Source of the DNA: Ancylobacter polymorphus
GTDB taxonomy: Bacteria; Pseudomonadota; Alphaproteobacteria; Rhizobiales; Xanthobacteraceae
Reading direction: 5' to 3'
Length of the DNA stretch: 64,000 nucleotides
Assembly (NCBI RefSeq): GCF_030813495.1
Contig: NZ_JAUSUI010000002.1
Location: 558,001-622,000 of the forward strand
The position numbers were made by a program, and so were the translations under genes. The notes below the pieces were generated by a model. It was not told where the DNA came from, did not search any database, and saw nothing but the letters and a program-made list of their open reading frames with translations. Below, piece by piece: positions 1 through 64,000 of this stretch (positions are counted from its first letter, which is position 1; every line of letters begins with the position of its first letter).

Positions 1-161
1 TAGGCCAGCATCTGCGGTACGGTCACATACCAGTAGCTGTTGCTGAGGAGCGGGTCCCAGATCGACTGCGCCTGCGCCGCCGGGGAGAGGAGGAGCGCGC
101 CGATGAGAGCCGCCAGCCCGCCCGTCGCACACGCGCTACGCCGTTCCCTGTCTTCCCGCAC
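1..161 (-). CDS. Secreted protein of unknown function, N-terminal part only
   Basis: Only the first 53 codons lie in the window; the gene runs off the left edge. The GTG start at 161 has GGGGAG at 168-173, a 6-nt spacing, which decides the start. The translation begins with a basic stretch (MREDRERR), then a hydrophobic segment (about residues 13-29) ending in SPAAQAQ, a good signal peptidase I site, then a mature N-terminus rich in Trp and Tyr (SIWDPLLSNSYWYV). So it is probably exported to the periplasm or outer membrane. No domain is visible in the part present and the family cannot be named. Protein-like composition, signal peptide and ribosome site together make it a real gene. Confidence 0.6.
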   Translation of the reverse strand, partial: MREDRERRSACATGGLAALIGALLLSPAAQAQSIWDPLLSNSYWYVTVPQMLA

Positions 162-706
162 GCCGATCTCCCCAAGGTTTCCTTCTGTGGTTCCTCGGCG
201 CCGAAAATGACGGCGGGCGCGGCAAGGCGCAACCCGGTTGCGGGCGCACTTCACACGTTCGGCGCTATCGAATTTTGGCTGAAGCCGAAGGGTCGCCCGG
301 CTCCGCGTGCCGGGAAAGAGCGGCTGGCATCTTTCCCGAAGGAGGCGGCGTGGGGTGGGAGGCTGGACAGAGACCCGATCCGGGCTCGTTGGGGCTGCTT
401 CCTTCCGGACCTGACCCGGTTGGCGAGTGGCTCGTCCACCGCCAACCTCCCGCCGCCTATATCGTCCAGATGCGCGGGGGATGCAAGGGGGCGACGTTTG
501 TGCGGGCGGCCTGTGTCGGGGCGGGGATTGGGTCTTCGAGGCGAGGCGCCTAGGGCGTCGCTGCGCTGCGGAAAGTGCTCGCTCAAACCGTTGTGACCCC
601 TGGGGCGTCAAGGTTAATTGAGTGGTCGCGTTGAATATCAGATGTTACCAAGAGGAAGGTATCTGTAGGAGTCGATAGAGCAAGTATCAACCGAAGGAGA
701 GGTAAG
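162..706. other. Intergenic region between divergent genes, no convincing gene
   Basis: 545 bases between the secreted-protein gene (minus) and the methyltransferase gene (plus). Open frames of about 110-130 codons exist on both strands at 207-596 and 251-586, but they overlap each other, have low-complexity Arg/Pro/Gly composition and lack ribosome sites, so I do not call them. The last 100 bases are distinctly AT-richer and probably hold the promoter of the plus-strand gene. No RNA gene, repeat or operator could be recognised. Confidence 0.5.
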
Positions 707-1663
707 TTGCTACGTGCATTCGACGAGAATTCATCTGATTGTCATCATTCGGCGCGGCTCGTTGTGTCATCGTTCGCCAATGCGGGACAAAGCCAGGAGC
801 GCGCGGCGCGGCGGAGATACGTCACGGCCGCCGGCCTCGCCGCGCTGGTCGCCGCCAGTGCGCTCGCTCTGGACGGCCCGGCCGCGGCGCAAACGGCACC
901 GCCGGTGAACTCCCCGCCCGAGGTCACGACCTCGGCCGAGGAAGGCTATGCGCCCCAATCCGGCCAGCCGGGCAAGGATGTGGTGTGGGTGCCGACGCCC
1001 GACACGCTGGTCGAGCGCATGCTCGACATGGCCGAGGTGACGCCGCAGGACCACCTCATCGATCTCGGCTCCGGCGACGGGCGCACGGTGATCGCCGCCG
1101 CCCAGCGCGGCCTCACAGCGCATGGCATCGAATATAATCCCGAACTGGTGGAGCTCGCCAAGCGGCGGGCCGAGGCGGCCGGGGTCGCCGACCGCGCCAG
1201 CTTCGAGCAGGCCGACATCTTCGAGACCGATTTCAGCAAGGCGCAGGTGCTGACCCTGTTCCTGCTGCCCGAACTGAACGAGCGGCTGCGGCCGCAGATT
1301 CTCGACCTCGAACCGGGTACCCGCGTCGTCTCCAACAGCTTCGACATGGGTGACTGGGAGGCCGACCGGGTCGATCGTCTCGACGACAATTGCGCCCGCT
1401 GGTGCACGGCGCTGATGTGGATCGTGCCGGCCAAGGTGGAGGGCGCGTGGCAGCTCGGCGAACAGCCGCTGCGGCTCAAGCAGAGCTACCAGAAGGTCAC
1501 CGGCGACCTCGGCGGCACGCCGATCGAGCAGGGCCGCGTCGTCGGCAAGGAACTGCGCTTCACCGTCGACGGTATCGACTATGTCGGCACGGTGGTCGGC
1601 AACAGCCTGTCCGGCACCGCCTCGGACGGGCCGGTGAAAAACTGGACCGCCATCCGCAGCTAG
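707..1663 (+). CDS. Class I SAM-dependent methyltransferase with an apparent export signal
   Basis: Predicted SAM-dependent methyltransferase; substrate unknown. Motif I is DLGSGDGRT (about residues 119-127), followed by the acidic ribose-binding position in HGIEYNPE (about 139-146), then an acidic loop (EQADIFETDF) and LFLLPELNERLRPQI, as in DOT1-like bacterial methyltransferases. Before this domain is RRRYVTAAGLAALVAASALAL, then PAAAQTAPP, which looks like a signal peptide with a cleavage site near residue 62. The TTG start at 707 is supported by AAGGAGAGG at 694-702; GTG at 764 would give a more normal signal-peptide n-region. The last ~90 residues look like a second small beta-rich domain. 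A SAM enzyme outside the cytoplasm would be odd, so the leader may instead be a membrane anchor. Confidence 0.75.
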   Translation: MLRAFDENSSDCHHSARLVVSSFANAGQSQERAARRRYVTAAGLAALVAASALALDGPAAAQTAPPVNSPPEVTTSAEEGYAPQSGQPGKDVVWVPTPDTLVERMLDMAEVTPQDHLIDLGSGDGRTVIAAAQRGLTAHGIEYNPELVELAKRRAEAAGVADRASFEQADIFETDFSKAQVLTLFLLPELNERLRPQILDLEPGTRVVSNSFDMGDWEADRVDRLDDNCARWCTALMWIVPAKVEGAWQLGEQPLRLKQSYQKVTGDLGGTPIEQGRVVGKELRFTVDGIDYVGTVVGNSLSGTASDGPVKNWTAIRS

Positions 1664-1733
1664 ACCCTGCGCGCGAGTGTCGCCCCGGCCCGCGCCGCCG
1701 GCCGGGCGCCGCGCCCGCGCCATCCCTTCCGAC

Positions 1734-3119
1734 ATGGAGAGCCCCGTGAAGCCCCTCGCGATCGCGCGCGATTCCGCTGTGGCCGCCGGCCGCGCCCCCG
1801 TGCAGGGCATGCCGAAACCGGCCCTTTCCGCGCTCGACGGCATCGCCATGCTGGTCGGCATCGTGGTGGGCATCGGCATTTTCCGCACCCCGCAGATCGT
1901 CGCGCTCAACGTGTCGAGCGAATGGGCCTTTGTCGGCTTCTGGGTGATCGGCGGCCTGGTCACCCTCATCGGCGCCTTTGTCTATGCCGAACTCGGCTCG
2001 GCCCATCCCCATGCCGGCGGCGAATATCACTATCTGCGCCGCGCGCTCGGGCGGCATGTGGCGCTGCTGTTCGCCTGGGCCCGGCTCACCGTGATCCAGA
2101 CCGGCGCCATTGCGGCGGTGGCCTTCGTGTTCGGCGACTACGCGCAGGGCATATTGCCGCTCGGGCCCTGGGGGCCGGCGCTCTATGCCGCCGGGGCGAT
2201 CCTGGTGTTTACCGCCATCAACCTGACCAGCTCGCGCCAGAGCCGGCGGCTGCAGCTCGGCTTCACCATCCTCACCCTTCTCGCCGTGCTGGCCATTGCC
2301 GGCTTCGGCCTCGCGCTCGGCAGCGCCCCCTCCCTGCCGCCGGTGTCGGAAGCGGGCTCGGCGAGCGGGGCGTTCGGCCTCGCCATGGTGCTGATCCTGC
2401 TCACCTATGGCGGCTGGAACGAGGTGGCCTATCTCTCCGGCGAGATGAAGGATGTGCGGCGCAACATGCCGCGCGTGCTGGTGGTGAGCGTCGCGGTCAT
2501 CACCGGGCTCTATTTCCTCGTCAACCTCGCCTATCTCAACGTGCTCGGCCTTGAGGGGCTGCGCGCCAGCGACGTGGTCGCCGCCGATACGCTGCAGCGT
2601 CTGTTCGGCCCCGGCGCCTCGCTGGCGGTGGCGCTGCTGGTGTGCTTCGCCGCGCTGAGCACGATGAACGCCACCATCTTCACCGGCGCGCGGCTGTATT
2701 ACTCGCTGGGGCGCGAACTCCCGGTGCTGGGCCGTATCGGCCTGTGGGAGGAGCGCAGCAACATGCCGGTCAACGCCATTCTGGCGCAGAGCGCCATCGC
2801 GCTGGCGCTGGTGACCTTCGGCGCGGGCACCCGCGTCGGCTTCCAGGCCATGGTGGAGTATACCGCGCCGGTGTTCTGGTTCTTCCTGCTGCTGGTGGGG
2901 GTGTCGTTCTTCCTGCTGCGCCGGGGCGAGGGCGGGCGGGAAGGGGCCTTCCGCGCCCCGCTCTACCCGCTCACCCCGGCGCTGTTCTGCCTCACCTGCG
3001 CCTATCTGCTTTATGCCAGCATCGCCTATACCGGCTATGGCGCCCTTGTCGGGGTGGCCGTGCTGCTGGCGGGCGTGCCCTTCATCCGCTGGGGCGGCGC
3101 GCCGGCACGGGCGGCGTGA
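1734..3119 (+). CDS. APC-superfamily amino acid/polyamine permease
   Basis: Inner-membrane transporter of the amino acid-polyamine-organocation superfamily. About 12 hydrophobic segments are spread over the ~460 residues. The first contains the family glycine-rich signature GIVVGIGIFRTP, which lines the substrate site in this superfamily. The frame stays open back to GTG at 1677. ATG at 1734 is a plausible start, and GTG at 1746 is also attractive because GGAGAG lies just upstream of it. The gene follows the methyltransferase by about 70 bases on the same strand but no functional link is evident. Substrate cannot be assigned from sequence alone. Confidence 0.85.
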   Translation: MESPVKPLAIARDSAVAAGRAPVQGMPKPALSALDGIAMLVGIVVGIGIFRTPQIVALNVSSEWAFVGFWVIGGLVTLIGAFVYAELGSAHPHAGGEYHYLRRALGRHVALLFAWARLTVIQTGAIAAVAFVFGDYAQGILPLGPWGPALYAAGAILVFTAINLTSSRQSRRLQLGFTILTLLAVLAIAGFGLALGSAPSLPPVSEAGSASGAFGLAMVLILLTYGGWNEVAYLSGEMKDVRRNMPRVLVVSVAVITGLYFLVNLAYLNVLGLEGLRASDVVAADTLQRLFGPGASLAVALLVCFAALSTMNATIFTGARLYYSLGRELPVLGRIGLWEERSNMPVNAILAQSAIALALVTFGAGTRVGFQAMVEYTAPVFWFFLLLVGVSFFLLRRGEGGREGAFRAPLYPLTPALFCLTCAYLLYASIAYTGYGALVGVAVLLAGVPFIRWGGAPARAA

Positions 3120-3129
3120 GGGCCGCGGG

Positions 3130-4308
3130 TCAGCCCGCGCCGCCGAGCAGGCCCTCCACCAGCGCATACACCGCCTTCACCCGCTCCTCATTGGGGTAAT
3201 AGCGGTTGGCCAGCACGACGATGCCGAGCTTTTCCGCCGGCAGCATCACCACATAGCTGCCGAAGCCGCTGGTCGAGCCGGTCTTGTTGATGAAGCTCAC
3301 CGGGGCCGGCGGGGAGGGTGGGTCGAGTTTCTTGATCGGCTGCGGCTTCAGCGCCATGTCCGGCGCATTGCCGGCCAGCAGGCGGTCGCGCGTCACCGGC
3401 CAGGGATAGCGCTCCCACACCATCTCCTGCACATAGCTCGATGTCTCGTAATAGCCGGTATGGGTGCGGGCCAGCGCCCGCGCCATCTCAGGCGCCACCT
3501 TGCCGACACCCATATTGGCGTCGAGGAAGGTGAGCATGTCGATCGCGGTGGATTTCACCCCATAGGCTTCCGGCGCCAGCACGCCCGGCGTCACCCGGGT
3601 CGGCTTGTCCGCGGCGGTATAGCCCATGGCGTAGCGCGCCATCGCCGCTTCCGGCACGTCGATAAAGGTGCTGCTGAGGCCGAGGGCCGGAAACAGGTCG
3701 TTCTCCGCCACGCGGGGAAAGCTGGTGCCGAGCGCGGTGGCGGTGACGAGGCCGAGCACGCCGATGCTGATATTGGAATAGGCGCGGCGCGTCGCCGGGG
3801 CCGCAGCCGGCTTCCAGGCGGCGAGCCACTCCACCAGTTCCTTCTCGTTGCGCACGCTGTCGGGCACCTGCAGCGGCATGCCGCCCGTCGCATGGGTGGC
3901 GAGATCGAGCGGGGTGAGGGCGCCGAAGGCGGTGCCGGTGAGGCGCTGCGCCACCTTGTCGAGCGGCGCGTTGAGATCGAGCCGCCCGCGCTCCGCCGCC
4001 AGTGCCGCCAGCGTCACGTTGAAGGTCTTGCTGACTGAGCCGAGCTCGAACAGCGTGTCGCCGTCCACCGGTCTGCCGTCGGTGCGGGCGGTCTGGCCGA
4101 TGGCGAGGATTTCGTGCTGGCCGTTGCGGGTGATCCCGACCACGAGGCCGGGAATGCCATGGGTCTTGGCCAGCGCGCTGAAGAGGGGCGCCGCCACCTT
4201 GCCGAAATCGGCCGGGGCGGCGGCGGTCTGGGCGCGGGCCGGCGCCACGGCGGCGCCGAGCGGCAGCAGGGCCGAGGCGAGCAAAGCGCGGCGGGACAGC
4301 TGGATCAT
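3130..4308 (-). CDS. ampC: Class C beta-lactamase (AmpC-type serine hydrolase)
   Basis: Periplasmic serine beta-lactamase or closely related penicillin-binding esterase, 392 residues, normal for class C. An N-terminal signal with SRRALLASALL, possibly Tat-type, ends at APARAQ. All three active-site motifs are present: S-V-S-K (about 91-94), Y-S-N (177-179) and K-T-G (343-345). The start ATG at 4308 is preceded by AAGGAG at 4312-4317 (revcomp of CTCCTT). No ampR-like LysR gene lies next to it, so it is probably not classically inducible from this locus. It ends 10 bases from the convergent permease gene. A non-lactamase esterase of the same fold cannot be excluded, but motif completeness favours beta-lactamase. 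Confidence 0.88.
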   Translation of the reverse strand: MIQLSRRALLASALLPLGAAVAPARAQTAAAPADFGKVAAPLFSALAKTHGIPGLVVGITRNGQHEILAIGQTARTDGRPVDGDTLFELGSVSKTFNVTLAALAAERGRLDLNAPLDKVAQRLTGTAFGALTPLDLATHATGGMPLQVPDSVRNEKELVEWLAAWKPAAAPATRRAYSNISIGVLGLVTATALGTSFPRVAENDLFPALGLSSTFIDVPEAAMARYAMGYTAADKPTRVTPGVLAPEAYGVKSTAIDMLTFLDANMGVGKVAPEMARALARTHTGYYETSSYVQEMVWERYPWPVTRDRLLAGNAPDMALKPQPIKKLDPPSPPAPVSFINKTGSTSGFGSYVVMLPAEKLGIVVLANRYYPNEERVKAVYALVEGLLGGAG

Positions 4309-4338
4309 GGAAGGCTCCTTGGCACGGACACTCCCGCC

Positions 4339-6404
<2,066 letters not shown>

Positions 6405-6721
6405 GCGGGGCTCCTGTGGCGGGCAGCCTGGATGGCATCAGTAATACGAAAATAGAACTATGTCCCCTCATAATAAAGAGAGGCGCTCTGCGCGCTTTTG
6501 ATTTGACGCAAGCCGTCCGAGTTAATGAATCGTCCGTACACAATCCCGCCCGAGCGGCGGCAACGGGCTCCGAAATGACGCCGACGCCGCAACCGCGCCG
6601 GCGAACATCTGAGGCTGAAGCGGCTCGACATGCCTCAGTCTCTCCCCTTAACCCCCGCTTAAAAGCCCTGATTTAGGGTTCCTTTACCGGCGCCATCAGG
6701 TGCCCGCAGGGGCGGAGGTTC
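6405..6721. other. Divergent intergenic region with AT-rich promoter-like sequence
   Basis: 317 bases between the Ntn-hydrolase gene (minus) and the PBP gene (plus). It is clearly AT-richer than its flanks around 6437-6480 and 6510-6540. It contains GAATC (a GANTC methylation site) at 6527-6531 and a CtrA-like box at 6648-6662, listed separately. No gene or RNA is recognisable. Confidence 0.5.
6648..6662 (+). promoter_or_regulatory. CtrA-like box TTAA-N7-TTAA upstream of the PBP gene
   Basis: TTAA at 6648-6651 and TTAA at 6659-6662, separated by exactly 7 bases, match the core of the alphaproteobacterial CtrA recognition sequence. It lies 60 bases before the PBP start codon. The flanking bases match the longer consensus only partly. 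Regulation is inference; the spacing and TTAA halves are seen directly. Confidence 0.4.
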
Positions 6722-8980
6722 ATGTTCGGACGACGCGGCGACAGGGAGAGGCGGGAGCCGGTGCTGGGCACGCCCGGCTTCGACGGCGACCTGCGCCTCA
6801 GCGCCGACGACCGGCCGACGATTCCGCCCGCGCCGCTGGAGCGCGCCCCCGCCCGCAACCGCAAGGCGCCGCCGAAGGCACTGCCGCCGCCGCGCGTCAA
6901 CCGCCGCCGCCATGATGAATGGGAGGAGGCCGAGGAAGCCGATTGGGAGGACGAGCCGCGCGTGGCGAGGAAAAGCCGGAACCGCCGACAGGAGGAGGAC
7001 CGCCCACGCGAGCGCGGCCGTGGCGGCAGGCGCCGCCCGCCCAAACGTGGCCTGTTCGGCCGGCTGGTCTATTGGGGCCTCGTGCTCGGCCTGTGGGGGA
7101 CGATCGGCCTTGCCGGGCTGATCGTCTATGAGGCGAGCCAGCTGCCGCCGATCCAGAACCTTGCCATTCCCGAACGCCCGCCCACCGTCATCATCCAGGG
7201 CGCGGACGGGCAGGCGATCGCCACGCGCGGCGAGATGGGCGGCACCAATGTGCCGCTGCGCGCGCTGCCGCCCTATCTACCGCAGGCTTTCGTCGCCATC
7301 GAGGACCGGCGCTTCTACACCCATTTCGGCCTCGACCCGATGGGCCTCGCCCGCGCGGTGGTGGTCAACCTGACCAAGGGAAGGCTGCGCGAGGGCGGCT
7401 CGACGCTGACCCAGCAATTGGCCAAGAACCTGTTCCTGACCCAGGAGCGCACCCTGTCGCGCAAGGTGCAGGAACTGATCCTCTCCATCTGGCTGGAGAC
7501 CAAATATTCCAAGAACGAGATTCTCGAACTCTATATGAACCGCGTCTATTTCGGCGCCGGTGCCTATGGGGTGGAAGCCGCCGCGCAGCGCTATTTCGGC
7601 AAGTCGGCGCGGCAGGTCACGCTGTCGGAAGCGGCGATGCTGGCGGGGCTGGTGAAATCGCCCTCCGCCCTCGCCCCCACGCGCAACCTGGAGGGCGCGC
7701 AGGCCCGCGCCGAGGTGGTGCTGGCGGCGATGCAGGAGGAGGGCTTCATCTCGCCGGAAATGCGCCAGACCGCGCTCAATCGCCCCGCCACCGTCGCCAA
7801 GGCGCAGGGGCCGGATTCCTATGGCTATGTCGCCGATTGGGTGCTGGAGCAGGTGAAGACGCTGGTCGGCCCGGTGACGCAGGACCTTGTGGTCCAGACC
7901 ACCATCGACCCCGCCGTGCAGATCGCCGCCGACAAGGCGCTGAAGGACGCGCTGGCGAAATCCGGCAAGAAGCTCGGCGTCGAGCAGGGCGCGCTTGTGG
8001 TGATGGACACGGGCGGGGGCGTGCGGGCGCTGATCGGCGGGCGCTCCTATGAGGAGAGCCAGTACAACCGCGCGGTGACCGCGCGGCGCCAGCCCGGCTC
8101 CTCCTTCAAGCCCTTCGTCTATCTCACCGCCATGGAACGCGGGCTGACGCCGGAAAGCGTGCGCGCCGACGCGCCGATCCAGCTCAAGGGCTGGAAGCCG
8201 GAGAATTTCTCCCGCGAATATCGCGGCGCGGTGGATTTGAAGACCGCGCTGGCGCTCTCCCTCAACACCGTCTCCGTGCGCCTCGCGCTGGAAGTGGGCC
8301 CGGACGAGGTGGTGAAGACCGCGCACCGGCTCGGCATCAACTCCAAGCTGGAGCCCAACGCCTCGATCGCGCTCGGCACGTCGGAAGTGTCGGTGCTGGA
8401 AATGGCGAGCGCCTATGCGCCCTTCGCCAATGGCGGCGTCGGCGTCACCCCGCACATCATCGAGCGGGTGCGCGACAAGGCGGGAACCATCCTCTACGCC
8501 TATGCCGAGGCCGGGCGCGGCCTGGTGATGGCGCCGCCGCATGTGGCGATGATGAACCGGATGATGCAGGAGGTGCTCGTCACCGGCACGGCGCGGCGCG
8601 CCGACCTGCCGGGCTGGCCCGCCGCCGGCAAGACCGGCACCAGCCAGGATTACCGCGATGCCTGGTTCGTCGGCTATACCGGCCGCTTCATCACCAGCGT
8701 CTGGCTGGGCAATGACGATTCCTCGCCGACCAAGAAGGCCGGCGGCTCCGGCCTGCCGGTGGATATCTGGAGCCAGGTGATGAAGGTGGCGCACAAGGAC
8801 CAGCCGGTGGTGCCGCTGCCCGGCACCGAGGCGCCCGCCATCGCCGGCGGGGCGGGCCAGTTGCCGCCGGGCGACGTGCCGGAGGAGCCGGTCGTGACCG
8901 GCGGCCCGCAGCGCGCCCCGGCCGCCCCCCGTCCGGGCCTCGACAATTGGCTGCTCGACAAGCTGTTCGGCAACGGGTGA
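6722..8980 (+). CDS. Class A penicillin-binding protein (PBP1A-type peptidoglycan glycosyltransferase/transpeptidase)
   Basis: Bifunctional cell-wall synthase of the inner membrane. Order: an Arg/Pro-rich cytoplasmic tail (about residues 1-112), one transmembrane segment (about 115-137), a GT51 glycosyltransferase domain with EDRRFYTHFG (near 195) and STLTQQLAKN, then a transpeptidase domain with S-S-F-K (about 460), S-L-N and K-T-G-T (about 637). The C-terminus is a Gly/Pro-rich tail. All catalytic motifs are intact and 752 residues is normal for rhizobial PBP1 proteins. GGAGG just before the ATG at 6722 supports the start. The unusually long charged cytoplasmic tail is common in this order. 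It polymerises and cross-links peptidoglycan from lipid II. Confidence 0.93.
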   Translation: MFGRRGDRERREPVLGTPGFDGDLRLSADDRPTIPPAPLERAPARNRKAPPKALPPPRVNRRRHDEWEEAEEADWEDEPRVARKSRNRRQEEDRPRERGRGGRRRPPKRGLFGRLVYWGLVLGLWGTIGLAGLIVYEASQLPPIQNLAIPERPPTVIIQGADGQAIATRGEMGGTNVPLRALPPYLPQAFVAIEDRRFYTHFGLDPMGLARAVVVNLTKGRLREGGSTLTQQLAKNLFLTQERTLSRKVQELILSIWLETKYSKNEILELYMNRVYFGAGAYGVEAAAQRYFGKSARQVTLSEAAMLAGLVKSPSALAPTRNLEGAQARAEVVLAAMQEEGFISPEMRQTALNRPATVAKAQGPDSYGYVADWVLEQVKTLVGPVTQDLVVQTTIDPAVQIAADKALKDALAKSGKKLGVEQGALVVMDTGGGVRALIGGRSYEESQYNRAVTARRQPGSSFKPFVYLTAMERGLTPESVRADAPIQLKGWKPENFSREYRGAVDLKTALALSLNTVSVRLALEVGPDEVVKTAHRLGINSKLEPNASIALGTSEVSVLEMASAYAPFANGGVGVTPHIIERVRDKAGTILYAYAEAGRGLVMAPPHVAMMNRMMQEVLVTGTARRADLPGWPAAGKTGTSQDYRDAWFVGYTGRFITSVWLGNDDSSPTKKAGGSGLPVDIWSQVMKVAHKDQPVVPLPGTEAPAIAGGAGQLPPGDVPEEPVVTGGPQRAPAAPRPGLDNWLLDKLFGNG

Positions 8981-9017
8981 GACGCGCCACAGGCCGCGCA
9001 CCCTGCCGGCGGATCGG

Positions 9018-9782
9018 CTACTGCGCGCCGTAGCGGTGCAGGCTCGCGCCGTGCTTCTTCAGCCAGGCTTCCGCCGCATGCCGCTCGGGGAAGAGACGGT
9101 CCACCGTGGCCCAGAAGCGCGGACCGTGGTTCATCTCGCGCCGATGCGCCACCTCATGCGCCGCCAGATAGTCCAGCACCGAAGGCGGGGCGAGGATCAG
9201 CCGCCAGGAAAAGGACAGCGCGCCGGTGCTGGAGCAGGAGCCCCAGCGGCTCGCCGTGTCGCGCAGGGTGACGCGGGTGATGGAGACGCCGAGCGCGCCG
9301 GCATGGCGCCGGGCCGCCTCCAGCAGATCGCGCCGCGCCTCGCGCTTGAGAAAATCACTGACACGCCGGGCCACATGCGCGCTGTCGCCGGCAACGAACA
9401 GCGCGGCCTCGTCGCCTTCCGTGCCGGTCCACACCGTGCCGCGCATCTCCGGCCGATGGACGATGCGGTGCGGCGTGCCGCGCAGCGGCACGGTGGCGCC
9501 GGGGGTGAAGGCGACGACTTCCGGCAGGCGGGAGAGCCGCAACTCCACCCAGCCGGCATGGCGGCGGGCGAAATCCAGCGCCTCGTCCAGCGTGCCGCGG
9601 GCGGGAAGGGTGAGCACCACGTCGCGCGTCGCCGCCCGCACGCGCAGCGTGTAGCGCCGGGCGCGCGGGTTGCGGCGGAGCTGGACAAGGACCTCCTCGG
9701 CCGTCAGCCGCAGCCGGAAATGGCTGGGCTCCGGCGCGGCCGGGGTCTTGCGTCGGGCGGAGGCGAGGGCGCGGAAGAGCAT
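9018..9782 (-). CDS. YgjP/SprT-like zinc metallopeptidase (DUF45)
   Basis: Predicted cytoplasmic zinc metalloprotein of the YgjP family (DUF45, M48-related). The zinc motif H-E-V-A-H is at about residues 209-213, followed by NHGPRFW with the third His (about 219). Upstream sequence RWGSCSSTGALSFSWRLILAP is the other strongly conserved block of this family. Length 254 residues is normal. The N-terminal third (RRNPRARRYTLRVR) forms the beta-sheet subdomain. Substrate is unknown; members are often encoded near restriction or stress genes, but here the neighbours are PBP and gcrA. It is convergent with the PBP gene, 37 bases apart. Confidence 0.85.
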   Translation of the reverse strand: MLFRALASARRKTPAAPEPSHFRLRLTAEEVLVQLRRNPRARRYTLRVRAATRDVVLTLPARGTLDEALDFARRHAGWVELRLSRLPEVVAFTPGATVPLRGTPHRIVHRPEMRGTVWTGTEGDEAALFVAGDSAHVARRVSDFLKREARRDLLEAARRHAGALGVSITRVTLRDTASRWGSCSSTGALSFSWRLILAPPSVLDYLAAHEVAHRREMNHGPRFWATVDRLFPERHAAEAWLKKHGASLHRYGAQ

Positions 9783-9884
9783 GAAACGACCGGGCCGGGA
9801 AAAGGCGCCCCAATTATGGCACCCGCCGGCGCGCCTGCGCCAGACGGGGAACGTGCCGGCCGGTTCCGCCGCGGGAGGCGTCGC

Positions 9885-10388
9885 TTAGCGGGCGACGCGG
9901 CGACGGTTGCGGTCCTGCACCGGCTGATAGGCGATGCGCGCGTGATAGGCGCAATAGGGCAGGCCGGTCTTGGAGCGGCTGCCGCAATAATGGAAATCGC
10001 CCTTGCCGGGGTCGCCCACCGGCCAGCGGCAGGTGAATTCGGTAAGGTCGAGAATGGTGCAGCGCTCGCCCATCGGGATCACCTTGGCGGCGACCTCGGG
10101 CACAACCTCGGGCTCCGGCTCGGCGACCGGCGCCATGACCGGGGCGAGGACGGTGTTGCCCTGCACCATCGGCCGCGCGACCTGGGCGGCCGGCGCCGGG
10201 CGCGGCTTGCGCGGGCGGGGTGCCGGGGCGGCGGGCGCCTTGGCGCGGCCGGAAAGGCCCAGACGGTGCACCTTGCCGATGACCGCATTGCGGGTGACGC
10301 CGCCGAGTTCGGCCGCGATCTGGCTCGCCGAGAGGCCTTCCGACCAGAGTTTCTTGAGCAGCTCGACGCGTTCGTCGGTCCAGTTCAT
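9885..10388 (-). CDS. gcrA: Cell cycle regulator GcrA
   Basis: DNA-binding cell cycle regulator of alphaproteobacteria that binds sigma-70 RNA polymerase and acts at promoters carrying methylated GANTC sites. The N-terminus MNWTDERVELLKKLW, then GLSASQIAAELGG and TRNAVIGKVHRLGL form the diagnostic helix-turn-helix. A proline/alanine-rich linker follows and a conserved C-terminal domain (RCTILDLTEFTCRWPVGDP, CGSRS, YCAYH) completes the family architecture. 167 residues is typical. AAGGAGG eight bases before the ATG gives a strong start. It is divergent from the argD region. Four GANTC sites lie upstream, consistent with feedback by its own regulatory circuit (inference). Confidence 0.95.
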   Translation of the reverse strand: MNWTDERVELLKKLWSEGLSASQIAAELGGVTRNAVIGKVHRLGLSGRAKAPAAPAPRPRKPRPAPAAQVARPMVQGNTVLAPVMAPVAEPEPEVVPEVAAKVIPMGERCTILDLTEFTCRWPVGDPGKGDFHYCGSRSKTGLPYCAYHARIAYQPVQDRNRRRVAR

Positions 10389-10420
10389 CGCTTGGCCTCC
10401 TTCGTGCTGACCGGGAAGCG

Positions 10421-10623
10421 GAATCCCTCAACGCTCCGGCAGGTCGAACCTGCCGAACCCAACGCCCGCAAACGCAACAGGGAATTGCCGCCGCACGAGA
10501 TGTCGTATCTCACTGGGGGGAGGCTACAATATGCGCGGACTCGGAGCGAGTAGGTTCAGAGCCGAAACGATCGTTTTCCCCAGCTAGAGTCCGCGCTGCA
10601 ACACTCGCCGGCGAAGCGGAGTC
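10421..10623. promoter_or_regulatory. Cluster of four GANTC (CcrM methylation) sites upstream of gcrA
   Basis: GAATC at 10421-10425, GACTC at 10538-10542, GAGTC at 10587-10591 and GAGTC at 10619-10623. The first lies 33 bases from the gcrA start codon, where a promoter would be expected. GANTC is the CcrM target in alphaproteobacteria, and GcrA acts at methylated GANTC promoters. The sites are seen; function is inferred. Confidence 0.45.
10437..10455. repeat. 8-bp inverted repeat in the gcrA promoter region
   Basis: CGGCAGGT at 10437-10444 and ACCTGCCG at 10448-10455 form perfect arms around a 3-base centre. It is 49 bases upstream of the gcrA start, without a T-run on either side, so an operator is more likely than a terminator. 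The binding protein is unknown. Confidence 0.4.
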
Positions 10624-10731
10624 GGATCAAGCACTTGGCCGCGCCGGTCGCGCGGGCGCCGGGCCGATGTCTCTCATTTCGGTGCAGACCAGCCATGCGC
10701 GAGCCTGGGAACTCAAGCTTTTTCCGCCGGT

Positions 10732-11310
10732 TTGGAGGAAAGGCGCGGCCGTTCCCTTTCGCCATGCCGAGCGGGCGTCACGCTCTGGCGCGAGGGCGCG
10801 CAGGCGGCGCTCGCCGCTCGGCCGGCGGCGCTCAAGACCGTCATCCGCCTCTCCGCGGAACAGGAGAAGCCCTGGCCGCCGGTGGGGGCGGCGATCCGGC
10901 ACGCGGCGAAGAACGCCGCCGGTCGCGCGGCGGACCGTGCGGAAGCGGAGCCGGCTCAGGATTTCCTCGACGTGCCGGAGCGCCTCGCCTTGGCGCAGGC
11001 GGCGCGTGTCGTCGAATTCAATTCCGTCATCGCGGCGCTGAAGCCGCGGGTCGCGACGCTGAGCGTGGCGCAGAAGCACCGCATCCCCGCCTTTCTCGAC
11101 ATGACCGAACGCGAGGGGCGCCCGCAGCCGACGCTGGAACGGTGGATGTTCGCGCCCGAGCGGGAACAGCGGCGCGAAGGCGCGCGGCCCGGCGGCAATT
11201 CGCGTCCGCCGGGCCGGCGAATATTGACCACACGTCGCCATTCGCTAGAATTGCCGCCATCGGGTGCCGCCCCCGCAAGGGCGGCACGTTTCGTTTTGGG
11301 CGGGCGCTGA
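10732..11310 (+). pseudogene. Decayed Spy/CpxP (LTXXQ-motif) family protein lacking a signal peptide
   Basis: The frame encodes AARPAALKTVIRLSAEQEKPW, then a run of Ala/Arg-rich helix, DVPERLALAQ, and IAALKPRVATLSVAQKHRIPAF. This is the pattern of rhizobial periplasmic Spy-like proteins, whose two L-T/S-x-x-Q motifs here read LSAEQ and LSVAQ. Family members start with a signal peptide, but the frame upstream (open from 10588) contains none, and neither do the other frames there. The only starts are weak (TTG at 10732). I read it as a gene whose N-terminus has been lost or frameshifted; an unusual cytoplasmic version cannot be excluded. Confidence 0.45.
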
Positions 11311-11349
11311 TCCTGTGCGGCGCTTCATGTTGAGAGAGGGAGGGGCGAG

Positions 11350-12558
11350 GTGATCACCCCCATCCTGCCGACCTATAACCGTGTTGACCTCGTTTTCGAG
11401 CGGGGCGAGGGCGCCTGGCTGTTCACCAAGGACGGCGAGCGATATCTCGACTTCACCGCCGGCATCGCGGTGAATGTGCTCGGCCACGCCCATCCCCATC
11501 TCGTGGCGGCGCTCACGGCGCAGGCCGGCAAGCTCTGGCACCTCTCCAACCTGTTCCGCATCGAAGGCGGCGAGCGCCTCGCCGCGCGCCTTACCGCGGC
11601 GACCTTCGCCGACACCATGTTCTTCACCAATTCCGGCGCCGAGGCGCTGGAATGCGCGATCAAGATGGCGCGCAAATACCATTCCGCCAGCGGCCAGCCC
11701 GAGCGCGCCCGCATCATCACCTTCGAGGGCGCCTTCCATGGCCGCACGCTGGCGACCATCGCCGCCGGCGGCAATGCGAAATATCTGGAGGGCTTCGGCC
11801 CGGCCATGCCCGGCTTCGACCAGGTGCCGTTCGGCGATCTCGACGCGGTGAAGGCGGCGATCGGCCCGGAAACCGGCGCCATCCTCATCGAGCCGGTGCA
11901 GGGCGAGGGCGGCGTGCGCACCGCGCCCTGGGCGTTCCTGCGCGAGCTGCGGGCGCTGTGCGACGCGCATGGGCTGCTGCTCATTCTCGACGAGGTGCAG
12001 TGCGGCGTCGGCCGCACCGGCAAGTTCTTCGCCCATGAATGGGCCGGCATCACGCCGGATATCATGGCCGTGGCCAAGGGCATTGGCGGCGGCTTCCCCG
12101 TCGGCGCCTGCCTCGCCACCGAGAACGCCGCCAAGGGCATGACCGCCGGCACCCATGGCTCGACCTATGGCGGCAACCCGCTGGCCATGAGCGTCGCCAA
12201 TGCGGTGCTGGACGTGGTGCTGGAAGAGGGCTTTTTCGAAGAGGTGCTCGCCACCTCCGCCCGGCTGCGCCAGCGCCTCGCCGAGCTGAAGGACCGCCAC
12301 CCCGCCGTGATCGCGGAAGTGCGCGGCGAGGGGCTGCTGCTCGGCCTGCGCACCGTGGTGCCCAACACCGATCTCATCGCCGCCATGCGTACTGAGGGCA
12401 TGCTCGCCCCCTCGGCGGCGGACAATGTCGTGCGCCTGCTGCCGCCGCTGACCATTGGCGACGCGGAAATCGACGCGGCGTTCGCCAAGCTCGACGCCGC
12501 CTGCGCGCGGATCGAGGCGACGCTGAAGGCGGATGCCGCCAAGGGAGCCGCGGCATGA
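11350..12558 (+). CDS. argD: Acetylornithine aminotransferase
   Basis: PLP-dependent class III aminotransferase converting N-acetylglutamate semialdehyde to N-acetylornithine in arginine biosynthesis. Visible motifs are [42 protein letters not shown] and [14 protein letters not shown] (PLP lysine near residue 243). 402 residues is normal. The GTG start at 11350 follows a GGAGGGG-type ribosome site. It overlaps argF by four bases (ATGA), so the two are translationally coupled. The gcrA-argD-argF-hslO neighbourhood is conserved in Rhizobiales. Confidence 0.96.
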
Positions 12559-13490
12559 ACGCGCATAATCCGGGTGCGGTGAAGCACTTCCTCGACCTCG
12601 ACCAGATGCCGGCGGACGAACTGCGCGCGGTGATGGAGCTGTCGAAGAGCCTCAAGAGCCGCCGGCGCGAAGTGGCGGCGGAGAAGCCTTTTGCCGGCAA
12701 AGTGCTGGCCATGGTGTTCGACCAGCCGTCCACGCGGACGCGCATTTCGTTCGATCTCGCCATGCGCCAGCTCGGCGGCGACACGCTGATGCTGACCGGC
12801 GCGGAAATGCAGCTCGGGCGTGGCGAAACCATCGCCGACACCGCCCGCGTGCTCTCGCGCTATGTCGATGCGATCATGATCCGCATTCTCGACCATGCGG
12901 CGCTGGCGGAACTCGCCGAATATGCCACGGTGCCCGTCATCAACGGGCTGACGCGCGACTCCCATCCCTGCCAGATCATGGCCGATGTGCTCACCTTCGA
13001 GGAGCATCGCGGACCGATCGCCGGGCGCACCGTCGCCTGGACCGGCGACGCCAATAATGTGCTGGTGTCGTGGGTGCATGCCGCCCAGCGCTTCGACTTC
13101 GCGCTCAATGTCGCCACGCCGCCCGAGCTTGCCCCGCGCCCGGCGCTGGTGAACTGGGTGCGCGAGACCGGCGCCCGGGTCACTTTCGGCCATGAGGCCG
13201 AGGCGGCGGTGGAAGGCGCGGATTGCGTCGTCACCGACACCTGGGTGTCGATGGGAGACGCTGAGGCCGAGCGCCGGCACAATCTGCTGAAACCCTTCCA
13301 GGTGAATGGCGCGCTGATGCGACGGGCGGCGAAGGATGCGCTGTTCATGCACTGCCTGCCGGCGCATCGCGGCGAGGAAGTCACCGACGAGGTGATGGAC
13401 GGCCCGCAATCCGTGGTGTTCGACGAGGCGGAGAACCGGCTGCACGCGCAGAAGGGCATTCTCGCCTGGTGCCTCGAAGGCGCGGTCTGA
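12555..13490 (+). CDS. argF: Ornithine carbamoyltransferase
   Basis: Condenses ornithine with carbamoyl phosphate to citrulline in arginine biosynthesis. The carbamoyl-phosphate loop STRTR is near residue 59, HPCQIMAD binds carbamoyl phosphate, and [12 protein letters not shown] (near 265) carries the ornithine-site HCLP. 311 residues, complete. Start overlaps the argD stop (ATGA). [10 protein letters not shown] is the SMG ornithine loop. Cytoplasmic trimer in the family. Confidence 0.97.
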
Positions 13491-13603
13491 CGGCGCCGAC
13501 GCTGCCGGCCGAAAGGCTGAACGAAACGATGGATGGGCTGCGGGCGGACCCTCTCGCCCGCCCCTCGCACATTCCCGGCGGCGCTCCTATATGGGCGGGC
13601 GAC

Positions 13604-14647
13604 ATGACAACACACAGCGCTTCTCCCTCCCCGGCCTCTCGTGGGCCCGATCCCCGCGCGGTCGATGACCGCGTGACCCCGTTCCACATTGACGGGCTCG
13701 ATGTGCGCGGGCGCGTCGTGCGTCTGGGCACCAGCCTCGACGCCGTGCTCGCGCATCACGACTATCCCGCCGCCGTCAAACGCCTGCTCGGCGAGGCCGT
13801 GGCGCTCACCGTGCTGCTCGGCTCGACGCTGAAGATCCAGGGCCGTTTCATCTTGCAGACCCGCACCGACGGGCCGGTCGATCTGCTCGTGGTGGATTTC
13901 GCCGCCCCGCAGGATGTGCGCGCCTATGCCCGCTTCGATCTGGAGCGGCTGGAGGCGATGCAGGCGGCGCTGCCCGCCGGCGCCGGCTTCGACAGCGGCG
14001 CACTGCTCGGCCACGGCCATCTCGCCATGACCATCGACCAGGGCCTGAGCGTCAACCGCTACCAGGGCGTCGTCGCGCTGGCGGGCGAGGGGCTGGAAGC
14101 CGCCGCGCACCAGTATTTCACCCAGTCCGAACAGATCCCCACCCGCGTGCGCCTCGCCGTGGCGGAGGAGATGCACCCGGGCGGCGCACCCTCCTCCTGG
14201 CGGGCCGGCGGGCTGATGGTGCAGTTCCTGCCGACCGAGGGCGGGCGGGTGCGCCCGGTGGACCTGCATCCCGGCGACGCGCCGGAGGGCACGGACCTGC
14301 CCGAGACGGATGAGGACGACGCCTGGGTCGAGACGCTCTCCATCATGGGCACGGTGGAGGATGTGGAACTGGTCGACGCGGACCTGTCCAGCGAGCGGCT
14401 GCTGTTCCGCCTGTTCCACGAGCGCGGCGTGCGGGTGTTCGACACCGAGGCCGTGGTCGCCAAATGCTCCTGCTCGCGCGAGCGGGTGATGAACGTGCTC
14501 TCCAGCTTCACGGCGGAAGAGCGCGGAAGCCTGGTGGAGGACGGCAAGATCGGCGTCACCTGCGAATTCTGCGGCCGCACCTATGACTTCAAGGCCGAGG
14601 AAGTCGTCGAGGCCGGCGCGGCGGACGAAAGCGCGGCGCAGGGCTGA
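13604..14647 (+). CDS. hslO: Redox-regulated chaperone Hsp33
   Basis: Cytoplasmic holdase activated by oxidation. The C-terminal zinc switch is intact: K-C-S-C (about residues 287-290) and C-E-F-C (about 319-322). The frame is open back to 13469, but the ATG at 13604 fits the family's N-terminus, and a TATATG element about 12 bases before it could be a -10 box. That would give a very short leader independent of argF; read-through from argDF is also possible. Length 347 residues. The spacer between the CxC and CxxC motifs is 28 residues, normal for Hsp33. Confidence 0.93.
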   Translation: MTTHSASPSPASRGPDPRAVDDRVTPFHIDGLDVRGRVVRLGTSLDAVLAHHDYPAAVKRLLGEAVALTVLLGSTLKIQGRFILQTRTDGPVDLLVVDFAAPQDVRAYARFDLERLEAMQAALPAGAGFDSGALLGHGHLAMTIDQGLSVNRYQGVVALAGEGLEAAAHQYFTQSEQIPTRVRLAVAEEMHPGGAPSSWRAGGLMVQFLPTEGGRVRPVDLHPGDAPEGTDLPETDEDDAWVETLSIMGTVEDVELVDADLSSERLLFRLFHERGVRVFDTEAVVAKCSCSRERVMNVLSSFTAEERGSLVEDGKIGVTCEFCGRTYDFKAEEVVEAGAADESAAQG

Positions 14648-14674
14648 GCCGGCCACACCCTTTCATCGCCTCAT

Positions 14675-14693
14675 CCCCGGGCGTGGCCCGGGG
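14675..14693. terminator. GC-rich hairpin between convergent hslO and argE
   Basis: CCCCGGGC at 14675-14682 and GCCCGGGG at 14686-14693 form a perfect 8-bp stem around GTG. No T-run follows on the plus strand, so it may be a repetitive extragenic palindrome acting as a bidirectional stop rather than a classical terminator. It sits in the 66-base gap between the two convergent stop codons. Confidence 0.5.
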
Positions 14694-14713
14694 AGTGTTG
14701 CCGACAGCGGCGC

Positions 14714-15877
14714 TTACCCCGCGCACTCCGCGATGAGCCCGGCGAGAAACCGCTCGCAGGCGCGCAGCTGGCTGATCTCGATATATTCGTCCGGCTTGTG
14801 CGCCTGGTCGATGGAGCCCGGCCCGCAGATGATGGTGGGGATGCCCTGGGCCTGGAAATGCCCGCCTTCGGTGCCGTAGGACACGGTATAGGTGCGGTTC
14901 TGCCCGGCGAGGCGCAGCGCCAGAGTCTCGGCCGGCGAGCCGGTCTGGGGGCTGAGCGGCGGCACCTTGTAGATGAAATCGGTGGTGATCGCGGCTTCCG
15001 GCGCGGTTTCGCGCAGCTTCGGCAGCACCACCTCAGCGCCGAAACGGGTGACGCGCGCCAGCAGCGCGTCCTCGTCGAAGCCCGGCAGGCCGCGCACATT
15101 CCAGCGAATGGCGCATTCGCGCGGCACGATGTTGCCGGCGGTGCCGCCGCCCACCACCGTCACCTGCACCGTGGTGCTGGGCGGGTCGAAGCGGCCCGAA
15201 GGGTCGCCCGCCGCCACCAGCTCGGCGCGGATGCGGTCGAGCTCGCCGATCAGCGCGGCGGCGGCGAAGATGGCGTTGGCGCCGAGTTGCGGCATCGAGG
15301 AGTGCGCCTCCCGCCCGGTGACCGTGGTGACATAGGCGATGCCGGATTTATGCGCGTCCACCACCCGCATCGAGGTCGGCTCGCCGACGATGCAGGCGCG
15401 GGGCAGGGGCAGGTCGACGCCCAGCCGGCGCACCGCGGGCACCACGCCGGTGCAGCCGATCTCCTCGTCATAGGACACCAGAAGATGGATCGGCGTCGCC
15501 AGTGGCCGGGCCACCATGTCCGGCACCATGGCGAGGCAGCAGGCGAGAAAGCCCTTCATGTCGCAGGAGCCGCGCCCATAGACCTTGTCGTCGACGGGGG
15601 TGAGGGTGAACGGGTCGGTGCTCCAGGGCTGGCCGTCCACCGGCACCACGTCGGAATGGCCGGAGAGGCATACGCCGCCGACGCCCGCAGGGCCGATGGT
15701 GGCGAACAGGCTCGCCTTGTCGCCGGCCTCGCTGGGGATGATGGTGCTCTCGATGCCGAAGGCGGCGAGATAGTCGCGCACGAAGGCGATGAGATCGAGA
15801 TTGGAGTTGCGGCTCGTCGTGTCGAAGGCGACCAGATAGGCCAGCAATTCCTCGGTCGTCGTCCGTACGGCAAGCAT
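14714..15877 (-). CDS. argE: Acetylornithine deacetylase
   Basis: M20-family zinc amidohydrolase releasing ornithine from N-acetylornithine. GHSDVVPVDGQPW carries the first metal His/Asp, YGRGSCDMKGFLA the bridging Asp, and SYDEEIGCTG the catalytic Glu pair. The dimerisation insert is present in the middle third. ATG at 15877 starts the conserved protein (387 residues); the frame continues to an ATG at 15910, without a better ribosome site. With argD and argF nearby, three arginine steps sit within 5 kb. Confidence 0.92.
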   Translation of the reverse strand: MLAVRTTTEELLAYLVAFDTTSRNSNLDLIAFVRDYLAAFGIESTIIPSEAGDKASLFATIGPAGVGGVCLSGHSDVVPVDGQPWSTDPFTLTPVDDKVYGRGSCDMKGFLACCLAMVPDMVARPLATPIHLLVSYDEEIGCTGVVPAVRRLGVDLPLPRACIVGEPTSMRVVDAHKSGIAYVTTVTGREAHSSMPQLGANAIFAAAALIGELDRIRAELVAAGDPSGRFDPPSTTVQVTVVGGGTAGNIVPRECAIRWNVRGLPGFDEDALLARVTRFGAEVVLPKLRETAPEAAITTDFIYKVPPLSPQTGSPAETLALRLAGQNRTYTVSYGTEGGHFQAQGIPTIICGPGSIDQAHKPDEYIEISQLRACERFLAGLIAECAG

Positions 15878-15962
15878 GGAGAATCCCCGTCGCGAAATGA
15901 GCGCCAGCATACCGGCTTATGCTGCGGTGCCCAACTAGCGCCTTCTTCGAGCGCGCGGAAAG

Positions 15963-16047
15963 GCGCTAGAGCCCGATCCGATCAGGTTGAATCGACTGAC
16001 CGCTGAATCAGTCTCTCAATGATTGATAGAAACGTTTGCTCTAGCGC
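15963..16047. repeat. Dispersed CTAGAGC-type palindromic element whose end supplies the trkH stop codon
   Basis: Outer arms GCGCTAGAGC (15963-15972) and GCTCTAGCGC (16038-16047) are perfectly inverted. Inside is GATCCGATCAGG / TTGAATCGAC-type sequence typical of short intergenic repeats in Rhizobiales. The right arm contains the TAG (minus strand, 16041-16043) that ends trkH. A second, related element lies at 42759-42866. Confidence 0.65.
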
Positions 16048-17492
16048 CGCCAGAAACTCGGCAGGAACAGCACCAGCACGGTGAACAATTCCAGCCGCCC
16101 GACCAGCATGCCGAAGGACAGCAGCCAGATCACATGATCGGGCAGACCGGCGAAATTCTGCGCCGGGCCGACCAACGGGCCGAGGCCGGGGCCGACATTG
16201 GCCAAAGCGGTGATCGAGGCGGAGAAGGCGGTGATGAGATCAAAGCCCAGCATGTTGATGGCGATGGCGATCAGCATGAAGCTGGTGAGGTAGAGAAAGG
16301 CGAAGGACAGCACCGAGGCCACCACATCATCGCCGATCGGCTTGCCGCCATAGACCACCGGGAACACGCCATTGGGGTAGATGACGCGCTTGAGATGCTG
16401 CTTGAGCGCCGAGCCGAGAATGGCGATGCGGAAGGCCTTCATGCCGCCGGAGGTGGAGCCGGTGCAGGCGCCGAGGAACATCACCACGAAATACAGCGCC
16501 TCGGTCGGCGGGCCCCAATTCGTGTAATCCACCGTGACGAAGCCGGTGGTCGACATCAGCGACACGACGTTGAACAGCGCGAAGCGCAGCGCCGTCTCGC
16601 CCTGGTTGATGCCACCGCTCACCTGCTGGAGGGTCGAGACGATGGCGAACAGCGCGACCAGTGAGAGGAAAAGCCGTACCTCGGCATTGGCGAAAAGCCG
16701 GCTGAAATCGCCCGCCAGCACCCGCACATACAGCACGAAGGGCAGCGAGCCCGACAGCATGAAGAAGATGGCGGCATATTCGATCGCCGGGCTGTTGAAA
16801 TAGCCGATCGAGGCGTCGTGGGTGGAGAAGCCGCCGGTGGAAATGGTCGCCATGGCGTGGGCGACGGCGTCGAACACGCTCATGCCGCAAAAGGCATAGG
16901 TGAGGGCGCAGGCGAAGGTGAGGAAGATGTAGGAAGCGAGAATGCCCTTGGCCATCTGCGCCGCGCGCGGCAGCAGTTTTTCCGACTTGTCGGAGGATTC
17001 GGCGCGAAAAAGCTGCATGCCGCCGATCTGCATCATCGGCAGCAGGGCGATGGCCATGACGATGATGCCGATGCCGCCATACCAGTGCAGAAAGGCGCGC
17101 CAGATGAGCAGGCCGGGCGGGCGCTGGTCGAGCCCGCTAATGACGGTGGCGCCTGTCGTGGTGAGCCCGCTCATCGCCTCGAAATAGGCATCGGCGAAGG
17201 AGAGGTTGGATTCCGCCCACATGAAGGGGATGGCGGCGAAGGCCGAGAGCAGCAGCCAGCTCAGCGTGGTGAGCACGAAGGCCTGGCGCAGCGACAGCCT
17301 CTGCACCTCGCTGGAACGGCCGGCCAGCCACAGCGACAGGCCGACAAACACGGTGATGACGGAGGAGGCGGCATAGGCGAGGAAGTCGCCCCGGCCGGCG
17401 ACGAGGTCAACCATCGCCGGAATCATCATCGTCGTGCCGAGAACGGCGAGGAGGACGCCGAGAATGGCGGCGATCGGGCGGAAGTCGATCAC
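16041..17492 (-). CDS. trkH: Trk-type potassium uptake protein TrkH
   Basis: Potassium-translocating membrane subunit of the Trk system. Four pore-loop signatures are visible in order: SGLTTTGATV, STGGFSTHD, MSTTGFVTVD and ACTGSTSGGMKAF, matching the four-fold selectivity filter. 483 residues with about ten membrane helices. The start is GTG at 17492, with only a weak ribosome site. The partner TrkA is not in the window. The stop codon lies inside the 15963-16047 repeat. Confidence 0.93.
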   Translation of the reverse strand: MIDFRPIAAILGVLLAVLGTTMMIPAMVDLVAGRGDFLAYAASSVITVFVGLSLWLAGRSSEVQRLSLRQAFVLTTLSWLLLSAFAAIPFMWAESNLSFADAYFEAMSGLTTTGATVISGLDQRPPGLLIWRAFLHWYGGIGIIVMAIALLPMMQIGGMQLFRAESSDKSEKLLPRAAQMAKGILASYIFLTFACALTYAFCGMSVFDAVAHAMATISTGGFSTHDASIGYFNSPAIEYAAIFFMLSGSLPFVLYVRVLAGDFSRLFANAEVRLFLSLVALFAIVSTLQQVSGGINQGETALRFALFNVVSLMSTTGFVTVDYTNWGPPTEALYFVVMFLGACTGSTSGGMKAFRIAILGSALKQHLKRVIYPNGVFPVVYGGKPIGDDVVASVLSFAFLYLTSFMLIAIAINMLGFDLITAFSASITALANVGPGLGPLVGPAQNFAGLPDHVIWLLSFGMLVGRLELFTVLVLFLPSFWRR

Positions 17493-17597
17493 GGGATATG
17501 GAAACCGTTCGGCGCGGCGGGAGGCCCACGGAGGAAAGCTGCCGCCACCATAGCCGCTTCCCAGCAGGGCCGGAAGCCGCCCGCGCCGGTCATCCCG

Positions 17598-17990
17598 TCA
17601 GTTCAGCGTCCGCGCTTCGCCGGGCACATCCAGCGAGAAGGCCGGCACTTCGGCCTCGAAGGTCTCGCCGGTGGTGGTCTCCAGGCTGTAGCGGCCTTCC
17701 ATGATGCCGGTGGAGGTCGGCAGCGGCACGCCGCTGGTATATTCGAAATGCCCGCCCGGCGGCAGCACCGGCTGCTCGCCGACCACGCCGGCGCCGCGCA
17801 CTTCCTGCACGCGGCCCAGCGCGTCGGTGATGACCCAGTGGCGGGACTTGAGCTGCACCGTGTCGACGCCGAGATTGATGATTTCGATCGTGTAGGCCCA
17901 GAAATACTGGCTACGCTCGGGATCGGAGCGTTCGGGTGCGAAGCGCGGTGTCACCGTCACCTGCACGCCTTTCGTCGTCGCCCGATACAT
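17598..17990 (-). CDS. apaG: ApaG protein
   Basis: Small fibronectin-III-like cytoplasmic protein; the family is linked to Co2+ resistance and nucleotide metabolism, with an unsettled molecular role. FWAYTIEIINLG, LKSRHWVITDALGRVQEV, GVVGEQPVLPPGGHFEYTSG and GIMEGRYSL are the conserved blocks. ATG at 17990 preceded by GGGAGAG gives 130 residues, the usual size; the open frame extends to 18074 without support. It follows metZ on the same strand by 130 bases, an arrangement common in Rhizobiales. Confidence 0.93.
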   Translation of the reverse strand: MYRATTKGVQVTVTPRFAPERSDPERSQYFWAYTIEIINLGVDTVQLKSRHWVITDALGRVQEVRGAGVVGEQPVLPPGGHFEYTSGVPLPTSTGIMEGRYSLETTTGETFEAEVPAFSLDVPGEARTLN

Positions 17991-18120
17991 GCCCGCTCTC
18001 CCGCGCCCCCCGAATCGCCCAAGTGTGTCTACTGAAAGGCTTTTGGCACCGCAGGGCAAGCGGCGGCGGGTCACGCCTGCGTTTGCGCGCCGCCGCCGGG
18101 TACCGTGCCGCCGTCCTCCC

Positions 18121-19329
18121 TCACACCGCCTTCAGCGCGCGGGCGACATCGTCGGTGAGGTCGTCGACATGCTCCAGCCCCACCGAGAGCCGCACCATGC
18201 CGTCGAAAATGCCCATCTCGGCCCGGGCTTCCGGGGTGAAGCGCTGATGCGTCGTGGTGGCGGGGTGGGTGACGAGGCTCTTGGCGTCGCCGAGATTGTT
18301 GGAGATGCGCACAACCTTCAACGCGTTGAGGAAACGGAACGCGCCGGTCTTGCCGCCCTCCACCTCGAAGGTCACCAGCGTGCCGCCGCCGCGCATCTGG
18401 CGCTTGGCCAGTTCGTGCTGGGGATGGTCGGCGCGGAAGGGATAGATGACGCGGGAGACGCCGGGCAGGGCGGCGAGACGGTCGGCCAGCGTGGCGGCGC
18501 TCGCCTGCGCACGCTCGACCCGCAGCGGCAGGGTCTCCAACCCCTTCAGCATCACCCAGGCATTGAAGGGCGAGACCGACGGGCCGGTCTGGCGCAGGAA
18601 GGTCTGCAGATGGTCATTGAGGAACTTCTCCGAACACAGCACCACGCCGGCAAGGCAGCGGCCCTGGCCGTCAATATGCTTGGTGGCGGAATAGACCACC
18701 ACATCGGCGCCCAGGCGGAGCGGGCTCTGCAGCATCGGCGTGGCGAAGACGTTGTCGACGATGAGACAGGCGCCGGCCGCCTTGGAGATGTCCGCCACGG
18801 CGGCGATGTCGACCAGTTCCAGCGTCGGGTTGGTCGGGCTCTCCAGGAAGAACACCTTCGTCTCCGGCCGCACCGCTGCTTTCCACGCGGCGAGGTCGGT
18901 GCCGTCCACCAGCGTCGAGGCAATGCCGAAGCGCGGCAGCAGTTCTTCGATCACATAGCGGCAGGAGCCGAACAGCGCCCGCGCCGCCACCACATGGTCG
19001 CCGGCTTTGAGCTGGCACAGCAGCGAGGCGGTGACCGCCGCCATGCCCGACGCCGTGGCGCGGGCGACTTCCGCCCCTTCCAGCAGCGCGAGGCGGGTCT
19101 CGAACATCGCCGCCGTCGGGTTGGAATAGCGGGTGTAGATGAAGCCGGGGTCCTCGCCCTTGAAGCGGGCTTCGGCCTGTTCGGCACTTTCATAGACATA
19201 GCCCTGGGTGAGGTAGAGCGCCTCCGCCGTCTCGCCGAAGGGCGAGCGCAGAATGCCGCCCTGCACGAGGCGGGTCTCGGGGCGGAGCCCGGCGATTTCG
19301 GCAGGGGAAAGCTTGGGCGTGTCGGTCAT
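18121..19329 (-). CDS. metZ: O-succinylhomoserine sulfhydrylase
   Basis: PLP enzyme making homocysteine from O-succinylhomoserine and sulfide in methionine biosynthesis. Conserved blocks: YTRYSNPT, ATASGMAAVTASL, FLESPTNPTLELVDI and SATKHIDGQGRCLAG, where Lys binds PLP. 402 residues, complete. It is preceded by a SAM-II riboswitch (19383-19443) and a sigma-70-like promoter, so its expression should fall when SAM is abundant. The metZ-type sequence (HIDGQGR) separates it from cystathionine gamma-synthases and lyases. Confidence 0.95.
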   Translation of the reverse strand: MTDTPKLSPAEIAGLRPETRLVQGGILRSPFGETAEALYLTQGYVYESAEQAEARFKGEDPGFIYTRYSNPTAAMFETRLALLEGAEVARATASGMAAVTASLLCQLKAGDHVVAARALFGSCRYVIEELLPRFGIASTLVDGTDLAAWKAAVRPETKVFFLESPTNPTLELVDIAAVADISKAAGACLIVDNVFATPMLQSPLRLGADVVVYSATKHIDGQGRCLAGVVLCSEKFLNDHLQTFLRQTGPSVSPFNAWVMLKGLETLPLRVERAQASAATLADRLAALPGVSRVIYPFRADHPQHELAKRQMRGGGTLVTFEVEGGKTGAFRFLNALKVVRISNNLGDAKSLVTHPATTTHQRFTPEARAEMGIFDGMVRLSVGLEHVDDLTDDVARALKAV

Positions 19330-19351
19330 CGGCGGCTCCGGTCTCTCGCAT

Positions 19352-19389
19352 TGAACCGGGGTCGCCCGCGCTGTCGCGCGGCCCCGGCC
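19352..19389 (-). other. Hairpin between riboswitch and metZ start
   Basis: On the minus strand CCGGGG, CCGCGC, a GACA loop, GCGCGG and CCCCGG form a strong stem between the riboswitch and the metZ ATG. Its 5' side overlaps the GGCCGG arm of the riboswitch pseudoknot, so the two structures could compete. There is no U-run, so translational or Rho-dependent control is more likely than intrinsic termination (inference). Confidence 0.45.
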
Positions 19390-19443
19390 TGTTTAGCAAC
19401 CTTGTTTAGCGTGGCGGCAAGCCGGCCGGCTCAAATGACCACG
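19383..19443 (-). ncRNA. SAM-II (SAM-alpha) riboswitch controlling metZ
   Basis: Read on the minus strand, CGTGG (from 19443) pairs with CCACG (19414-19410) as stem P1. The loop has ATTTGAGCCGG and CTTGC, followed by AAACAA and GCTAAACAGG, the hallmark conserved bases of SAM-II RNAs. The loop CCGGCC can pair with the later GGCCGG (plus strand 19384-19389), forming the H-type pseudoknot that holds SAM. Position directly before metZ is the classical location in alphaproteobacteria. Binding of SAM is expected to reduce metZ expression. Confidence 0.88.
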
Positions 19444-19455
19444 TCGATGCTTTCC

Positions 19456-19484
19456 GCTTACTCCCGTGCCGGGCGGGGCGTCAA
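19456..19484 (-). promoter_or_regulatory. Putative sigma-70 promoter of the SAM-II/metZ transcript
   Basis: On the minus strand TTGACG (19484-19479) and GTAAGC (19461-19456) are separated by 17 bases. Transcription would begin near 19449, just before the riboswitch. The -35 is good, the -10 poor, so this is a position-supported guess. Confidence 0.4.
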
Positions 19485-19500
19485 GCGGACTTCTGCCAAC

Positions 19501-19605
19501 CAGCACTTGGCGAACCAGCACGTGGCGAACCAGCACGTGGCGAACCAGCACGTGGCGAACCAGCACTTGGCCAACCAGCACTTGGCCAACCAGCACTTGG
19601 CGTCG
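19501..19605. repeat. Seven-unit 15-bp tandem repeat in the metZ-dcd intergenic region
   Basis: Seven consecutive 15-base units of CAGCACKTGGCSAAC: one with CTTGGCG, three identical with CGTGGCG, two with CTTGGCC, and a last one ending GCGTCG. A degenerate partial unit (TCTGCCAAC) precedes it. It lies just upstream of the putative metZ -35 and about 56 bases upstream of the dcd start. The 15-base period leaves frames open on both strands (ANQHL / LVGQV repeats), but neither looks like a gene. It may be a variable-number repeat or an array of protein sites. Confidence 0.85.
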
Positions 19606-19661
19606 TCGGATGCCTCCGCTAAAGCCATGACACGGTTGGCGCGCAGCGACGGAGCGGCAGA

Positions 19662-20780
19662 GTGGCGGAGTCAGGTCTGAGCGGCGAGGGCATTCTGCCC
19701 GGCCACGCCATCGAGGCGCTGGCCGCGGGCGGCGCCATTCGCAGCACCCGCCCGTTCGATGCCGACCAGGTGCAGCCGGCCAGCCTCGATCTGCGGCTCG
19801 GCCCGGTCGCCTGGCGTATCCGCGCCAGCTTCCTGCCCGGCCCCGGCGAGACGGTGGCGGACCGCCTGACCCGGCTCGGCCTGCACCAGCTCGACCTCAC
19901 TGGCGGCGAGGTGCTGGAAACCGGCTGCGTCTATCTCGTCGAGCTGGAAGAAGCGCTGGCGCTGCCCGCCGACATCGCGGCTTCCGCCAATCCGAAAAGC
20001 TCCACCGGCCGGCTCGACGTGTTCACCCGCGTCATCGCCGACCGTTCGCGCGCCTTCGACATCGTGCCGGCCGGCTATGCCGGCAAGCTCTATCTGGAAA
20101 TCAGCCCGCGGACCTTTCCCATTCTGGTACGGCAGGGCTCGCGCCTGTCGCAGATCCGCTTCCGGCGCGGCGATGCGCGGCTCGACGAGGCCGGCATCGC
20201 CGCCCTCAACGCCGCCGAGCGGCTGGTCGACAGCCCTGAACCTGATGTGGCCGGCGGCGGCATCGCGGTGAGCGTCGATCTCTCCGGCGAGGGCTTTGGC
20301 GGCCTGCTCGGTTTCCGCGCCAAGCGCCACACCGGGGTGATCGATGTCGACCGCCGCGCCGCCTGCGAGGTCGAGGATTTCTGGGAGCCGCTGGTGACGC
20401 GCGGCCGGCGGGAACTGGTGCTGGACCCGGACGCCTTCTACATCCTCGCCTCCAAGGAAGCCGTGCATGTGCCGCCCGGCCATGCGGCCGAAATGGTGCC
20501 GTTCGACCCGCTGGTGGGCGAGTTCCGCGTGCATTACGCCGGCTTCTTCGACCCCGGCTTCGGCCATGACGCCGCCGGCGGCCGAGGCGCCCGCGCCGTG
20601 CTGGAAGTGCGCTCGCGCGAGGTGCCGTTCATTCTGGAAGACGGCCAGATCGTCGGCCGGCTGGTCTATGAGACCATGCTGGAGCGCCCCCGCACCCTCT
20701 ATGGCGAGGGACTCGGCTCCAATTATCAGGCGCAGGGGCTGAAACTCTCCAAGCATTTCAAGGCCTGGACGCGGGACTGA
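19662..20780 (+). CDS. dcd: 2'-deoxycytidine 5'-triphosphate deaminase (long alphaproteobacterial form)
   Basis: Converts dCTP to dUTP for thymidylate synthesis. The 372-residue protein is about twice the size of E. coli Dcd and carries two tandem dUTPase-like halves, the form annotated in alphaproteobacteria. QPASLDLRLG and SANPKSSTGRLDVFTR (catalytic/substrate loop) lie in the first half; the second half has AEMVPFDPLVGEFRVHYAGFFDPGF. GTG at 19662 follows GGAG. It is divergent from metZ across the 15-bp repeat array. It ends six bases before the convergent CMD gene. Confidence 0.88.
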   Translation: MAESGLSGEGILPGHAIEALAAGGAIRSTRPFDADQVQPASLDLRLGPVAWRIRASFLPGPGETVADRLTRLGLHQLDLTGGEVLETGCVYLVELEEALALPADIAASANPKSSTGRLDVFTRVIADRSRAFDIVPAGYAGKLYLEISPRTFPILVRQGSRLSQIRFRRGDARLDEAGIAALNAAERLVDSPEPDVAGGGIAVSVDLSGEGFGGLLGFRAKRHTGVIDVDRRAACEVEDFWEPLVTRGRRELVLDPDAFYILASKEAVHVPPGHAAEMVPFDPLVGEFRVHYAGFFDPGFGHDAAGGRGARAVLEVRSREVPFILEDGQIVGRLVYETMLERPRTLYGEGLGSNYQAQGLKLSKHFKAWTRD

Positions 20781-20786
20781 GCGCCG

Positions 20787-21218
20787 TCAGGCCGGGCGTG
20801 CCGCAAACACCTCGCGGGCGGCGAACAGCCCGTTGAGCGCGGCGGGGAAGCCGGCATAGACGGCCATCTGCATGAGGATCTCGATGATCTCCTCGCGGCT
20901 GAGGCCGACATTCAGCCCGGCCTCGATATGCACCTTCAGCTGCGGCGCGGCATTGCCCAGCGCGGCGAGCGCGGCGATGGTCGCCACCTCGCGCAGGCGC
21001 AGGTCGAGCCCCGGACGGGTGTAGATGTCGCCGAAGGGAAACTCGATCAGCAGCCGGCCGAAATCCGGGGCGATGTCGCTGAGCTGCTCCACCACCCGCG
21101 TGCCGGCGTCGCCGTCGATCCGCGCCAGTGCCGCCCATCCGGCGGCATAGCGGGTATTAGTGTCACCGGCGTCGTTGGGCGTCGGGCGCGGGGCCGGGGC
21201 GTTGATCGTCGGGGTCAT
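20787..21218 (-). CDS. Carboxymuconolactone decarboxylase-family protein
   Basis: Small all-helical protein of the CMD/AhpD-like family. The conserved block is RLREVATIAALAALGNAAPQLKVHIEAGLNVGLSREEI, then AVYAGFPAALNGL. The AhpD C-x-x-C redox motif is absent, so it resembles the decarboxylase subclass rather than peroxidase partners. 143 residues. Its start lies 56 bases inside the 3' end of the upstream MerR gene, so the two are co-transcribed and probably translationally coupled. Likely the target of that regulator. The substrate is unknown; a ring-cleavage lactone is only a family guess. Confidence 0.82.
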   Translation of the reverse strand: MTPTINAPAPRPTPNDAGDTNTRYAAGWAALARIDGDAGTRVVEQLSDIAPDFGRLLIEFPFGDIYTRPGLDLRLREVATIAALAALGNAAPQLKVHIEAGLNVGLSREEIIEILMQMAVYAGFPAALNGLFAAREVFAARPA

Positions 21219-21582
21219 GGTTCACGTCCTCACGGGTGGTGCCGGCATAGCCGGCGATCTTGGTGTCGAGGACAGCCAGGCAGGCGTGAAGTTCGTCGAC
21301 ATGCGCCTGCACCGCGTCGCGGTGATGCCGGAGCAGGGCGCCGCGCTCGGCGGCCGTTTCCTCCCCCTGTGCCCGCAGCGCGGCATAGCGCACCATGTCG
21401 CGGATCGGCATTCCCGTGGTTTTCAGCCGCCGGAGAAAAGCGATCCAGGTGAGGATGGACGGGTCATAGTCGCGCTGGCGCGCCGTGTTGCGGTCGGCAG
21501 GCGGGAGCAGGCCGATACGCTCATAGTAGCGGATCGTGTCGAGGCTCAATCCCGTGCGCCGGGCCAGTTCGCCGATCTTCAT
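21163..21582 (-). CDS. MerR-family transcriptional regulator
   Basis: DNA-distorting activator/repressor. The winged helix MKIGELARRTGLSLDTIRYYERIGLLPP opens the protein, followed by a dimerisation coiled coil (about 75-115). The C-terminus lacks the Cys pairs of metal sensors, so it is more like regulators answering small organic molecules. The frame continues upstream to 21666, but ATG at 21582 is the family start. A canonical MerR promoter (21611-21641) lies just before it, so it autoregulates together with the overlapping CMD gene. 139 residues. Confidence 0.88.
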   Translation of the reverse strand: MKIGELARRTGLSLDTIRYYERIGLLPPADRNTARQRDYDPSILTWIAFLRRLKTTGMPIRDMVRYAALRAQGEETAAERGALLRHHRDAVQAHVDELHACLAVLDTKIAGYAGTTREDVNHDPDDQRPGPAPDAQRRR

Positions 21583-21610
21583 CTCTGTCCTGAACGTTAC
21601 GACGCGCATG

Positions 21611-21641
21611 GGTCTAGGTGCTGGAGCGCACTCCAGGTCAA
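21611..21641 (-). promoter_or_regulatory. MerR-type promoter/operator with 19-bp spacer
   Basis: On the minus strand the -35 is TTGACC (21641-21636) and the -10 is TAGACC (21616-21611), with a 19-base spacer. CTGGAG-N4-CTCCAG at 21621-21636 is a perfect dyad overlapping the spacer and -35 edge. The overlong spacer with a dyad is the hallmark of promoters twisted into activity by MerR proteins. It precedes the MerR-CMD operon. Confidence 0.85.
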
Positions 21642-21702
21642 GCGCTTTCTCACCTTCCCATTTCACGAGCGTCCTCCGCCGACGCGCGGCGGCGCGGCCG
21701 GT

Positions 21703-22704
21703 TCACCCCGCCGGCGGGTCGCGCCCTTCCACGAAGGCCCGCAGCAGATGATGCGCGATCGCCATGCGCGGCGGGGCGATCAGCCCGTCCGGATGGGTGC
21801 GGGTGAGCAGCAGCCGCGCTTCCTCGCGCGAGAACCAGCGCGCGGCTTCCAGCTCGTTCGGGTCGATGGCGATCTGCCGTGACGCCGCCTGCGCGTGGAA
21901 GCCGGTCATGACAGACATCGGGAACGGCCAGGGCTGCGAACACAGATAGCGCACCGCGCCGGTGGCGATGCCGGCTTCCTCCAGCGTCTCGCGCCGCACC
22001 GCATCCTCGAAGGTCTCGCCCGGCTCGACGAAGCCGGCGAGGCAGGACCACATGCCGGGCGCGAAGCGGGCGGAACGGCCGAGCAAGCACTCATCGCCAT
22101 CGACGGTGAGCATGATGACGACGGGATCGGTGCGGGGAAAATGCTGGGCGCCGCAGCTCGGGCAGTCGCGCCGCCAGCCGGCCTCGGCCATGGCGAGCCG
22201 TCCGCCGCAATTGGAGCAGAAGCTGCGCCGGGCGTGCCAGGCCAGCATCGCCTTGGCGGTGGCGAGCTGGCCCGCCTCCTCGACGCTGGTGAGCTCGCGC
22301 ACCGCGATGGCGCGCAGGTCGATGACGAAGAGGTCCGGCCGCGCTTCCGTCCGCTCGGTGAGGGCGCCGAGAGCGGGGGCGGGAAGCGGCAGGACGAGAT
22401 GCGGCACCTCGCCGTCGAGCCCGAGCAGGCAGGCCTCATCGAGCCGCCCGCCCAGCGCGACGGCGTCGTCGAGCGCCAGCAGCGCGGTGCAGGAGCCCGG
22501 CCCCTCTTCCATGCCGGCGATGAAGCCGGGCAGGCGGCGCAGCACGACGCTTTCGCCGGAAATCAGGCAGGCGCGGGCGCGTGGATCGGCGCGGAAACGC
22601 TCCATCTCGCCGCGCCGCAACCCGGCCCGGTCGAGCCGGGAGCCGGTATAGCCGAGATGCGGCCACAGGCCGAGCGCGGGGTCGGCGGGGGCGGGGCCGC
22701 TCAT
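21703..22704 (-). CDS. nudC: NADH pyrophosphatase NudC
   Basis: Nudix hydrolase that cleaves NADH (and NAD caps on RNA) to NMNH and AMP. A four-Cys zinc ribbon (FCSNCGG ... CPSCGAQHFPR) precedes the Nudix box GX5EX7REUXEEXGU, here starting GFVEPGETFEDAV (about 218-240). The NudC-specific SQPWPFPMS follows it. ATG at 22704 gives 333 residues and overlaps the HIT gene stop by four bases (ATGA), so the pair is an operon. Confidence 0.93.
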   Translation of the reverse strand: MSGPAPADPALGLWPHLGYTGSRLDRAGLRRGEMERFRADPRARACLISGESVVLRRLPGFIAGMEEGPGSCTALLALDDAVALGGRLDEACLLGLDGEVPHLVLPLPAPALGALTERTEARPDLFVIDLRAIAVRELTSVEEAGQLATAKAMLAWHARRSFCSNCGGRLAMAEAGWRRDCPSCGAQHFPRTDPVVIMLTVDGDECLLGRSARFAPGMWSCLAGFVEPGETFEDAVRRETLEEAGIATGAVRYLCSQPWPFPMSVMTGFHAQAASRQIAIDPNELEAARWFSREEARLLLTRTHPDGLIAPPRMAIAHHLLRAFVEGRDPPAG

Positions 22705-23123
22705 GCCGCCAGCGCCTCGCGCAGCCGCGCCGCCAGCCTCAAGGCCTGCGGTGCGGCATAGGTCTGGCGCTCGCCGCCCACGCCCCACACCGCGCCGGGC
22801 CAGGCGGCGTCCGTCTCGAAGCGGGCGATGACATGGATGTGCAGCTGGCGCACCATATTGCCGAGCGCGGCGACATTGAGCTTGTCGCAGTGGGTGAGCG
22901 ATTTCAGCGCCCGGCTCACCGCGTCGATCTCGGCCCACAGCGTGGCGCGGGCCGCGTCATCGAGGTCGATCAGTTCGGCAAGGCCGGGGCGGCGCGGCAC
23001 CAGGATGACCCATGGAAACCGGGCATCGTCCATCAGCCGCACCGTGGCGAGGGAAAGGTCCAGCACCGGGAAGCTGTCGCCCTCAAGGCGCGGGTCGAGA
23101 ACGAAGGTCGAGGCGTCGCTCAT
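22701..23123 (-). CDS. HIT-domain nucleotide-binding protein
   Basis: Histidine-triad protein; the family hydrolyses nucleotide phosphoramidates or dinucleoside polyphosphates. The active-site motif is NMVRQLHIHVIARF, with the second histidine pair as H-I-H and the third position replaced, as in many bacterial HIT proteins of this subfamily. FPWVILVPRR is the conserved N-terminal strand. ATG at 23123 gives 140 residues. Coupled to nudC, another nucleotide-pyrophosphate enzyme, which suggests joint clean-up of dinucleotides (inference). Confidence 0.88.
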   Translation of the reverse strand: MSDASTFVLDPRLEGDSFPVLDLSLATVRLMDDARFPWVILVPRRPGLAELIDLDDAARATLWAEIDAVSRALKSLTHCDKLNVAALGNMVRQLHIHVIARFETDAAWPGAVWGVGGERQTYAAPQALRLAARLREALAA

Positions 23124-23304
23124 GCGGGCGCTAGGCTCCCCATGCCCGCCGGCTGCGGGCGCGGGGAAAGCTATAGCCCTCGCCGGCCCGCCTTTCCATC
23201 GCCGCGCGCGCGGCGATGGCGACCTGCAATGCAGCAACAGCATTTGTCGTGCGCGTCACTTTGTCCTAGAGAAAGGTCACGATCCCCCGCCGAAGCAGCG
23301 TGCC

Positions 23305-24507
23305 ATGTCCCTCTCCGTGCCGGCCGATTCCCTGCGCCGCACCGCCATGCCGGTGCTGGTGGCGCTCAGCGCCGCCCATTTCCTCAACGACATGATCCAG
23401 TCGCTGATCCCGGCGATCTACCCGCTGATCAAGAGCGCCTACGCGCTCGATTTCGGCCAGATCGGCATCATTACCCTGACCTTCCAGATTTCCGCCTCGC
23501 TGCTGCAGCCGCTGATCGGGCTCTATACCGACCGCCACCCGCTGCCCTATTCCACCGTGGCGGGGATGGCGTTCACGCTGGCCGGGCTGATCGGCCTCGC
23601 CCATGCCGGCACCTATCCGCTGCTGCTGGTGTCGGCGGCCTTTGTCGGCATCGGCTCGTCGATCTTCCACCCGGAGGCGACGCGCATGGCGCGCAAGGCC
23701 TCGGGCGGGCGGCACGGCTTCGCGCAGGGGCTGTTCCAGGTCGGCGGGCAGACGGGCGGCGCCATCGGGCCGCTGCTGGCGGCGTTCATCATCGTGCCGA
23801 ACGGCCAGTCGAGCCTCGCCTGGTTCTGCGCCGCCGCGCTCCTCGCCATGCCGCTTCTGGCCTGGACCGCCCGCCACAGCGCGCTCGCCGTGCCGGCGCG
23901 GCCGGAAGGGCACCGGGGCGGACCGGAAGTCGCGCACCGCCCCTTCCGCGAAGTGGCGTTTCCGCTGGCGGTGCTGATCGTGCTGCTGTGCTCGAAGACC
24001 GCCTACACCGCGAGCTTCACCTCCTTCTACACCTTCTACCTGATCGAGCGTTTCGGCGTGTCGGTGCAGGCCTCGCAGCTGATGCTGTTCCTGTTCCTCG
24101 TCTCCTCGGCGGCGGGGGTGCTGTTCGGCGGCATGCTCGGCGACCGGATCGGCCGCAACAAGATCATCTGGTTCTCGATCCTCGGCGCGCTGCCCTTCAC
24201 CCTGGCGCTGCCCTATGCCGGGCTCGCCGGCACGGCGGTGCTGACCATCGTCATCAACCTCATCATGTCGAGCGCCTTCGCCGCCATCCTGGTCTATGCC
24301 ATCGAGCTGATGCCGCACCGCATCGGGCTGGTGGGCGGGTTCTTCTATGGGCTGGTGTTCGGCCTCGGCGGGCTGGCGGCGGCGGCGCTGGGCGTGTTCG
24401 CCGACCGCTACGGTATCGACGCGGTGTATCAGGCCTGCGCCTTTCTGCCGGCCTTCGGCCTGCTGGCCTTCCTGCTGCCGAGCCTGCGGGGGGCGCGGGT
24501 GTCCTGA
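23305..24507 (+). CDS. fsr: MFS transporter, fosmidomycin-resistance (Fsr) type
   Basis: Twelve-helix major facilitator efflux pump, 400 residues. HFLNDMIQSLIPAIYPLIK is the conserved first helix of Fsr-like exporters. GIGSSIFHPEATRMARKASG and FQVGGQTGGAIGPLL follow as in Fsr. The loop GGMLGDRIGRNKI is the MFS motif A of the second half. ATG at 23305 is the first Met matching family members. It probably exports small hydrophilic drugs such as fosmidomycin, but the native substrate is unknown. Divergent from HIT-nudC. Confidence 0.87.
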   Translation: MSLSVPADSLRRTAMPVLVALSAAHFLNDMIQSLIPAIYPLIKSAYALDFGQIGIITLTFQISASLLQPLIGLYTDRHPLPYSTVAGMAFTLAGLIGLAHAGTYPLLLVSAAFVGIGSSIFHPEATRMARKASGGRHGFAQGLFQVGGQTGGAIGPLLAAFIIVPNGQSSLAWFCAAALLAMPLLAWTARHSALAVPARPEGHRGGPEVAHRPFREVAFPLAVLIVLLCSKTAYTASFTSFYTFYLIERFGVSVQASQLMLFLFLVSSAAGVLFGGMLGDRIGRNKIIWFSILGALPFTLALPYAGLAGTAVLTIVINLIMSSAFAAILVYAIELMPHRIGLVGGFFYGLVFGLGGLAAAALGVFADRYGIDAVYQACAFLPAFGLLAFLLPSLRGARVS

Positions 24508-24540
24508 CCCCGCGCGCCCGGCACATACCGGCGCGCCGCC

Positions 24541-27333
24541 TCAGGCGGCGTTGGCCTCGTCATCGGCGTCCAGCACCTGCAGCAGCGCGCGGCGGATGGC
24601 GGAGTGGCGCGCCGCGCCCATGATCTTCGCCCCCATCAGGTCGGTGACGTAGAACACGTCCACCGCCCGCTCGCCAAAGGTGGCGATATGGGCGGAGGCG
24701 ATGTTGAGGTTGAGCCGCGACAGCGTCTGGGTGAGGCCGTAGAGCAGGCCCGGCCGGTCGAGCCCGGACACTTCGATCACCGTGTGGCGGTTCGACCAGG
24801 AATTGTTGAGCGTGACCTCGGACTCCACGGTGAAGGCGCGCGGCCGCCGCGGAATGCGGCGGGCGACCACTTCCGGCAGCCGGATCTCGCCGGCCAGCGA
24901 CTTCTCGATGGCGGAAGCGATGCGGTCGGCGCGGCGGATCTCGTCCTCATCCTGCTCGAAGGCACGGGTGAGCGAGATGGTGTCGAGCGCCCGCCCGTCG
25001 GTGGTGGTGCTGATCTGCGCGTCGACGATGTGCGCCCCGGCGCTCGCGCAGGCGCCGGCGATGACCGCCAGCAGCTTGGGATGGTCGGGCGCGAAGACGG
25101 TGAGCTCGGTGATGCCGCGCTTGGGATCGGTGATGGCGCGGGTGGCGAGCGCCTTGCCCTGCGCCTCGGTCTCGCGGATGAAGCGGGCATGCTCCATCTG
25201 GTGCTGGCGGTCGGTCTGCAGCCAGTAGGTGGGGTAATGGCGGCCCATATAGGCGTCGAGATCGGCGGCATCCCACTCGGCGAGGGCGCCGCGCAGTTCC
25301 GCCTGGGCGCGGGCGACGCGCTGGTTGCGGTTGCTCTCGGAGAAGCCGCCGGTGATGACCGGCTCGGTCTCGTGATAGAGCGTGCGCAGAAGCTGCGACT
25401 TCCAGTTGTTCCACACGCCCGGCCCCACGGCGCGGATATCGGCGGTGGTGAGGATGAGCAGCAGCTTCATCCGCTCCAGATTCTGCACCACGGCGGCGAA
25501 ATTCTCGATCGTCTTGCGGTCGGAAAGGTCGCGCGACTGGGCGATGGTGGACATGGTGAGGTGCTGTTCGATCAGCCAGGCAACCGTGTCGGTATCCACC
25601 GGGCTGAGGCCGAAGCGCGGGCACAGGCGGCGGGCGACGCGGGCGCCGGCGATGGAATGGTCCTCCGGCCGGCCCTTGGCGATGTCGTGCAGCAGCACCG
25701 CGATATAGAGCAGCTGCCGGTTCTTGATCGTCGGCATCAGCTCGTTGGCAAGGCCGTAATCGGGCCGGTCGCCGCGCTCGATGCGCGAGAGCGCGCCGAT
25801 GGAGCGGATGAGGTGCTCGTCCACCGTGTAGGAATGATACATGTTGAACTGCATCATCGCGACGATGCGGCCGAATTCCGGAATGAAGCGGCCGAGCACG
25901 CCGGTCTCGTTCATCCGCCGCAACACGATTTCCGGGCTTTCCTTCGAGGTGAGGATCTCGACGAACAGCCGGTTGGCTTCCGGATTCTCGCGCAGATTGT
26001 GGTCGATGAGCTTGAGCGAGCGCGTGGCGAGGCGCATCGCGTCGGGGTGGAAGTTCAGCCCGTGCTTGCCGGCGAGATGGAAGATGCGGATGAGGTTGAG
26101 CGGGTCGCGGCCGAAGGCGCTGGAATCGGCGACATTGATGCGGTCATTGTCGACGATGAAATCGGCGCTTTCCTTCAGCGTGCGCCGGCCGGAGCGGCGC
26201 AGCCGCGCGATCATCCGGTCGAGCCGCGGCACCGGCTTGTCGTGGCGCTCTTCCAGCGCGGCCGAGACGATGGCGGTGAGATCGCCGACATCCTTGGCCA
26301 CGAGGAAATAGTGCTTCATGAAGCGCTCCACATCCTTCAGGCCGGGATGGGAGACATAGCCGAGCCGCTCGGCCATTTCGCGCTGCAGGTCGAAGGAGAG
26401 CCGCTCCTCGGCCTTGCCGGCGAGGAAATGCAGGTGGCAGCGCACGGACCAGAGGAAATTCTCGCAGCGACGGAAGATCTTGGCTTCTTCAGCCGTGAAC
26501 ACGCCCTTGGCCACGAGTTCGCGCGTCTCGTGCACCCGGTAGACATATTTCGCGATCCAGAACAGCGTGTGCAGATCGCGCAGGCCGCCCTTGCCGTCCT
26601 TCACATTCGGTTCGACGACATAGCGCGACTGGCCGGCGCGCTTCAGCCTCTCCTCGCGCTCGCTGAGCTTGGCGGCGACGAATTCCGCCGCCGTGCCCTG
26701 CACCACTTCCTTGTCGAAGCGGGCGGTCAGCTCCTCGAACAGCGTCTTCTCGCCGATCAGCAGCCGCGCTTCCAGCAGCGCGGTGCGGATGGTCATGTCG
26801 CCGCGCGCCTGGCGGATGCATTCATCGACCGAGCGGGTGGAGTGGCCGACCTTGAGCCCCATGTCCCAGAGCACGTAGAGAATGGCCTCGGCGACGCTCT
26901 CGCCCCAGGCGGTCTGCTTGTAGGGCAGCAGGAACAGGATGTCGGTATCCGACCCCGGCGCCATCAGACCGCGCCCATAGCCGCCGACGGCGACAATCGC
27001 CATGCGCTCGGAGGTGGAGGGGTTGTCCGAGGGGTAGAGTGTCTTCACCGCCAGCTCATGCACCAGCGCGATGATCTCGTCCTGCAGGCGCGAGAGCCGC
27101 TCGGCGCAGCGACGGCCGGAGCCTTCCACCATCAGCCAGCGCTCGGCCACCTTATGGCCGTGCTGATAGGCGGCCTTGAGGCGACGCGCCATCTGCGTGC
27201 GCAGTTCGATCTCGCGGCCGGACTTGCTGGTGCCGAGCACCTCGCGCGCCAGTGCGGCGAGTTCGACCCGCATGGCGTCGATGTCGAACAGTTCCTTGAA
27301 GGGATGGTCGGGGCGGCGGCGGGGTTCGGTCAT
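24541..27333 (-). CDS. glnD: [Protein-PII] uridylyltransferase/uridylyl-removing enzyme
   Basis: Bifunctional nitrogen sensor that uridylylates PII proteins when glutamine is low and de-uridylylates them when it is high. Domain order is complete: nucleotidyltransferase GGYGRGLMAPGSDTD (about 117-131), HD hydrolase domain with LLHDIAKGRPEDHS (near 546), and two C-terminal ACT domains (about 735-810 and 845-920) that bind glutamine. 930 residues is normal. ATG at 27333. It is convergent with fsr and downstream of tandem terminators that separate it from the stress island. Confidence 0.96.
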   Translation of the reverse strand: MTEPRRRPDHPFKELFDIDAMRVELAALAREVLGTSKSGREIELRTQMARRLKAAYQHGHKVAERWLMVEGSGRRCAERLSRLQDEIIALVHELAVKTLYPSDNPSTSERMAIVAVGGYGRGLMAPGSDTDILFLLPYKQTAWGESVAEAILYVLWDMGLKVGHSTRSVDECIRQARGDMTIRTALLEARLLIGEKTLFEELTARFDKEVVQGTAAEFVAAKLSEREERLKRAGQSRYVVEPNVKDGKGGLRDLHTLFWIAKYVYRVHETRELVAKGVFTAEEAKIFRRCENFLWSVRCHLHFLAGKAEERLSFDLQREMAERLGYVSHPGLKDVERFMKHYFLVAKDVGDLTAIVSAALEERHDKPVPRLDRMIARLRRSGRRTLKESADFIVDNDRINVADSSAFGRDPLNLIRIFHLAGKHGLNFHPDAMRLATRSLKLIDHNLRENPEANRLFVEILTSKESPEIVLRRMNETGVLGRFIPEFGRIVAMMQFNMYHSYTVDEHLIRSIGALSRIERGDRPDYGLANELMPTIKNRQLLYIAVLLHDIAKGRPEDHSIAGARVARRLCPRFGLSPVDTDTVAWLIEQHLTMSTIAQSRDLSDRKTIENFAAVVQNLERMKLLLILTTADIRAVGPGVWNNWKSQLLRTLYHETEPVITGGFSESNRNQRVARAQAELRGALAEWDAADLDAYMGRHYPTYWLQTDRQHQMEHARFIRETEAQGKALATRAITDPKRGITELTVFAPDHPKLLAVIAGACASAGAHIVDAQISTTTDGRALDTISLTRAFEQDEDEIRRADRIASAIEKSLAGEIRLPEVVARRIPRRPRAFTVESEVTLNNSWSNRHTVIEVSGLDRPGLLYGLTQTLSRLNLNIASAHIATFGERAVDVFYVTDLMGAKIMGAARHSAIRRALLQVLDADDEANAA

Positions 27334-27446
27334 GGCGGGGTCCGGCTGGTCGGATATCCGCTTTACCCGATCCGCCGGCCGCCGTCATCGTGCGCTGCCG
27401 CGCGGGAAGGCGCCTGCGACCCGTTGAGGCTCGCCAACCCTAGGTA

Positions 27447-27523
27447 AAAACGAGACATGCCCGCCACGAGGGCGGGCAAGGTGCCCAAAACGAGACATGC
27501 CCGGCCTGGGAGCCGGGCATGTC
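27447..27523 (-). terminator. Tandem duplicated intrinsic terminators
   Basis: Read on the minus strand, a hairpin GACATGCCCGGC/GCCGGGCATGTC (27523-27494) is followed by TCGTTTT. A second hairpin GCCCGCC/GGCGGGC (27477-27459) is followed by TCTCGTTTTT. The 17-base sequence AAAACGAGACATGCCCG (plus strand 27447-27463 and 27487-27503) is an exact direct repeat, 40 bases apart, so the terminator tail was duplicated. They end transcription of the PRC-barrel gene and insulate glnD. Confidence 0.75.
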
Positions 27524-27597
27524 CATCCTGACGGCACGGCGGATGCCGGCGGTCGCTAGGCGAGGGCCGCGGGCGCGGCCGAACCGTGAGGCGCGGA

Positions 27598-28191
27598 TCA
27601 GTTGGTCGTGGTGGTGGCGGCGCCGGTGCTCGGAGTTTCCGAACGGGCCTGTTCCAGGCTCTTGAATTCGGGAGCCGCATTCAGCTCTTCCTTGGTCATC
27701 GAGACCACGACCTTCTCGCCATCGTCGGTGGGCGTGGCGGTCAGCGAGTCGAAGGACACCGCGACCGGCTTGGCGCCGATGCCGAGGAATCCGCCGACAT
27801 CGATCACCACGGCGATGATCTCGCCTTCGCGCTCGACGATCACGTCGCTGATCGAGCCGAGCTTCTCGTCATTGGCGGTCACCACCTCGGTGCCCATCAG
27901 GTCGGAGCCGAGCCACTGGCCCGCGCTCTGGGCGCTGACGAATTTCGGCGTCGCCGGAGTCGCGGTCGCCGAGGCAGCCGGAGCGGCGCTGTCGGTCGAG
28001 CCGGCCGTGCCGGGCGTCGGGGTGGTCGCCGGCATTTCGGAGGCCGGGGCCTGCGGGTTGCCGGCATCCGGCTGAACCGGGCTGGCGGCCGGCGGCGTCG
28101 TGGTCTCAGGCGCCGGGCTCTGGGCGAAGGCGACCGCGGGGGCGAGCGCCAGGGCAGCGGCGGCGGTGAGTGTCGCAAGCTTGCTGGTCAT
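27598..28191 (-). CDS. Exported PRC-barrel domain protein, general stress regulon member
   Basis: A signal peptide (MTSKLATLTAAAALALAPAV, cleavage after AFAQ) is followed by a ~75-residue Pro/Ala/Thr-rich linker and a PRC-barrel domain (GSDLMGTEVVTANDEKLGSI, IAVVIDVGGFLGIG). PRC-barrels bind partners in RNA processing or photosynthetic complexes, but exported forms of this kind are common in rhizobia and have no settled role. ATG at 28191 has GGAGAAG before it; the open frame reaches 28290. An exact EcfG promoter at 28253-28277 lies about 62 bases upstream, so it is probably induced in general stress. 197 residues. Confidence 0.88.
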   Translation of the reverse strand: MTSKLATLTAAAALALAPAVAFAQSPAPETTTPPAASPVQPDAGNPQAPASEMPATTPTPGTAGSTDSAAPAASATATPATPKFVSAQSAGQWLGSDLMGTEVVTANDEKLGSISDVIVEREGEIIAVVIDVGGFLGIGAKPVAVSFDSLTATPTDDGEKVVVSMTKEELNAAPEFKSLEQARSETPSTGAATTTTN

Positions 28192-28252
28192 CGTCTTCTC
28201 CGTGTTCAGTAATTTCGGAAATCGGACCGATCGTTCGATCCTCTGTGGTAGA

Positions 28253-28277
28253 AACGGAATAGAACCGGATGAGTTCC
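28253..28277 (-). promoter_or_regulatory. EcfG-type promoter (GGAAC-N16-CGTT) of the PRC-barrel gene
   Basis: Minus strand GGAAC (28277-28273) and CGTT (28256-28253) with 16 bases between, an exact match to the alphaproteobacterial general stress promoter. The gene start is 62 bases away. Confidence 0.8.
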
Positions 28278-28322
28278 CCAACGTAGTCACTTTTTGGGAG
28301 GTGGTATTTATTTACAAAAATC

Positions 28323-28754
28323 TCAGCTTCGACCGATCATCGAAGCGTCGGCGACGCAAATCGTCAATTCTTCGGTCGATAGACTTGATTTCGTCACACC
28401 CAACGCAGAAAGGCAGCCTTTGGGCGTACGGGTGGCGCGGCTGGGTGCGAGCGGGGCGGGTTCCGGCTGGCTGTTAACGATGACAGGTGCGGGAGCCGCA
28501 GCGGGGGCGGAGGCGGCCGGGATCGGCTTGCGGGCCGTATCGAGACGCGCACCCTTGCCGGCACGATTGACGAGGTGCGCCTGCCGGGCCCCAATCTCCG
28601 GCCCGAAGGCGTCGATGGCGATGGCCTGCGGCGCGGCGCGGGTGAGCGAGCCGGTGGCCAGGGCGCCGGCGGTGAGCGGCACCATGAAGGCAACGCCGGT
28701 GACGGCGCCGAGAAGGTAGGCGGACCCCTTGAAGACGCTGTCGATGCCCTTCAT
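28323..28754 (-). CDS. Conserved-looking small protein with one membrane segment or signal, unknown function
   Basis: 143-residue protein: a hydrophobic N-terminal segment (AYLLGAVTGVAFMVPLTAGALA, split here only by description), a low-complexity Ala/Pro middle, and a distinct C-terminal block RTPKGCLSALGVTKSS followed by TICVADASMIG with two Cys. ATG at 28754 follows GGAAGGGGAAG; an immediately upstream GTG is in frame. An exact EcfG promoter at 28895-28920 suggests general stress control. The C-terminal codons are less GC-rich than the neighbours. I do not recognise the family; the two Cys could form a disulfide outside the membrane (inference). Confidence 0.65.
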   Translation of the reverse strand: MKGIDSVFKGSAYLLGAVTGVAFMVPLTAGALATGSLTRAAPQAIAIDAFGPEIGARQAHLVNRAGKGARLDTARKPIPAASAPAAAPAPVIVNSQPEPAPLAPSRATRTPKGCLSALGVTKSSLSTEELTICVADASMIGRS

Positions 28755-28802
28755 CACTGCTTCCCCTTCCGTCCGGACCTGCGGGCATGCATGTGCGGTC
28801 GC

Positions 28803-28821
28803 GCGACGTGGAGCACGTCGC
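28803..28821. repeat. Inverted repeat in the leader of the unknown stress gene
   Basis: GCGACGT (28803-28809) and ACGTCGC (28815-28821) form a perfect 7-bp stem around GGAGC. It lies between the EcfG promoter and the start codon at 28754, so it would be transcribed as part of a ~130-base leader. No T-run follows. Confidence 0.35.
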
Positions 28822-28894
28822 CGCCGGAGCTTTTCCGCAGACGATGGTTTCGATGAATTGGTCCGGCGAAGGCGGTCGCCGTGATCGCAGGGTT

Positions 28895-28920
28895 AACGCG
28901 CGTAAACCGTAACGCGTTCC
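28895..28920 (-). promoter_or_regulatory. EcfG-type promoter (GGAAC-N17-CGTT) of the unknown stress gene
   Basis: Minus strand GGAAC (28920-28916) and CGTT (28898-28895) with a 17-base spacer, an exact match to the core bases. It lies 141 bases upstream of the start at 28754 and just outside the convergent-free end of the histidine kinase gene. Confidence 0.7.
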
Positions 28921-28984
28921 CGCGTGCGATCACGTTTTCGCGCGCGGCCCATGCGGTGGGAGAAGGAGAGAACGCCCGGCGCGG

Positions 28985-30304
28985 TCAGCGCTCGGGCGTC
29001 AAATGGCTCTCGGGCACGCTCACCGTGCAGATGAGGCCGGAGGGGGCGAAGTCGAGCTCCACCTTGCCGTCGAGCGCGCGGGCGAGGTTGCGCTCGATCA
29101 CCAGCGAGCCGAAGCCGCGTCCTTCCGGCTTGGAGACGACAGGCCCGCCGCGCTCGTGCCAGGAAAGCTCGAAGCCGCCGCCGGCCTCCGGTGTGCGCCG
29201 GGTCCAGATGATGTCGACATGGCCGGTCGGCACGGACAGCGCGCCATATTTGGCGGCGTTGGTCGACAGTTCATGAATGGCGAGGCCGATATTCTGCGCC
29301 GCTTCCGGCTTGAGGAACAGGTTCGGGCCCTTGATGGTGAACTGGCTGTTCTCGCGGTCGAGATGATGGCCGAGCTGCGAGCGCACCATGTCGTTCAGCG
29401 AGGCGCCGTACCAGCTCTCCTGCACCAGCAGATCATGCGACTTCGACAGGGCCTGCAGCCGGGCGCTGAAAATCTCGACGAAATTGTCGATCGAGCCGGC
29501 ATGGCGGGCGGTCTGGCGGGCCATGGCCTGGATCACCGCCAGCAGATTCTTCGAGCGGTGGGTGAGCTCGCGCATGAGAAGGCGCAGATGCTGCTCATTC
29601 TCCTTGCGCTCGGTGACATCGACGGCGGCGCCGGTGAGGCCCACCGTGGTGCCGGCGAGATCGCGCAGCGGGTCGATATGGATGTCGTACCAGTATTTGC
29701 GGCCGGCCTCCTCGATCTCGATCTCGCCCTTGCGCGAGGCGGAGGAGGCGAGCGCGTCGCGCTTGAGCAGGGTCAGCGCCTGCGCCTGCGCCTCGCCGAG
29801 CAGGTCGGCATCGCTGGAACCGAGCACCTGTTCCACGGGAAAACCGAACAGCGGCTTGCTGACCGAGGTGTAGCGGAGCTCGCGGTCCTGGGTGAAGATC
29901 GCGACATTGGAGCCGCGCAGCGCCATCTCATAGCGCTGCAGGGCGGTCGCGAGTTCCAGCGTCAGCCGTCGCTGCTCGCTCACCGCGTGGCGCGGGGTCG
30001 GCATGTCGATCAGCGCGGCGAAGTTCGACCACAGGGCGACCGCGCCGATCAGGTTGAGCAGGGCGATGCCGATGCGCACGCCCATCGGCAGCAAGGGAAA
30101 GGTGCTGCCGAAATCGAAGATCACCAGCAGTGAGAGCACGCCGAAAAGCAGCACCAGGGTCGCTAGAAGCAGGCCCAGGAGCCGTGTACGGATCGACAGG
30201 TTGCGGCGCAGGAACAGGAGCCGCACCAGAGCCACGAAAATGGCCAGCGACGACAGGACCGTGATCCAGCGCGCCGCGTTGTCGACAAGGGCAATGTCGG
30301 GCAT
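28985..30304 (-). CDS. PAS-containing membrane histidine kinase of the HWE/HisKA_2 type
   Basis: Sensor kinase probably acting on PhyR. Three hydrophobic helices (about 13-32, 42-63, 73-97) form a membrane unit without a large periplasmic domain. A PAS domain (about 125-235) follows, then the phosphoacceptor block MRELTHRSKNLLAVIQAM with His at about 249, and an ATPase domain with IHELSTNAAKYGAL and GRGFGSLVIERN. The HRxKN box is typical of HWE/HisKA_2 kinases, which phosphorylate PhyR. The gene follows phyR by only 10 bases on the same strand, so it is in its operon. 439 residues. Stimulus unknown. Confidence 0.9.
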   Translation of the reverse strand: MPDIALVDNAARWITVLSSLAIFVALVRLLFLRRNLSIRTRLLGLLLATLVLLFGVLSLLVIFDFGSTFPLLPMGVRIGIALLNLIGAVALWSNFAALIDMPTPRHAVSEQRRLTLELATALQRYEMALRGSNVAIFTQDRELRYTSVSKPLFGFPVEQVLGSSDADLLGEAQAQALTLLKRDALASSASRKGEIEIEEAGRKYWYDIHIDPLRDLAGTTVGLTGAAVDVTERKENEQHLRLLMRELTHRSKNLLAVIQAMARQTARHAGSIDNFVEIFSARLQALSKSHDLLVQESWYGASLNDMVRSQLGHHLDRENSQFTIKGPNLFLKPEAAQNIGLAIHELSTNAAKYGALSVPTGHVDIIWTRRTPEAGGGFELSWHERGGPVVSKPEGRGFGSLVIERNLARALDGKVELDFAPSGLICTVSVPESHLTPER

Positions 30305-30314
30305 TTAGGGGTGC

Positions 30315-31118
30315 TCAGGCGCTGGCACGCTGCTCCCGCGGACGGGCGCGTCGTTCGAAGAACAGCGCCTGGCTGATGACGGCGGCGACGGTCGAGGGCT
30401 GGAAGGGCTTGGCGATCAGGAACGCCGGCTCGGGGCGGACACCGGTGAGGAAGCGTTCGGGATAGGCGGTGATGAAGATCACCGGCACCTCGGTCTTCTC
30501 GATCAGCTCGTTGACCGCATCGAGGCCGGAGGAGCCGTCCGCCAGCTGGATGTCGGCGAGGATGAGGCCGGGCGCCTTGCGGCGGGCGAGGTCCACCGCC
30601 TCGGTATGGGTGCGGGCGATGCCGGTGACGCGATGGCCGAGGCCTTCCACCAGACCTTCCAGATCGAGCGCGATGAAGGGCTCGTCCTCGATAATCAGCA
30701 CATCGGTGGCGATTTCCGCCGCCAGTTCGCGCCCGGCATCGGCGACCAGATTGCGCAGCGTGGGAACGTCGATGGAGAGGATGCTCGCGGCTTCCTCTTC
30801 GGTGAAGCCCTCCAGCGACACCAGCAGGAACGCCTGGCGCACCACCGGGGTGATGTGGCCGAGCCGCCGCTCGCCCTGCAGCGGGGCGGACGGGGCATCG
30901 ACCTGGGCGTTCAGCGTCACGGAGTCCCACAGCCGCGTGAGCAGGGTGTAGAGCGCCACACGGGGATCGATCGAGCGGTCGAGCGTCGAGGGATCGGCGA
31001 TGAGCGTCTCCAGCATGGCCGTAACATAGGCGTCGCCGGCCGACTGGCTGCCACTGAGCGCGCGCGCATAGCGGCGCAGAAAGGGCAGGTGCTGCGCGAC
31101 AAGTTGAGAAGTGCTCAC
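30315..31118 (-). CDS. phyR: General stress response anti-anti-sigma factor PhyR
   Basis: Response regulator that, when phosphorylated, binds NepR and frees sigma EcfG. The N-terminal half (about 1-130) is a sigma-factor mimic with sigma2-like and sigma4-like parts (VRQAFLLVSLEGFTEEEAASIL). The C-terminal half is a receiver with phospho-Asp at about 189 (LILADIQLADGSSG) and FITAYPERF plus KPF. 267 residues is exactly the family size. An exact EcfG promoter lies 40 bases upstream, closing a positive loop. It is divergent from nepR-ecfG, the usual arrangement. Confidence 0.96.
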   Translation of the reverse strand: MSTSQLVAQHLPFLRRYARALSGSQSAGDAYVTAMLETLIADPSTLDRSIDPRVALYTLLTRLWDSVTLNAQVDAPSAPLQGERRLGHITPVVRQAFLLVSLEGFTEEEAASILSIDVPTLRNLVADAGRELAAEIATDVLIIEDEPFIALDLEGLVEGLGHRVTGIARTHTEAVDLARRKAPGLILADIQLADGSSGLDAVNELIEKTEVPVIFITAYPERFLTGVRPEPAFLIAKPFQPSTVAAVISQALFFERRARPREQRASA

Positions 31119-31157
31119 TCGCGTCTCCCCGAAGCTGCAAATTGTGAAGCGGCTGAT

Positions 31158-31182
31158 AACGCGCGACGGACCGCGTGGTTCC
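31158..31182 (-). promoter_or_regulatory. EcfG-type promoter of phyR
   Basis: Minus strand GGAAC (31182-31178) and CGTT (31161-31158), 16-base spacer, exact core match, 40 bases before the phyR start. Confidence 0.85.
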
Positions 31183-31221
31183 GGAGTAGGTCAAAAATTT
31201 TCACGATGCACTAGAATTCCC

Positions 31222-31246
31222 GGAACCGTTTCGCTTCTGGCTCGTT
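31222..31246 (+). promoter_or_regulatory. EcfG-type promoter of nepR-ecfG
   Basis: GGAAC at 31222-31226 and CGTT at 31243-31246, 16-base spacer, exact core match, 56 bases before the nepR start. With the phyR promoter it makes a divergent autoregulated pair. Confidence 0.87.
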
Positions 31247-31301
31247 GTGGCCTCGTATGCAGCGACGGAGCCGTCTTCCCTCTCGACCTTTCGGGGGCTC
31301 A

Positions 31302-31556
31302 ATGTCGGGAAAGAAAATGATGAGTGACGATCATTCCGAGGGTGCGGCCGCTGCGGCGGACGGCATGTCCTCCTCGCCTATGGGCGGCGGCAAGGAAACC
31401 GCGCTCGGCAGCGAGATACAGGCCAAGATCGGCCAGCACCTGCGCGCCATGTATGACGACGTGGTGCGCCAGGGCGTGCCCGATCGATTCATGGACCTGC
31501 TGTCCAAACTCGATAAAGCGGACACGCCGTCCGGCGAGGGTGGGGGGCGCAAGTGA
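31302..31556 (+). CDS. nepR: Anti-sigma factor NepR
   Basis: Small anti-sigma factor that sequesters EcfG until phosphorylated PhyR binds it. The core IQAKIGQHLRAMYDDVVRQGVPDRFMDLLSKL (in two helices) is the NepR signature; residues at both ends are disordered. ATG at 31302 gives 84 residues; ATGs at 31317 and 31320 are alternatives. The stop overlaps the ecfG start (GTGA), so the anti-sigma and sigma factor are translationally coupled. Confidence 0.93.
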   Translation: MSGKKMMSDDHSEGAAAAADGMSSSPMGGGKETALGSEIQAKIGQHLRAMYDDVVRQGVPDRFMDLLSKLDKADTPSGEGGGRK

Positions 31557-32104
31557 GCCGGTTCGACCCGACTTTGCGCGACGAGATCATCGCCGCCATC
31601 CCCAATCTGCGGGCCTTCGCCATCTCGCTGTCGGGTAGCGTCGACCGGGCGGACGATCTGGTGCAGGAAACGCTGCTGCGTGCCTTCGCCAATATTTCGA
31701 GCTTCCGGCCCGGCACTAATCTGCCGGCCTGGCTGTTCACCATCCTGCGCAATCTGTTCCGCTCCGAGTACCGCAAGCGGCGGCGGGAAGTGCCGGATTC
31801 GGACGGCGCCTTCGCCGCGACGCTGACCAGCAATCCCGACCAGAACACCCATCTGGATTTCGAGGATTTCCGCGCCGCGCTCGACCAGTTGCCGCCCGAC
31901 CAGCGCGAAGCGCTCGTCCTGGTTGGCGCCTCCGGCTTTTCCTATGAGGAAGCCGCCGATATCTGCCAATGCGCGGTCGGCACCATCAAGAGCCGGGTGA
32001 ACCGGGCGCGCAAGCGGCTCGGCGAGATGCTGGCACTGGACGATGTCAGCGATTTCGGTCCCGACAAGACCACGCGCGCCGTGCTCGCCGCCGAGCGCAC
32101 CTAA
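31553..32104 (+). CDS. ecfG: General stress response sigma factor EcfG
   Basis: ECF sigma factor of the alphaproteobacterial general stress response. Sigma2 region: DDLVQETLLRAFANISSFRPG, about 30-55; sigma4 region: LDQLPPDQREALVLVGASGFSYEEAA and VGTIKSRVNRARKRL, about 105-160. 183 residues. GTG start at 31553 overlaps nepR. The divergent phyR, its own EcfG promoter and four further matching promoters in this window support the assignment. Confidence 0.95.
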   Translation: MSRFDPTLRDEIIAAIPNLRAFAISLSGSVDRADDLVQETLLRAFANISSFRPGTNLPAWLFTILRNLFRSEYRKRRREVPDSDGAFAATLTSNPDQNTHLDFEDFRAALDQLPPDQREALVLVGASGFSYEEAADICQCAVGTIKSRVNRARKRLGEMLALDDVSDFGPDKTTRAVLAAERT

Positions 32105-32191
32105 CGTCCCGCGCCCCGGCCCTTTGCCGGCCAGCTGAGGCGCACATTCATTCTCTCCCAGATACCGCGCCTCGACCTCGCCCTCACGCGA

Positions 32192-32228
32192 GAACGCCCC
32201 CGGCTTGCGTCGGGGGCGTTCTTTGCTT
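32192..32228 (+). terminator. Intrinsic terminator after ecfG
   Basis: GAACGCCCCCG (32192-32202) and CGGGGGCGTTC (32211-32221) form an 11-bp perfect stem, followed by TTTGCTTT. It is about 90 bases after the ecfG stop and 25 bases from the end of the convergent DUF1328 gene. Confidence 0.85.
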
Positions 32229-32245
32229 TAGCGCCGGAAGCGGGA

Positions 32246-32419
32246 TCAGGGCGCCCGGCCACGGCGCATGAAGCCAAACACCGCCGACACCAGAAACAGG
32301 ATGATGGCGACGAAGAAGATGATCTTGGCAATTTCTATGGCGGTTCCGGCGATGCCGCCGAAGCCGAGAACGGCGGCGATCAGAGCCACCACGAGAAAGG
32401 TCAGCGCCCAACCCAGCAT
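32246..32419 (-). CDS. DUF1328 small membrane protein (YtjA-like)
   Basis: 57 residues, almost entirely two membrane helices: [21 protein letters not shown] and [20 protein letters not shown], then a short RRGRAP tail. This matches the DUF1328/YtjA family of unknown function. ATG at 32419 has GGAGG upstream. A near-consensus EcfG promoter (32463-32487) precedes it, consistent with its place beside the general stress genes. Confidence 0.88.
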
Positions 32420-32462
32420 GTAAGCCTCCACGTACGATACGGCCTTGGCCGCGTGGCGGGAC

Positions 32463-32487
32463 AACAATTGAGGCGGCTCAGGGTTCC
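32463..32487 (-). promoter_or_regulatory. Near-consensus EcfG promoter of the DUF1328 gene
   Basis: Minus strand GGAAC (32487-32483), 16 bases, then TGTT (32466-32463) in place of CGTT. One mismatch in the -10, hence lower confidence. Confidence 0.55.
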
Positions 32488-32598
32488 TTGGGCTGAGAGG
32501 GGCGCAGGCGCGGATGTGAGACCTCCCCACAGCCCGCCGCTTGCCGTGCCATCAGATGAAGGTAAAATATTCCCCACCGGCAGGATCGGGAGCGACGG

Positions 32599-33405
32599 AT
32601 GAGTCTTCGGGCACGGTTAAGGCCTTTCGTGCCGGCGGCTCTCGTCCCCGTGCTGCGGAGCGTCAGGGACGCGATCTATCCGCCTCGCACCCGCTATCAT
32701 TTCTCCTATGACGATGCCGGCGAGGTGAGCGAAGATATCTCGCGCAAATACGCCTACTCAGGCGACATGCTGACCTGCTTCGCCGGAAACGAGTTCGGTA
32801 TCGTCAGCAAATGGCACCATTACATACCGCTCTATGATCGCTACTTCGCGCCGTTTCGCGCTGCGCCGGTGAGATTTCTGGAAATAGGAGTCGGTAAGGG
32901 CGGCAGTCTTCAGATGTGGCGGACATATTTCGGGGCCGATGCCGTCATCTATGGAATCGACATCGACCCGAGCTGCCTCGCTTATGATGGTGTCGCCGGC
33001 CAGGTCCGCATCGGCTCGCAGGACGATGTCGCCTTCCTGAACCGGGTCGTCGATGAGATGGGCGGCGTGGATATCGTGCTGGACGATGGCAGCCACCAGA
33101 TGAAGCATCTGCCCGTGACTCTGGAGGCGCTTTTCGGCCGTCTGCACCCCGGCGGGATCTATGTGATCGAAGATCTGCACACCGCCTATTGGCGTGACTA
33201 TGGGGGCGGGTATCGCGGCCGGCGCAATTTCTTCCGCTATGTCGGCGAGGTCATCGCCGACATGCACCGCTGGTATCACCGTCACAGCCTCCGGCATCCG
33301 TCGGTGAGTGAAGGCTGCAGCGGCATTCATGTGCACGATTCGATGGTGATTTTCGAGAAGGGGCCGGTTTTTCCGCCGGTCATGTCGCGGGTGGGGCGCT
33401 CCTGA
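32599..33405 (+). CDS. Class I SAM-dependent methyltransferase (MycE-like), substrate unknown
   Basis: 268 residues. The SAM site is VRFLEIGVGKGGSLQMWR with the acidic GIDIDP after the next strand, then QDDVAFLNRVV, DIVLDDGSHQMKHL and LHPGGIYVIEDLHTAYW. The last block (DDGSH ... EDLHT) is typical of a family near MycE-type sugar O-methyltransferases, often found in polysaccharide loci, but no polysaccharide gene is adjacent here. The coding sequence is visibly less GC-rich than its neighbours (runs such as TATCATTTCTCCTATGACG), which suggests more recent acquisition. ATG at 32599. Confidence 0.8.
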   Translation: MSLRARLRPFVPAALVPVLRSVRDAIYPPRTRYHFSYDDAGEVSEDISRKYAYSGDMLTCFAGNEFGIVSKWHHYIPLYDRYFAPFRAAPVRFLEIGVGKGGSLQMWRTYFGADAVIYGIDIDPSCLAYDGVAGQVRIGSQDDVAFLNRVVDEMGGVDIVLDDGSHQMKHLPVTLEALFGRLHPGGIYVIEDLHTAYWRDYGGGYRGRRNFFRYVGEVIADMHRWYHRHSLRHPSVSEGCSGIHVHDSMVIFEKGPVFPPVMSRVGRS

Positions 33406-33431
33406 GCGTCGCCCCGCCCGGTACGTGCGGC

Positions 33432-34331
33432 TCAGATCCGCGTCGCCAGCGAGGGGGCGACGGCGCGGGCTTCCGCCAGCAGGGCGGTGACGATCGGCGT
33501 CATCGGCTCGCGGTCGAGCACGACGAGGCCCATCTGGTGCAGAACTTCCGGCCCCTGGATCGGGATGGAGCGGATGCTGGGGGGAAAGGCGAACACATCC
33601 GCCAAAGTGTTGGCCACCACGCTCGCCCATTTGCCAGTGCGCACATGCGAGAGCAGAGCGAGGGTCGAATTGGCCTCCAGCATCGGCACCACCGCATGCC
33701 CGGCCTCGGCGAGCTGCTTGTCGACGATGCGGCGGTTCTGCATGTCGGGGGTCAGCAGGCACAGCGGCACCCGGCCGATTTCCTCCCAGGTCACCTTAGG
33801 TTTGTCGCCGAGCGGCGAGTCGGCCGAGGTGAGGAAGCGGTAGCCTTCCTTGTAGAGCGGCACGGTCTGCACCCGCCCGAGCGGGTCGTTGTCGAGATAG
33901 GTGATGCCGGCATCGGCCTCCAGATTCTCGATCAGCCGCAGCACCTCGTTGGAAGACGCGGAAATCAGCGTGAAGCGCACATCGGCGTGCTTGGCGTGGA
34001 ACGGCGTGGTGAGCTCGGAGAGCATCGGCATGGCGGTGGGAATGGCGGCGATGCGCAGATGGCCGGAAAGCCCCTTGCGCATGCCGGCGATTTCCTGGCG
34101 CATGGCGCGCACATCGCCGATGACCCGCCGCGCCCATTGCAGCGCGCGCTCCCCTTCCGGGGTGAAGCCGATGAAGCGCGAGCCGCGCTCCACCAGCCGG
34201 ACGCCGAGCTGTTCCTCCAGCTGCTTGAGGCCGGCCGAGAGCGTGGGCTGGGTCACCCCGCAGGATTCGGCGGCACGGCCGAAATGGCGCTCCTTGGCGA
34301 GGGCGAGCAGAAGTTCGAAACGGTCGATCAC
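33432..34331 (-). CDS. LysR-family transcriptional regulator
   Basis: The N-terminal winged helix FELLLALAKERHFGRAAESCGVTQPTLS is canonical, then the LysR linker helix and a periplasmic-binding-like effector domain to residue 299. The frame can be extended to TTG at 34373, but this would place the ATAG-N7-CTAT palindrome (34355-34371) inside the coding sequence. I therefore prefer GTG at 34331, preceded by AGGAA. Neighbours give no clear target: rmuC lies upstream on the same strand. The ligand is unknown. Confidence 0.88.
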   Translation of the reverse strand: MIDRFELLLALAKERHFGRAAESCGVTQPTLSAGLKQLEEQLGVRLVERGSRFIGFTPEGERALQWARRVIGDVRAMRQEIAGMRKGLSGHLRIAAIPTAMPMLSELTTPFHAKHADVRFTLISASSNEVLRLIENLEADAGITYLDNDPLGRVQTVPLYKEGYRFLTSADSPLGDKPKVTWEEIGRVPLCLLTPDMQNRRIVDKQLAEAGHAVVPMLEANSTLALLSHVRTGKWASVVANTLADVFAFPPSIRSIPIQGPEVLHQMGLVVLDREPMTPIVTALLAEARAVAPSLATRI

Positions 34332-34354
34332 GCGGGACGTTTCCTGACACAGAC

Positions 34355-34371
34355 GATAGAAACATTCTATC
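34355..34371. promoter_or_regulatory. LysR-type palindromic operator (ATAG-N7-CTAT)
   Basis: GATAGA (34355-34360), AACAT, TCTATC (34366-34371): a perfect inverted repeat of the T-N11-A kind bound by LysR proteins, with the ATAG-N7-CTAT spacing known from OxyR-like sites. It lies 24 bases before the GTG start of the LysR gene, where autoregulation is expected. ACTATC recurs at 34374-34379. Confidence 0.6.
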
Positions 34372-34438
34372 AAACTATCAGAAAAGCTTCATCCTGCGAA
34401 TTGGACAGATTAAAGACCGCCGCGCCCACCGTCACCCC

Positions 34439-35647
34439 TCATTCGGCCGCCCCGCGCAGCGGCGGGGTGGGCAGCGTATCCGCAGCGAAGAGATCAGGCG
34501 GCGCGGAGGTGCGCGCCGGGCCGTCGGCCTCGAACTCCAGTTGCTCGATGCGCGCGCCGCGCCTGGCGATCTTGTCGGCGGAAGTCAGCGCCTGCGCCAC
34601 GTCGTCGGTCATCTGGCCGAAGTGCTTTTGCAGATTGCCGACACGGTCGCGCAGGCGGATCACGTCGGCGACCAGCTTGCCGCATTCGGTGCGGATGAGG
34701 TCGGCCTGCTCGCGCATGCGCGCATCCTTGCAGATGGCCTGCACCACCTGCACGGCGAGCATCAGCAGCGAGGGCGAGACGAGGATCACGCGGGCGCGGA
34801 ACGCCTGCTGGATGAGATCGTCGAAATGTTCGTGCAACTCGCCATAGACGGATTCGGAGGGCACGAACATCAGCGCCACGTCCTGCGTTTCGCCGCCGAC
34901 GAGGTAGCGCTCGGCAATGTCCTTCACATGCCGGCCGACATCGGCCTTCAGCCGCGCTTCCGCCGGCTTGCGCGCTTCCGGCGTCGGCGCCTCGCGAAAG
35001 GCGGTGATCGATTCCAGCGGAAATTTGGAATCGACCAGCAGCGGGCGCGTGTCGCCGGGCAGGAAGATGGCGCAGTCGGCGCGGCGTCCATTGCTCAGCG
35101 TGTGCTGGAAGGCGAAGCTGTCGCGCGGCAGGGCGTCGGCGATGATGGCCTGCAGCCGCCCCTCGCCGAAGGCGCCGCGCGCCTGCTTGTTGGCCAGCGT
35201 CTCGCGCAGGCTCATCACCTGGCCGGAGAGTTCGCCCAGGCTCGCCCGCGCCTGGTCGACAAGGGCGAGGCGCTCATTGAGCCGCACGAGATTTTCGTGC
35301 GTGGCTTCGCTCGCCCGCGCCAGACTTTCGCCCATGCGGTGGGAGGAGGCGTCGAGCCGCTCGGCCACGGCACGGGCGAGATCGCCCTGGCGCTGGGCCA
35401 GCACCTCCGTCATCGACTGCACCCGCCCGATGGTTTCCGCCTGGGTGCGGGCGAGATCGGCGAGGCGTTCTTCCAGTTCGTCCGCGCGGCGGGCCTGCTC
35501 GTCCGCCTCAAGCGCGTTCTGCCGGGCGCTGCGCGAAACCGCGCGCAGAACGGCGACGAGCAGCAGAAAGGCGAGCGCGCCAGCGCCCGCGAGCGTCTGC
35601 GCCAGCGTCACCGGCTGGGTGCCGAGCGTGAACACGATCTGATCCAT
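34439..35647 (-). CDS. rmuC: DNA recombination protein RmuC
   Basis: Family of PD-(D/E)XK-related proteins thought to limit DNA inversions and repair damage. One membrane helix (about 16-37), a long coiled coil (about 45-165), and the RmuC domain (about 175-370) with [41 protein letters not shown] and [15 protein letters not shown]. 402 residues. Divergent from def-fmt, as is usual in Rhizobiales. Confidence 0.9.
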
Positions 35648-35757
35648 CGCCGTCTTCTAGCAGATTCTGGCGTTGGCGCGAACGGAGAGTGAACATCCGT
35701 CGCGGGCAGGGTAAACCCCGCGTTGACGGAATTCGGCGCGGCGCTTATCTGAACGGC

Positions 35758-36309
35758 ATGTCGATACGTCCGCTCGTGATCCTCCCCGATACCCGCCTGC
35801 GCCAGCTCTCCGACCCCGTGCTGCGCGTGGATGCGCGCGTGCGCGCGATCGTCGAGGACATGTTCGAGACCATGTATGACGCCCCCGGCATCGGGCTGGC
35901 GGCGATCCAGGTCGGCATTCCCGAGCGCATCGTCACCGTCGATGTCGGCCCGCGCCAGGCGCAGGCGGACGGGGCGGAGGACGAGGAAGCCGAGCGCGAG
36001 AAGCACCCGCTGGCGCTGATCAACCCGGAGATCATTGCCTCCTCCGAGGAGATGTCGGTCTATGCCGAGGGCTGTCTGTCGATCCCGGAATATTACGCCG
36101 ATGTCGAGCGCCCGGCGCGGGTGAAGGTCCGCTATATGGACCTCAATGGCGAGACGCAGGAAATGGACGCCGACGGGCTGCTCGCCACCTGCGTTCAGCA
36201 TGAGATCGACCATCTCAACGGCGTTCTGTTCATCGATCACATCTCCAAGCTCAAGCGCGACCGGGTGATCACCAAGTTCACCAAGCTGGCGAAGAAAGAG
36301 CGGGCCTGA
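35758..36309 (+). CDS. def: Peptide deformylase
   Basis: Removes the formyl group from nascent proteins. All three motifs are present: [10 protein letters not shown] (44-53), [10 protein letters not shown] with metal Cys at 106, and QHEIDHLNG with metal His148/152 and catalytic Glu149. ATG at 35758 gives 183 residues; the frame is open to 35689. An acidic insert (about 72-81, [10 protein letters not shown]) lies between motifs one and two. Upstream of fmt, its functional partner. Confidence 0.95.
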
Positions 36310-36358
36310 CCCCGCCGCGCAGGCGACGCTTCGTTTCCACCTTTCAGCGGAGAGCCGC

Positions 36359-37276
36359 ATGCGCATCGTCTTCATGGGCACGCCCGATTTCGCGGTTTCC
36401 ACGCTGGTGGAGATCGTCGGCGCCGGCCACGAGGTGGTGGCGGCCTATACGCGCGCGCCGGCGCCGGGCGGGCGGCGCGGGCTCGATCTCGTGCCCTCGC
36501 CGGTGCACCGCGCGGCGGAACGGCTCGGCATTCCCGTGCTGACGCCGTCTACCCTGCGCACCGAGGAGGCGGCCGCGACCTTCGCCGCGCATGAGGCCGA
36601 CGCCGCCGTGGTGGTGGCCTATGGGCGCATTCTCCCGCAGGCGATCCTCGATCTTCCTCCGCTCGGCTGTCTCAATCTCCACGCCTCGCTGCTGCCGCGC
36701 TGGCGCGGCGCGGCGCCGATCCAGCGGGCCATCATGGCCGGCGATAGCGAGACCGGCGTCGCGGTCATGAAGATGGAAGCGGGGCTCGATACCGGGCCGG
36801 TGGGGCTGGTGGAGCGCGTCGCCATCGGGCCGGACATGACGGCAGGCGAGCTGCACGACCGGCTGATGATCGTCGGCGGCGACCTGATGGCGCGGGCGCT
36901 GGCGGCGCTGGAGCGCGGCGCGCTCGGCTTCACGCCTCAGCCCGAAGACGGCGTGACCTATGCCGCCAAGATCGACAAGAACGAGACCCGCATCGACTGG
37001 ACCCGGCCGGCGGCGGCGGTGCACGACCATATTCGCGGCCTCTCGCCCTTTCCCGGCGCCTGGTTCGAGCTCGACGGCGCGCGGGTAAAAGTGCTGCGCT
37101 CGACGCGGGGCGCGGGTTCCGGCGCCCCCGGTTTGGTGCTGGACGGCGCGCTCACCATCGCCTGCGGAGAGGGCGCGGTACGGCTCATCGAGGTGCAGAA
37201 GGCCGGCAGCCGGGCGATGCCGGCGGATGAGTTTTTGCGCGGCAGCGACCTGACCGCGGGCAGGGTGGTGACATGA
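36359..37276 (+). CDS. fmt: Methionyl-tRNA formyltransferase
   Basis: Formylates initiator Met-tRNA using 10-formyl-[16 protein letters not shown] begins the Rossmann-like catalytic domain, [20 protein letters not shown] is the signature loop, and [13 protein letters not shown] starts the C-terminal OB domain. 305 residues. It follows def by 49 bases and overlaps the GNAT gene by four bases. In many relatives truA follows, but here a GNAT gene takes that place. Confidence 0.96.
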
Positions 37277-37722
37277 CGGACATACGCGCTCTCACGGCCG
37301 GGGATCACGCGCTCTGGCTGCCGCTCTGGCAGGCCTATCTCGTCTTTTACGAGGCGACGCTGCCGGACGAGGTGACGGCGACGACCTGGCAGCGCCTGCT
37401 CGATCCGGCCGAGCCGGTGCATGGCGCGCTGGCCTTCGATGCTGGCGGGCAGGCGGTCGGGCTGGTGCACTGGCTGTTCCACCGCTCCACCTGGTCGGTG
37501 GGCGATGTGTGCTACCTCAACGATCTTTATGTGGACGCCAGCCAGCGCGGGCAGGGCCTCGGCCGCCGGCTGATCGACCATGTCGCGGCGGACGCGGCGG
37601 CGAAGGGCAGCGCCGAACTCTATTGGCTGACCCATGAGACCAACCACACGGCGCAGCGGCTTTACAACGCCGTCGCCGAGCGCGCCGGCTTCATTCAGTA
37701 CCGCAAGCCGCTCACGGTCTGA
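37273..37722 (+). CDS. GNAT-family N-acetyltransferase
   Basis: 149 residues with the GNAT fold: strand [30 protein letters not shown] carries the acetyl-CoA loop R-G-Q-G-L-G, and [28 protein letters not shown] is the C-terminal motif B. ATGA overlap with fmt means coupled translation. The substrate is unknown; similar proteins act on small amines or protein N-termini. Confidence 0.9.
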
Positions 37723-37745
37723 GGACGTACCCCTTCGAACCCGTC

Positions 37746-37826
37746 ATCCCGGACAGCCGCAAGGCCGATCCGGGATCGCGTGACAGCGGCGGACGATCCC
37801 GGCTGCCGCTTCGCTGCGGCCGGGAT
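37746..37826. repeat. Two adjacent ATCCCGG/CCGGGAT hairpins between convergent genes
   Basis: ATCCCGG at 37746-37752 pairs with CCGGGAT at 37770-37776, and a second pair lies at 37796-37802 and 37820-37826. Inside the second, GCCGC-TTCG-CTGCGGC extends the stem. GTCATCCCGG-type palindromes are dispersed intergenic repeats in alphaproteobacteria. Here they occupy the gap between GNAT and peroxiredoxin and could end both transcripts. Confidence 0.65.
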
Positions 37827-37854
37827 GGCGCATTGGGGCGAGACGAGAGCGCTC

Positions 37855-38490
37855 TCACTTGCCCGGCTGCGGCACCATGCGCAGATAAGGCTTCAGCGTC
37901 TTCCAGCCGCCGGGAAACTTCTCCTTCGCCGCCTCGTCGCTGACCGAGGGGACGATGATCACATCCTCGCCGTCCTTCCAGTTGGCCGGGGTGGCGACAG
38001 CGTGCTGCGCGGTGAGCTGGAGCGAGTCGATTACCCGCAGGATCTCGTCGAAATTGCGCCCGGCGCTGGCGGGGTAGGTGAGGGAGAGCTTCAGCTTCTT
38101 GTCCGGCCCGACGACAAACACCGAGCGCACGGTCATCGTGTCCGAGGCGTTGGGGTGGATCATGTCGTAAAGGCCGGAGACGGTGCGCTCCGGGTCGGCG
38201 ATCAGCGGGAAGTTCGGGGCGTAGCCCTGTGTCTCCGCAATGTCCTCCGCCCATTTCGCATGCGCGTCGAGCGGATCGACGGAGAGGCCGATCACCTTGA
38301 CGTTGCGCCGGTCGAATTCCGGCTTCAGCCGTGCCACCTGACCGAGTTCGGTGGTGCAGACCGGGGTGAAGTTCTTCGGGTGCGAGAACAGCACCCCCCA
38401 GGAATCGCCCAGCCATTCATGGAAGCGGATCGGGCCTTCGGTGGTCTCGGCATCGAAATCGGGAACGATGTCCCCGAGGCGGATGGTCAT
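37855..38490 (-). CDS. 1-Cys peroxiredoxin (Prx6-type)
   Basis: Thiol peroxidase of the AhpC/TSA superfamily. The peroxidatic Cys is at about residue 45 in HPKNFTPVCTTELG, and Arg in the LIADPERTVSGLYDM region completes the site. The long C-terminal domain and PANWKDGEDVIIVPSVSDEAAKEKFP are characteristic of the Prx6 group. 211 residues. A run of T/A (about 38500-38525) upstream suggests its promoter. No obvious peroxide regulator is adjacent. Confidence 0.92.
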   Translation of the reverse strand: MTIRLGDIVPDFDAETTEGPIRFHEWLGDSWGVLFSHPKNFTPVCTTELGQVARLKPEFDRRNVKVIGLSVDPLDAHAKWAEDIAETQGYAPNFPLIADPERTVSGLYDMIHPNASDTMTVRSVFVVGPDKKLKLSLTYPASAGRNFDEILRVIDSLQLTAQHAVATPANWKDGEDVIIVPSVSDEAAKEKFPGGWKTLKPYLRMVPQPGK

Positions 38491-38581
38491 GGCGAACTCC
38501 CGTCAAAAAATCTAGTGTTTTTGTAGCATACTCCGCGCGGCGGCGGGTGCAAGCCGCATCCTACCCTGCGACCGTGACAGT

Positions 38582-38606
38582 GGAACCTCAGGGCGAACCG
38601 CACGTT
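38582..38606 (+). promoter_or_regulatory. EcfG-type promoter of the glycine-zipper lipoprotein gene
   Basis: GGAAC at 38582-38586 and CGTT at 38603-38606 with a 16-base spacer, exact core match, 104 bases before the start at 38710 and 6 kb away from the ecfG locus. Confidence 0.75.
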
Positions 38607-38709
38607 ACCGGACGGGCGCCGCCTCCGGCCGGAGGCAGGGCGCCATCGAGATCAGGTATCGCCGTCACGGTCTGCCGGGCAGGTCCGGCATTCTCAAAAG
38701 GAGAGGGAT

Positions 38710-38967
38710 ATGCTCAAGATCGTTGTGCTTTCGCTGGCCACGCTCAGCATCGCCGCCTGCACCACCACGGAACGCCGCGCCACGGGCGGCGCGCTCATTG
38801 GCGGCGGCACCGGCGCGGTCATCGGCGGCATCGCCGGCGGCGGCACGGGCGCGGCGATCGGCGCGGGCGTGGGCGCGGGTACGGGCGCGCTGATCGGCGC
38901 GGCCACCTCGCCGGGCGACTGCTGGGCCTATGACCGCTATGGCCGCCGCGTGGCGGTGCGCTGCTGA
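38710..38967 (+). CDS. Glycine-zipper outer-membrane lipoprotein
   Basis: 85 residues. A signal ending in the lipobox LSIAAC (lipidated Cys17), then a glycine zipper: GALIGGGTGAVIGGIAGGG and repeated GxxxG turns to about residue 65. The C-terminal YDRYGRRVAVRC has two Cys with DCW before it. Similar to YMGG/OmpA-like-zipper lipoproteins that are often stress-induced. AAGGAGAGG precedes the ATG at 38710. Exact EcfG promoter upstream. Confidence 0.85.
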   Translation: MLKIVVLSLATLSIAACTTTERRATGGALIGGGTGAVIGGIAGGGTGAAIGAGVGAGTGALIGAATSPGDCWAYDRYGRRVAVRC

Positions 38968-38998
38968 CCGCAGCGCCTTACCCAAGCGACAAACGAGG

Positions 38999-39020
38999 CG
39001 GCCCCAAGCGGGGCCGTTTT
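38999..39020 (+). terminator. Intrinsic terminator after the lipoprotein gene
   Basis: CGGCCCC (38999-39005), AAGC loop, GGGGCCG (39010-39016), TTTT: a compact rho-independent terminator 32 bases after the stop at 38967. Confidence 0.85.
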
Positions 39021-39029
39021 CGTGTTCGG

Positions 39030-39656
39030 CTACTGGCTCGCCCACAGCACACGGGCGATCCAGGCAATGTCCGCTTCCTGCAGCAGGCGGTCGGGATGCT
39101 CGGGGTTGAGCGAGCGCAGTTCCACCGTGCGGTTGGTCTGGCGCTTCAGCTCCTTGGCCAGCACCTCGCCCTCGCGCGTCTTCACCACCACCCGGTCGCC
39201 GCGCCGGATCGGTGCGGAGGGCGAGACCACGACGACATCGCCGTCGCGGTAGAGCGGCAGCATGGAATCGCCGGAGATTTCCAGCGCATAGGCGTGCTCG
39301 TCGCCGACATTGGGAAAGGCGATCTCGTCCCAGGCGCCGCCGACGGGAAAGCCGGCATCGTCGAAATAGCCGCCTTCGCCCGCCTGCGCGAAGCCGATGA
39401 GCGGAATGGCGCGGCGCCCGCCGGTGCCGCCATTCACCAGCCCCATGAACTCGTCGAGGCTGGTGCCGGTGGCGGCCAGCACCTTGGCGATGCTCTCGGT
39501 GGACGGCCAGCGCGGCCGCCCGTCCGCCGCCTCACGCTTGGAGCGGTTGAAGGTGGTGGCGTCCAGCCCGGCGCGGCGGGCGAGGGCGGAGGGGCTGAGG
39601 TCCAGCCGTTCCGCCAGCCTGTCCAAAGCGCGCCAGATCTGGGCATGGCTGAGCAT
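39030..39656 (-). CDS. Helix-turn-helix S24-family (LexA/CI-like) repressor
   Basis: Transcription factor with a self-cleaving peptidase domain. The HTH RLAERLDLSPSALARRAGLDATTFNRSKR is at about 13-41. The S24 dyad is Ser131 in ISGDSMLPLY and Lys168 in GEVLAKELKR. No prophage genes are adjacent and close relatives are chromosomal in Rhizobiales, so it is a host stress regulator rather than a phage repressor (inference). 208 residues. Confidence 0.87.
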   Translation of the reverse strand: MLSHAQIWRALDRLAERLDLSPSALARRAGLDATTFNRSKREAADGRPRWPSTESIAKVLAATGTSLDEFMGLVNGGTGGRRAIPLIGFAQAGEGGYFDDAGFPVGGAWDEIAFPNVGDEHAYALEISGDSMLPLYRDGDVVVVSPSAPIRRGDRVVVKTREGEVLAKELKRQTNRTVELRSLNPEHPDRLLQEADIAWIARVLWASQ

Positions 39657-39822
39657 GATTCGTGCTCGGATTTTTGTCAGATATGTAGGAATTATACCCT
39701 ATTCTTGCCGCTGTCCAGCCGTCTTGCGGCGGCTTTGGCGCGGCTTTGGCGCAGCTTTGGCCCGGCGCTGGACAGGGCGCGCACCCTGCCTAGGATGGCC
39801 GCCCTTTCGGGCAGGGGCCGGC

Positions 39823-41265
39823 ATGCGCACAGACGAGACGCCACAGGACGAGACCGAGGCCCTGCTGCTGGCAGCGGCGCGCCGGGCCATCGCCTACCGC
39901 GCGGACCCCACAGCGCACCCGCCGGCGAGGGATTATGCCGCCTGCCTCGCCGCCTTTGACGGCCCGCTGCCCGAGGCCGGCGTGCCGGGCGCGGACGTGC
40001 TCGACGCGCTGGTGGCGCGGGCCGAGCCGGGGCTGCGCGCCTCCGTCGGGCCGCGCTTTTTCGGCTGGGTGATCGGCAATTCCCACCCGGTCGGCGTCGC
40101 CGCCGACTGGCTGACCGCGGCCTGGGGCCAGAACACCGCCAATCACTTCGCCGCGCCCGCCGCCGCCGCCGCCGAGACGGTGGCGGCGCGCTGGCTGCTG
40201 GAGGTGCTGCGCCTGCCGGCGGAGAGCGGGGTCGGCTTCGTCACCGGCGCCACCATGGCGAGCTTCGTCGCCCTCGCCGCCGCGCGCGGCGAGGTGCTGC
40301 GCCGGGTGGGGTGGGATGTGGAGGCGCTGGGCCTGTTCGGCGCCCCGCCGGTGCGGGTGCTGATCGGCGAGGAGGCGCATGCCAGCGTGTTCTCGGCGCT
40401 GCATTATCTCGGCTTCGGCAAGGCGAGCCTGATCCGCGTGCCGGCCGATGCTGAGGGGGTGATGCGGCCGGACGCGTTCGAGGATGTGCTGGCGCGTGCC
40501 GTGCCCGCGGGCGCGCCGCTGATCGTGGTGACGCAGGCCGGGCATATCCATAGCGGCGCCAGCGACGACCATGCGCGGCTCGTCCCGCTCGCCCGGGCGC
40601 GGGTGGGGTGGGTGCATGTGGACGGCGCTTTCGGCCTGTGGGCGCGGGCCTGCCCGACGCGCGCGCACCTCGCCGCCGGTAGTGAGGCGGCCGATTCCTG
40701 GGCGACGGACGGGCACAAATGGCTGCAGACGCCGTTCGACTGCGGCTATGCCATCGTGCGCGACGCCGACGCCCATCGCCGCGCCATGACCATCGCGGCG
40801 AGCTATCTGCCGCCGGTGAGCGAGCATGAGCGCGACCCCTCGCATTATGTGCCCGAACTGTCGCGCCGCGCCCGTGGCTTCGCCAGCTGGGCGCTGCTGC
40901 GCCATTTCGGCCGCGAAGGCATCGCCGCCCTGGTGGAGCGCCATTGCGCGCAGGCCCGGCTTCTGGCGGAACGTCTCGCCGCCGAGCCCGGCATCGCCGT
41001 GCTGAACAAGGTGGTGCTGAACCAGGTCGCCCTGCGCTTCGGCGGCGCGGCGGAGGGGGCGGCAGGCGACGCGCTGACCCGCGCCACCATCGCCGCGGTG
41101 CAGGAAGACGGCCTTTGCTTCGCCGCCGGCGCGGCATGGCGCGGGCGCTGGATCATGCGACTCTCGGTGATCGGCGCTTCCACCACCGAGGCGGACATCC
41201 ATCTCTCCGCCGACGCCATCATCCGGGCCTGGCGCCGCGTTGCCTCCGCCCCCGAGGCCCTGTAG
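39823..41265 (+). CDS. PLP-dependent amino acid decarboxylase (group II, aromatic amino acid/glutamate decarboxylase-like)
   Basis: 480 residues. [14 protein letters not shown] carries the PLP lysine (about 298), with [12 protein letters not shown] (His/Asp pair for PLP) before it and [13 protein letters not shown] in between. ATG at 39823 is the first Met in the family-like region; the frame is open to 39397. Group II decarboxylases act on aromatic or acidic amino acids; the substrate here is not evident. In Rhizobiales such genes are often called pyridoxal-dependent decarboxylase. Weak ribosome site. Confidence 0.85.
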
Positions 41266-41299
41266 GACGGGCCGAACGGCACGAGGCGGGAACACGGAC

Positions 41300-41662
41300 A
41301 TGGCGGCGGCGCAGGCGAGGCTCATCTACAAGATCGCGCCGCGCGCGCTGTGGCAGGCGGCGGAAGCCGCCGGGCGGTTCGACGGCGCGCCGGTGGATGT
41401 GGCGGACGGTTTCATCCATTTCTCCACCGCCGGGCAGGTGGCGGAGACGGCGGCCAAGCATTTCGCCGGGCAGGACGACCTGCTGCTGGTGGCGGTGCGG
41501 GTGGAGCACCTTCCGCCCGACCTTCTGCGCTGGGAGCCCTCGCGCGGGGGCGACCTGTTCCCGCATCTCTACGGCCCGCTCGCGCTTGAGGCGGTGGCCT
41601 ATATCCGCGACCTGCCGCTCGGCCCGCAGGGGCGGCATCTGTTCCCGGCGCTGGAGGGGTGA
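41300..41662 (+). CDS. DUF952 family protein
   Basis: 120 residues with the DUF952 blocks [36 protein letters not shown] and [33 protein letters not shown]. The family resembles RNA 2'-phosphotransferases/ADP-ribosyl enzymes in fold, but its activity is unknown. Start ATG at 41300. It precedes pyrD by four bases, an order conserved in Rhizobiales, so it may be co-transcribed with pyrimidine biosynthesis. Confidence 0.88.
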
Positions 41663-41666
41663 TCTC

Positions 41667-42761
41667 ATGAGTGCGCCGATGAGCCGCCTGCTCGACCTCG
41701 CCCTTCCCTTCGCCCGGCTGATGGACCCCGAGACCGCGCATGGCCTCTCCATCCGCGCGCTCGCCTGCCTGCCGCCGCGCCCGGCGCCGGTGGACGATTC
41801 CCGCCTCAACGTGTCGGCCTTCGGCCTCGCCTTTCCCAATCCGGTGGGGCTGGCGGCGGGGTTCGACAAGGAGGCGGAGGTGCCGGACGCGATGCTGGGC
41901 GCCGGCTTCGGCTTTGTCGAGGTCGGCACCATCACGCCGCGCCCCCAGCCCGGCAATCCGCGCCCGCGCAATTTCCGCCTTGTCGAGGACCGGGCGGTGA
42001 TCAACCGCTACGGTTTCAACAGCGGCGGCCATGGCCCCGCGCTGGCGCGGCTTTCCGCCCGCACAAAGCGCCGGGCGCCCGGCATTGTCGGGGTGAATGT
42101 CGGGGCGAACAAGGACAGCACCGACCGCGCCGCCGATTACGTCGCCGGCATCCGCGCCTTCGCCGGAGTGGCGGGCTATTTCACCGCCAATGTCTCCTCG
42201 CCCAACACGCCCGGCCTGCGCGACCTGCAGGAGGAGAAGGCGCTCGACGACCTGCTGGCGCGGGTTATCGAGGCGCGCGATGAGGTCGCGCCCGGCGTGC
42301 CGCTGCTGCTGAAGATCGCGCCCGATCTCGCTCTGCCGCATCTCGACGGGGTGGTGAGCGTGGCGCGTCGGCGGCGGATCGACGGGCTGATCGTCTCCAA
42401 CACCACCCTTTCCCGCCCGCCCGGCCTGCGCTCGCCGCACAAAGGCGAGACCGGCGGCCTCTCCGGCCGGCCGCTGTTCACGCTCTCCACCCGCATGCTG
42501 GCGGAAACCTCTGTGCGGGTGGACGGCGCCTTCCCGCTCATCGGGGTGGGCGGCATCGACAGCCCCGCCGCCGCGCTGGCCAAGATCGAGGCCGGGGCGA
42601 GCCTCATCCAGCTCTATTCCGCTCTGGTCTATGAGGGGCTGGGGCTGGCGGAGCGGATCAAGCAGGGGCTCACCGCGCAGCTGGCGCGCGAGAACACCAC
42701 GCTCGCGGCGCTGACCGGGCGCCGGGCGCGCGAACTGGTGGCGGCGCCGTTTCCGGCCTAG
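41667..42761 (+). CDS. pyrD: Dihydroorotate dehydrogenase (quinone)
   Basis: Class 2 membrane-associated flavoenzyme that oxidises dihydroorotate to orotate. [34 protein letters not shown] (with the catalytic Ser) and [33 protein letters not shown] are the signatures. An N-terminal helix (about 5-20) anchors it at the membrane. ATG at 41667 after GGAGGGG. Its TAG stop (42759-42761) is the first codon of the 42759-42866 palindromic repeat. Confidence 0.95.
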
Positions 42762-42866
42762 AGCGCATCAGGTGAAAACGGGTTCACCTGATGCGCTCTA
42801 GGTTTTTGTTTTTACGCATTTTCGTCACCCGAACCGGAACCCACTTCGATCGAAAATGCTCTAACC
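42759..42866. repeat. Composite palindromic element supplying stop codons to pyrD and the MATE gene
   Basis: A perfect 18-bp inverted repeat (42759-42776 and 42783-42800) beginning TAGAGCGCATCAGG and ending in CTCTA around AACGGG. It is followed by a T-rich stretch and a second, smaller unit with GCATTTTCG and CGAAAATGC ending in GCTCTA. The first end gives the pyrD stop TAG and the last CTA (42861-42863) gives the TAG of the convergent MATE gene. The T-run after the hairpin also fits a terminator for pyrD. Related to the element at 15963-16047. Confidence 0.75.
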
Positions 42867-44186
42867 GAAGGTTCCGCGCTCCAGCGCCGGCATCCGCAGC
42901 GCCAGGAACACGCCGCGCCCGGCGATGAAGGCGAGATAGGCGAGCCACAGGCCGCTATTGCCCAGCGGCAGGGTCAGCCACCAGGCGAGGAAGAACAGCG
43001 CCACCGCCGGCAGCATCATGTTGCGCATGTCACGCGCCCAGGTGGCGCCGCCATAGATGCCGTCATAGGCGAAGGCGGCGACGCCGAGCAGCGGCGTCAG
43101 CGCCGCCAGCGGCAGGAAGGCGCGGCCGACCTCCCGCACCTGTTCATTCGCCGACAGAAGATCGATCAGTGGCCCGCCGCCCACCAGCAGCAGCGCGGTG
43201 GCCGGCGCGGCGAAGCCGAACCCCCAGGCAAGCACCAGCCGCACCGCGCGGCGAAAGCCCGCCTTGTCCCTGGCGCCGACGCTCTGGCCGCAAATCTGCT
43301 CGGCGGCGGTGGAGAAGCCGTCGAGGAAGAAGGCCGAGACCATGACGATGTTATAGAGCACCGCATTGGCGGCGAGCGTCACATCGTCCTGCCGCGCCCC
43401 CTGCGCGGTGAAGAACAGCAGCACGCTCATCAGGAGCGCGGTGCGGATCATGATGTCGCGATTGACCGCCACCGTCTCGATGAGCCGCGTGCGGGCGATG
43501 ACCGTGTGCCAGGGCACCCGCCAGTCCCGCCCCACCAGCCGCGCGGCGGCAATGAGCCCGAACAGCGTGCCGGCGATTTCCGCCAGCACATTGGCGCTCG
43601 CGGCGCCGGCAATGCCGAAATCCCACCACAGCACCAGAGCGACCGTGGCCACCGCGTTTACGATGGCGATGAGGATTTGCAGGGCGAGGCCGATATCGGT
43701 GCGGGCGATGCCGACCAGCCAGCCCAGCAGGGCGAAATTGGCGATGGCGAAGGGCGCGGAAAGGATGCGCACGGAGAAATACAGCGTCGCCGCCGCGTGC
43801 ACGCCCTCGCTGGCGCCCATGGCGAGAAAGGCGAGATCGGCCAGCGGCCCGTGCAGCACGATGAGCGCGAGGCCGATGAGAGCGGCGATCAGCAGCGCGC
43901 GGATCAGTACCGCCCGCAGTTCCACACTCTCGCCGCGCCCGAGCGCCTGCGCGGTGAGGCCGGCCGTGCCCATGCGGATCGAGCCGAAGATCCAGAAGGC
44001 GAAGTCGAACAGCAGCGCGCCCACCGCCACCGCGCCGAGCAGCGTCGCGTCGCCGAGCCGGCCGATGGCGCCGGTGGCCACCAGCCCCAGGATCGGCGTG
44101 GTCATCTGCGCCAGCGTCGCCGGCAAGGCGAGGAGGAGGAAGCGCCGGGAGGTGACCTCCACCCGGCCGGCGGCCGCGAGGCTCAC
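42861..44186 (-). CDS. MATE-family efflux transporter
   Basis: Multidrug and toxin extrusion protein, about 441 residues with twelve helices in two MatE halves. FLLLALPATLAQMTTPILGLVATGAIGRLGD is the family start and FFLDGFSTAAEQICGQSVGARD lies at the start of the second half, as in DinF-like MATE pumps. GTG at 44186 is the closest in-frame start after DUF6460, with no clear ribosome site; the open frame above it is a shadow. Probably in an operon with DUF6460. Substrate unknown. The stop codon is in a palindromic repeat. Confidence 0.85.
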   Translation of the reverse strand: MSLAAAGRVEVTSRRFLLLALPATLAQMTTPILGLVATGAIGRLGDATLLGAVAVGALLFDFAFWIFGSIRMGTAGLTAQALGRGESVELRAVLIRALLIAALIGLALIVLHGPLADLAFLAMGASEGVHAAATLYFSVRILSAPFAIANFALLGWLVGIARTDIGLALQILIAIVNAVATVALVLWWDFGIAGAASANVLAEIAGTLFGLIAAARLVGRDWRVPWHTVIARTRLIETVAVNRDIMIRTALLMSVLLFFTAQGARQDDVTLAANAVLYNIVMVSAFFLDGFSTAAEQICGQSVGARDKAGFRRAVRLVLAWGFGFAAPATALLLVGGGPLIDLLSANEQVREVGRAFLPLAALTPLLGVAAFAYDGIYGGATWARDMRNMMLPAVALFFLAWWLTLPLGNSGLWLAYLAFIAGRGVFLALRMPALERGTFG

Positions 44187-44190
44187 GGGA

Positions 44191-44460
44191 TCAGCGTCCG
44201 CGATTGGCGATGCGCAGGATGAGCCAGAGCGGGATGACGATGACCGCGCCGAGGATGAAATAGCGCCACAGCCGCTCGATCGCCTCGAAGCTGAAATTGA
44301 ACAGATGCCGCACCAGGCTTTCCAGGCTGGCGAGGATGTTGAGCGGGTCGAGCCCCAGCGCGGCGAGGATGACGCCCACCACCACCGAGAGCAGCACGAG
44401 CCGCATGAGAACCCAGAAGGGCGAACCGCCCATCCAGCGGGCAAGCTGATTATCGGCCAT
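44191..44460 (-). CDS. DUF6460 small membrane protein
   Basis: 89 residues with two hydrophobic helices: FWVLMRLVLLSVVVGVILAAL and YFILGAVIVIPLWLILRIA, joined by an amphipathic linker (LDPLNILASLESLVRHLFNF). This matches the DUF6460 family of Rhizobiales, whose function is unknown. It ends five bases before the MATE start. Confidence 0.8.
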   Translation of the reverse strand: MADNQLARWMGGSPFWVLMRLVLLSVVVGVILAALGLDPLNILASLESLVRHLFNFSFEAIERLWRYFILGAVIVIPLWLILRIANRGR

Positions 44461-44601
44461 GACTCACATTTCCCCGGCAGGCGAACGCTGCTTCCCTAGC
44501 ACGGCCGTGGGCCGACGGGGAGCGGCGGCGGGGGACTCGCGGGTTGCAAAGCCGTCAGTCTAAGCTCTGTGATCCCGCTACCGGATTCGCCGCGTGGCAG
44601 A

Positions 44602-46194
44602 ATGACCAGCGACAGAGCAGATATGCGAAACCCTTGCCCCGTCTGCGGCGGTAGTGAAGTCACCAAAGCCGAGGTGCTGTGGCCCGGACTTGTCGCGGCG
44701 TGGGAGTTGTCCCCGGACGAGGTGGCCTATGTGAATCATCAGCAGGGCACCAAGTGCCGGGACTGCGGCACGCAGATTCGTGGCATGGCTCTGGCGCGCG
44801 CCATTCTCGCCTGGATGGGAGAGAATGGGCCTTTGCGCGAGGTGTTGAAACGCGACCGCTGGCGCGGCCTGCAGGTCGCCGACATGAATGGCTGTGCCGG
44901 CGTGTCGGAGAGTTTCAGCAGGCTGGATGGCTACCAGCGGGCGGATTTCCCCGATTTCGACATGCAGGACCTGTCCCTGCCCGATGACAGTTTCGATCTG
45001 GTGTTCCACTCGGACACGCTCGAGCACATTCCCGACCCGGCAGCGGCGCTGCGCGAATGCCTGCGCGTGCTCCGGCCAGGTGGCCGCCTGTGCTTCACCG
45101 CGCCGGTGATCGTCGGCCGCCTCTCCCGCCGGCGCGACGGCCTGCCGCCGAGCTATCACGGCTCGCCCGACACGCAGCCGGAGGATTACATCGTCCACAG
45201 CGAGTTCGGCGCGGATATCTGGACGCTGCTGGCGGAGATTGGCGCCACCTCCCTTCACCTCGAGACCGTCGATTATCCCGCCGGACTCGCCTGGTCGGTC
45301 GGCCGCCCGGACGAGGCCCGGCGGAGCGGGAGTGAGGCGCGCGCGGTTGCGCCGCCCGAGATCAAGCCGCCGGAGAATGAGCCACCCGCTGCCCTGCCGG
45401 ACCCCGTAGCCGATGCGGTGGATGAGGAGGTGTCGCCCGTTCACCTCTATGACCAGGATGCGCTGGCGACCCGGCACAATCATGAGTTCATGAACGACCC
45501 CGCCTTTCGGCGCGCCTATGCGCGCGGCGTCAAGGCGGCGGAGACCGATTATCGCTGGCACTGGCGGGTCCATGTCGGCCTGTGGGCCGCACAGGCGGCC
45601 AGTAAGCTGCCGGGCGACTTCGTGGAATGCGGGGTCAATAGGGGCTTCCTCAGCTCGGCCATCATGGAACTGCTGGACTGGGACCGCACGGGACGGACCT
45701 TCCATCTGCTGGACACGTTCAGCGGCATCGACCCGCGCTATGTTTCAGAGGCCGAGGAGGCCGAGGGCATTCTGGAAAAGAACCGGAAGACCATCGACAG
45801 CGGTTTCTATGTGACCTCGGCGGATGCGGCGCGCGCCAATTTCTCCGAATGGAAGAACCACAGGATCATCGTCGGCGCCGTGCCGGAGACGCTCAGTCAG
45901 ATCGAGGCCCGGCAGATCGCCTTTCTCAGCATCGACATGAACTGCATGCCGCCCGAGGTCGCTGCGCTCGCGTATCTCTGGCCCCGGCTGGTCGATGGAG
46001 GTTTCATCCTGCTCGACGATTACGCCTATGTCGGCTACCGCCAGCAAAAGCTCGGCATGGATGCGTGCGCCCGCAAGCTCGGCGTGAGCGTGCTGTCGCT
46101 GCCGACCGGCCAGGGGCTGATCATCAAGCCGCCGCGCGCGCCATTGGCCGGCACAGGGCCGCTCGCGGCAATCAAGCGGCTGTTCCGCGCCTGA
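44602..46194 (+). CDS. Two-domain methyltransferase: zinc-ribbon Methyltransf_11-like domain fused to TylF/MycF-like O-methyltransferase
   Basis: A fusion of about 530 residues. Part one: two CxxC pairs (CPVC and CRDC) form a zinc ribbon, then a methyltransferase fold with SLPDDSFDLVFHSDTLEHIPDP and LRVLRPGGRLCFTAP. Its motif I reads ADMNGCAGV rather than the usual glycine-rich loop, so SAM binding is doubtful. A Pro/Glu/Ala linker (about 245-275) follows. Part two: DFVECGVNRGFLS, FHLLDTFSGIDP and FLSIDMNCMPPEVAALAYLWPRLVDGGFILLDDYAY, a TylF/MycF-type domain. Such proteins modify sugars in polysaccharides or natural products. GTG 44569 and ATG 44623 are alternative starts. No glycan genes are adjacent. 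Confidence 0.82.
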   Translation: MTSDRADMRNPCPVCGGSEVTKAEVLWPGLVAAWELSPDEVAYVNHQQGTKCRDCGTQIRGMALARAILAWMGENGPLREVLKRDRWRGLQVADMNGCAGVSESFSRLDGYQRADFPDFDMQDLSLPDDSFDLVFHSDTLEHIPDPAAALRECLRVLRPGGRLCFTAPVIVGRLSRRRDGLPPSYHGSPDTQPEDYIVHSEFGADIWTLLAEIGATSLHLETVDYPAGLAWSVGRPDEARRSGSEARAVAPPEIKPPENEPPAALPDPVADAVDEEVSPVHLYDQDALATRHNHEFMNDPAFRRAYARGVKAAETDYRWHWRVHVGLWAAQAASKLPGDFVECGVNRGFLSSAIMELLDWDRTGRTFHLLDTFSGIDPRYVSEAEEAEGILEKNRKTIDSGFYVTSADAARANFSEWKNHRIIVGAVPETLSQIEARQIAFLSIDMNCMPPEVAALAYLWPRLVDGGFILLDDYAYVGYRQQKLGMDACARKLGVSVLSLPTGQGLIIKPPRAPLAGTGPLAAIKRLFRA

Positions 46195-47824
46195 GGCCGG
46201 CTTCGATCATCGCCTCCAGCGTCTCCAGCCGGTCGGCCTCGGCCGGCGGCTTGTCCCAGCGCAGCCGGGCGATGCGGGGAAAGCGCATGGCAAGGCCGGA
46301 GCGGTGGCGGGTGGAGCGCGCCAGCCCTTCAAAGGCGACTTCCAGCACCAGCCCCTCGGTCGGCGTGTGCACCACCTCGCGCACCGGGCCGAAGCGGTTC
46401 ACCGTGTGGCGGCGCACGAAGCGGTCGATCTCGATCAATTCGGCATCGGTGAAGCCGAAATAGGCCTTGCCGACCGGCACCAGTTCGCCCGCTTCGGTCC
46501 AGACGCCGAAGGTGTAGTCGGAATAATAGGAAGAGCGCTTGCCATGGCCGCGCTGGGCATACATCAGCACCGCGTCGACGCTGTGCGGGTCGCGCTTCCA
46601 TTTCCACCACGGCCCCTTGGGGCGGCCGGGCAAATAGAGGCTGTCGGCGCGCTTGAGCATCACCCCTTCCACCGCTTCCGCGTCCTCTCCCGCGCCATGG
46701 GCGGCGGGGTCGGCGCGGGCGGCGGCGAGCGCATCCCATGTGGGGAAGGGCACGAGCGGCGAGAGGTCGAGCCGTCCCTGCGCGGGGTGGGCTGAAATCA
46801 GGGCCTCCAGCCGCGCCCGGCGGGCCTCGAAGGGCAGATCGCGTACATCTTCGCCCGCCTCGATCAGCAGGTCATAGCCGCGGATATGGGCGGGGAACTC
46901 CAGCAGCATCTTTGGCGTGACGGCTTTCCGGTTCAGCCGCTGTTGCAGCACGTTGAAGGATTGAACCCGCCCCTCGCGCAGGATCAGCAATTCGCCATCC
47001 ACCACCCCGTCAAAGGCCAGCGCCTCGGCGAGGTCCGGGAACGCGCCGGAGATATCCTCGCCGGTGCGGCTGTAGAGCCGCGTCACATGCCGCCCGTCCG
47101 GCCCGGCGGCGCGGGCGGCCTGCACGCGGATGCCGTCCCATTTCCATTCGGCGCGGAAATCGGCGGGGTCGAGCTTGGCGACATCCGCCTCTTCCAGCGG
47201 GTGCGAGAGCATGACCGGCCGGAACGGAGCGGGGTCCTCGGTTTCCGGCTTCGGCCCGCGCCCCTCGGCCCAGGCGAACAGCTCCGCATAGGGCGGCGTC
47301 AGCCCCGGCCAGACCAGCTCGATCGCATCGGGCGCATGCTCGCCCAGCGCCGCCACGGCGGTCTTGGCGAGGCGGGCGGAGACGCCGATGCGCAGGCCGC
47401 CGGTGATGAGCTTCAACAGCGCCCAGCGCCCGGTCTCGTCCAGCCGGTCGAGCAGGGAGGCGAGCACCGCCGGCATCTCGGCGCGGCCCATATGGGTGAG
47501 GGCATGGACGATGGCGGAAAGCGGCGGCGGCTCGGTGTCGTTGAGCCCGTGCGGCGCCGGCCACATCAGCGCCACCGTCTCCGAGAGGTCGCCGACATAG
47601 TCATAAGAAAGGGCGAACAGCACCGGATCGGTCCGCTCGCCGATGAGCTGGCGGATCAGCCCCGGCTTGGCGTTGCGGAAGGAGAGCGCGCCGGTGAGCG
47701 CGGCCAGCGCCCAGCCGCGCTCGGGGTCCGGCGTGTGGCGGAAATAATCGGCGATGAGCCTTATCTTGCCGTTGCGGCGCGGCTCATAGGCGAGGCGGTC
47801 GAGCAAGGCGGCGAAGCGGTTCAC
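46172..47824 (-). CDS. ATP-dependent DNA ligase of the Lhr/exonuclease-associated (cisplatin-response) type
   Basis: DNA ligase of about 550 residues. The N-terminal domain (about 1-200) is the DNA-binding module of the LigB/ligase I kind. The adenylation motif is EWKWDGIRVQ with Lys228; VDGELLILREGRVQSFN, EGVMLKRADSLYLPG and KGPWWKWKRDP are nucleotidyltransferase motifs III-V. The OB domain follows. GTG at 47824 overlaps the exonuclease stop (GTGA). In many bacteria this ligase is encoded with an exonuclease, Lhr-Core helicase and PdeM, all found within 7 kb here. Confidence 0.92.
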   Translation of the reverse strand: MNRFAALLDRLAYEPRRNGKIRLIADYFRHTPDPERGWALAALTGALSFRNAKPGLIRQLIGERTDPVLFALSYDYVGDLSETVALMWPAPHGLNDTEPPPLSAIVHALTHMGRAEMPAVLASLLDRLDETGRWALLKLITGGLRIGVSARLAKTAVAALGEHAPDAIELVWPGLTPPYAELFAWAEGRGPKPETEDPAPFRPVMLSHPLEEADVAKLDPADFRAEWKWDGIRVQAARAAGPDGRHVTRLYSRTGEDISGAFPDLAEALAFDGVVDGELLILREGRVQSFNVLQQRLNRKAVTPKMLLEFPAHIRGYDLLIEAGEDVRDLPFEARRARLEALISAHPAQGRLDLSPLVPFPTWDALAAARADPAAHGAGEDAEAVEGVMLKRADSLYLPGRPKGPWWKWKRDPHSVDAVLMYAQRGHGKRSSYYSDYTFGVWTEAGELVPVGKAYFGFTDAELIEIDRFVRRHTVNRFGPVREVVHTPTEGLVLEVAFEGLARSTRHRSGLAMRFPRIARLRWDKPPAEADRLETLEAMIEAGLRRGTAA

Positions 47825-48885
47825 GGTGCCACCTCCGGTGTGGGCGGCGCCTCCGGGGCGGGGGGGGCGGGCGCGGCGCTCTCGCCCTCCTCCTCGCCAT
47901 AGCCGACCATGTGCAGCGGCCGGGCGCGCAGCCCTTCCTGCGTCGCCCAATGCACCAGCGCGTCCTCCTGCCCGTGGGTGACCCACAGTTCCTCGCAGCC
48001 GGTGGCGCGGATGGCGACCTGGAGTTCATCCCAGTCGGCATGGTCGGAAAGGATCAGCGGCAGCTCGACGCCGTTCTGCCGGGCGCGGGCGCGGATGCGC
48101 ATCCAGCCGGAGGCGAAGGCGGTGACGGGATCGGGGAAGCGCCGCGACCATACATCGGTGAGCGCGCCGGGCGGGCAGAGCACGACCGCCCCGGCGCGCT
48201 CGGCCGGGGTCGCGTCGCGGGCGGGCCGGGTCTCGCCGAGATCGATGCCCTGCGTGCGGTAATAGGCGGTGAGCTTCTCCATGGCGCCGTGCAGCAGGAT
48301 CGGCCGGTCATGGCCGGCAGCACGCAGCAGCGCCATCACCCGCTGCGCCTTGCCGAGCGCATAGGCGCCGACGAGATGCGCGCGCTCGGGAAACAGCGCC
48401 AGCGAGTCCATCAGCTTGCCGATCTCCACCGCCGGGGCGGGATGGCGGAACACCGGGAGGCCGAAGGTCGCTTCCGAGATGAAGACATGGCAGGGCACGG
48501 GGGCGAAGGGCAAAGCGGTGGGGTCGGTGCCGGGCTTGTAGTCGCCCGAGGCGACGATGGTGCAGCCGCGCCACTCCAGCGCGATCTGCGCGCTGCCGAG
48601 AATATGCCCGGCGGGGTGGAAGGTGACGCCGACGCCGTTCACCTCAATGCGCGCGCCATAGTCGGCCGCCTGGGTCGTCCCGGCGAAGGCTTCGCCGTAG
48701 CGTATGGCCATGATGTCGAGCGTCTGCTGGGTCGCGAGCACGCGGCCATGGCCGGCGCGGGCATGGTCGGAATGGCCATGGGTGATGAGCGCCCGCGCCA
48801 CCGGCCGCGTCGGGTCGATGAAGAAGTCGCCGGCTGGCGAGTAAAGCCCCTGTGGGGTGGTGTGGAGAAGCTCTTCCGGGCGCAT
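47821..48885 (-). CDS. Ligase-associated beta-CASP metallo-beta-lactamase exonuclease
   Basis: Mn-dependent DNA exonuclease of the ligase cluster. The metal-binding motif is HGHSDHAR (36-43); GHILGSAQIALEWRG and ASGDYKPGTDPTALPFAP follow, with ISEATFGLP, then ILSDHADWDEL. ATG at 48885 gives 354 residues. A proline/alanine-rich tail (last ~25 residues) is unusual. GTGA overlap with the ligase gene. Only 49 bases separate its start from the divergent methyltransferase. Confidence 0.9.
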   Translation of the reverse strand: MRPEELLHTTPQGLYSPAGDFFIDPTRPVARALITHGHSDHARAGHGRVLATQQTLDIMAIRYGEAFAGTTQAADYGARIEVNGVGVTFHPAGHILGSAQIALEWRGCTIVASGDYKPGTDPTALPFAPVPCHVFISEATFGLPVFRHPAPAVEIGKLMDSLALFPERAHLVGAYALGKAQRVMALLRAAGHDRPILLHGAMEKLTAYYRTQGIDLGETRPARDATPAERAGAVVLCPPGALTDVWSRRFPDPVTAFASGWMRIRARARQNGVELPLILSDHADWDELQVAIRATGCEELWVTHGQEDALVHWATQEGLRARPLHMVGYGEEEGESAAPAPPAPEAPPTPEVAP

Positions 48886-48892
48886 CGTGAAA

Positions 48893-48902
48893 CCTATATA
48901 GG
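48893..48902. promoter_or_regulatory. Palindromic CCTATATAGG between divergent exo and methyltransferase genes
   Basis: A perfect 10-base palindrome in the 49-base divergent gap. TATATA could be an overlapping -10 in both directions, 8 bases before the exonuclease ATG and 32 bases before the other. If so the exonuclease mRNA would have almost no leader. This is inference from position. Confidence 0.3.
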
Positions 48903-48934
48903 GCGCGCCTCCTCTTTTTTCGCGAGACCCCGCC

Positions 48935-49861
48935 ATGGCCGACGGCCGGCTCATTCTCTCTTCCGGCGACCCGACGGTCGATCGCCGGATCGACTGGGCG
49001 CGTGCGCTGATGGAAGAGGGCAATGCCGCCGACGCGGCGGAGCTTCTCGCCGAGGCGGTGGCCCGCGCCGGCCACTATGCGCCGGGCTGGTTCCTGCTCG
49101 GCGAGGCGCGCGAGGCGGCGGGCGACGCGCCGGGGGCGGGCGAGGCTTTCGCGCAGGCGCGGGCGCTCGATCCCGCCGACACGCTCGGCGCCACGCTGCG
49201 CCTCGCCCGGCTGGAGGGCGAGGTGGCCGGCATGAGCCCGGCCTATGTGCGCGCGCTGTTCGACCAATATGCCGACCGCTTCGACGCGGCGCTGGCGCGG
49301 CTCGACTATCGCGGGCCGGAGGTGATCGAGGCGGGGCTGGCGCAGGCCTGCGAAAGGCTGGCGCGCCCTTTTGCCTTCGCCCATGGGCTCGATCTCGGCT
49401 GCGGCACCGGGCTGGTCGGCGCCCGGCTGGTCGACCGCATCGGCACGATGGAGGGCGTGGACCTCTCGCCCAACATGGTCGCCCATGCGCGGCGGCGGAA
49501 GGTCTATGACGCGCTGGCCGCCGACGAGATGGTCGCCTTCCTCACGGCGCGCCCGGCGCGCGAGGTGGATCTGATCTTCGCCGGCGACGCCTTCTGCTAT
49601 CTCGACGACCTCGGCCCGATCCTCGGCGAGAGCCGCCGCGTGCTGGAGCCGGGCGGGCTGCTCGCCTTCACCACCGAGACCCATGGCGGCGAGGGCGTCC
49701 TGCTGCGCGACACGCTGCGCTTCGCCCATGCGGCGGACTATGTGCGCGCCGAACTCGTCGCCGCCGGCCTTGCGCCGCTCACCCTCGATCCGGTTTCGGT
49801 GCGCAAGGAAAAGGAGCAGCCGGTCGCCGGCCTGCTCGTTGTGGCGTTGCGCGAGGGGTGA
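48935..49861 (+). CDS. TPR-containing class I methyltransferase in the Lhr/ligase cluster
   Basis: 308 residues. The first ~95 contain TPR-like helices (ALMEEGNAADAAELLAEAVARAG, then AGEAFAQARALDP). The methyltransferase part has YVRALFDQYADRFDAALARLDYR, motif I LDLGCGTGLVGARL, the acidic GVDLSPNMVAHARRR and RVLEPGGLLAFTTET. The YADRFD...L pattern is typical of TPR methyltransferases sometimes compared with Cypher/UbiE-like enzymes; the substrate is unknown. It lies 38 bases before lhr on the same strand and divergent from the exonuclease, so it may be part of the repair operon. Confidence 0.85.
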   Translation: MADGRLILSSGDPTVDRRIDWARALMEEGNAADAAELLAEAVARAGHYAPGWFLLGEAREAAGDAPGAGEAFAQARALDPADTLGATLRLARLEGEVAGMSPAYVRALFDQYADRFDAALARLDYRGPEVIEAGLAQACERLARPFAFAHGLDLGCGTGLVGARLVDRIGTMEGVDLSPNMVAHARRRKVYDALAADEMVAFLTARPAREVDLIFAGDAFCYLDDLGPILGESRRVLEPGGLLAFTTETHGGEGVLLRDTLRFAHAADYVRAELVAAGLAPLTLDPVSVRKEKEQPVAGLLVVALREG

Positions 49862-49908
49862 GGGCTCGCATTTCGCGGGCGAGTCACTAGCTTCTCGCGG
49901 TGACGATC

Positions 49909-52416
49909 ATGGATGCCGCGCCCGACGATCTCCTGCCCGAGCCGTTCCGACGCTGGTTTGCCGGCAGGGGCTGGGCGCCGCGCGCGCATCAGCTGGAACT
50001 GCTGGCGCAGGCGCGGGAGGGCCGCTCCACCCTGCTGATCGCGCCCACGGGCGCGGGTAAGACGCTGGCCGGCTTCCTGCCGAGCCTCGTCGAGCTCGCC
50101 GGCCGTCCCACCCCGCGCAACAGCGCCCGCCCGCCCGGCCTGCACACGCTCTATATCTCGCCGCTGAAGGCGCTGGCCGTCGATGTCGCCCGCAATCTGG
50201 AACGGCCGGCGCAGGAAATGGGCTTGGCCGTCCGCATCGAGACCCGCACCGGCGACACCCCGGCCTCGCGCCGCCAGCGCCAGCGCCGCGACCCGCCGGA
50301 CATATTGCTCACCACGCCGGAGCAGATCGCGCTGCTGCTCGCTTCCGCCGATGCCGAGCCGCTGTTCGCGGACCTGAAGCGCATCGTGCTGGACGAACTC
50401 CATGCGCTGGCCGGCTCCAAGCGCGGCGACCTCTTGAGCCTCGGCCTCGCCCGGCTGCGCGCGATCGCCCCCATGGCGCAGACGGTCGGCCTCTCCGCCA
50501 CCGTGGCCGATCCCGACACGCTGCGGCGCTGGCTGGTGCCGCAGCGGGGCAATGGCGAGATGGGGGAACTGGTGGTGGCCGATCCCGGCGCGGCGCCGGA
50601 TCTTTCCATGCTCGACAGCGCCGCCCATGTGCCCTGGGCCGGGCACACGGCGCGCCATTCGCTCAAAGAGATTTACCGCCTGATCGAGCGGCACACGACG
50701 ACGCTGGTCTTCGTCAACACCCGCATGCAGGCGGAACTGCTGTTCCAGGAGCTGTGGCACATCAACGACGCCAATCTGCCGATCGCCCTGCATCACGGCT
50801 CGCTCGACGTGTCGCAGCGCCGGCGCGTGGAGGCGGCGATGGGCGAGGGCAAGCTGAAGGCGGTGGTGTGCACCTCCTCGCTCGACCTCGGCATCGACTG
50901 GGGCGCGGTGGACCTCGTGGTCAATGTCGGCGCGCCGAAGGGGTCGTCGCGGCTGATGCAGCGCATCGGCCGGGCCAATCACCGGCTGGACGAGCCAAGC
51001 CGCGCGGTGCTGGTGCCGGCCAACCGCTTCGAGGTGCTGGAATGCCGCGCCGCGCTGGAAGCGGTGCGGGCGGGGGCGCAGGACAGCGCGGTGGTGCGGT
51101 CCGGCGCGCTCGACGTGCTGGCGCAGCATGTGCTCGGCATGGCCTGCGCCGGGCCGTTCGAGGCGGATGCACTGTTCGCGGAAATCGCCTCCGCCGAGCC
51201 CTATGCCGACCTCTCCCGCGCCGATTTCGACGATGTCGTCGGCTTCAACGCCACCGGCGGCTATGCGCTGCGCGCCTATGAGCGCTTCGCCCGCATCCGC
51301 CAGAGGAAGGACGGAAGCTGGCGCGTCGCCAATCCGCAGGTGGCGCAGCAATACCGGCTGAATGTTGGCACGATCGTCGAATCCACCATGCTGAAAGTGC
51401 GCCTCGCCAGCGCCAAATCGCGCTATGGCGGGCGGGTGCTGGGCGAGGTGGAGGAGTATTTCGTCGAGACGATGAGCCCCGGCGACACCTTCGTCTTTGC
51501 CGGCGAGGTGCTGGAATATCTCACCATCCACGAGAACGAGGTGCGCGTCGCCCGCACCAGCGCCAAGGAGCCGCGCGTTCCCTCCTATGCCGGCGGCAAG
51601 TTTCCGCTCTCCACCTTCCTCGCCGCGCGGGTGCGGGCGCTGCTCTCCGCGCCGGAGCGCTGGCGGAGCCTGCCGGGCCAAGTGCGCGACTGGCTGGAAC
51701 TGCAGAAGCTGCGCTCCCGCCTGCCGGGGCGGGAAGACCTGCTGGTCGAGACCTTTCCGCGCGGCGACCGCTACCATCTCGTCGCCTATCCCTTCGAGGG
51801 AAGGCTCGCCCATCAGACGCTCGGCATGCTGCTGACCCGCCGGCTCGACCGCGCCGGGCTGCACCCGCTCGGCTTCATGGCCAATGACTACGCGCTGGTG
51901 ATTTACGGCGTCTCCGACATGTCGCTGGCCACCGCCCAAGGACGGCTCTCGCTGGACGCGCTGTTCGACGCCGACATGCTCGGCGACGATCTGGAGGAAT
52001 GGCTGGCGGAATCGGCGCTGATGAAGCGCACCTTCCGCCAATGCGCGGTCATTGCCGGGCTGATCGAGCGGCGTTTCCCCGGCAAGGAGAAGAATTCCCG
52101 CCAGGTGACCATGTCCACCGATCTCGTCTATGACGTGCTGCGCCGGCACGAGCCGGGCCATGTGCTGCTGCGCGCGGCGCGGGCGGATGCGGCGACGGGC
52201 CTGTTGGACATTCGTCGGCTCTCGGACATGCTCGCCCGTATCAGAGGCCGAATCGACCATGTCGCCCTGCCGCGCGTGTCGCCGCTGGCGGTGCCGGTGA
52301 TGCTGGAGATCGGCCGCGAAATGGTGGCGGGCGGGGCGTCGGAGGCGCTATTGGCCGAGGCCGAGGACGAACTGATCCGGGAGGCGATGGACGGTGCAGG
52401 CGAGGGAAGCGGTTGA
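49909..52416 (+). CDS. Ligase-associated DEXH-box helicase (Lhr-Core type)
   Basis: ATP-dependent 3'-5' DNA helicase of the Lhr-Core family. Motif I APTGAGKTLAGF (about 44-55), DELHALAGSKRGD (motif II), LSATVADPDTL (III), FVNTRMQAELLFQEL (IV) and RLMQRIGRANHRLDEP (VI). The winged-helix and beta-barrel Lhr core extends to the C-terminus. About 835 residues. GTG at 49900 is an alternative start. It overlaps pdeM. Acts with the divergent ligase/exonuclease pair in DNA repair. Confidence 0.92.
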   Translation: MDAAPDDLLPEPFRRWFAGRGWAPRAHQLELLAQAREGRSTLLIAPTGAGKTLAGFLPSLVELAGRPTPRNSARPPGLHTLYISPLKALAVDVARNLERPAQEMGLAVRIETRTGDTPASRRQRQRRDPPDILLTTPEQIALLLASADAEPLFADLKRIVLDELHALAGSKRGDLLSLGLARLRAIAPMAQTVGLSATVADPDTLRRWLVPQRGNGEMGELVVADPGAAPDLSMLDSAAHVPWAGHTARHSLKEIYRLIERHTTTLVFVNTRMQAELLFQELWHINDANLPIALHHGSLDVSQRRRVEAAMGEGKLKAVVCTSSLDLGIDWGAVDLVVNVGAPKGSSRLMQRIGRANHRLDEPSRAVLVPANRFEVLECRAALEAVRAGAQDSAVVRSGALDVLAQHVLGMACAGPFEADALFAEIASAEPYADLSRADFDDVVGFNATGGYALRAYERFARIRQRKDGSWRVANPQVAQQYRLNVGTIVESTMLKVRLASAKSRYGGRVLGEVEEYFVETMSPGDTFVFAGEVLEYLTIHENEVRVARTSAKEPRVPSYAGGKFPLSTFLAARVRALLSAPERWRSLPGQVRDWLELQKLRSRLPGREDLLVETFPRGDRYHLVAYPFEGRLAHQTLGMLLTRRLDRAGLHPLGFMANDYALVIYGVSDMSLATAQGRLSLDALFDADMLGDDLEEWLAESALMKRTFRQCAVIAGLIERRFPGKEKNSRQVTMSTDLVYDVLRRHEPGHVLLRAARADAATGLLDIRRLSDMLARIRGRIDHVALPRVSPLAVPVMLEIGREMVAGGASEALLAEAEDELIREAMDGAGEGSG

Positions 52417-52426
52417 GGAGCGGGAC

Positions 52427-53116
52427 GTGGCGCAGGACGGCGCGGCGGTGACGCTGGCCGGTGCAACGCTCGTGCTCGACGCCGCCGGGGCGCTGTGGTG
52501 GCCGTCCGAGCGGATGCTGATCGTCGCCGACCTGCATCTGGAAAAGGGTTCCGCCTTCGCCGTGCGCGGCGTGCCGCTGCCGCCCTATGACAGCCGGGCG
52601 ACGCTCGACCTGCTGGCCCGCATCGTCGCGCGCCGGCGCCCGCGCGTGCTGGTGGCGCTGGGCGACAGTTTTCACGATCGCGGCGGCGTGGACCGGCTGG
52701 GGCCGGACGAGCGCGCCAGTCTCGCCGCGCTCGCGCGCGGGCGCGATCTGGTGTGGATCGCCGGCAATCACGATCCCGCGCCGATGCCGGGGCTCGCCGG
52801 CGACAGTGCCGACGAACTGCGCGTGGGCCCGCTCACGCTGCGCCACGAGCCCGAAGCTGGCGCGGATGAGGGGGAGATCGCGGGGCATTTCCATCCCGTC
52901 GCGCGGGTGGTGGTGCGCGGGCGCAGCCTGCGCCGGCGCTGTTTCGCCACCGATGGAAGGCGCCTCGTGCTGCCGGCGCTCGGCGCCTATGCCGGCGGGC
53001 TGAACATACGCGACGCGGCGCTAGCGGGTCTGTTCGGCGGGGCCTATGACGCGCATCTCGTCGGTGCCGCGCGCACCTACCGCATCGCCCATCACGCCTG
53101 CCTGCCGGACCGCTGA
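52427..53116 (+). CDS. pdeM: Ligase-associated DNA damage response endonuclease PdeM
   Basis: Calcineurin-like Mn phosphoesterase. Metal motifs: ADLHLEKG (Asp35, His37), GDSFHDRGG, GNHDP and GHFHP. The frame begins at GTG 52394 inside lhr, but GTG at 52427 has GAGGAG seven bases before it; this gives about 229 residues. Completes the four-gene Lhr/ligase/exonuclease/PdeM set. Confidence 0.9.
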   Translation: MAQDGAAVTLAGATLVLDAAGALWWPSERMLIVADLHLEKGSAFAVRGVPLPPYDSRATLDLLARIVARRRPRVLVALGDSFHDRGGVDRLGPDERASLAALARGRDLVWIAGNHDPAPMPGLAGDSADELRVGPLTLRHEPEAGADEGEIAGHFHPVARVVVRGRSLRRRCFATDGRRLVLPALGAYAGGLNIRDAALAGLFGGAYDAHLVGAARTYRIAHHACLPDR

Positions 53117-53129
53117 GCGGCGCGCGCTT

Positions 53130-55505
53130 TCAGCGCGAGAAGATGAGATTGGACGGCGGGGCCGGGGCGCGCGGGGCGCCATTGCCGACCGAGCCGGTGA
53201 TGTCCTCCGGACCCGGCACGGTGGCGGGGCCGGCGGCACGCAACTGCTCCTGCCGCAACTGCGTCAGAAGCTGCCAGGACCCATAGGCCAGCGCCGAGCC
53301 GCAGACCGCGATCACCAGCATGGCACGGATGCGCGCCAGCCAGCGGCCAGGCGCCGGGGCCGGGCGGGCGCCGATATGGCGGCGCGGTTCCACCAGTGCG
53401 GCGGGAGCGGGCCGGGGCGCGGCCGGCCGTTCCGTCGGGCTGGCGGCGCGGCGGGCCTGCGCGATCAGGGTCGCCCGGCTGGTGGCAGCGTCGTTCGCCC
53501 CCACCGGCGGGAGAGGCGCCGGCGCGGCTTCGTCTGCTGGCGTCGGGGACGCCGCGGGTGTGCGGCGGGTGGCGGCCGCGGTGCGGCTGAGCGCTTCCAG
53601 CGCGGCGCGCATCAACTGCGGCTCGAAGGCTTTCGGGATCGAGGCCGGGGCCGGCGTGAACACGACATCGGCAGGGGCGGGGGCGCTCGCTTCCGGCTCC
53701 GGCGTTGCAGTTTCGGGCGCCGCCGGCGGCGAGGAGGCGGCGAGGCTGGCGAGTTCGGCCGCGACTGCGGCTTCCGCCGCCGCCGTGACGGCGGCGCGCT
53801 CCGACGATTTCTCAGCGCTACGCCGGCTCTCCAGCGCGGCGATCTCGCGGCGGATGAGGGCGGTGATGGTTTCGGGATCGCCGCTGGGGCCGGCGGGCGG
53901 GCGTGGCTGGGAGGCGGCGAGCAGGCTGGCCCGCGTCTCCTCCATCTGGATGAACAGGTCGTTGACCGCGCGCTCGATGCCGGCGAGCTGGACCGCGAAC
54001 TGGCTGGCGAGATGACCGGAAAGCTGGCTGGCGAGGTCGCCGGCCAACGCGCTGCCGCCGGACCCGACGCGCTGCGCCAGCGCCTCGATCTGCCGGCCGA
54101 GCGCCTCGAAGCGGGGCCCGTCATCGACCGGCGGCGCGATCTGTTCCAGCCGTTCGGACAGGCGGGTGAACAGGGCTTCCAGACCGGCGGGCATCTCGCC
54201 TCGCGTGCGGGCGAGATCGGCCTGGATGGCGTCGAGACGGGCGAGCACATCATCGAGCGGCAGGGTGGCCGGTGCGGTCCTCGTCTCCGACAGCGTGTCG
54301 AGCCGGCGTTCCAGCGCGCCGAAGGCAGCCGAGATGGTCTCGTTCTCGCTGGCGGCCATTTCCGCCACGCGGGTGGCGAGCAGCGACACCTGCTCGGCCA
54401 GCAGCCGCAGCGAATCCGAGGAGAGGGCGCGGGCCTGCAGGTCGCGGATTTCGCCGATCTGCGCCTGCAGCCGGGCGACGGTCGCGCCGTCCACCACCTT
54501 GGCGTTGACGATGTCGATCTTGCGTTCCAGCGCCGCGAGGCGTCCGAGCAGGACGTCCGGCGGCTCCGGCAGGCGCAGCCCGCCGATCATCTCGCGCAGC
54601 GCGGCGAGGCTGGCGCGCAGGCTTTCGTCGCGCGTTTCGGAGCGCTCCACCCGCTCGACCAGCAGCGCGACCACGCGCTGCAATTCGTCGACCGAATGGC
54701 GCGGGGCAAGGCCGGCGATGGACTGCCGCAGGCCGGCAAGTTCTTCCTGCAGCGCGGCGAGCGCCTCCGAAGGCAGCGGCGCGGGGGCCGCAGGCGGCGC
54801 GATGGTTTTGCGGGCCATGCCGGCGCCGAACGGGTCGCGCGGCGGCGCCGGGCGGGCGGGGGCTTCCGGCATCGGGCTCTCAAGCGCTGGCGCCTCCGGG
54901 GCGGCCGGCATCGGCGCGTCAGCCGCGCGTCGGGGAGGCTCTGCCGCGAGGGGGCGGCGCGGGTTGATGTCGCGGTCGAGCTCGCTCTGGCGCGCGGCGA
55001 TCTCGGCCACGGCGGCCTCGATGGCGGCGGGGCTGGGGGCGGCTTCCGGCGTCGCGGCGCGCCGGCGCGAAAGCTGCAGCGCCGCCAGACGATGGTCGAT
55101 TTCGCGCATGGCGGCGGCGAGACGGTCGTTGGAGGACATTGCCGCGGCGGCGACGGCCTCGGGCGGCGCCGGCATCTCGACGGGCGGCATCTCGACGGGC
55201 TGCGGCGCGACGGCCGCGCGCTCGGCCGGGGTGGCGGCCTCGATGCGGCCGATCTGGCCGGCGAGTTCCTCGATGCGGCGACGCAGCTCGGCGAGGTTGT
55301 TCAGGCTCTCCAGCCCCGGCGGTGTGACCCCGGCGGCCGGACCCATGAGCTGGGCGCGCAGCCATTGGTCGAGCGGAAGGCCGTCCCGGCGGGCCGCCTC
55401 GTCCAAGGCGCGCCACGCCTCGGGGGCGATCGTTCCGGTCGTCGAAGGGGCCTCTTGCCTCACCTGGGGTCTCCGTCGTCCGGCACGATTGGCGGCAGGA
55501 ATCAT
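53130..55505 (-). CDS. PodJ-like polarity/localisation protein without periplasmic repeats
   Basis: Large low-complexity coiled-coil protein, about 791 residues. The start APEAWRALDEAARRDGLPLD (27-46) matches the conserved opening of PodJ-like localisation factors in Rhizobiales. A cytoplasmic region rich in Ala/Pro/Glu with several coiled coils (about 195-540) follows, then one membrane helix (about 729-747: RAMLVIAVCGSALAYGSW). Only ~45 residues come after it, so the Sel1 repeats and peptidoglycan-binding domain of full PodJ are missing. ATG at 55505 is chosen because the longer frame upstream has no ribosome site. A CtrA-like box and a GANTC site lie before it. A large plus-strand open frame here is a shadow. 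Confidence 0.72.
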   Translation of the reverse strand: MIPAANRAGRRRPQVRQEAPSTTGTIAPEAWRALDEAARRDGLPLDQWLRAQLMGPAAGVTPPGLESLNNLAELRRRIEELAGQIGRIEAATPAERAAVAPQPVEMPPVEMPAPPEAVAAAAMSSNDRLAAAMREIDHRLAALQLSRRRAATPEAAPSPAAIEAAVAEIAARQSELDRDINPRRPLAAEPPRRAADAPMPAAPEAPALESPMPEAPARPAPPRDPFGAGMARKTIAPPAAPAPLPSEALAALQEELAGLRQSIAGLAPRHSVDELQRVVALLVERVERSETRDESLRASLAALREMIGGLRLPEPPDVLLGRLAALERKIDIVNAKVVDGATVARLQAQIGEIRDLQARALSSDSLRLLAEQVSLLATRVAEMAASENETISAAFGALERRLDTLSETRTAPATLPLDDVLARLDAIQADLARTRGEMPAGLEALFTRLSERLEQIAPPVDDGPRFEALGRQIEALAQRVGSGGSALAGDLASQLSGHLASQFAVQLAGIERAVNDLFIQMEETRASLLAASQPRPPAGPSGDPETITALIRREIAALESRRSAEKSSERAAVTAAAEAAVAAELASLAASSPPAAPETATPEPEASAPAPADVVFTPAPASIPKAFEPQLMRAALEALSRTAAATRRTPAASPTPADEAAPAPLPPVGANDAATSRATLIAQARRAASPTERPAAPRPAPAALVEPRRHIGARPAPAPGRWLARIRAMLVIAVCGSALAYGSWQLLTQLRQEQLRAAGPATVPGPEDITGSVGNGAPRAPAPPSNLIFSR

Positions 55506-55550
55506 CGCGGCGACCGCGGAAGGCTGCCTGCCGCAACTGTTACGAATCTT

Positions 55551-55567
55551 GGTAAAGGGCTGGTTAA
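55551..55567 (-). promoter_or_regulatory. CtrA-like site TTAACC-N5-TTTACC upstream of the PodJ-like gene
   Basis: Minus strand TTAACCAGCCCTTTACC: first half perfect, second TTTA instead of TTAA at 7-base spacing. GAATC (GANTC) lies next to it at 55544-55548. Located 46-62 bases before the ATG at 55505. Fits cell-cycle regulation of polarity genes; one mismatch makes it tentative. Confidence 0.4.
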
Positions 55568-55710
55568 TGACGGGGACGGTGCCGGGCCCTTTCCCTGCCT
55601 TCCCTGGGGTGCCCGACCGGCCGATTCCGGGTGCCGCCGGGTGGCCTGCGTGGAAATTCGCGGCTCGCGCCGGCCTTCGTCCGCGCTTTACCCCCGCCGG
55701 ACAGCTCGCC

Positions 55711-55729
55711 GAGGTATTCAATATACCTC
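55711..55729. promoter_or_regulatory. Palindrome GAGGTAT-N5-ATACCTC upstream of the MerR gene
   Basis: Perfect 7-bp arms (55711-55717, 55723-55729) around TCAAT. It is 145 bases before the MerR start, on the side of the AT-rich stretch. It may be an operator of that regulator or another factor; a clear 19-base-spacer promoter is not seen around it. Confidence 0.4.
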
Positions 55730-55873
55730 AGTAAAAACAAAGGATTGAGTTTCCATTTAACAGTAAGTTTCCCTAACGGAGGGTGTGACTTTCTCCCCTT
55801 GCGGCAACCTCTCTGCGACAGTGGGTCAACAGCGCTGACGCGTGACCCGTCCCTTCCCCCCGGAGCTGCCCAG

Positions 55874-56305
55874 ATGGATTTCACCTCCTACGAGGCCGAA
55901 CGCACCCTCGACGTCGCCCACACCACGTCGGGCGAAGCCGGTTTCTTCACCATTGGCGACCTCGCCCGCGAATTCGGCGTGACGCTGCGCGCGCTGCGCT
56001 TCTATGAGGATAAGGGCCTGCTGGCGCCGCGCCGCGAGGGTCTCACCCGCCTCTACAGCGCCGCCGAGCGCTCGCGCCTCGCCATCATTCTGAAGGGCAA
56101 GAAGCTCGGCTTCACCCTCGCCGAGATCAAGGCCATGGTCGCGCTGCGCGAAGGCAGCGCCGTGCCGGCCGGCGGCCTCGCCCTCACCGCCGAGAAGTGC
56201 ACCGAGCAGCTTGGCCTGCTGGAGCAGCAGAAGGTGGAGATCGAGGAAGCCATCGGCGAGCTGCGCCAGATGGTCGCCGCCTTCGCCACCCGCAGCGCGG
56301 CCTGA
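55874..56305 (+). CDS. MerR-family transcriptional regulator
   Basis: 143 residues. FTIGDLAREFGVTLRALRFYEDKGLLAPRREGLTRLY is the winged HTH, followed by GKKLGFTLAEIKAMVALREG and a C-terminal coiled coil. A ~25-residue extension precedes the HTH, a common feature in alphaproteobacterial members. No metal-binding Cys pair, one Cys only. ATG at 55874 with GGAG. The ligand is unknown. Followed by a strong terminator. Confidence 0.88.
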   Translation: MDFTSYEAERTLDVAHTTSGEAGFFTIGDLAREFGVTLRALRFYEDKGLLAPRREGLTRLYSAAERSRLAIILKGKKLGFTLAEIKAMVALREGSAVPAGGLALTAEKCTEQLGLLEQQKVEIEEAIGELRQMVAAFATRSAA

Positions 56306-56330
56306 CGCCTTCTTCCTCAGACCCGACCTG

Positions 56331-56362
56331 AACGGCGCCCCGGTGGGCGCCGTTTGCTTTTC
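56331..56362 (+). terminator. Intrinsic terminator after the MerR gene
   Basis: AACGGCGCCC (56331-56340), CGGT, GGGCGCCGTT (56345-56354), then TGCTTTT: a 10-bp perfect stem with a T-rich tail, 26 bases after the stop. Confidence 0.85.
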
Positions 56363-56456
56363 GGCGCGGCGCCGGGCGGGCGCTTGCCCACGGACGGCAA
56401 AAATCGGTTAGCGTGGGCGGCAAGGTCCGGATCACCCCGTTCAGCCGAGTACCACC

Positions 56457-57071
56457 ATGTCGCGTTCCATCGACTATTATTTCTCCGTCGTCAGCCCGTG
56501 GGCCTTCATCGGCCATGCCCGCTTTCTCGATCTGGCGCAGCGCCATGGAGTGCGGGTGAATTTCCGCCCGGTGCAGCTCGGCGATCTGTTCGCCGAGACC
56601 GGCGGGCTGCCGCTCGCCAAGCGCCACCCCGCCCGCCAGCGTTACCGTCTGGTCGAGCTGAAGCGCTGGCGCGAGGCGCGGGGCGTCGACCTCCACGTCA
56701 AGCCGGCCCATTGGCCGTTCGATCCGAAGCAGGCCGACCGGCTGATCATCGCCGCGCAGATCGCCGGCCATGATGTCGGCCCGCTGGCGCAGCGGCTGAT
56801 GGCCGGGGTGTGGCAGCGCGAGGAGAACCTCGCGGATGCCGCAACGCTCGCCACCCTGCTGGCGGAACTCGGCCTGCCGTCGGAGCTGCTTGACGCCGCC
56901 GCGCAGGACCGCACCGCCACCATCTACCAGGCCAATCACGATGCCGCCATCGAGGCGGACGTTTTCGGCTCGCCCGCCTATGTGCTGGATGGCGAGGTGT
57001 TCTGGGGTCAGGACCGGATCGAACTCCTCGACGCGGCGTTATCAAGCGGGCGGGCGCCGTTTACCCCATAG
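56457..57071 (+). CDS. 2-hydroxychromene-2-carboxylate isomerase-like DsbA-fold protein
   Basis: 204 residues with the GST-kappa/DsbA fold. YYFSVVSPWAFIGHARF is the glutathione-binding start, with Ser instead of the DsbA Cys pair; RPVQLGDLFAETGG and VFGSPAYVLDGEVFWGQDRIELLD complete the family pattern. Members isomerise 2-hydroxychromene-2-carboxylate in naphthalene degradation, but many have other glutathione-linked roles. No aromatic degradation operon is adjacent. ATG at 56457. Confidence 0.87.
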   Translation: MSRSIDYYFSVVSPWAFIGHARFLDLAQRHGVRVNFRPVQLGDLFAETGGLPLAKRHPARQRYRLVELKRWREARGVDLHVKPAHWPFDPKQADRLIIAAQIAGHDVGPLAQRLMAGVWQREENLADAATLATLLAELGLPSELLDAAAQDRTATIYQANHDAAIEADVFGSPAYVLDGEVFWGQDRIELLDAALSSGRAPFTP

Positions 57072-57107
57072 CGCGCACGCGCCCGCGTCTGGCGAAGGAG
57101 GCCGAGC

Positions 57108-57659
57108 ATGCGGCTGAGCACGGGAATGACGACACGACCTGGCCGCGCGGGCCTCATCGCCGGCGCGGTACTGCTGGCGGCGGGCGCGCAGGCGCAGCCG
57201 GGGCCGGGTACGGGGGCTCCCCCGGCGGAGGCGACCGGATTCACCATGCAGCCGGTGGAGGGCGGGCTGATGCGGCTCGACACCCGCACCGGGGCGATGT
57301 CGTTCTGCGCCGCCCGCGCCGGCGGCTGGAGCTGCGAGGCGGTGCCCGACGACCGGGCGGCGCTGGAAGCGGAGATCGGCCGGCTGCAGGCGCGGCTCGC
57401 GGCGCTGGAGAAACAGGGCCGCGCCGGCGTTCCCGACATCATGGCGCCGCCGCAGACAACGCCGGATTCACCATCGCCGAAGGACGCCCCGCCTTCCGCC
57501 GCGCCGGAGGACCTGCCGGGAGAGGCGCGCCAGAAGCTCGACCAGGCGGTTGATCTGGCCGAGCACGCTTTCCGCCGCTTTGTCGAGATGATCGAGCGCC
57601 TGCGCAAGGACCTGCCGCCGGATGGCGCGCCCCCGCCGCCGAAGGGCGAGGGGCTGTAG
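57108..57659 (+). CDS. Exported protein of unknown function with coiled coil
   Basis: 183 residues. Signal peptide (PGRAGLIAGAVLLAAGAQAQ) then a small beta-region with FTMQPVEGGLMRLDTRTGAMSFC and GGWSCEAVPDD, two Cys that could form a disulfide. A coiled coil (AALEAEIGRLQARLAALEKQ) and a Pro-rich stretch follow, then a helix (EARQKLDQAVDLAEHAF). The pattern (G-L-x-R-x-D-x-x-T-G-x-x-x-x-C) recurs in rhizobial hypothetical proteins. GAAGGAGG precedes the ATG at 57108. It follows the isomerase-like gene by 36 bases. No function can be assigned. Confidence 0.7.
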   Translation: MRLSTGMTTRPGRAGLIAGAVLLAAGAQAQPGPGTGAPPAEATGFTMQPVEGGLMRLDTRTGAMSFCAARAGGWSCEAVPDDRAALEAEIGRLQARLAALEKQGRAGVPDIMAPPQTTPDSPSPKDAPPSAAPEDLPGEARQKLDQAVDLAEHAFRRFVEMIERLRKDLPPDGAPPPPKGEGL

Positions 57660-57676
57660 CTGCCCCATCGCTCCGG

Positions 57677-58669
57677 TCAGCAGGTGCCGATAAAGGCGTG
57701 GACGCGCGCCAATGCCTGGTCGGCCAGCGAGCCGGGGAAGCCGACAAAGACATGGCAGCCGCCGGGATAGACGGCGAGTTCCGCGCCATTTCCGGCGGCC
57801 AGCCAGCGCGGCGCCATGAACAGCGTGTCGTCCAGCAGCGCATCGCGCGTGCCGATGGTGAACAGCGCCGGCGGCAGGCCCTTGAGGTCGGCGTGCAGTG
57901 GCGAGATGTCCGACGCGGCGACGTCGCCGCCCTCGCGCAGATAGTGGCCGACGAACACATTGATGTCGCGCGTGTTCAGCACCAGCGGCTCGTCGCCCCA
58001 GTTGCGGGCGCTCGGCGTCAGGCCGAGATCATAGGCGCCCGCATTGAGATTGGCGGCGCGGAACGGGGTGAGCCCGTGCCGGTCGCGCAGGCGCAGCAAT
58101 GTCGCGACCGAGAGATTGGCGCCGGCGGATTCCCCGCCAATGGCGAAGCGGTCGGTGCCGAAGCGCGCCGGCCCCTCGCGCAGCAGCCATAGCGCGGCAG
58201 CCTCGCAATCGTCCGGACCGGCGGGATAGGGGTGCTCCGGCGCCAGCCGGTAATCGACCGAGACCACGGCGAAGCCGGTGCGCTCGACAAAGCGGTGGTT
58301 GAGCCCGTCATTCTCCCGCGCCGAGCCGAGGCACCAGCCGCCGCCATGAAGATGCAGATACACGCCCCTGGCCGGCGTCGGCGGGGTGAGAAGGCGCAGC
58401 GGGATGGGGCCGCGCGGGCCCTCGATCTCGATCGACTTGGCATAGGGGCTTTCCGGCGAGAGCGGGAACGGACCCTTTCCCTCCAGCCGCAGCTTGCGCA
58501 GCATCGCCATGGGAAACACCCAGCGGTCCGGCACGGCGCCGAGCGCCTTGATGATGCTGGCGTTCACCGCCCGCGTGTCCGGGGCGATGGCCGAGGGGTC
58601 GAACAGGGCGGGATCAACCACCAGCGGGGCGCTAGCGCGCGCGGGCGCGGGGGAAGGCATCGAACTCAT
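57677..58669 (-). CDS. Alpha/beta hydrolase of the hormone-sensitive lipase type
   Basis: Esterase family with HGGGW (about 108-112) and nucleophile G-E-S-A-G (Ser about 181), DYRLAPEHPYPAGPDD and the C-terminal GTRDALLDD (Asp) and GGCHVF (His). 330 residues. A TTG at 58675 and ATGs at 58669 and 58660 are in frame; a GGAG lies 12 bases before 58669. Likely hydrolyses short-chain esters; substrate unknown. Confidence 0.88.
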   Translation of the reverse strand: MSSMPSPAPARASAPLVVDPALFDPSAIAPDTRAVNASIIKALGAVPDRWVFPMAMLRKLRLEGKGPFPLSPESPYAKSIEIEGPRGPIPLRLLTPPTPARGVYLHLHGGGWCLGSARENDGLNHRFVERTGFAVVSVDYRLAPEHPYPAGPDDCEAAALWLLREGPARFGTDRFAIGGESAGANLSVATLLRLRDRHGLTPFRAANLNAGAYDLGLTPSARNWGDEPLVLNTRDINVFVGHYLREGGDVAASDISPLHADLKGLPPALFTIGTRDALLDDTLFMAPRWLAAGNGAELAVYPGGCHVFVGFPGSLADQALARVHAFIGTC

Positions 58670-58789
58670 AGGCAAGCGACACTCCGAGGAACGGGGGTGG
58701 CGAAGGACCTGTCATCAGGGGCTGATCGGGTCTATCCAAGCCTAGCTGGCGCGCGACGTCCAGCGCGCAAGGGGGCAGGAGGCATGCCG

Positions 58790-59254
58790 ATGGCGCGGAT
58801 CCGTCAGGGCGAGGTGCGCGAAAGCGCGGTGACGCGGCGGTTCACCACCCTTCTCACCGTCGACACGCCGGGGCGGGGTTTTGTTGAGATCACGGTGCCG
58901 GTGGCGGCGTTCCTCACGGAGATCGGCGCCGGCGAGGGCGAGGTGTCGGTGTTCTGCCGCCACACCTCCGCCTCGCTCACCTTGCAGGAAAACGCCGACC
59001 CGGATGTGAAGACGGACCTGCTCACCGCGCTGGAGCGGCTGGCGCCCGAGCATGCGGGCTGGGTGCATGACCTCGAAGGGCCGGACGACATGCCCGCCCA
59101 TATCAAGGCGGTGCTCACCGGCGTGCATCTCGCCGTGCCGGTCCTTGGCGGGCGCATGGCGCTCGGCACCTGGCAGGGACTCTATCTCGTCGAGCACCGG
59201 GTACGGCCGCACCGGCGCGAATTGGTTGTGGCGTTTGTCGGCGAGGCCCACTAA
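58790..59254 (+). CDS. YjbQ/UPF0047 family protein (secondary thiamine-phosphate synthase type)
   Basis: 154 residues. The core VFCRHTSASLTLQENADPDVKTDL and VLGGRMALGTWQGLYLVEHR is the UPF0047 signature, with conserved His and Asp near a metal site. ATG at 58790 has AGGAGG seven bases before it, better than ATG 58784 where the site would be too close. Activity reported for E. coli YjbQ is weak thiamine-phosphate synthesis; its true role is open. Confidence 0.9.
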   Translation: MARIRQGEVRESAVTRRFTTLLTVDTPGRGFVEITVPVAAFLTEIGAGEGEVSVFCRHTSASLTLQENADPDVKTDLLTALERLAPEHAGWVHDLEGPDDMPAHIKAVLTGVHLAVPVLGGRMALGTWQGLYLVEHRVRPHRRELVVAFVGEAH

Positions 59255-59393
59255 AGGTCGCGTAACGACCTGCGGTCAGGCCCGCGGCGGGCCCGCCGGC
59301 CGCGCGGCTTGCGGTGGCGGTCCGTCCGCACCATGATCGCGGCACGGGCCCGCGGCGAGAACGGGTCGGTGCAGGTGGAGGGGGCCGCTGCGC

Positions 59394-60071
59394 GTGGATA
59401 GGACGACGAGTTTCCGGCTGGTGATCGCCGACGATCACCCGCTGTTCCGGGGCGCGCTGCGCGAGGCGCTGTCCCGCCAGTTTCCCGAGGCGGAACTGTT
59501 CGAGGCCGGCGGCTTCGAGGACCTTCAGGCGCTGCTGGAGCGCGAGAGCGACCTCGACCTGATCCTGCTCGATCTCACCATGCCCGGGGTGCGCGGCTTT
59601 TCCGGGCTGATGTACTTGCGCGCGCAGTATCCCGGCATTCCGGTGGTGGTGGTGTCCGCCAATGAGGAAGCCGGCGTCATCCGCAACTGCATGGAATTCG
59701 GCGCCTCCGGCTTCATCCCGAAGACCAGCGCGGCCGAGACCATGCGCGAGGCCATCGCCGCCGTGCTGGAGGGCCGCACCTGGACCCCGCGCGATGTCGA
59801 TCTCTCCGGCGGTTCCGACAAGGAGACGCAGGCTCTCGTCGCCCGCCTCGCCACGCTGACCCCGCAGCAGGTGCGGGTGCTGATGATGCTGTCCGAAGGC
59901 CTGCTCAACAAGCAGATCGCCTATGAGCTCGGCGTCTCCGAGGCGACGGTGAAGGCGCATGTCTCCGCCATATTGCAGAAGCTGGGGGTCGAGAGCCGCA
60001 CCCAGGCGGTGATCGCCGCCTCCAAGATCGAGGGCGGCACCTGGGCGCAGGGCTCGCAGCCGGCGGGGTGA
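59394..60071 (+). CDS. NarL/LuxR-family response regulator
   Basis: 225 residues. Receiver with phospho-Asp near 60 (LILLDLTMPGVRG) and acidic pair IADDHPLFRG, then the LuxR HTH (LTPQQVRVLMMLSEGLLNKQIAYELGVSEATVKAHVSAILQKLG). GTG at 59394. The convergent hybrid kinase 400 bases away is the likely partner, as in other alphaproteobacteria where transporter-kinase and NarL pairs occur. Its stop overlaps the DUF3088 gene (GTGA). Confidence 0.92.
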   Translation: MDRTTSFRLVIADDHPLFRGALREALSRQFPEAELFEAGGFEDLQALLERESDLDLILLDLTMPGVRGFSGLMYLRAQYPGIPVVVVSANEEAGVIRNCMEFGASGFIPKTSAAETMREAIAAVLEGRTWTPRDVDLSGGSDKETQALVARLATLTPQQVRVLMMLSEGLLNKQIAYELGVSEATVKAHVSAILQKLGVESRTQAVIAASKIEGGTWAQGSQPAG

Positions 60072-60427
60072 AGAGAATGGCCGCGCCGGATACGCTCTTT
60101 CTGCTGCGCCCCGGCTTCGCCGATCCGGCCTATCCCGGGCAGACATTCTATTGCTGGCACTGTGCCCTGATCGAGGGCGTGCTCGCCTCCTTTCCCGATC
60201 TGACCACGCGCCTCGCTGTCGAACGGATCGACTGGGCGAGACCTCGGCAGGCGCTCATTCGCGTTGTTGGCGAGGCGCACCAGTCGCTCCCGCTGCTCTT
60301 GCTGGCTCCCGGCGCGACCTCGGCCCATGAGACGGGCCGTCATGAAGGGCGGGGCTTCATCGCCGACAAGGATGGAATTCTTGCGGCTTTGAGCGAGAGG
60401 CACGGCTTTCCCGATCCGCATCCCTGA
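60068..60427 (+). CDS. DUF3088 family protein
   Basis: 119 residues matching DUF3088: DTLFLLRPGFADPAYPGQTFYCWHCALIEGVLASFP, then ERIDWARPRQALIRVVGEAHQSLPLLLLAPG and a C-terminal helix. Thioredoxin-like fold is suspected from the strand-helix pattern and C-W-H-C, which resembles a redox centre (inference). GTG at 60068 overlaps the response regulator; ATG at 60077 is alternative. Function unknown. Confidence 0.85.
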   Translation: MKRMAAPDTLFLLRPGFADPAYPGQTFYCWHCALIEGVLASFPDLTTRLAVERIDWARPRQALIRVVGEAHQSLPLLLLAPGATSAHETGRHEGRGFIADKDGILAALSERHGFPDPHP

Positions 60428-60439
60428 GACGGGCGTTCC

Positions 60440-63400
60440 TCACTCCGCCGCCGCCCGCGCGGCGCGGCACTGGGCGAGCAAAGCGCGCAGCGCCGCCGGG
60501 CGCACCGGCTTGTTCAGCACTTCCATCTCCGTCGCCTTGGCCCCGTCGCGCACCCGCTTGGAGCGGTCGGCGGTGATCAGCACCGCCGGCAGGCTCTGGC
60601 CGAGCTTCCAGCGCAGTTTCTTGGTCGCCTCTATGCCGTCGCCGGCATCGAGATGATAGTCGATCAGCAGTACGTCGGGCGGGGCGCGCCGCTCGCGCAG
60701 CATGGCGAGCGCCTCCTCGACGCCCGGCGCTTTCAGCACCTCGCAGCCCCAGCCATGCAGCAGCGTTTCCATGCCGTCGAGAATGGCGGGGTCGTTGTCG
60801 ATGCACAGCACGCTGAGGCCCTGAAGCGTCGCCAGCGGCGCCGCCGCGCGCGGCGAAGGCGTCTCGCGGGCGGGCAGGGCGGGCGCGGCCGGCAGTTCGA
60901 CTGAAAAGACCGAGCCCTTGCCGGGCACGGAAGCCAGGGTGATGCTGTGGCCGAGCACGCGGGCGATGCGCTCGACGATGGAAAGGCCGAGACCCAGCCC
61001 GCGCGCCACCCGCGCGCCTTCGTCGAGGCGCTGGAACTCCTTGAAGATGATTTTCTGCTTGGCCTGCGGCACGCCGACGCCGGTGTCCAGCACCTCGATG
61101 CGCAGCTTTCCGCGCCGCCGCCGCACGCCCACCAGCACCCGGCCGCGCGGCGTGTATTTGATGGCGTTGGAGACGAGGTTCTGCAGCAGCCGGCGCAGCA
61201 GTCGCCGGTCGGAGCGCACGGCGGCCGAACTCGGCACGAAGGTGAGGCGCAGCCCCTTCTCGGTCGCCATGGGAGCGAATTCGACATCGAGCTGGCGGAA
61301 GATCTCATCGAGCCGCAGCGCGGCGAATTCCGGCTTGTGGGCGCCCGCGTCGAGGCGGGAAATGTCGAGCAGGGCGCCGAGAATCTCTTCCACCGCTTCC
61401 AGCGAGGCATCGACATTGCGGGCGAGCCGGGCATCGTCGCCGCCCTCGGCGCGCTCGACCAGGCTCGTGGCGTAGAGCCGGGCCGCGTTCAGCGGCTGCA
61501 GAATGTCGTGGCTGGCGGCGGCGAGGAAGCGGGTCTTGGAGATGTTGGCCTCGTCCGCCTCGGATTTGGCCTGCGCCAGCTGGGCGTTGAGGTTTTCCAG
61601 CGCCTTGGTGCGCTCACGCACCCGCCGCTCCAGCGTCTCATTGGCGCGCTCCAGCGCCTCGGCGGCTTCCACGCTGGGGGTGATGTCGGTGAAGGTCACC
61701 ACCACCCCGCCATCCGGCATGGTGCTGACGCGCACTTCCATCACCACCCCGCGCGGGGCGAGGCGCTCCTGGAAGGCGACGTTGCGCCGGGCATAGCGCG
61801 AGAGCTTCTCGCGCACGATCTCCTCCACCGGGCCAGGACCGAACTGGCCGGCGACGGCGTTGAAGCGGATGATCTGATCGATACCGATGCCGATGCGCAG
61901 GATTTCCGGCGGCAGGTCCAGCATCTCGCCGAATTGCCGGTTCCAGGTGACGAGCCGCAGGTCCCGGTCGAACACCGCGATACCCTGGCGCACATGGTCG
62001 AGCGCGGTCTGCAGGATCTCGCGATTGTACTGGATGGCGGCGGAGGCGTCGTCGAGCAGCTTCAGCGCCGCCTTGGTCGAGACGGTGCGCTTGCGCAGCA
62101 TCAGCGACAGCACGAGCCGCGAGGAGGCGGCGCCGATGGCCGAGGCGAGCAGATGCTCGGCATAGCGGATGAGCTGGAAATCCGCCTCGCGCCCCGGCTC
62201 CAGCGACACGCCGCGCATCGCCGCCACGCTTTCGAACGAGGCGCGGGTGCGCTCCTCGCCGAGATAGCGGGCGACGGTGGCGATCAGCTCGCCCACCGTC
62301 ACCGGCGAGCGCCAGAGGCGGAAGCTCGGCGCGGAGGGGGCGTGCTCGCTCTGCACGAACACGCTCGCCTGAAGACGCTCGATCGGGGTCGGCCGGCGGA
62401 TCATCGAGGCGGCGAAGAACACCAGCACATTGACGGTGAGGCTCCACAGCACGCCATGCACCAGCGGGCTCGCCTGCACGCCGAGCAAGGCCTGCGGCCG
62501 CAGCAAGGCGAGGCCCATCGGCCCCTCGCTCACCAGCGCCGGGCTGAACAGGCCGGCATCGACCAGATTGGGCAGCAGCAGCGTATAGGCCCAGAGCGCG
62601 ATGCCGGCGGCGATGCCGGCCAGCGCGCCGAGCCCGGTGCCGCGCCGCCAGACGAGGCCGATGAGCAGCGCCGGCCCGAACTGGGCGACGGCGGCGAAGG
62701 ACAACAGGCCGATCTGCGCCAGCTGCGCCTCGCCGGTGACGCGGTAATAGAGATAGGCCAGCAGCAGAATGGCGAAGATGGCGATGCGGCGCACGGTCAG
62801 CAGCCGGTGGCCCATATCCACATGCTCCGGCGCGGCCCCAGTGCGCCCCGCCTCGTCGCCGTCGCGCAGCCGGCGGCCGCGCACCATCAGCGGCATGAAG
62901 ATGTCGTTCGACACCATGACGGCGAGCGCCACCGTCTCGACGATCACCATGGCGGTGGCGGCGGAAAGCCCGCCGACAAAGGCCACCAGCGACATCAGCT
63001 GCGCCCCCGCCGAGAGCGGGAGGGTGACGACATACATGTCGCCATCGATGAAGCCCGGCGGAAAGGCGACGAGACCGGCCACCGCAATGGGGATGACGAA
63101 CAGGTTGATCAGCACGAGATAGAGCGGGAACAGCCAGCGGGCGGTGCGGATCTCGCTTTCCGAGGTGTTCTCCACCACGGCGACATGGAACTGGCGCGGC
63201 AGCAGCAGGATGGCGAGCGCCGACAGCAGGGTCATCGCCGCCCAGCTGCCGAGGCTGAAGCCGTCGGTCAGCACCGGCAGCACGCCCTTTTCGGCCGCCT
63301 TGTCGAACAGGTCCCACGGGCCGGCGAACATGCCGAAGACCACGAACAGGCCGACCGCGAGGAAGCTCACCAGCTTGACGATGGATTCCGTCGCCACCGC

Positions 63401-63979
63401 CAGCATCAGCCCTTCCTGATGCTCGGTGGCGTCGATGTGGCGGGTGCCGAACAGCACGGCGAACACCGCCATCGCCACCGCGACGGTGAGCGCGAGATCG
63501 CCCACCAGCGGATAATGCAGCCCCAGCCCCTCGAAATCGCCGAGCATGGCGAGCAGGGCGGCGGACACCGCTTTCAGCTGCAGCGCGATGTAGGGCAGCG
63601 AGCCGACGATGGCGACGCCCGCCACCAGCGCCGCCACGCCCTGGCTCTTGCCGTAGCGGGCGGCGACGAAATCGGCGATCGAGGTGATGTTCTGCCCCTT
63701 GGCGAGCCGCACCAGCCGCAGCAGGAACGGCGTGCCCAGCGCGAAGACCAGGATCGGGCCGATATAGATGGTGAGGAAGTTGATGCCCTGGGTGGTGGCA
63801 AGGCCCACCGAGCCGAAGAAGGTCCAGGACGTGCAATAGACCGCCAGCGAGAGCGAATAGATATAGGGCCGCCCCTCGCGTCCGCGCCGCGGCAGGCGCC
63901 GGTCGCCGAAGCTCGCCACGGCGAAGAGGAAGCCGATATAGACGAGCGCGACGGCGATGATCGACCATGCCTGAAGCAT
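60440..63979 (-). CDS. Hybrid histidine kinase with N-terminal sodium:solute symporter domain
   Basis: 1179 residues in four parts. An SSS-type membrane domain (about 1-500, thirteen helices: YCTSWTFFGSVGLATTQGI, ADFVAARYGKSQGVAALVAG). A PAS domain (about 660-775) with FDRDLRLVTWNRQFGEMLDLP, a coiled coil, then a histidine kinase with AASHDILQPLNAARLYATSL (His about 822), ATPase (LVSNAIKYTPRGRVLVG, GLGLSIVERIA), and a C-terminal receiver with Asp about 1107 (LLIDYHLDAGDGI). The transporter may sense or take up a carboxylate or amine. ATG at 63979 follows GGGAGAG. Convergent with the NarL-DUF3088 operon. Confidence 0.93.
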   Translation of the reverse strand: MLQAWSIIAVALVYIGFLFAVASFGDRRLPRRGREGRPYIYSLSLAVYCTSWTFFGSVGLATTQGINFLTIYIGPILVFALGTPFLLRLVRLAKGQNITSIADFVAARYGKSQGVAALVAGVAIVGSLPYIALQLKAVSAALLAMLGDFEGLGLHYPLVGDLALTVAVAMAVFAVLFGTRHIDATEHQEGLMLAVATESIVKLVSFLAVGLFVVFGMFAGPWDLFDKAAEKGVLPVLTDGFSLGSWAAMTLLSALAILLLPRQFHVAVVENTSESEIRTARWLFPLYLVLINLFVIPIAVAGLVAFPPGFIDGDMYVVTLPLSAGAQLMSLVAFVGGLSAATAMVIVETVALAVMVSNDIFMPLMVRGRRLRDGDEAGRTGAAPEHVDMGHRLLTVRRIAIFAILLLAYLYYRVTGEAQLAQIGLLSFAAVAQFGPALLIGLVWRRGTGLGALAGIAAGIALWAYTLLLPNLVDAGLFSPALVSEGPMGLALLRPQALLGVQASPLVHGVLWSLTVNVLVFFAASMIRRPTPIERLQASVFVQSEHAPSAPSFRLWRSPVTVGELIATVARYLGEERTRASFESVAAMRGVSLEPGREADFQLIRYAEHLLASAIGAASSRLVLSLMLRKRTVSTKAALKLLDDASAAIQYNREILQTALDHVRQGIAVFDRDLRLVTWNRQFGEMLDLPPEILRIGIGIDQIIRFNAVAGQFGPGPVEEIVREKLSRYARRNVAFQERLAPRGVVMEVRVSTMPDGGVVVTFTDITPSVEAAEALERANETLERRVRERTKALENLNAQLAQAKSEADEANISKTRFLAAASHDILQPLNAARLYATSLVERAEGGDDARLARNVDASLEAVEEILGALLDISRLDAGAHKPEFAALRLDEIFRQLDVEFAPMATEKGLRLTFVPSSAAVRSDRRLLRRLLQNLVSNAIKYTPRGRVLVGVRRRRGKLRIEVLDTGVGVPQAKQKIIFKEFQRLDEGARVARGLGLGLSIVERIARVLGHSITLASVPGKGSVFSVELPAAPALPARETPSPRAAAPLATLQGLSVLCIDNDPAILDGMETLLHGWGCEVLKAPGVEEALAMLRERRAPPDVLLIDYHLDAGDGIEATKKLRWKLGQSLPAVLITADRSKRVRDGAKATEMEVLNKPVRPAALRALLAQCRAARAAAE

Positions 63980-64000
63980 GCACTCTCCCGGCGGCGAGGG

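Follow-up and report, generated by a model that had tools for sequence, protein, structure and literature searches.

A nameless small-protein family linked to phyR in a probable general stress response locus of Ancylobacter polymorphus

We describe here a family of small proteins without a name, whose genes mostly lie close to phyR or to the gene of its kinase and in many cases follow an EcfG-type promoter. This family is the new element in a 64-kb stretch of Ancylobacter polymorphus DNA (64,000 nucleotides, hereafter the window), whose PhyR-NepR-EcfG regulon is otherwise of an already known kind. The region is very probably a core alphaproteobacterial general stress response locus, in which EcfG would drive six promoters. 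The relevant features are as follows.

27598..28191, minus strand: PRC-barrel protein (PF05239)
28253..28277, minus strand: N16 EcfG-type promoter, 61 nt upstream of the ATG of the PRC-barrel gene
28323..28754, minus strand: small protein of 143 aa, unnamed phyR-linked family
28356..28415, minus strand: CX18C tail of the small protein, Cys114 to Cys133
28542..28568, minus strand: motif 1 of the small protein, [ND]RxxKxxRL, residues 63-71, NRAGKGARL
28895..28920, minus strand: EcfG-type promoter of the small-protein gene (N17), 140 nt before the ATG
28985..30304, minus strand: PAS-HWE histidine kinase (PF07536)
30315..31118, minus strand: phyR, anti-anti-sigma factor with sigma-like and receiver domains (PF22029, PF22233, PF00072)
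31158..31182, minus strand: EcfG-type promoter of phyR (N16), 39 nt before the GTG start
31222..31246, plus strand: N16 EcfG-type promoter of nepR-ecfG, pointing away from that of phyR
31302..31556, plus strand: nepR, anti-sigma factor (PF18557, E 1.6e-17)
31553..32104, plus strand: ecfG, ECF sigma factor (Sigma70 r2 and r4_2)
32246..32419, minus strand: DUF1328 small membrane protein of 57 aa (PF07043)
32463..32487, minus strand: variant EcfG-type promoter of the DUF1328 gene (N16, TGTT), 43 nt before the ATG
38582..38606, plus strand: N16 EcfG-type promoter, 103 nt upstream of the ATG of the glycine-zipper gene
38710..38967, plus strand: glycine-zipper protein of 85 aa (PF13441)

An earlier note on this DNA had read an EcfG-type regulon here, and this reading stands: phyR, nepR, ecfG and an HWE kinase gene are present, one close EcfG was found in the genome, and the six promoters are conserved. 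Pfam also agreed with the names given to the PRC-barrel, PhyR, NepR, ECF sigma, DUF1328 and glycine-zipper proteins. PhyR matched the solved PhyR-type regulator 5uxw (E 2.1e-85), NepR, which starts at ATG 31302 or 31317, matched the NepR structure 3t0y_B (E 4e-4), and the sigma factor matched 5uxx (E 1.2e-55); its assignment as EcfG, probably of the ECF15 type, is based on this match and on regions 2 and 4 in Pfam. The PAS-HWE kinase, similar to the blue-light-activated histidine kinase 6ph4 (E 7.2e-44), is encoded 10 nt downstream of phyR, with which its gene is presumably co-transcribed. When the host genome (G000) was searched with EcfG, no second close copy was found; the next match had 36% identity, and the six weaker matches are presumably other sigma factors.

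One rival reading is that the promoter sites are chance matches in intergenic DNA. A scan of the window recovered the five exact GGAAC-N16/17-CGTT sites that had been listed before, four with the N16 spacer (PRC-barrel, phyR, nepR-ecfG and glycine-zipper genes) and one with N17 (small-protein gene), and no sixth exact match elsewhere in the window; the TGTT variant ahead of DUF1328 was likewise present and intergenic. Matches in coding regions, left uncounted earlier, were now included using a self-trained gene caller, and all six sites lay outside called genes, 39-140 nt upstream of a start codon and in the orientation of the gene that follows. An additional variant, GGAAC-N16-GGTT at 10708-10732 (+), absent from the earlier list, was also seen. 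It is true that only nine bases are fixed, and that the N17 match taken singly is not significant (at least one match in 19 of 100 shuffles). Dinucleotide shuffles gave 0.25 (N16) plus 0.20 (N17), or 0.45 exact sites by chance in the window, less than the "about one" estimated before, and four or more N16 matches arose in 0 of 100 shuffles.

The conservation footprint in relatives led us to reject a chance origin of the sites, to which we attach a practically negligible probability. In 18-19 syntenic Ancylobacter-type loci with diverged spacers (L001-L019), all six promoters were kept in place with at most one mismatch: 19/19 for the PRC-barrel, small-protein, phyR and nepR-ecfG promoters and 18/18 for the DUF1328 and glycine-zipper promoters, compared with a shuffled expectation of 1.25-1.70. 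Exact sites were found in 15/19, 12/19, 17/19, 12/19, 10/18 (with CGTT) and 18/18 relatives, respectively; in the closest relatives, L001-L004, the small-protein promoter has an N16 spacer and CATT. Upstream of neighbouring genes the values were close to zero (PAS-HWE kinase 0/19, LysR 0/18, peroxiredoxin 1/16, S24 0/18, glnD 0/19). On the other side, the reversed motif, with one mismatch allowed, also preceded the same genes in 0-4 of 19 loci, the maximum of 4 being at phyR. The pattern extends to 61 more distant phyR loci, where GGAAC-N16/17-NGTT stands upstream of DUF1328 in 23 of the 25 loci bearing a homologue (exact CGTT in 19) and upstream of PRC in 12 of 12 (exact in 11); ahead of the kinase gene in distant phyR loci, the motif with NGTT occurred in 1/35.

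Known PhyR-NepR-EcfG systems have a divergent phyR / nepR-ecfG layout, which is matched here. The systems of Methylobacterium, Caulobacter, Sinorhizobium (RpoE2) and Sphingomonas have the same three proteins and the same kind of promoter at phyR, nepR-ecfG and stress genes, and no difference from the present core was seen. Our analysis directly shows the genes, the sites with their positions and conservation, and the set of sites across the genome; phosphorylation, partner switching and EcfG as the reader of the sites are taken from the known pathway. Under stress, PhyR would be phosphorylated by histidine kinases, among them probably the PAS-HWE enzyme whose gene follows phyR, and would then bind NepR and set EcfG free. 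Free EcfG would transcribe from the six GGAAC-N16/17-(C/T)GTT promoters, two of which, at the switch itself, would provide positive feedback on phyR-kinase and nepR-ecfG, whereas the other four would lead to probable envelope proteins: the PRC-barrel protein, the small CX18C protein, DUF1328 and the glycine-zipper protein. The dependence of the six promoters on EcfG is inferred from sequence. Alternatively, the sites might be real promoters, some of them read mainly by another ECF sigma factor with an overlapping motif. RpoE6 (ECF26) of S. meliloti is an ECF sigma factor with similar promoters, and 27 of its 40 target genes are reported to be RpoE2 targets as well; the six weaker EcfG matches in the host genome would also fit such a scenario. 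However, phyR and nepR-ecfG are themselves preceded by sites, GGAAC with a GTT -10 element is the EcfG motif in print, and no second close EcfG was found in the genome; we therefore consider reading by another sigma factor improbable, and EcfG very probably the reader.

The genome scan for the motif that the earlier note had proposed gave 80 exact sites; the reversed pattern gave 35, so that about this many would be expected as background. Fifty of the 80 were intergenic and at most 350 nt ahead of a start, as are 6.5% of randomly chosen positions in the stretches analysed, and 24 lay inside called genes. The six remaining sites were intergenic without a called start; by eye at least four of them precede short ORFs, and therefore the gene caller undercounts. 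For 29 of the 50 upstream sites, A. radicis has a homologue that is itself preceded by an exact site (5 of the 29 below 50 bits), and 21 have no exact-site counterpart there. Genes behind sites encode Ku, DJ-1, trehalose-phosphatase, Cu/Zn SOD, two DUF892 proteins and a sigma-70-type factor; PRC-barrel, Ku and trehalose genes are also reported as targets in the S. melonis EcfG regulon. Another site precedes a phytochrome-HWE kinase gene, and no paper naming both EcfG and a bacteriophytochrome was found in the literature searched. No Pfam family was found at E 0.001 for 15 of 40 target proteins searched. The motif count exceeded the control in 29 of 30 genomes of the genus, the exception being G418 (91 versus 109). 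Judged by title, no relevant paper on the general stress response in Ancylobacter was found in the literature searched. The regulon is ordinary, yet it yields a footprint-tested list of EcfG sites for Ancylobacter.

The earlier note had also presented the function-less genes of the locus as new regulon candidates, a claim that is now less supported. The PRC-barrel protein appears to be exported, judging by eye from a signal-like N-terminal stretch, and PRC-barrel genes have previously been assigned to the EcfG regulon in Sphingomonas melonis and to the RpoE2 regulon in Sinorhizobium meliloti. The glycine-zipper protein carries a lipobox spotted by eye. EcfG-type and sigma-S stress systems are unrelated. 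DUF1328 is linked to a general stress sigma factor in both, with an EcfG-type promoter here and, in the same Pfam family, YtjA listed under sigma-S control in Salmonella; no paper joining EcfG with DUF1328 was found in the literature searched. Novelty lies with the small protein, which belongs to the nameless family.

The codon-position pattern of the small-protein gene supports coding. The protein matched no Pfam family at E 0.01 and no NCBIfam model above cut-off. Alignments show that it has the traits of the family, namely an N-terminal membrane segment, [ND]RxxKxxRL and the CX18C tail, and it is apparently exported and held by an N-terminal membrane helix. An AlphaFold2 model from 34 sequences (mean pLDDT 61) contains a single helix (5-40) and, at the cysteines, two strands of three residues each, and is too weak for a fold search. 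Among the 30 best genome-search loci, 25 have a homologue of a switch gene at most 1.5 kb away; it is phyR at 13 loci, an HWE kinase alone at 11 and nepR alone at 1. The gene is preceded by an EcfG-type promoter in 18 of 26 readable loci (14 exact; 30 loci, L216-L245), the promoter being absent at L218, L219, L229, L234, L236, L241, L243 and L220. At L220 the assumed start is probably too far upstream, and at L239, one of the four unreadable loci, the promoter is present under a looser filter. Of the 49 more distant phyR loci with at least 3.5 kb behind phyR, a looser search detected a family member at 21; the other 28 gave no match. No plasmid-borne copy was found in the plasmid collection. 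No mention of the family was found in the literature searched.

Motif 1 also occurs in SleB hydrolases. A first profile from Ancylobacter-type sequences (A1), run against 397 genomes of the order, gave matches in 17, most of them weak, and reading the matches showed motif 1 to be the common part. Within the taxonomic family, a second profile built without SleB (A2) gave matches in 107 of 149 genomes, picking up small proteins and SleB together; among its long-frame matches listed (at least 350 codons, genomes with a SleB search), 12 of 13 coincide with SleB genes and the remaining one spans the CX18C tail. L013 was omitted from A1-A3 (start unclear), L037, L046, L051 and L052 from A3 (long linker), and L248 from the SleB loci (no frame). 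Two L063 frames were rejected as chance motif matches, with neither promoter nor CX18C. The host's own SleB (PF07486, Hydrolase_2/SleB of Xanthobacteraceae) carries NRARKADRL, the same motif 1 as the small protein. SleB differs by its Hydrolase_2 domain; Pfam gave no match for the window's small protein, nor for the small relatives L033, L046, L061 and L209. GGAAC-N16/17-NGTT was found upstream of SleB in 0 of 29 frames read.

A motif profile made of 10 SleB and 16 small-protein segments (A4) gave 35 matches in 51 genomes at E <= 0.001, 27 SleB-type hydrolases and 8 small proteins, with no third protein class among them; since the profile holds both kinds of segment, 9 of the 27 SleB and 4 of the 8 small-protein matches are there by construction, and classes were assigned via coordinates, the small-protein list being hand-picked from the A2 matches. 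In that list, G448 has matches without a CX18C tail. When the motif segments are aligned, R, K, R and L never vary, whereas the flanks diverge. The small protein is present in 24 of 30 genomes with a motif-bearing SleB versus 5 of 21 others (Fisher p 1.3e-4 over 51 genomes and 1.3e-3 over the 47 with a SleB gene, phylogeny being ignored).

We infer that the small protein and SleB may dock to a common periplasmic partner. The stress switch would make a small membrane-anchored periplasmic protein bearing SleB's docking peptide, [ND]RxxKxxRL, which under stress would compete for or recruit the partner of the SleB hydrolase. EcfG would thereby control the cutting of the cell wall by means of a peptide decoy or adaptor that a CX18C disulfide would close, a proposal that we put forward tentatively and hold to be rather doubtful. 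Alternatively, with about even chances of being right, motif 1 is shared without any common partner, either because the small-protein gene derives from the N-terminal part of a SleB gene or because it is a basic motif binding wall or lipid. The motif follows an N-terminal hydrophobic stretch in the SleB (by eye) and small proteins examined, and anionic polymers are conceivable ligands of a short basic motif. The invariance of R, K, R and L amid diverging flanks and the co-occurrence described above count against this alternative, although both are compatible with it.

Most RpoE2-dependent genes have no predicted function, according to PMC6180224. The phyR-linked family therefore matters more than the regulon: in it, one such function-less, predicted target can be linked through a conserved peptide to an enzyme class that has a name, and hence its role is directly testable.

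The genes of the stress-switch locus, with their Pfam assignments and matching solved chains, are as follows:

30315-31118, PhyR (Pfam; solved chain 5uxw)
31302-31556, NepR (Pfam; solved chain 3t0y)
31553-32104, the ECF sigma factor EcfG (Pfam; solved chain 5uxx)
28985-30304, PAS-HWE kinase, 10 nt behind phyR (Pfam; blue-light-activated histidine kinase chain 6ph4, which we take to be Brucella LovHK)
28323-28754, small protein of 143 aa
same locus, PRC-barrel, DUF1328 and glycine-zipper proteins (Pfam names)

The closest relatives of PhyR are from Ancylobacter, which places the host in this genus or very close to it. A search of the host genome with EcfG found a single close copy, the best of six other matches being 36% identical. 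A self-trained gene caller predicted 59 genes in the window (90.5% coding). The five exact matches to GGAAC-N16/17-CGTT reported in the earlier note were recovered, five being the total in the window, and they lie upstream of genes as it had claimed, outside called genes and 39 to 140 nt before a same-strand start codon. The TGTT variant ahead of the DUF1328 gene is placed likewise, within the same range. The computed chance expectation is 0.45, below the earlier note's estimate of about one. A possible seventh site, or else a chance match, is GGAAC-N16-GGTT at 10708-10732 (+), which is intergenic and lies 149 nt upstream of a 142-aa ORF (10882-11310) for which Pfam gave no family.

Of 80 PhyR loci, 19 (L001-L019) share the arrangement of genes around phyR, with L016 truncated and no peroxiredoxin found in L004 or L010; in these, the 350 nt ahead of each gene were searched. 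Exact sites precede the genes for PRC-barrel (15/19), the small protein (12/19), phyR (17/19), nepR (12/19), DUF1328 (10/18) and glycine zipper (18/18). With at most one mismatch, all six promoters carry the site in every locus (19/19 or 18/18), versus, among neighbouring genes, 0/19 for the kinase, 0/18 for LysR, 1/16 for peroxiredoxin, 0/18 for S24 and 0/19 for glnD. The reversed motif, one mismatch permitted, was found ahead of the six genes in 0 to 4 loci (maximum at phyR, 4/19), and shuffled upstream sequences gave 1.25-1.70 loci per gene at up to one mismatch and 0-0.15 exact. The two promoter elements are constant and the spacers vary among relatives. L019, recorded as Bosea sp. 117, has the Ancylobacter gene order and may be misnamed. 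In 61 further PhyR loci, where homologues were best tblastn hits and counts carry no reversed-motif control, NGTT sites precede DUF1328 in 23/25, PRC-barrel in 12/12, phyR in 55/61, nepR in 60/61 and the kinase in 1/35 (exact CGTT: 19, 11, 46, 30 and 1, respectively).

The genome scan proposed in the earlier note gave 80 exact sites versus 35 for the backward pattern. Gene calling covered the window and other stretches of the genome that together contain all 80. Fifty-six are outside called genes, and 50 of these are also at most 350 nt before a start, a position shared by 6.5% of random places in the stretches covered. A. radicis has 76 sites (46 reversed), 55 outside genes and 45 also near a start; for 29 of the 50 host sites a homologue stands behind an exact A. 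radicis site (five under 50 bits). The motif outnumbers its reversed control in 29 of 30 genus genomes, the exception being G418 (91 vs 109). Elsewhere in the genome the sites precede genes for 45 target proteins; 40 of these were searched in Pfam, and 15 had no family at E 0.001. The others include Ku, DJ-1/PfpI, trehalose-phosphatase, an alpha-amylase family enzyme, Cu/Zn SOD, two DUF892, two AI-2E, BrkB, an iron permease, a transglycosylase-associated protein, a second DUF1328, a DUF1236 glycine-zipper protein, a phytochrome-HWE kinase and a sigma-70-type factor that by eye resembles RpoH; one CsbD-like match is below the Pfam cut-off. Known EcfG regulons contain similar genes: PRC-barrel, Ku and trehalose genes are reported among the targets in Sphingomonas melonis, and PMC6180224 describes the S. 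meliloti PRC-barrel protein SMb20522 as RpoE2-dependent.

The phytochrome (PAS_2-GAF-PHY) with an HWE kinase domain (L116 11810-13599) stands behind an exact site at G000:C4 383505-383529 in the host, as does its A. radicis homologue (L194), and may be a light sensor both feeding the stress switch and fed by it. Another site is followed by a tiny ORF, by eye about 22 codons long and very hydrophobic, and similar DNA lies behind a site in A. radicis (L098 near 1972, -; L152 near 2050, +). Short ORFs missed by the gene caller follow sites at L116 1970 (-), L112 1968 (-) and L124 1961 (-), one resembling a second PRC-barrel protein by eye.

The small protein belongs to an unnamed family. In comparisons with the four nearest relatives, third codon positions account for 60-67 of the 100-108 base differences, and therefore its frame is a gene. 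It evolves fast, with K67, R70, L71, C114 and C133 invariant across 34 aligned sequences. Pseudolabrys, Rhodoplanes and other loci encode, close to phyR, small proteins of the same build: a hydrophobic amino-terminal segment, [ND]RxxKxxRL (motif 1), a linker and CX18C. Of 19 such members (two extra motif frames in L063 were left out), 18 have a cysteine spacing of 18 and one has 19, the spacing is 18 in all 19 rows of the Ancylobacter-type alignment (A1), and GGAAC-N15-18-NGTT lies upstream of 18 of the 19 members. The motif pattern gave 54 six-frame matches in 2.2 Mb (some loci overlap, and 19 had entered via A1), whereas six controls with the pattern reordered gave 3-6 matches each. Five small motif carriers matched nothing in Pfam, and three nothing over the NCBIfam cut-off.

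A wider profile built without SleB (A2) matches 107 of 149 Xanthobacteraceae genomes, via small proteins or SleB, the small protein being present in 29 of 51 genomes counted. The search is blind to gene position, and 25 of the best 30 loci, some of them the same sequences as A2 rows, have a homologue within 1.5 kb (phyR 13, HWE kinase only 11, nepR only 1). An NGTT promoter precedes 18 of 26 readable members (14 exact; reversed control 0/26); the site is absent upstream of several members encoded near phyR (L218, L234, L241 and L243).

A2 also matches long frames via the motif columns, and 12 of the 13 such matches listed in genomes searched for SleB are SleB genes. SleB (PF07486) was found in 57 of 61 genomes searched. 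Among 29 SleB read, from 30 fetched out of 67 matches listed, strict motif 1 is present in 10 (two look identical) and absent from 19, each of five reordered controls is found in 0/29, and none has the EcfG motif upstream. The host SleB (C2:504886-505218, outside the window) carries NRARKADRL after a hydrophobic segment. A 30-column motif profile (A4) run on 51 genomes gave 35 matches at E <= 0.001, namely 27 SleB and 8 small proteins and no other, 9 and 4 of them by construction; at E 0.02 it gave 30 SleB, 16 small proteins and one other, and many weaker matches, with E up to 0.5, fall outside the classified set. The small protein occurs in 24 of 30 genomes with the SleB motif versus 5 of 21 others, counts that ignore descent. 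Motif 1 (TVNRSAKQDRL) is also present in a protein at L212 295-1917 (-) with a GDSL-lipase match just below the Pfam cut-off, possibly a third carrier class.

Altogether, the locus and its sites are real and well supported and belong to a kind already known, inside which one unnamed protein family sits. The sites, their conservation, the architecture and the shared motif are direct observations. Judging from sequence, EcfG would act at these sites, including the small-protein promoter. The small protein is probably periplasmic, with a putative disulfide between its two cysteines. We speculate, tentatively and with more doubt than confidence, that motif 1 could be a docking peptide through which the small protein would bind a partner that it has in common with SleB.
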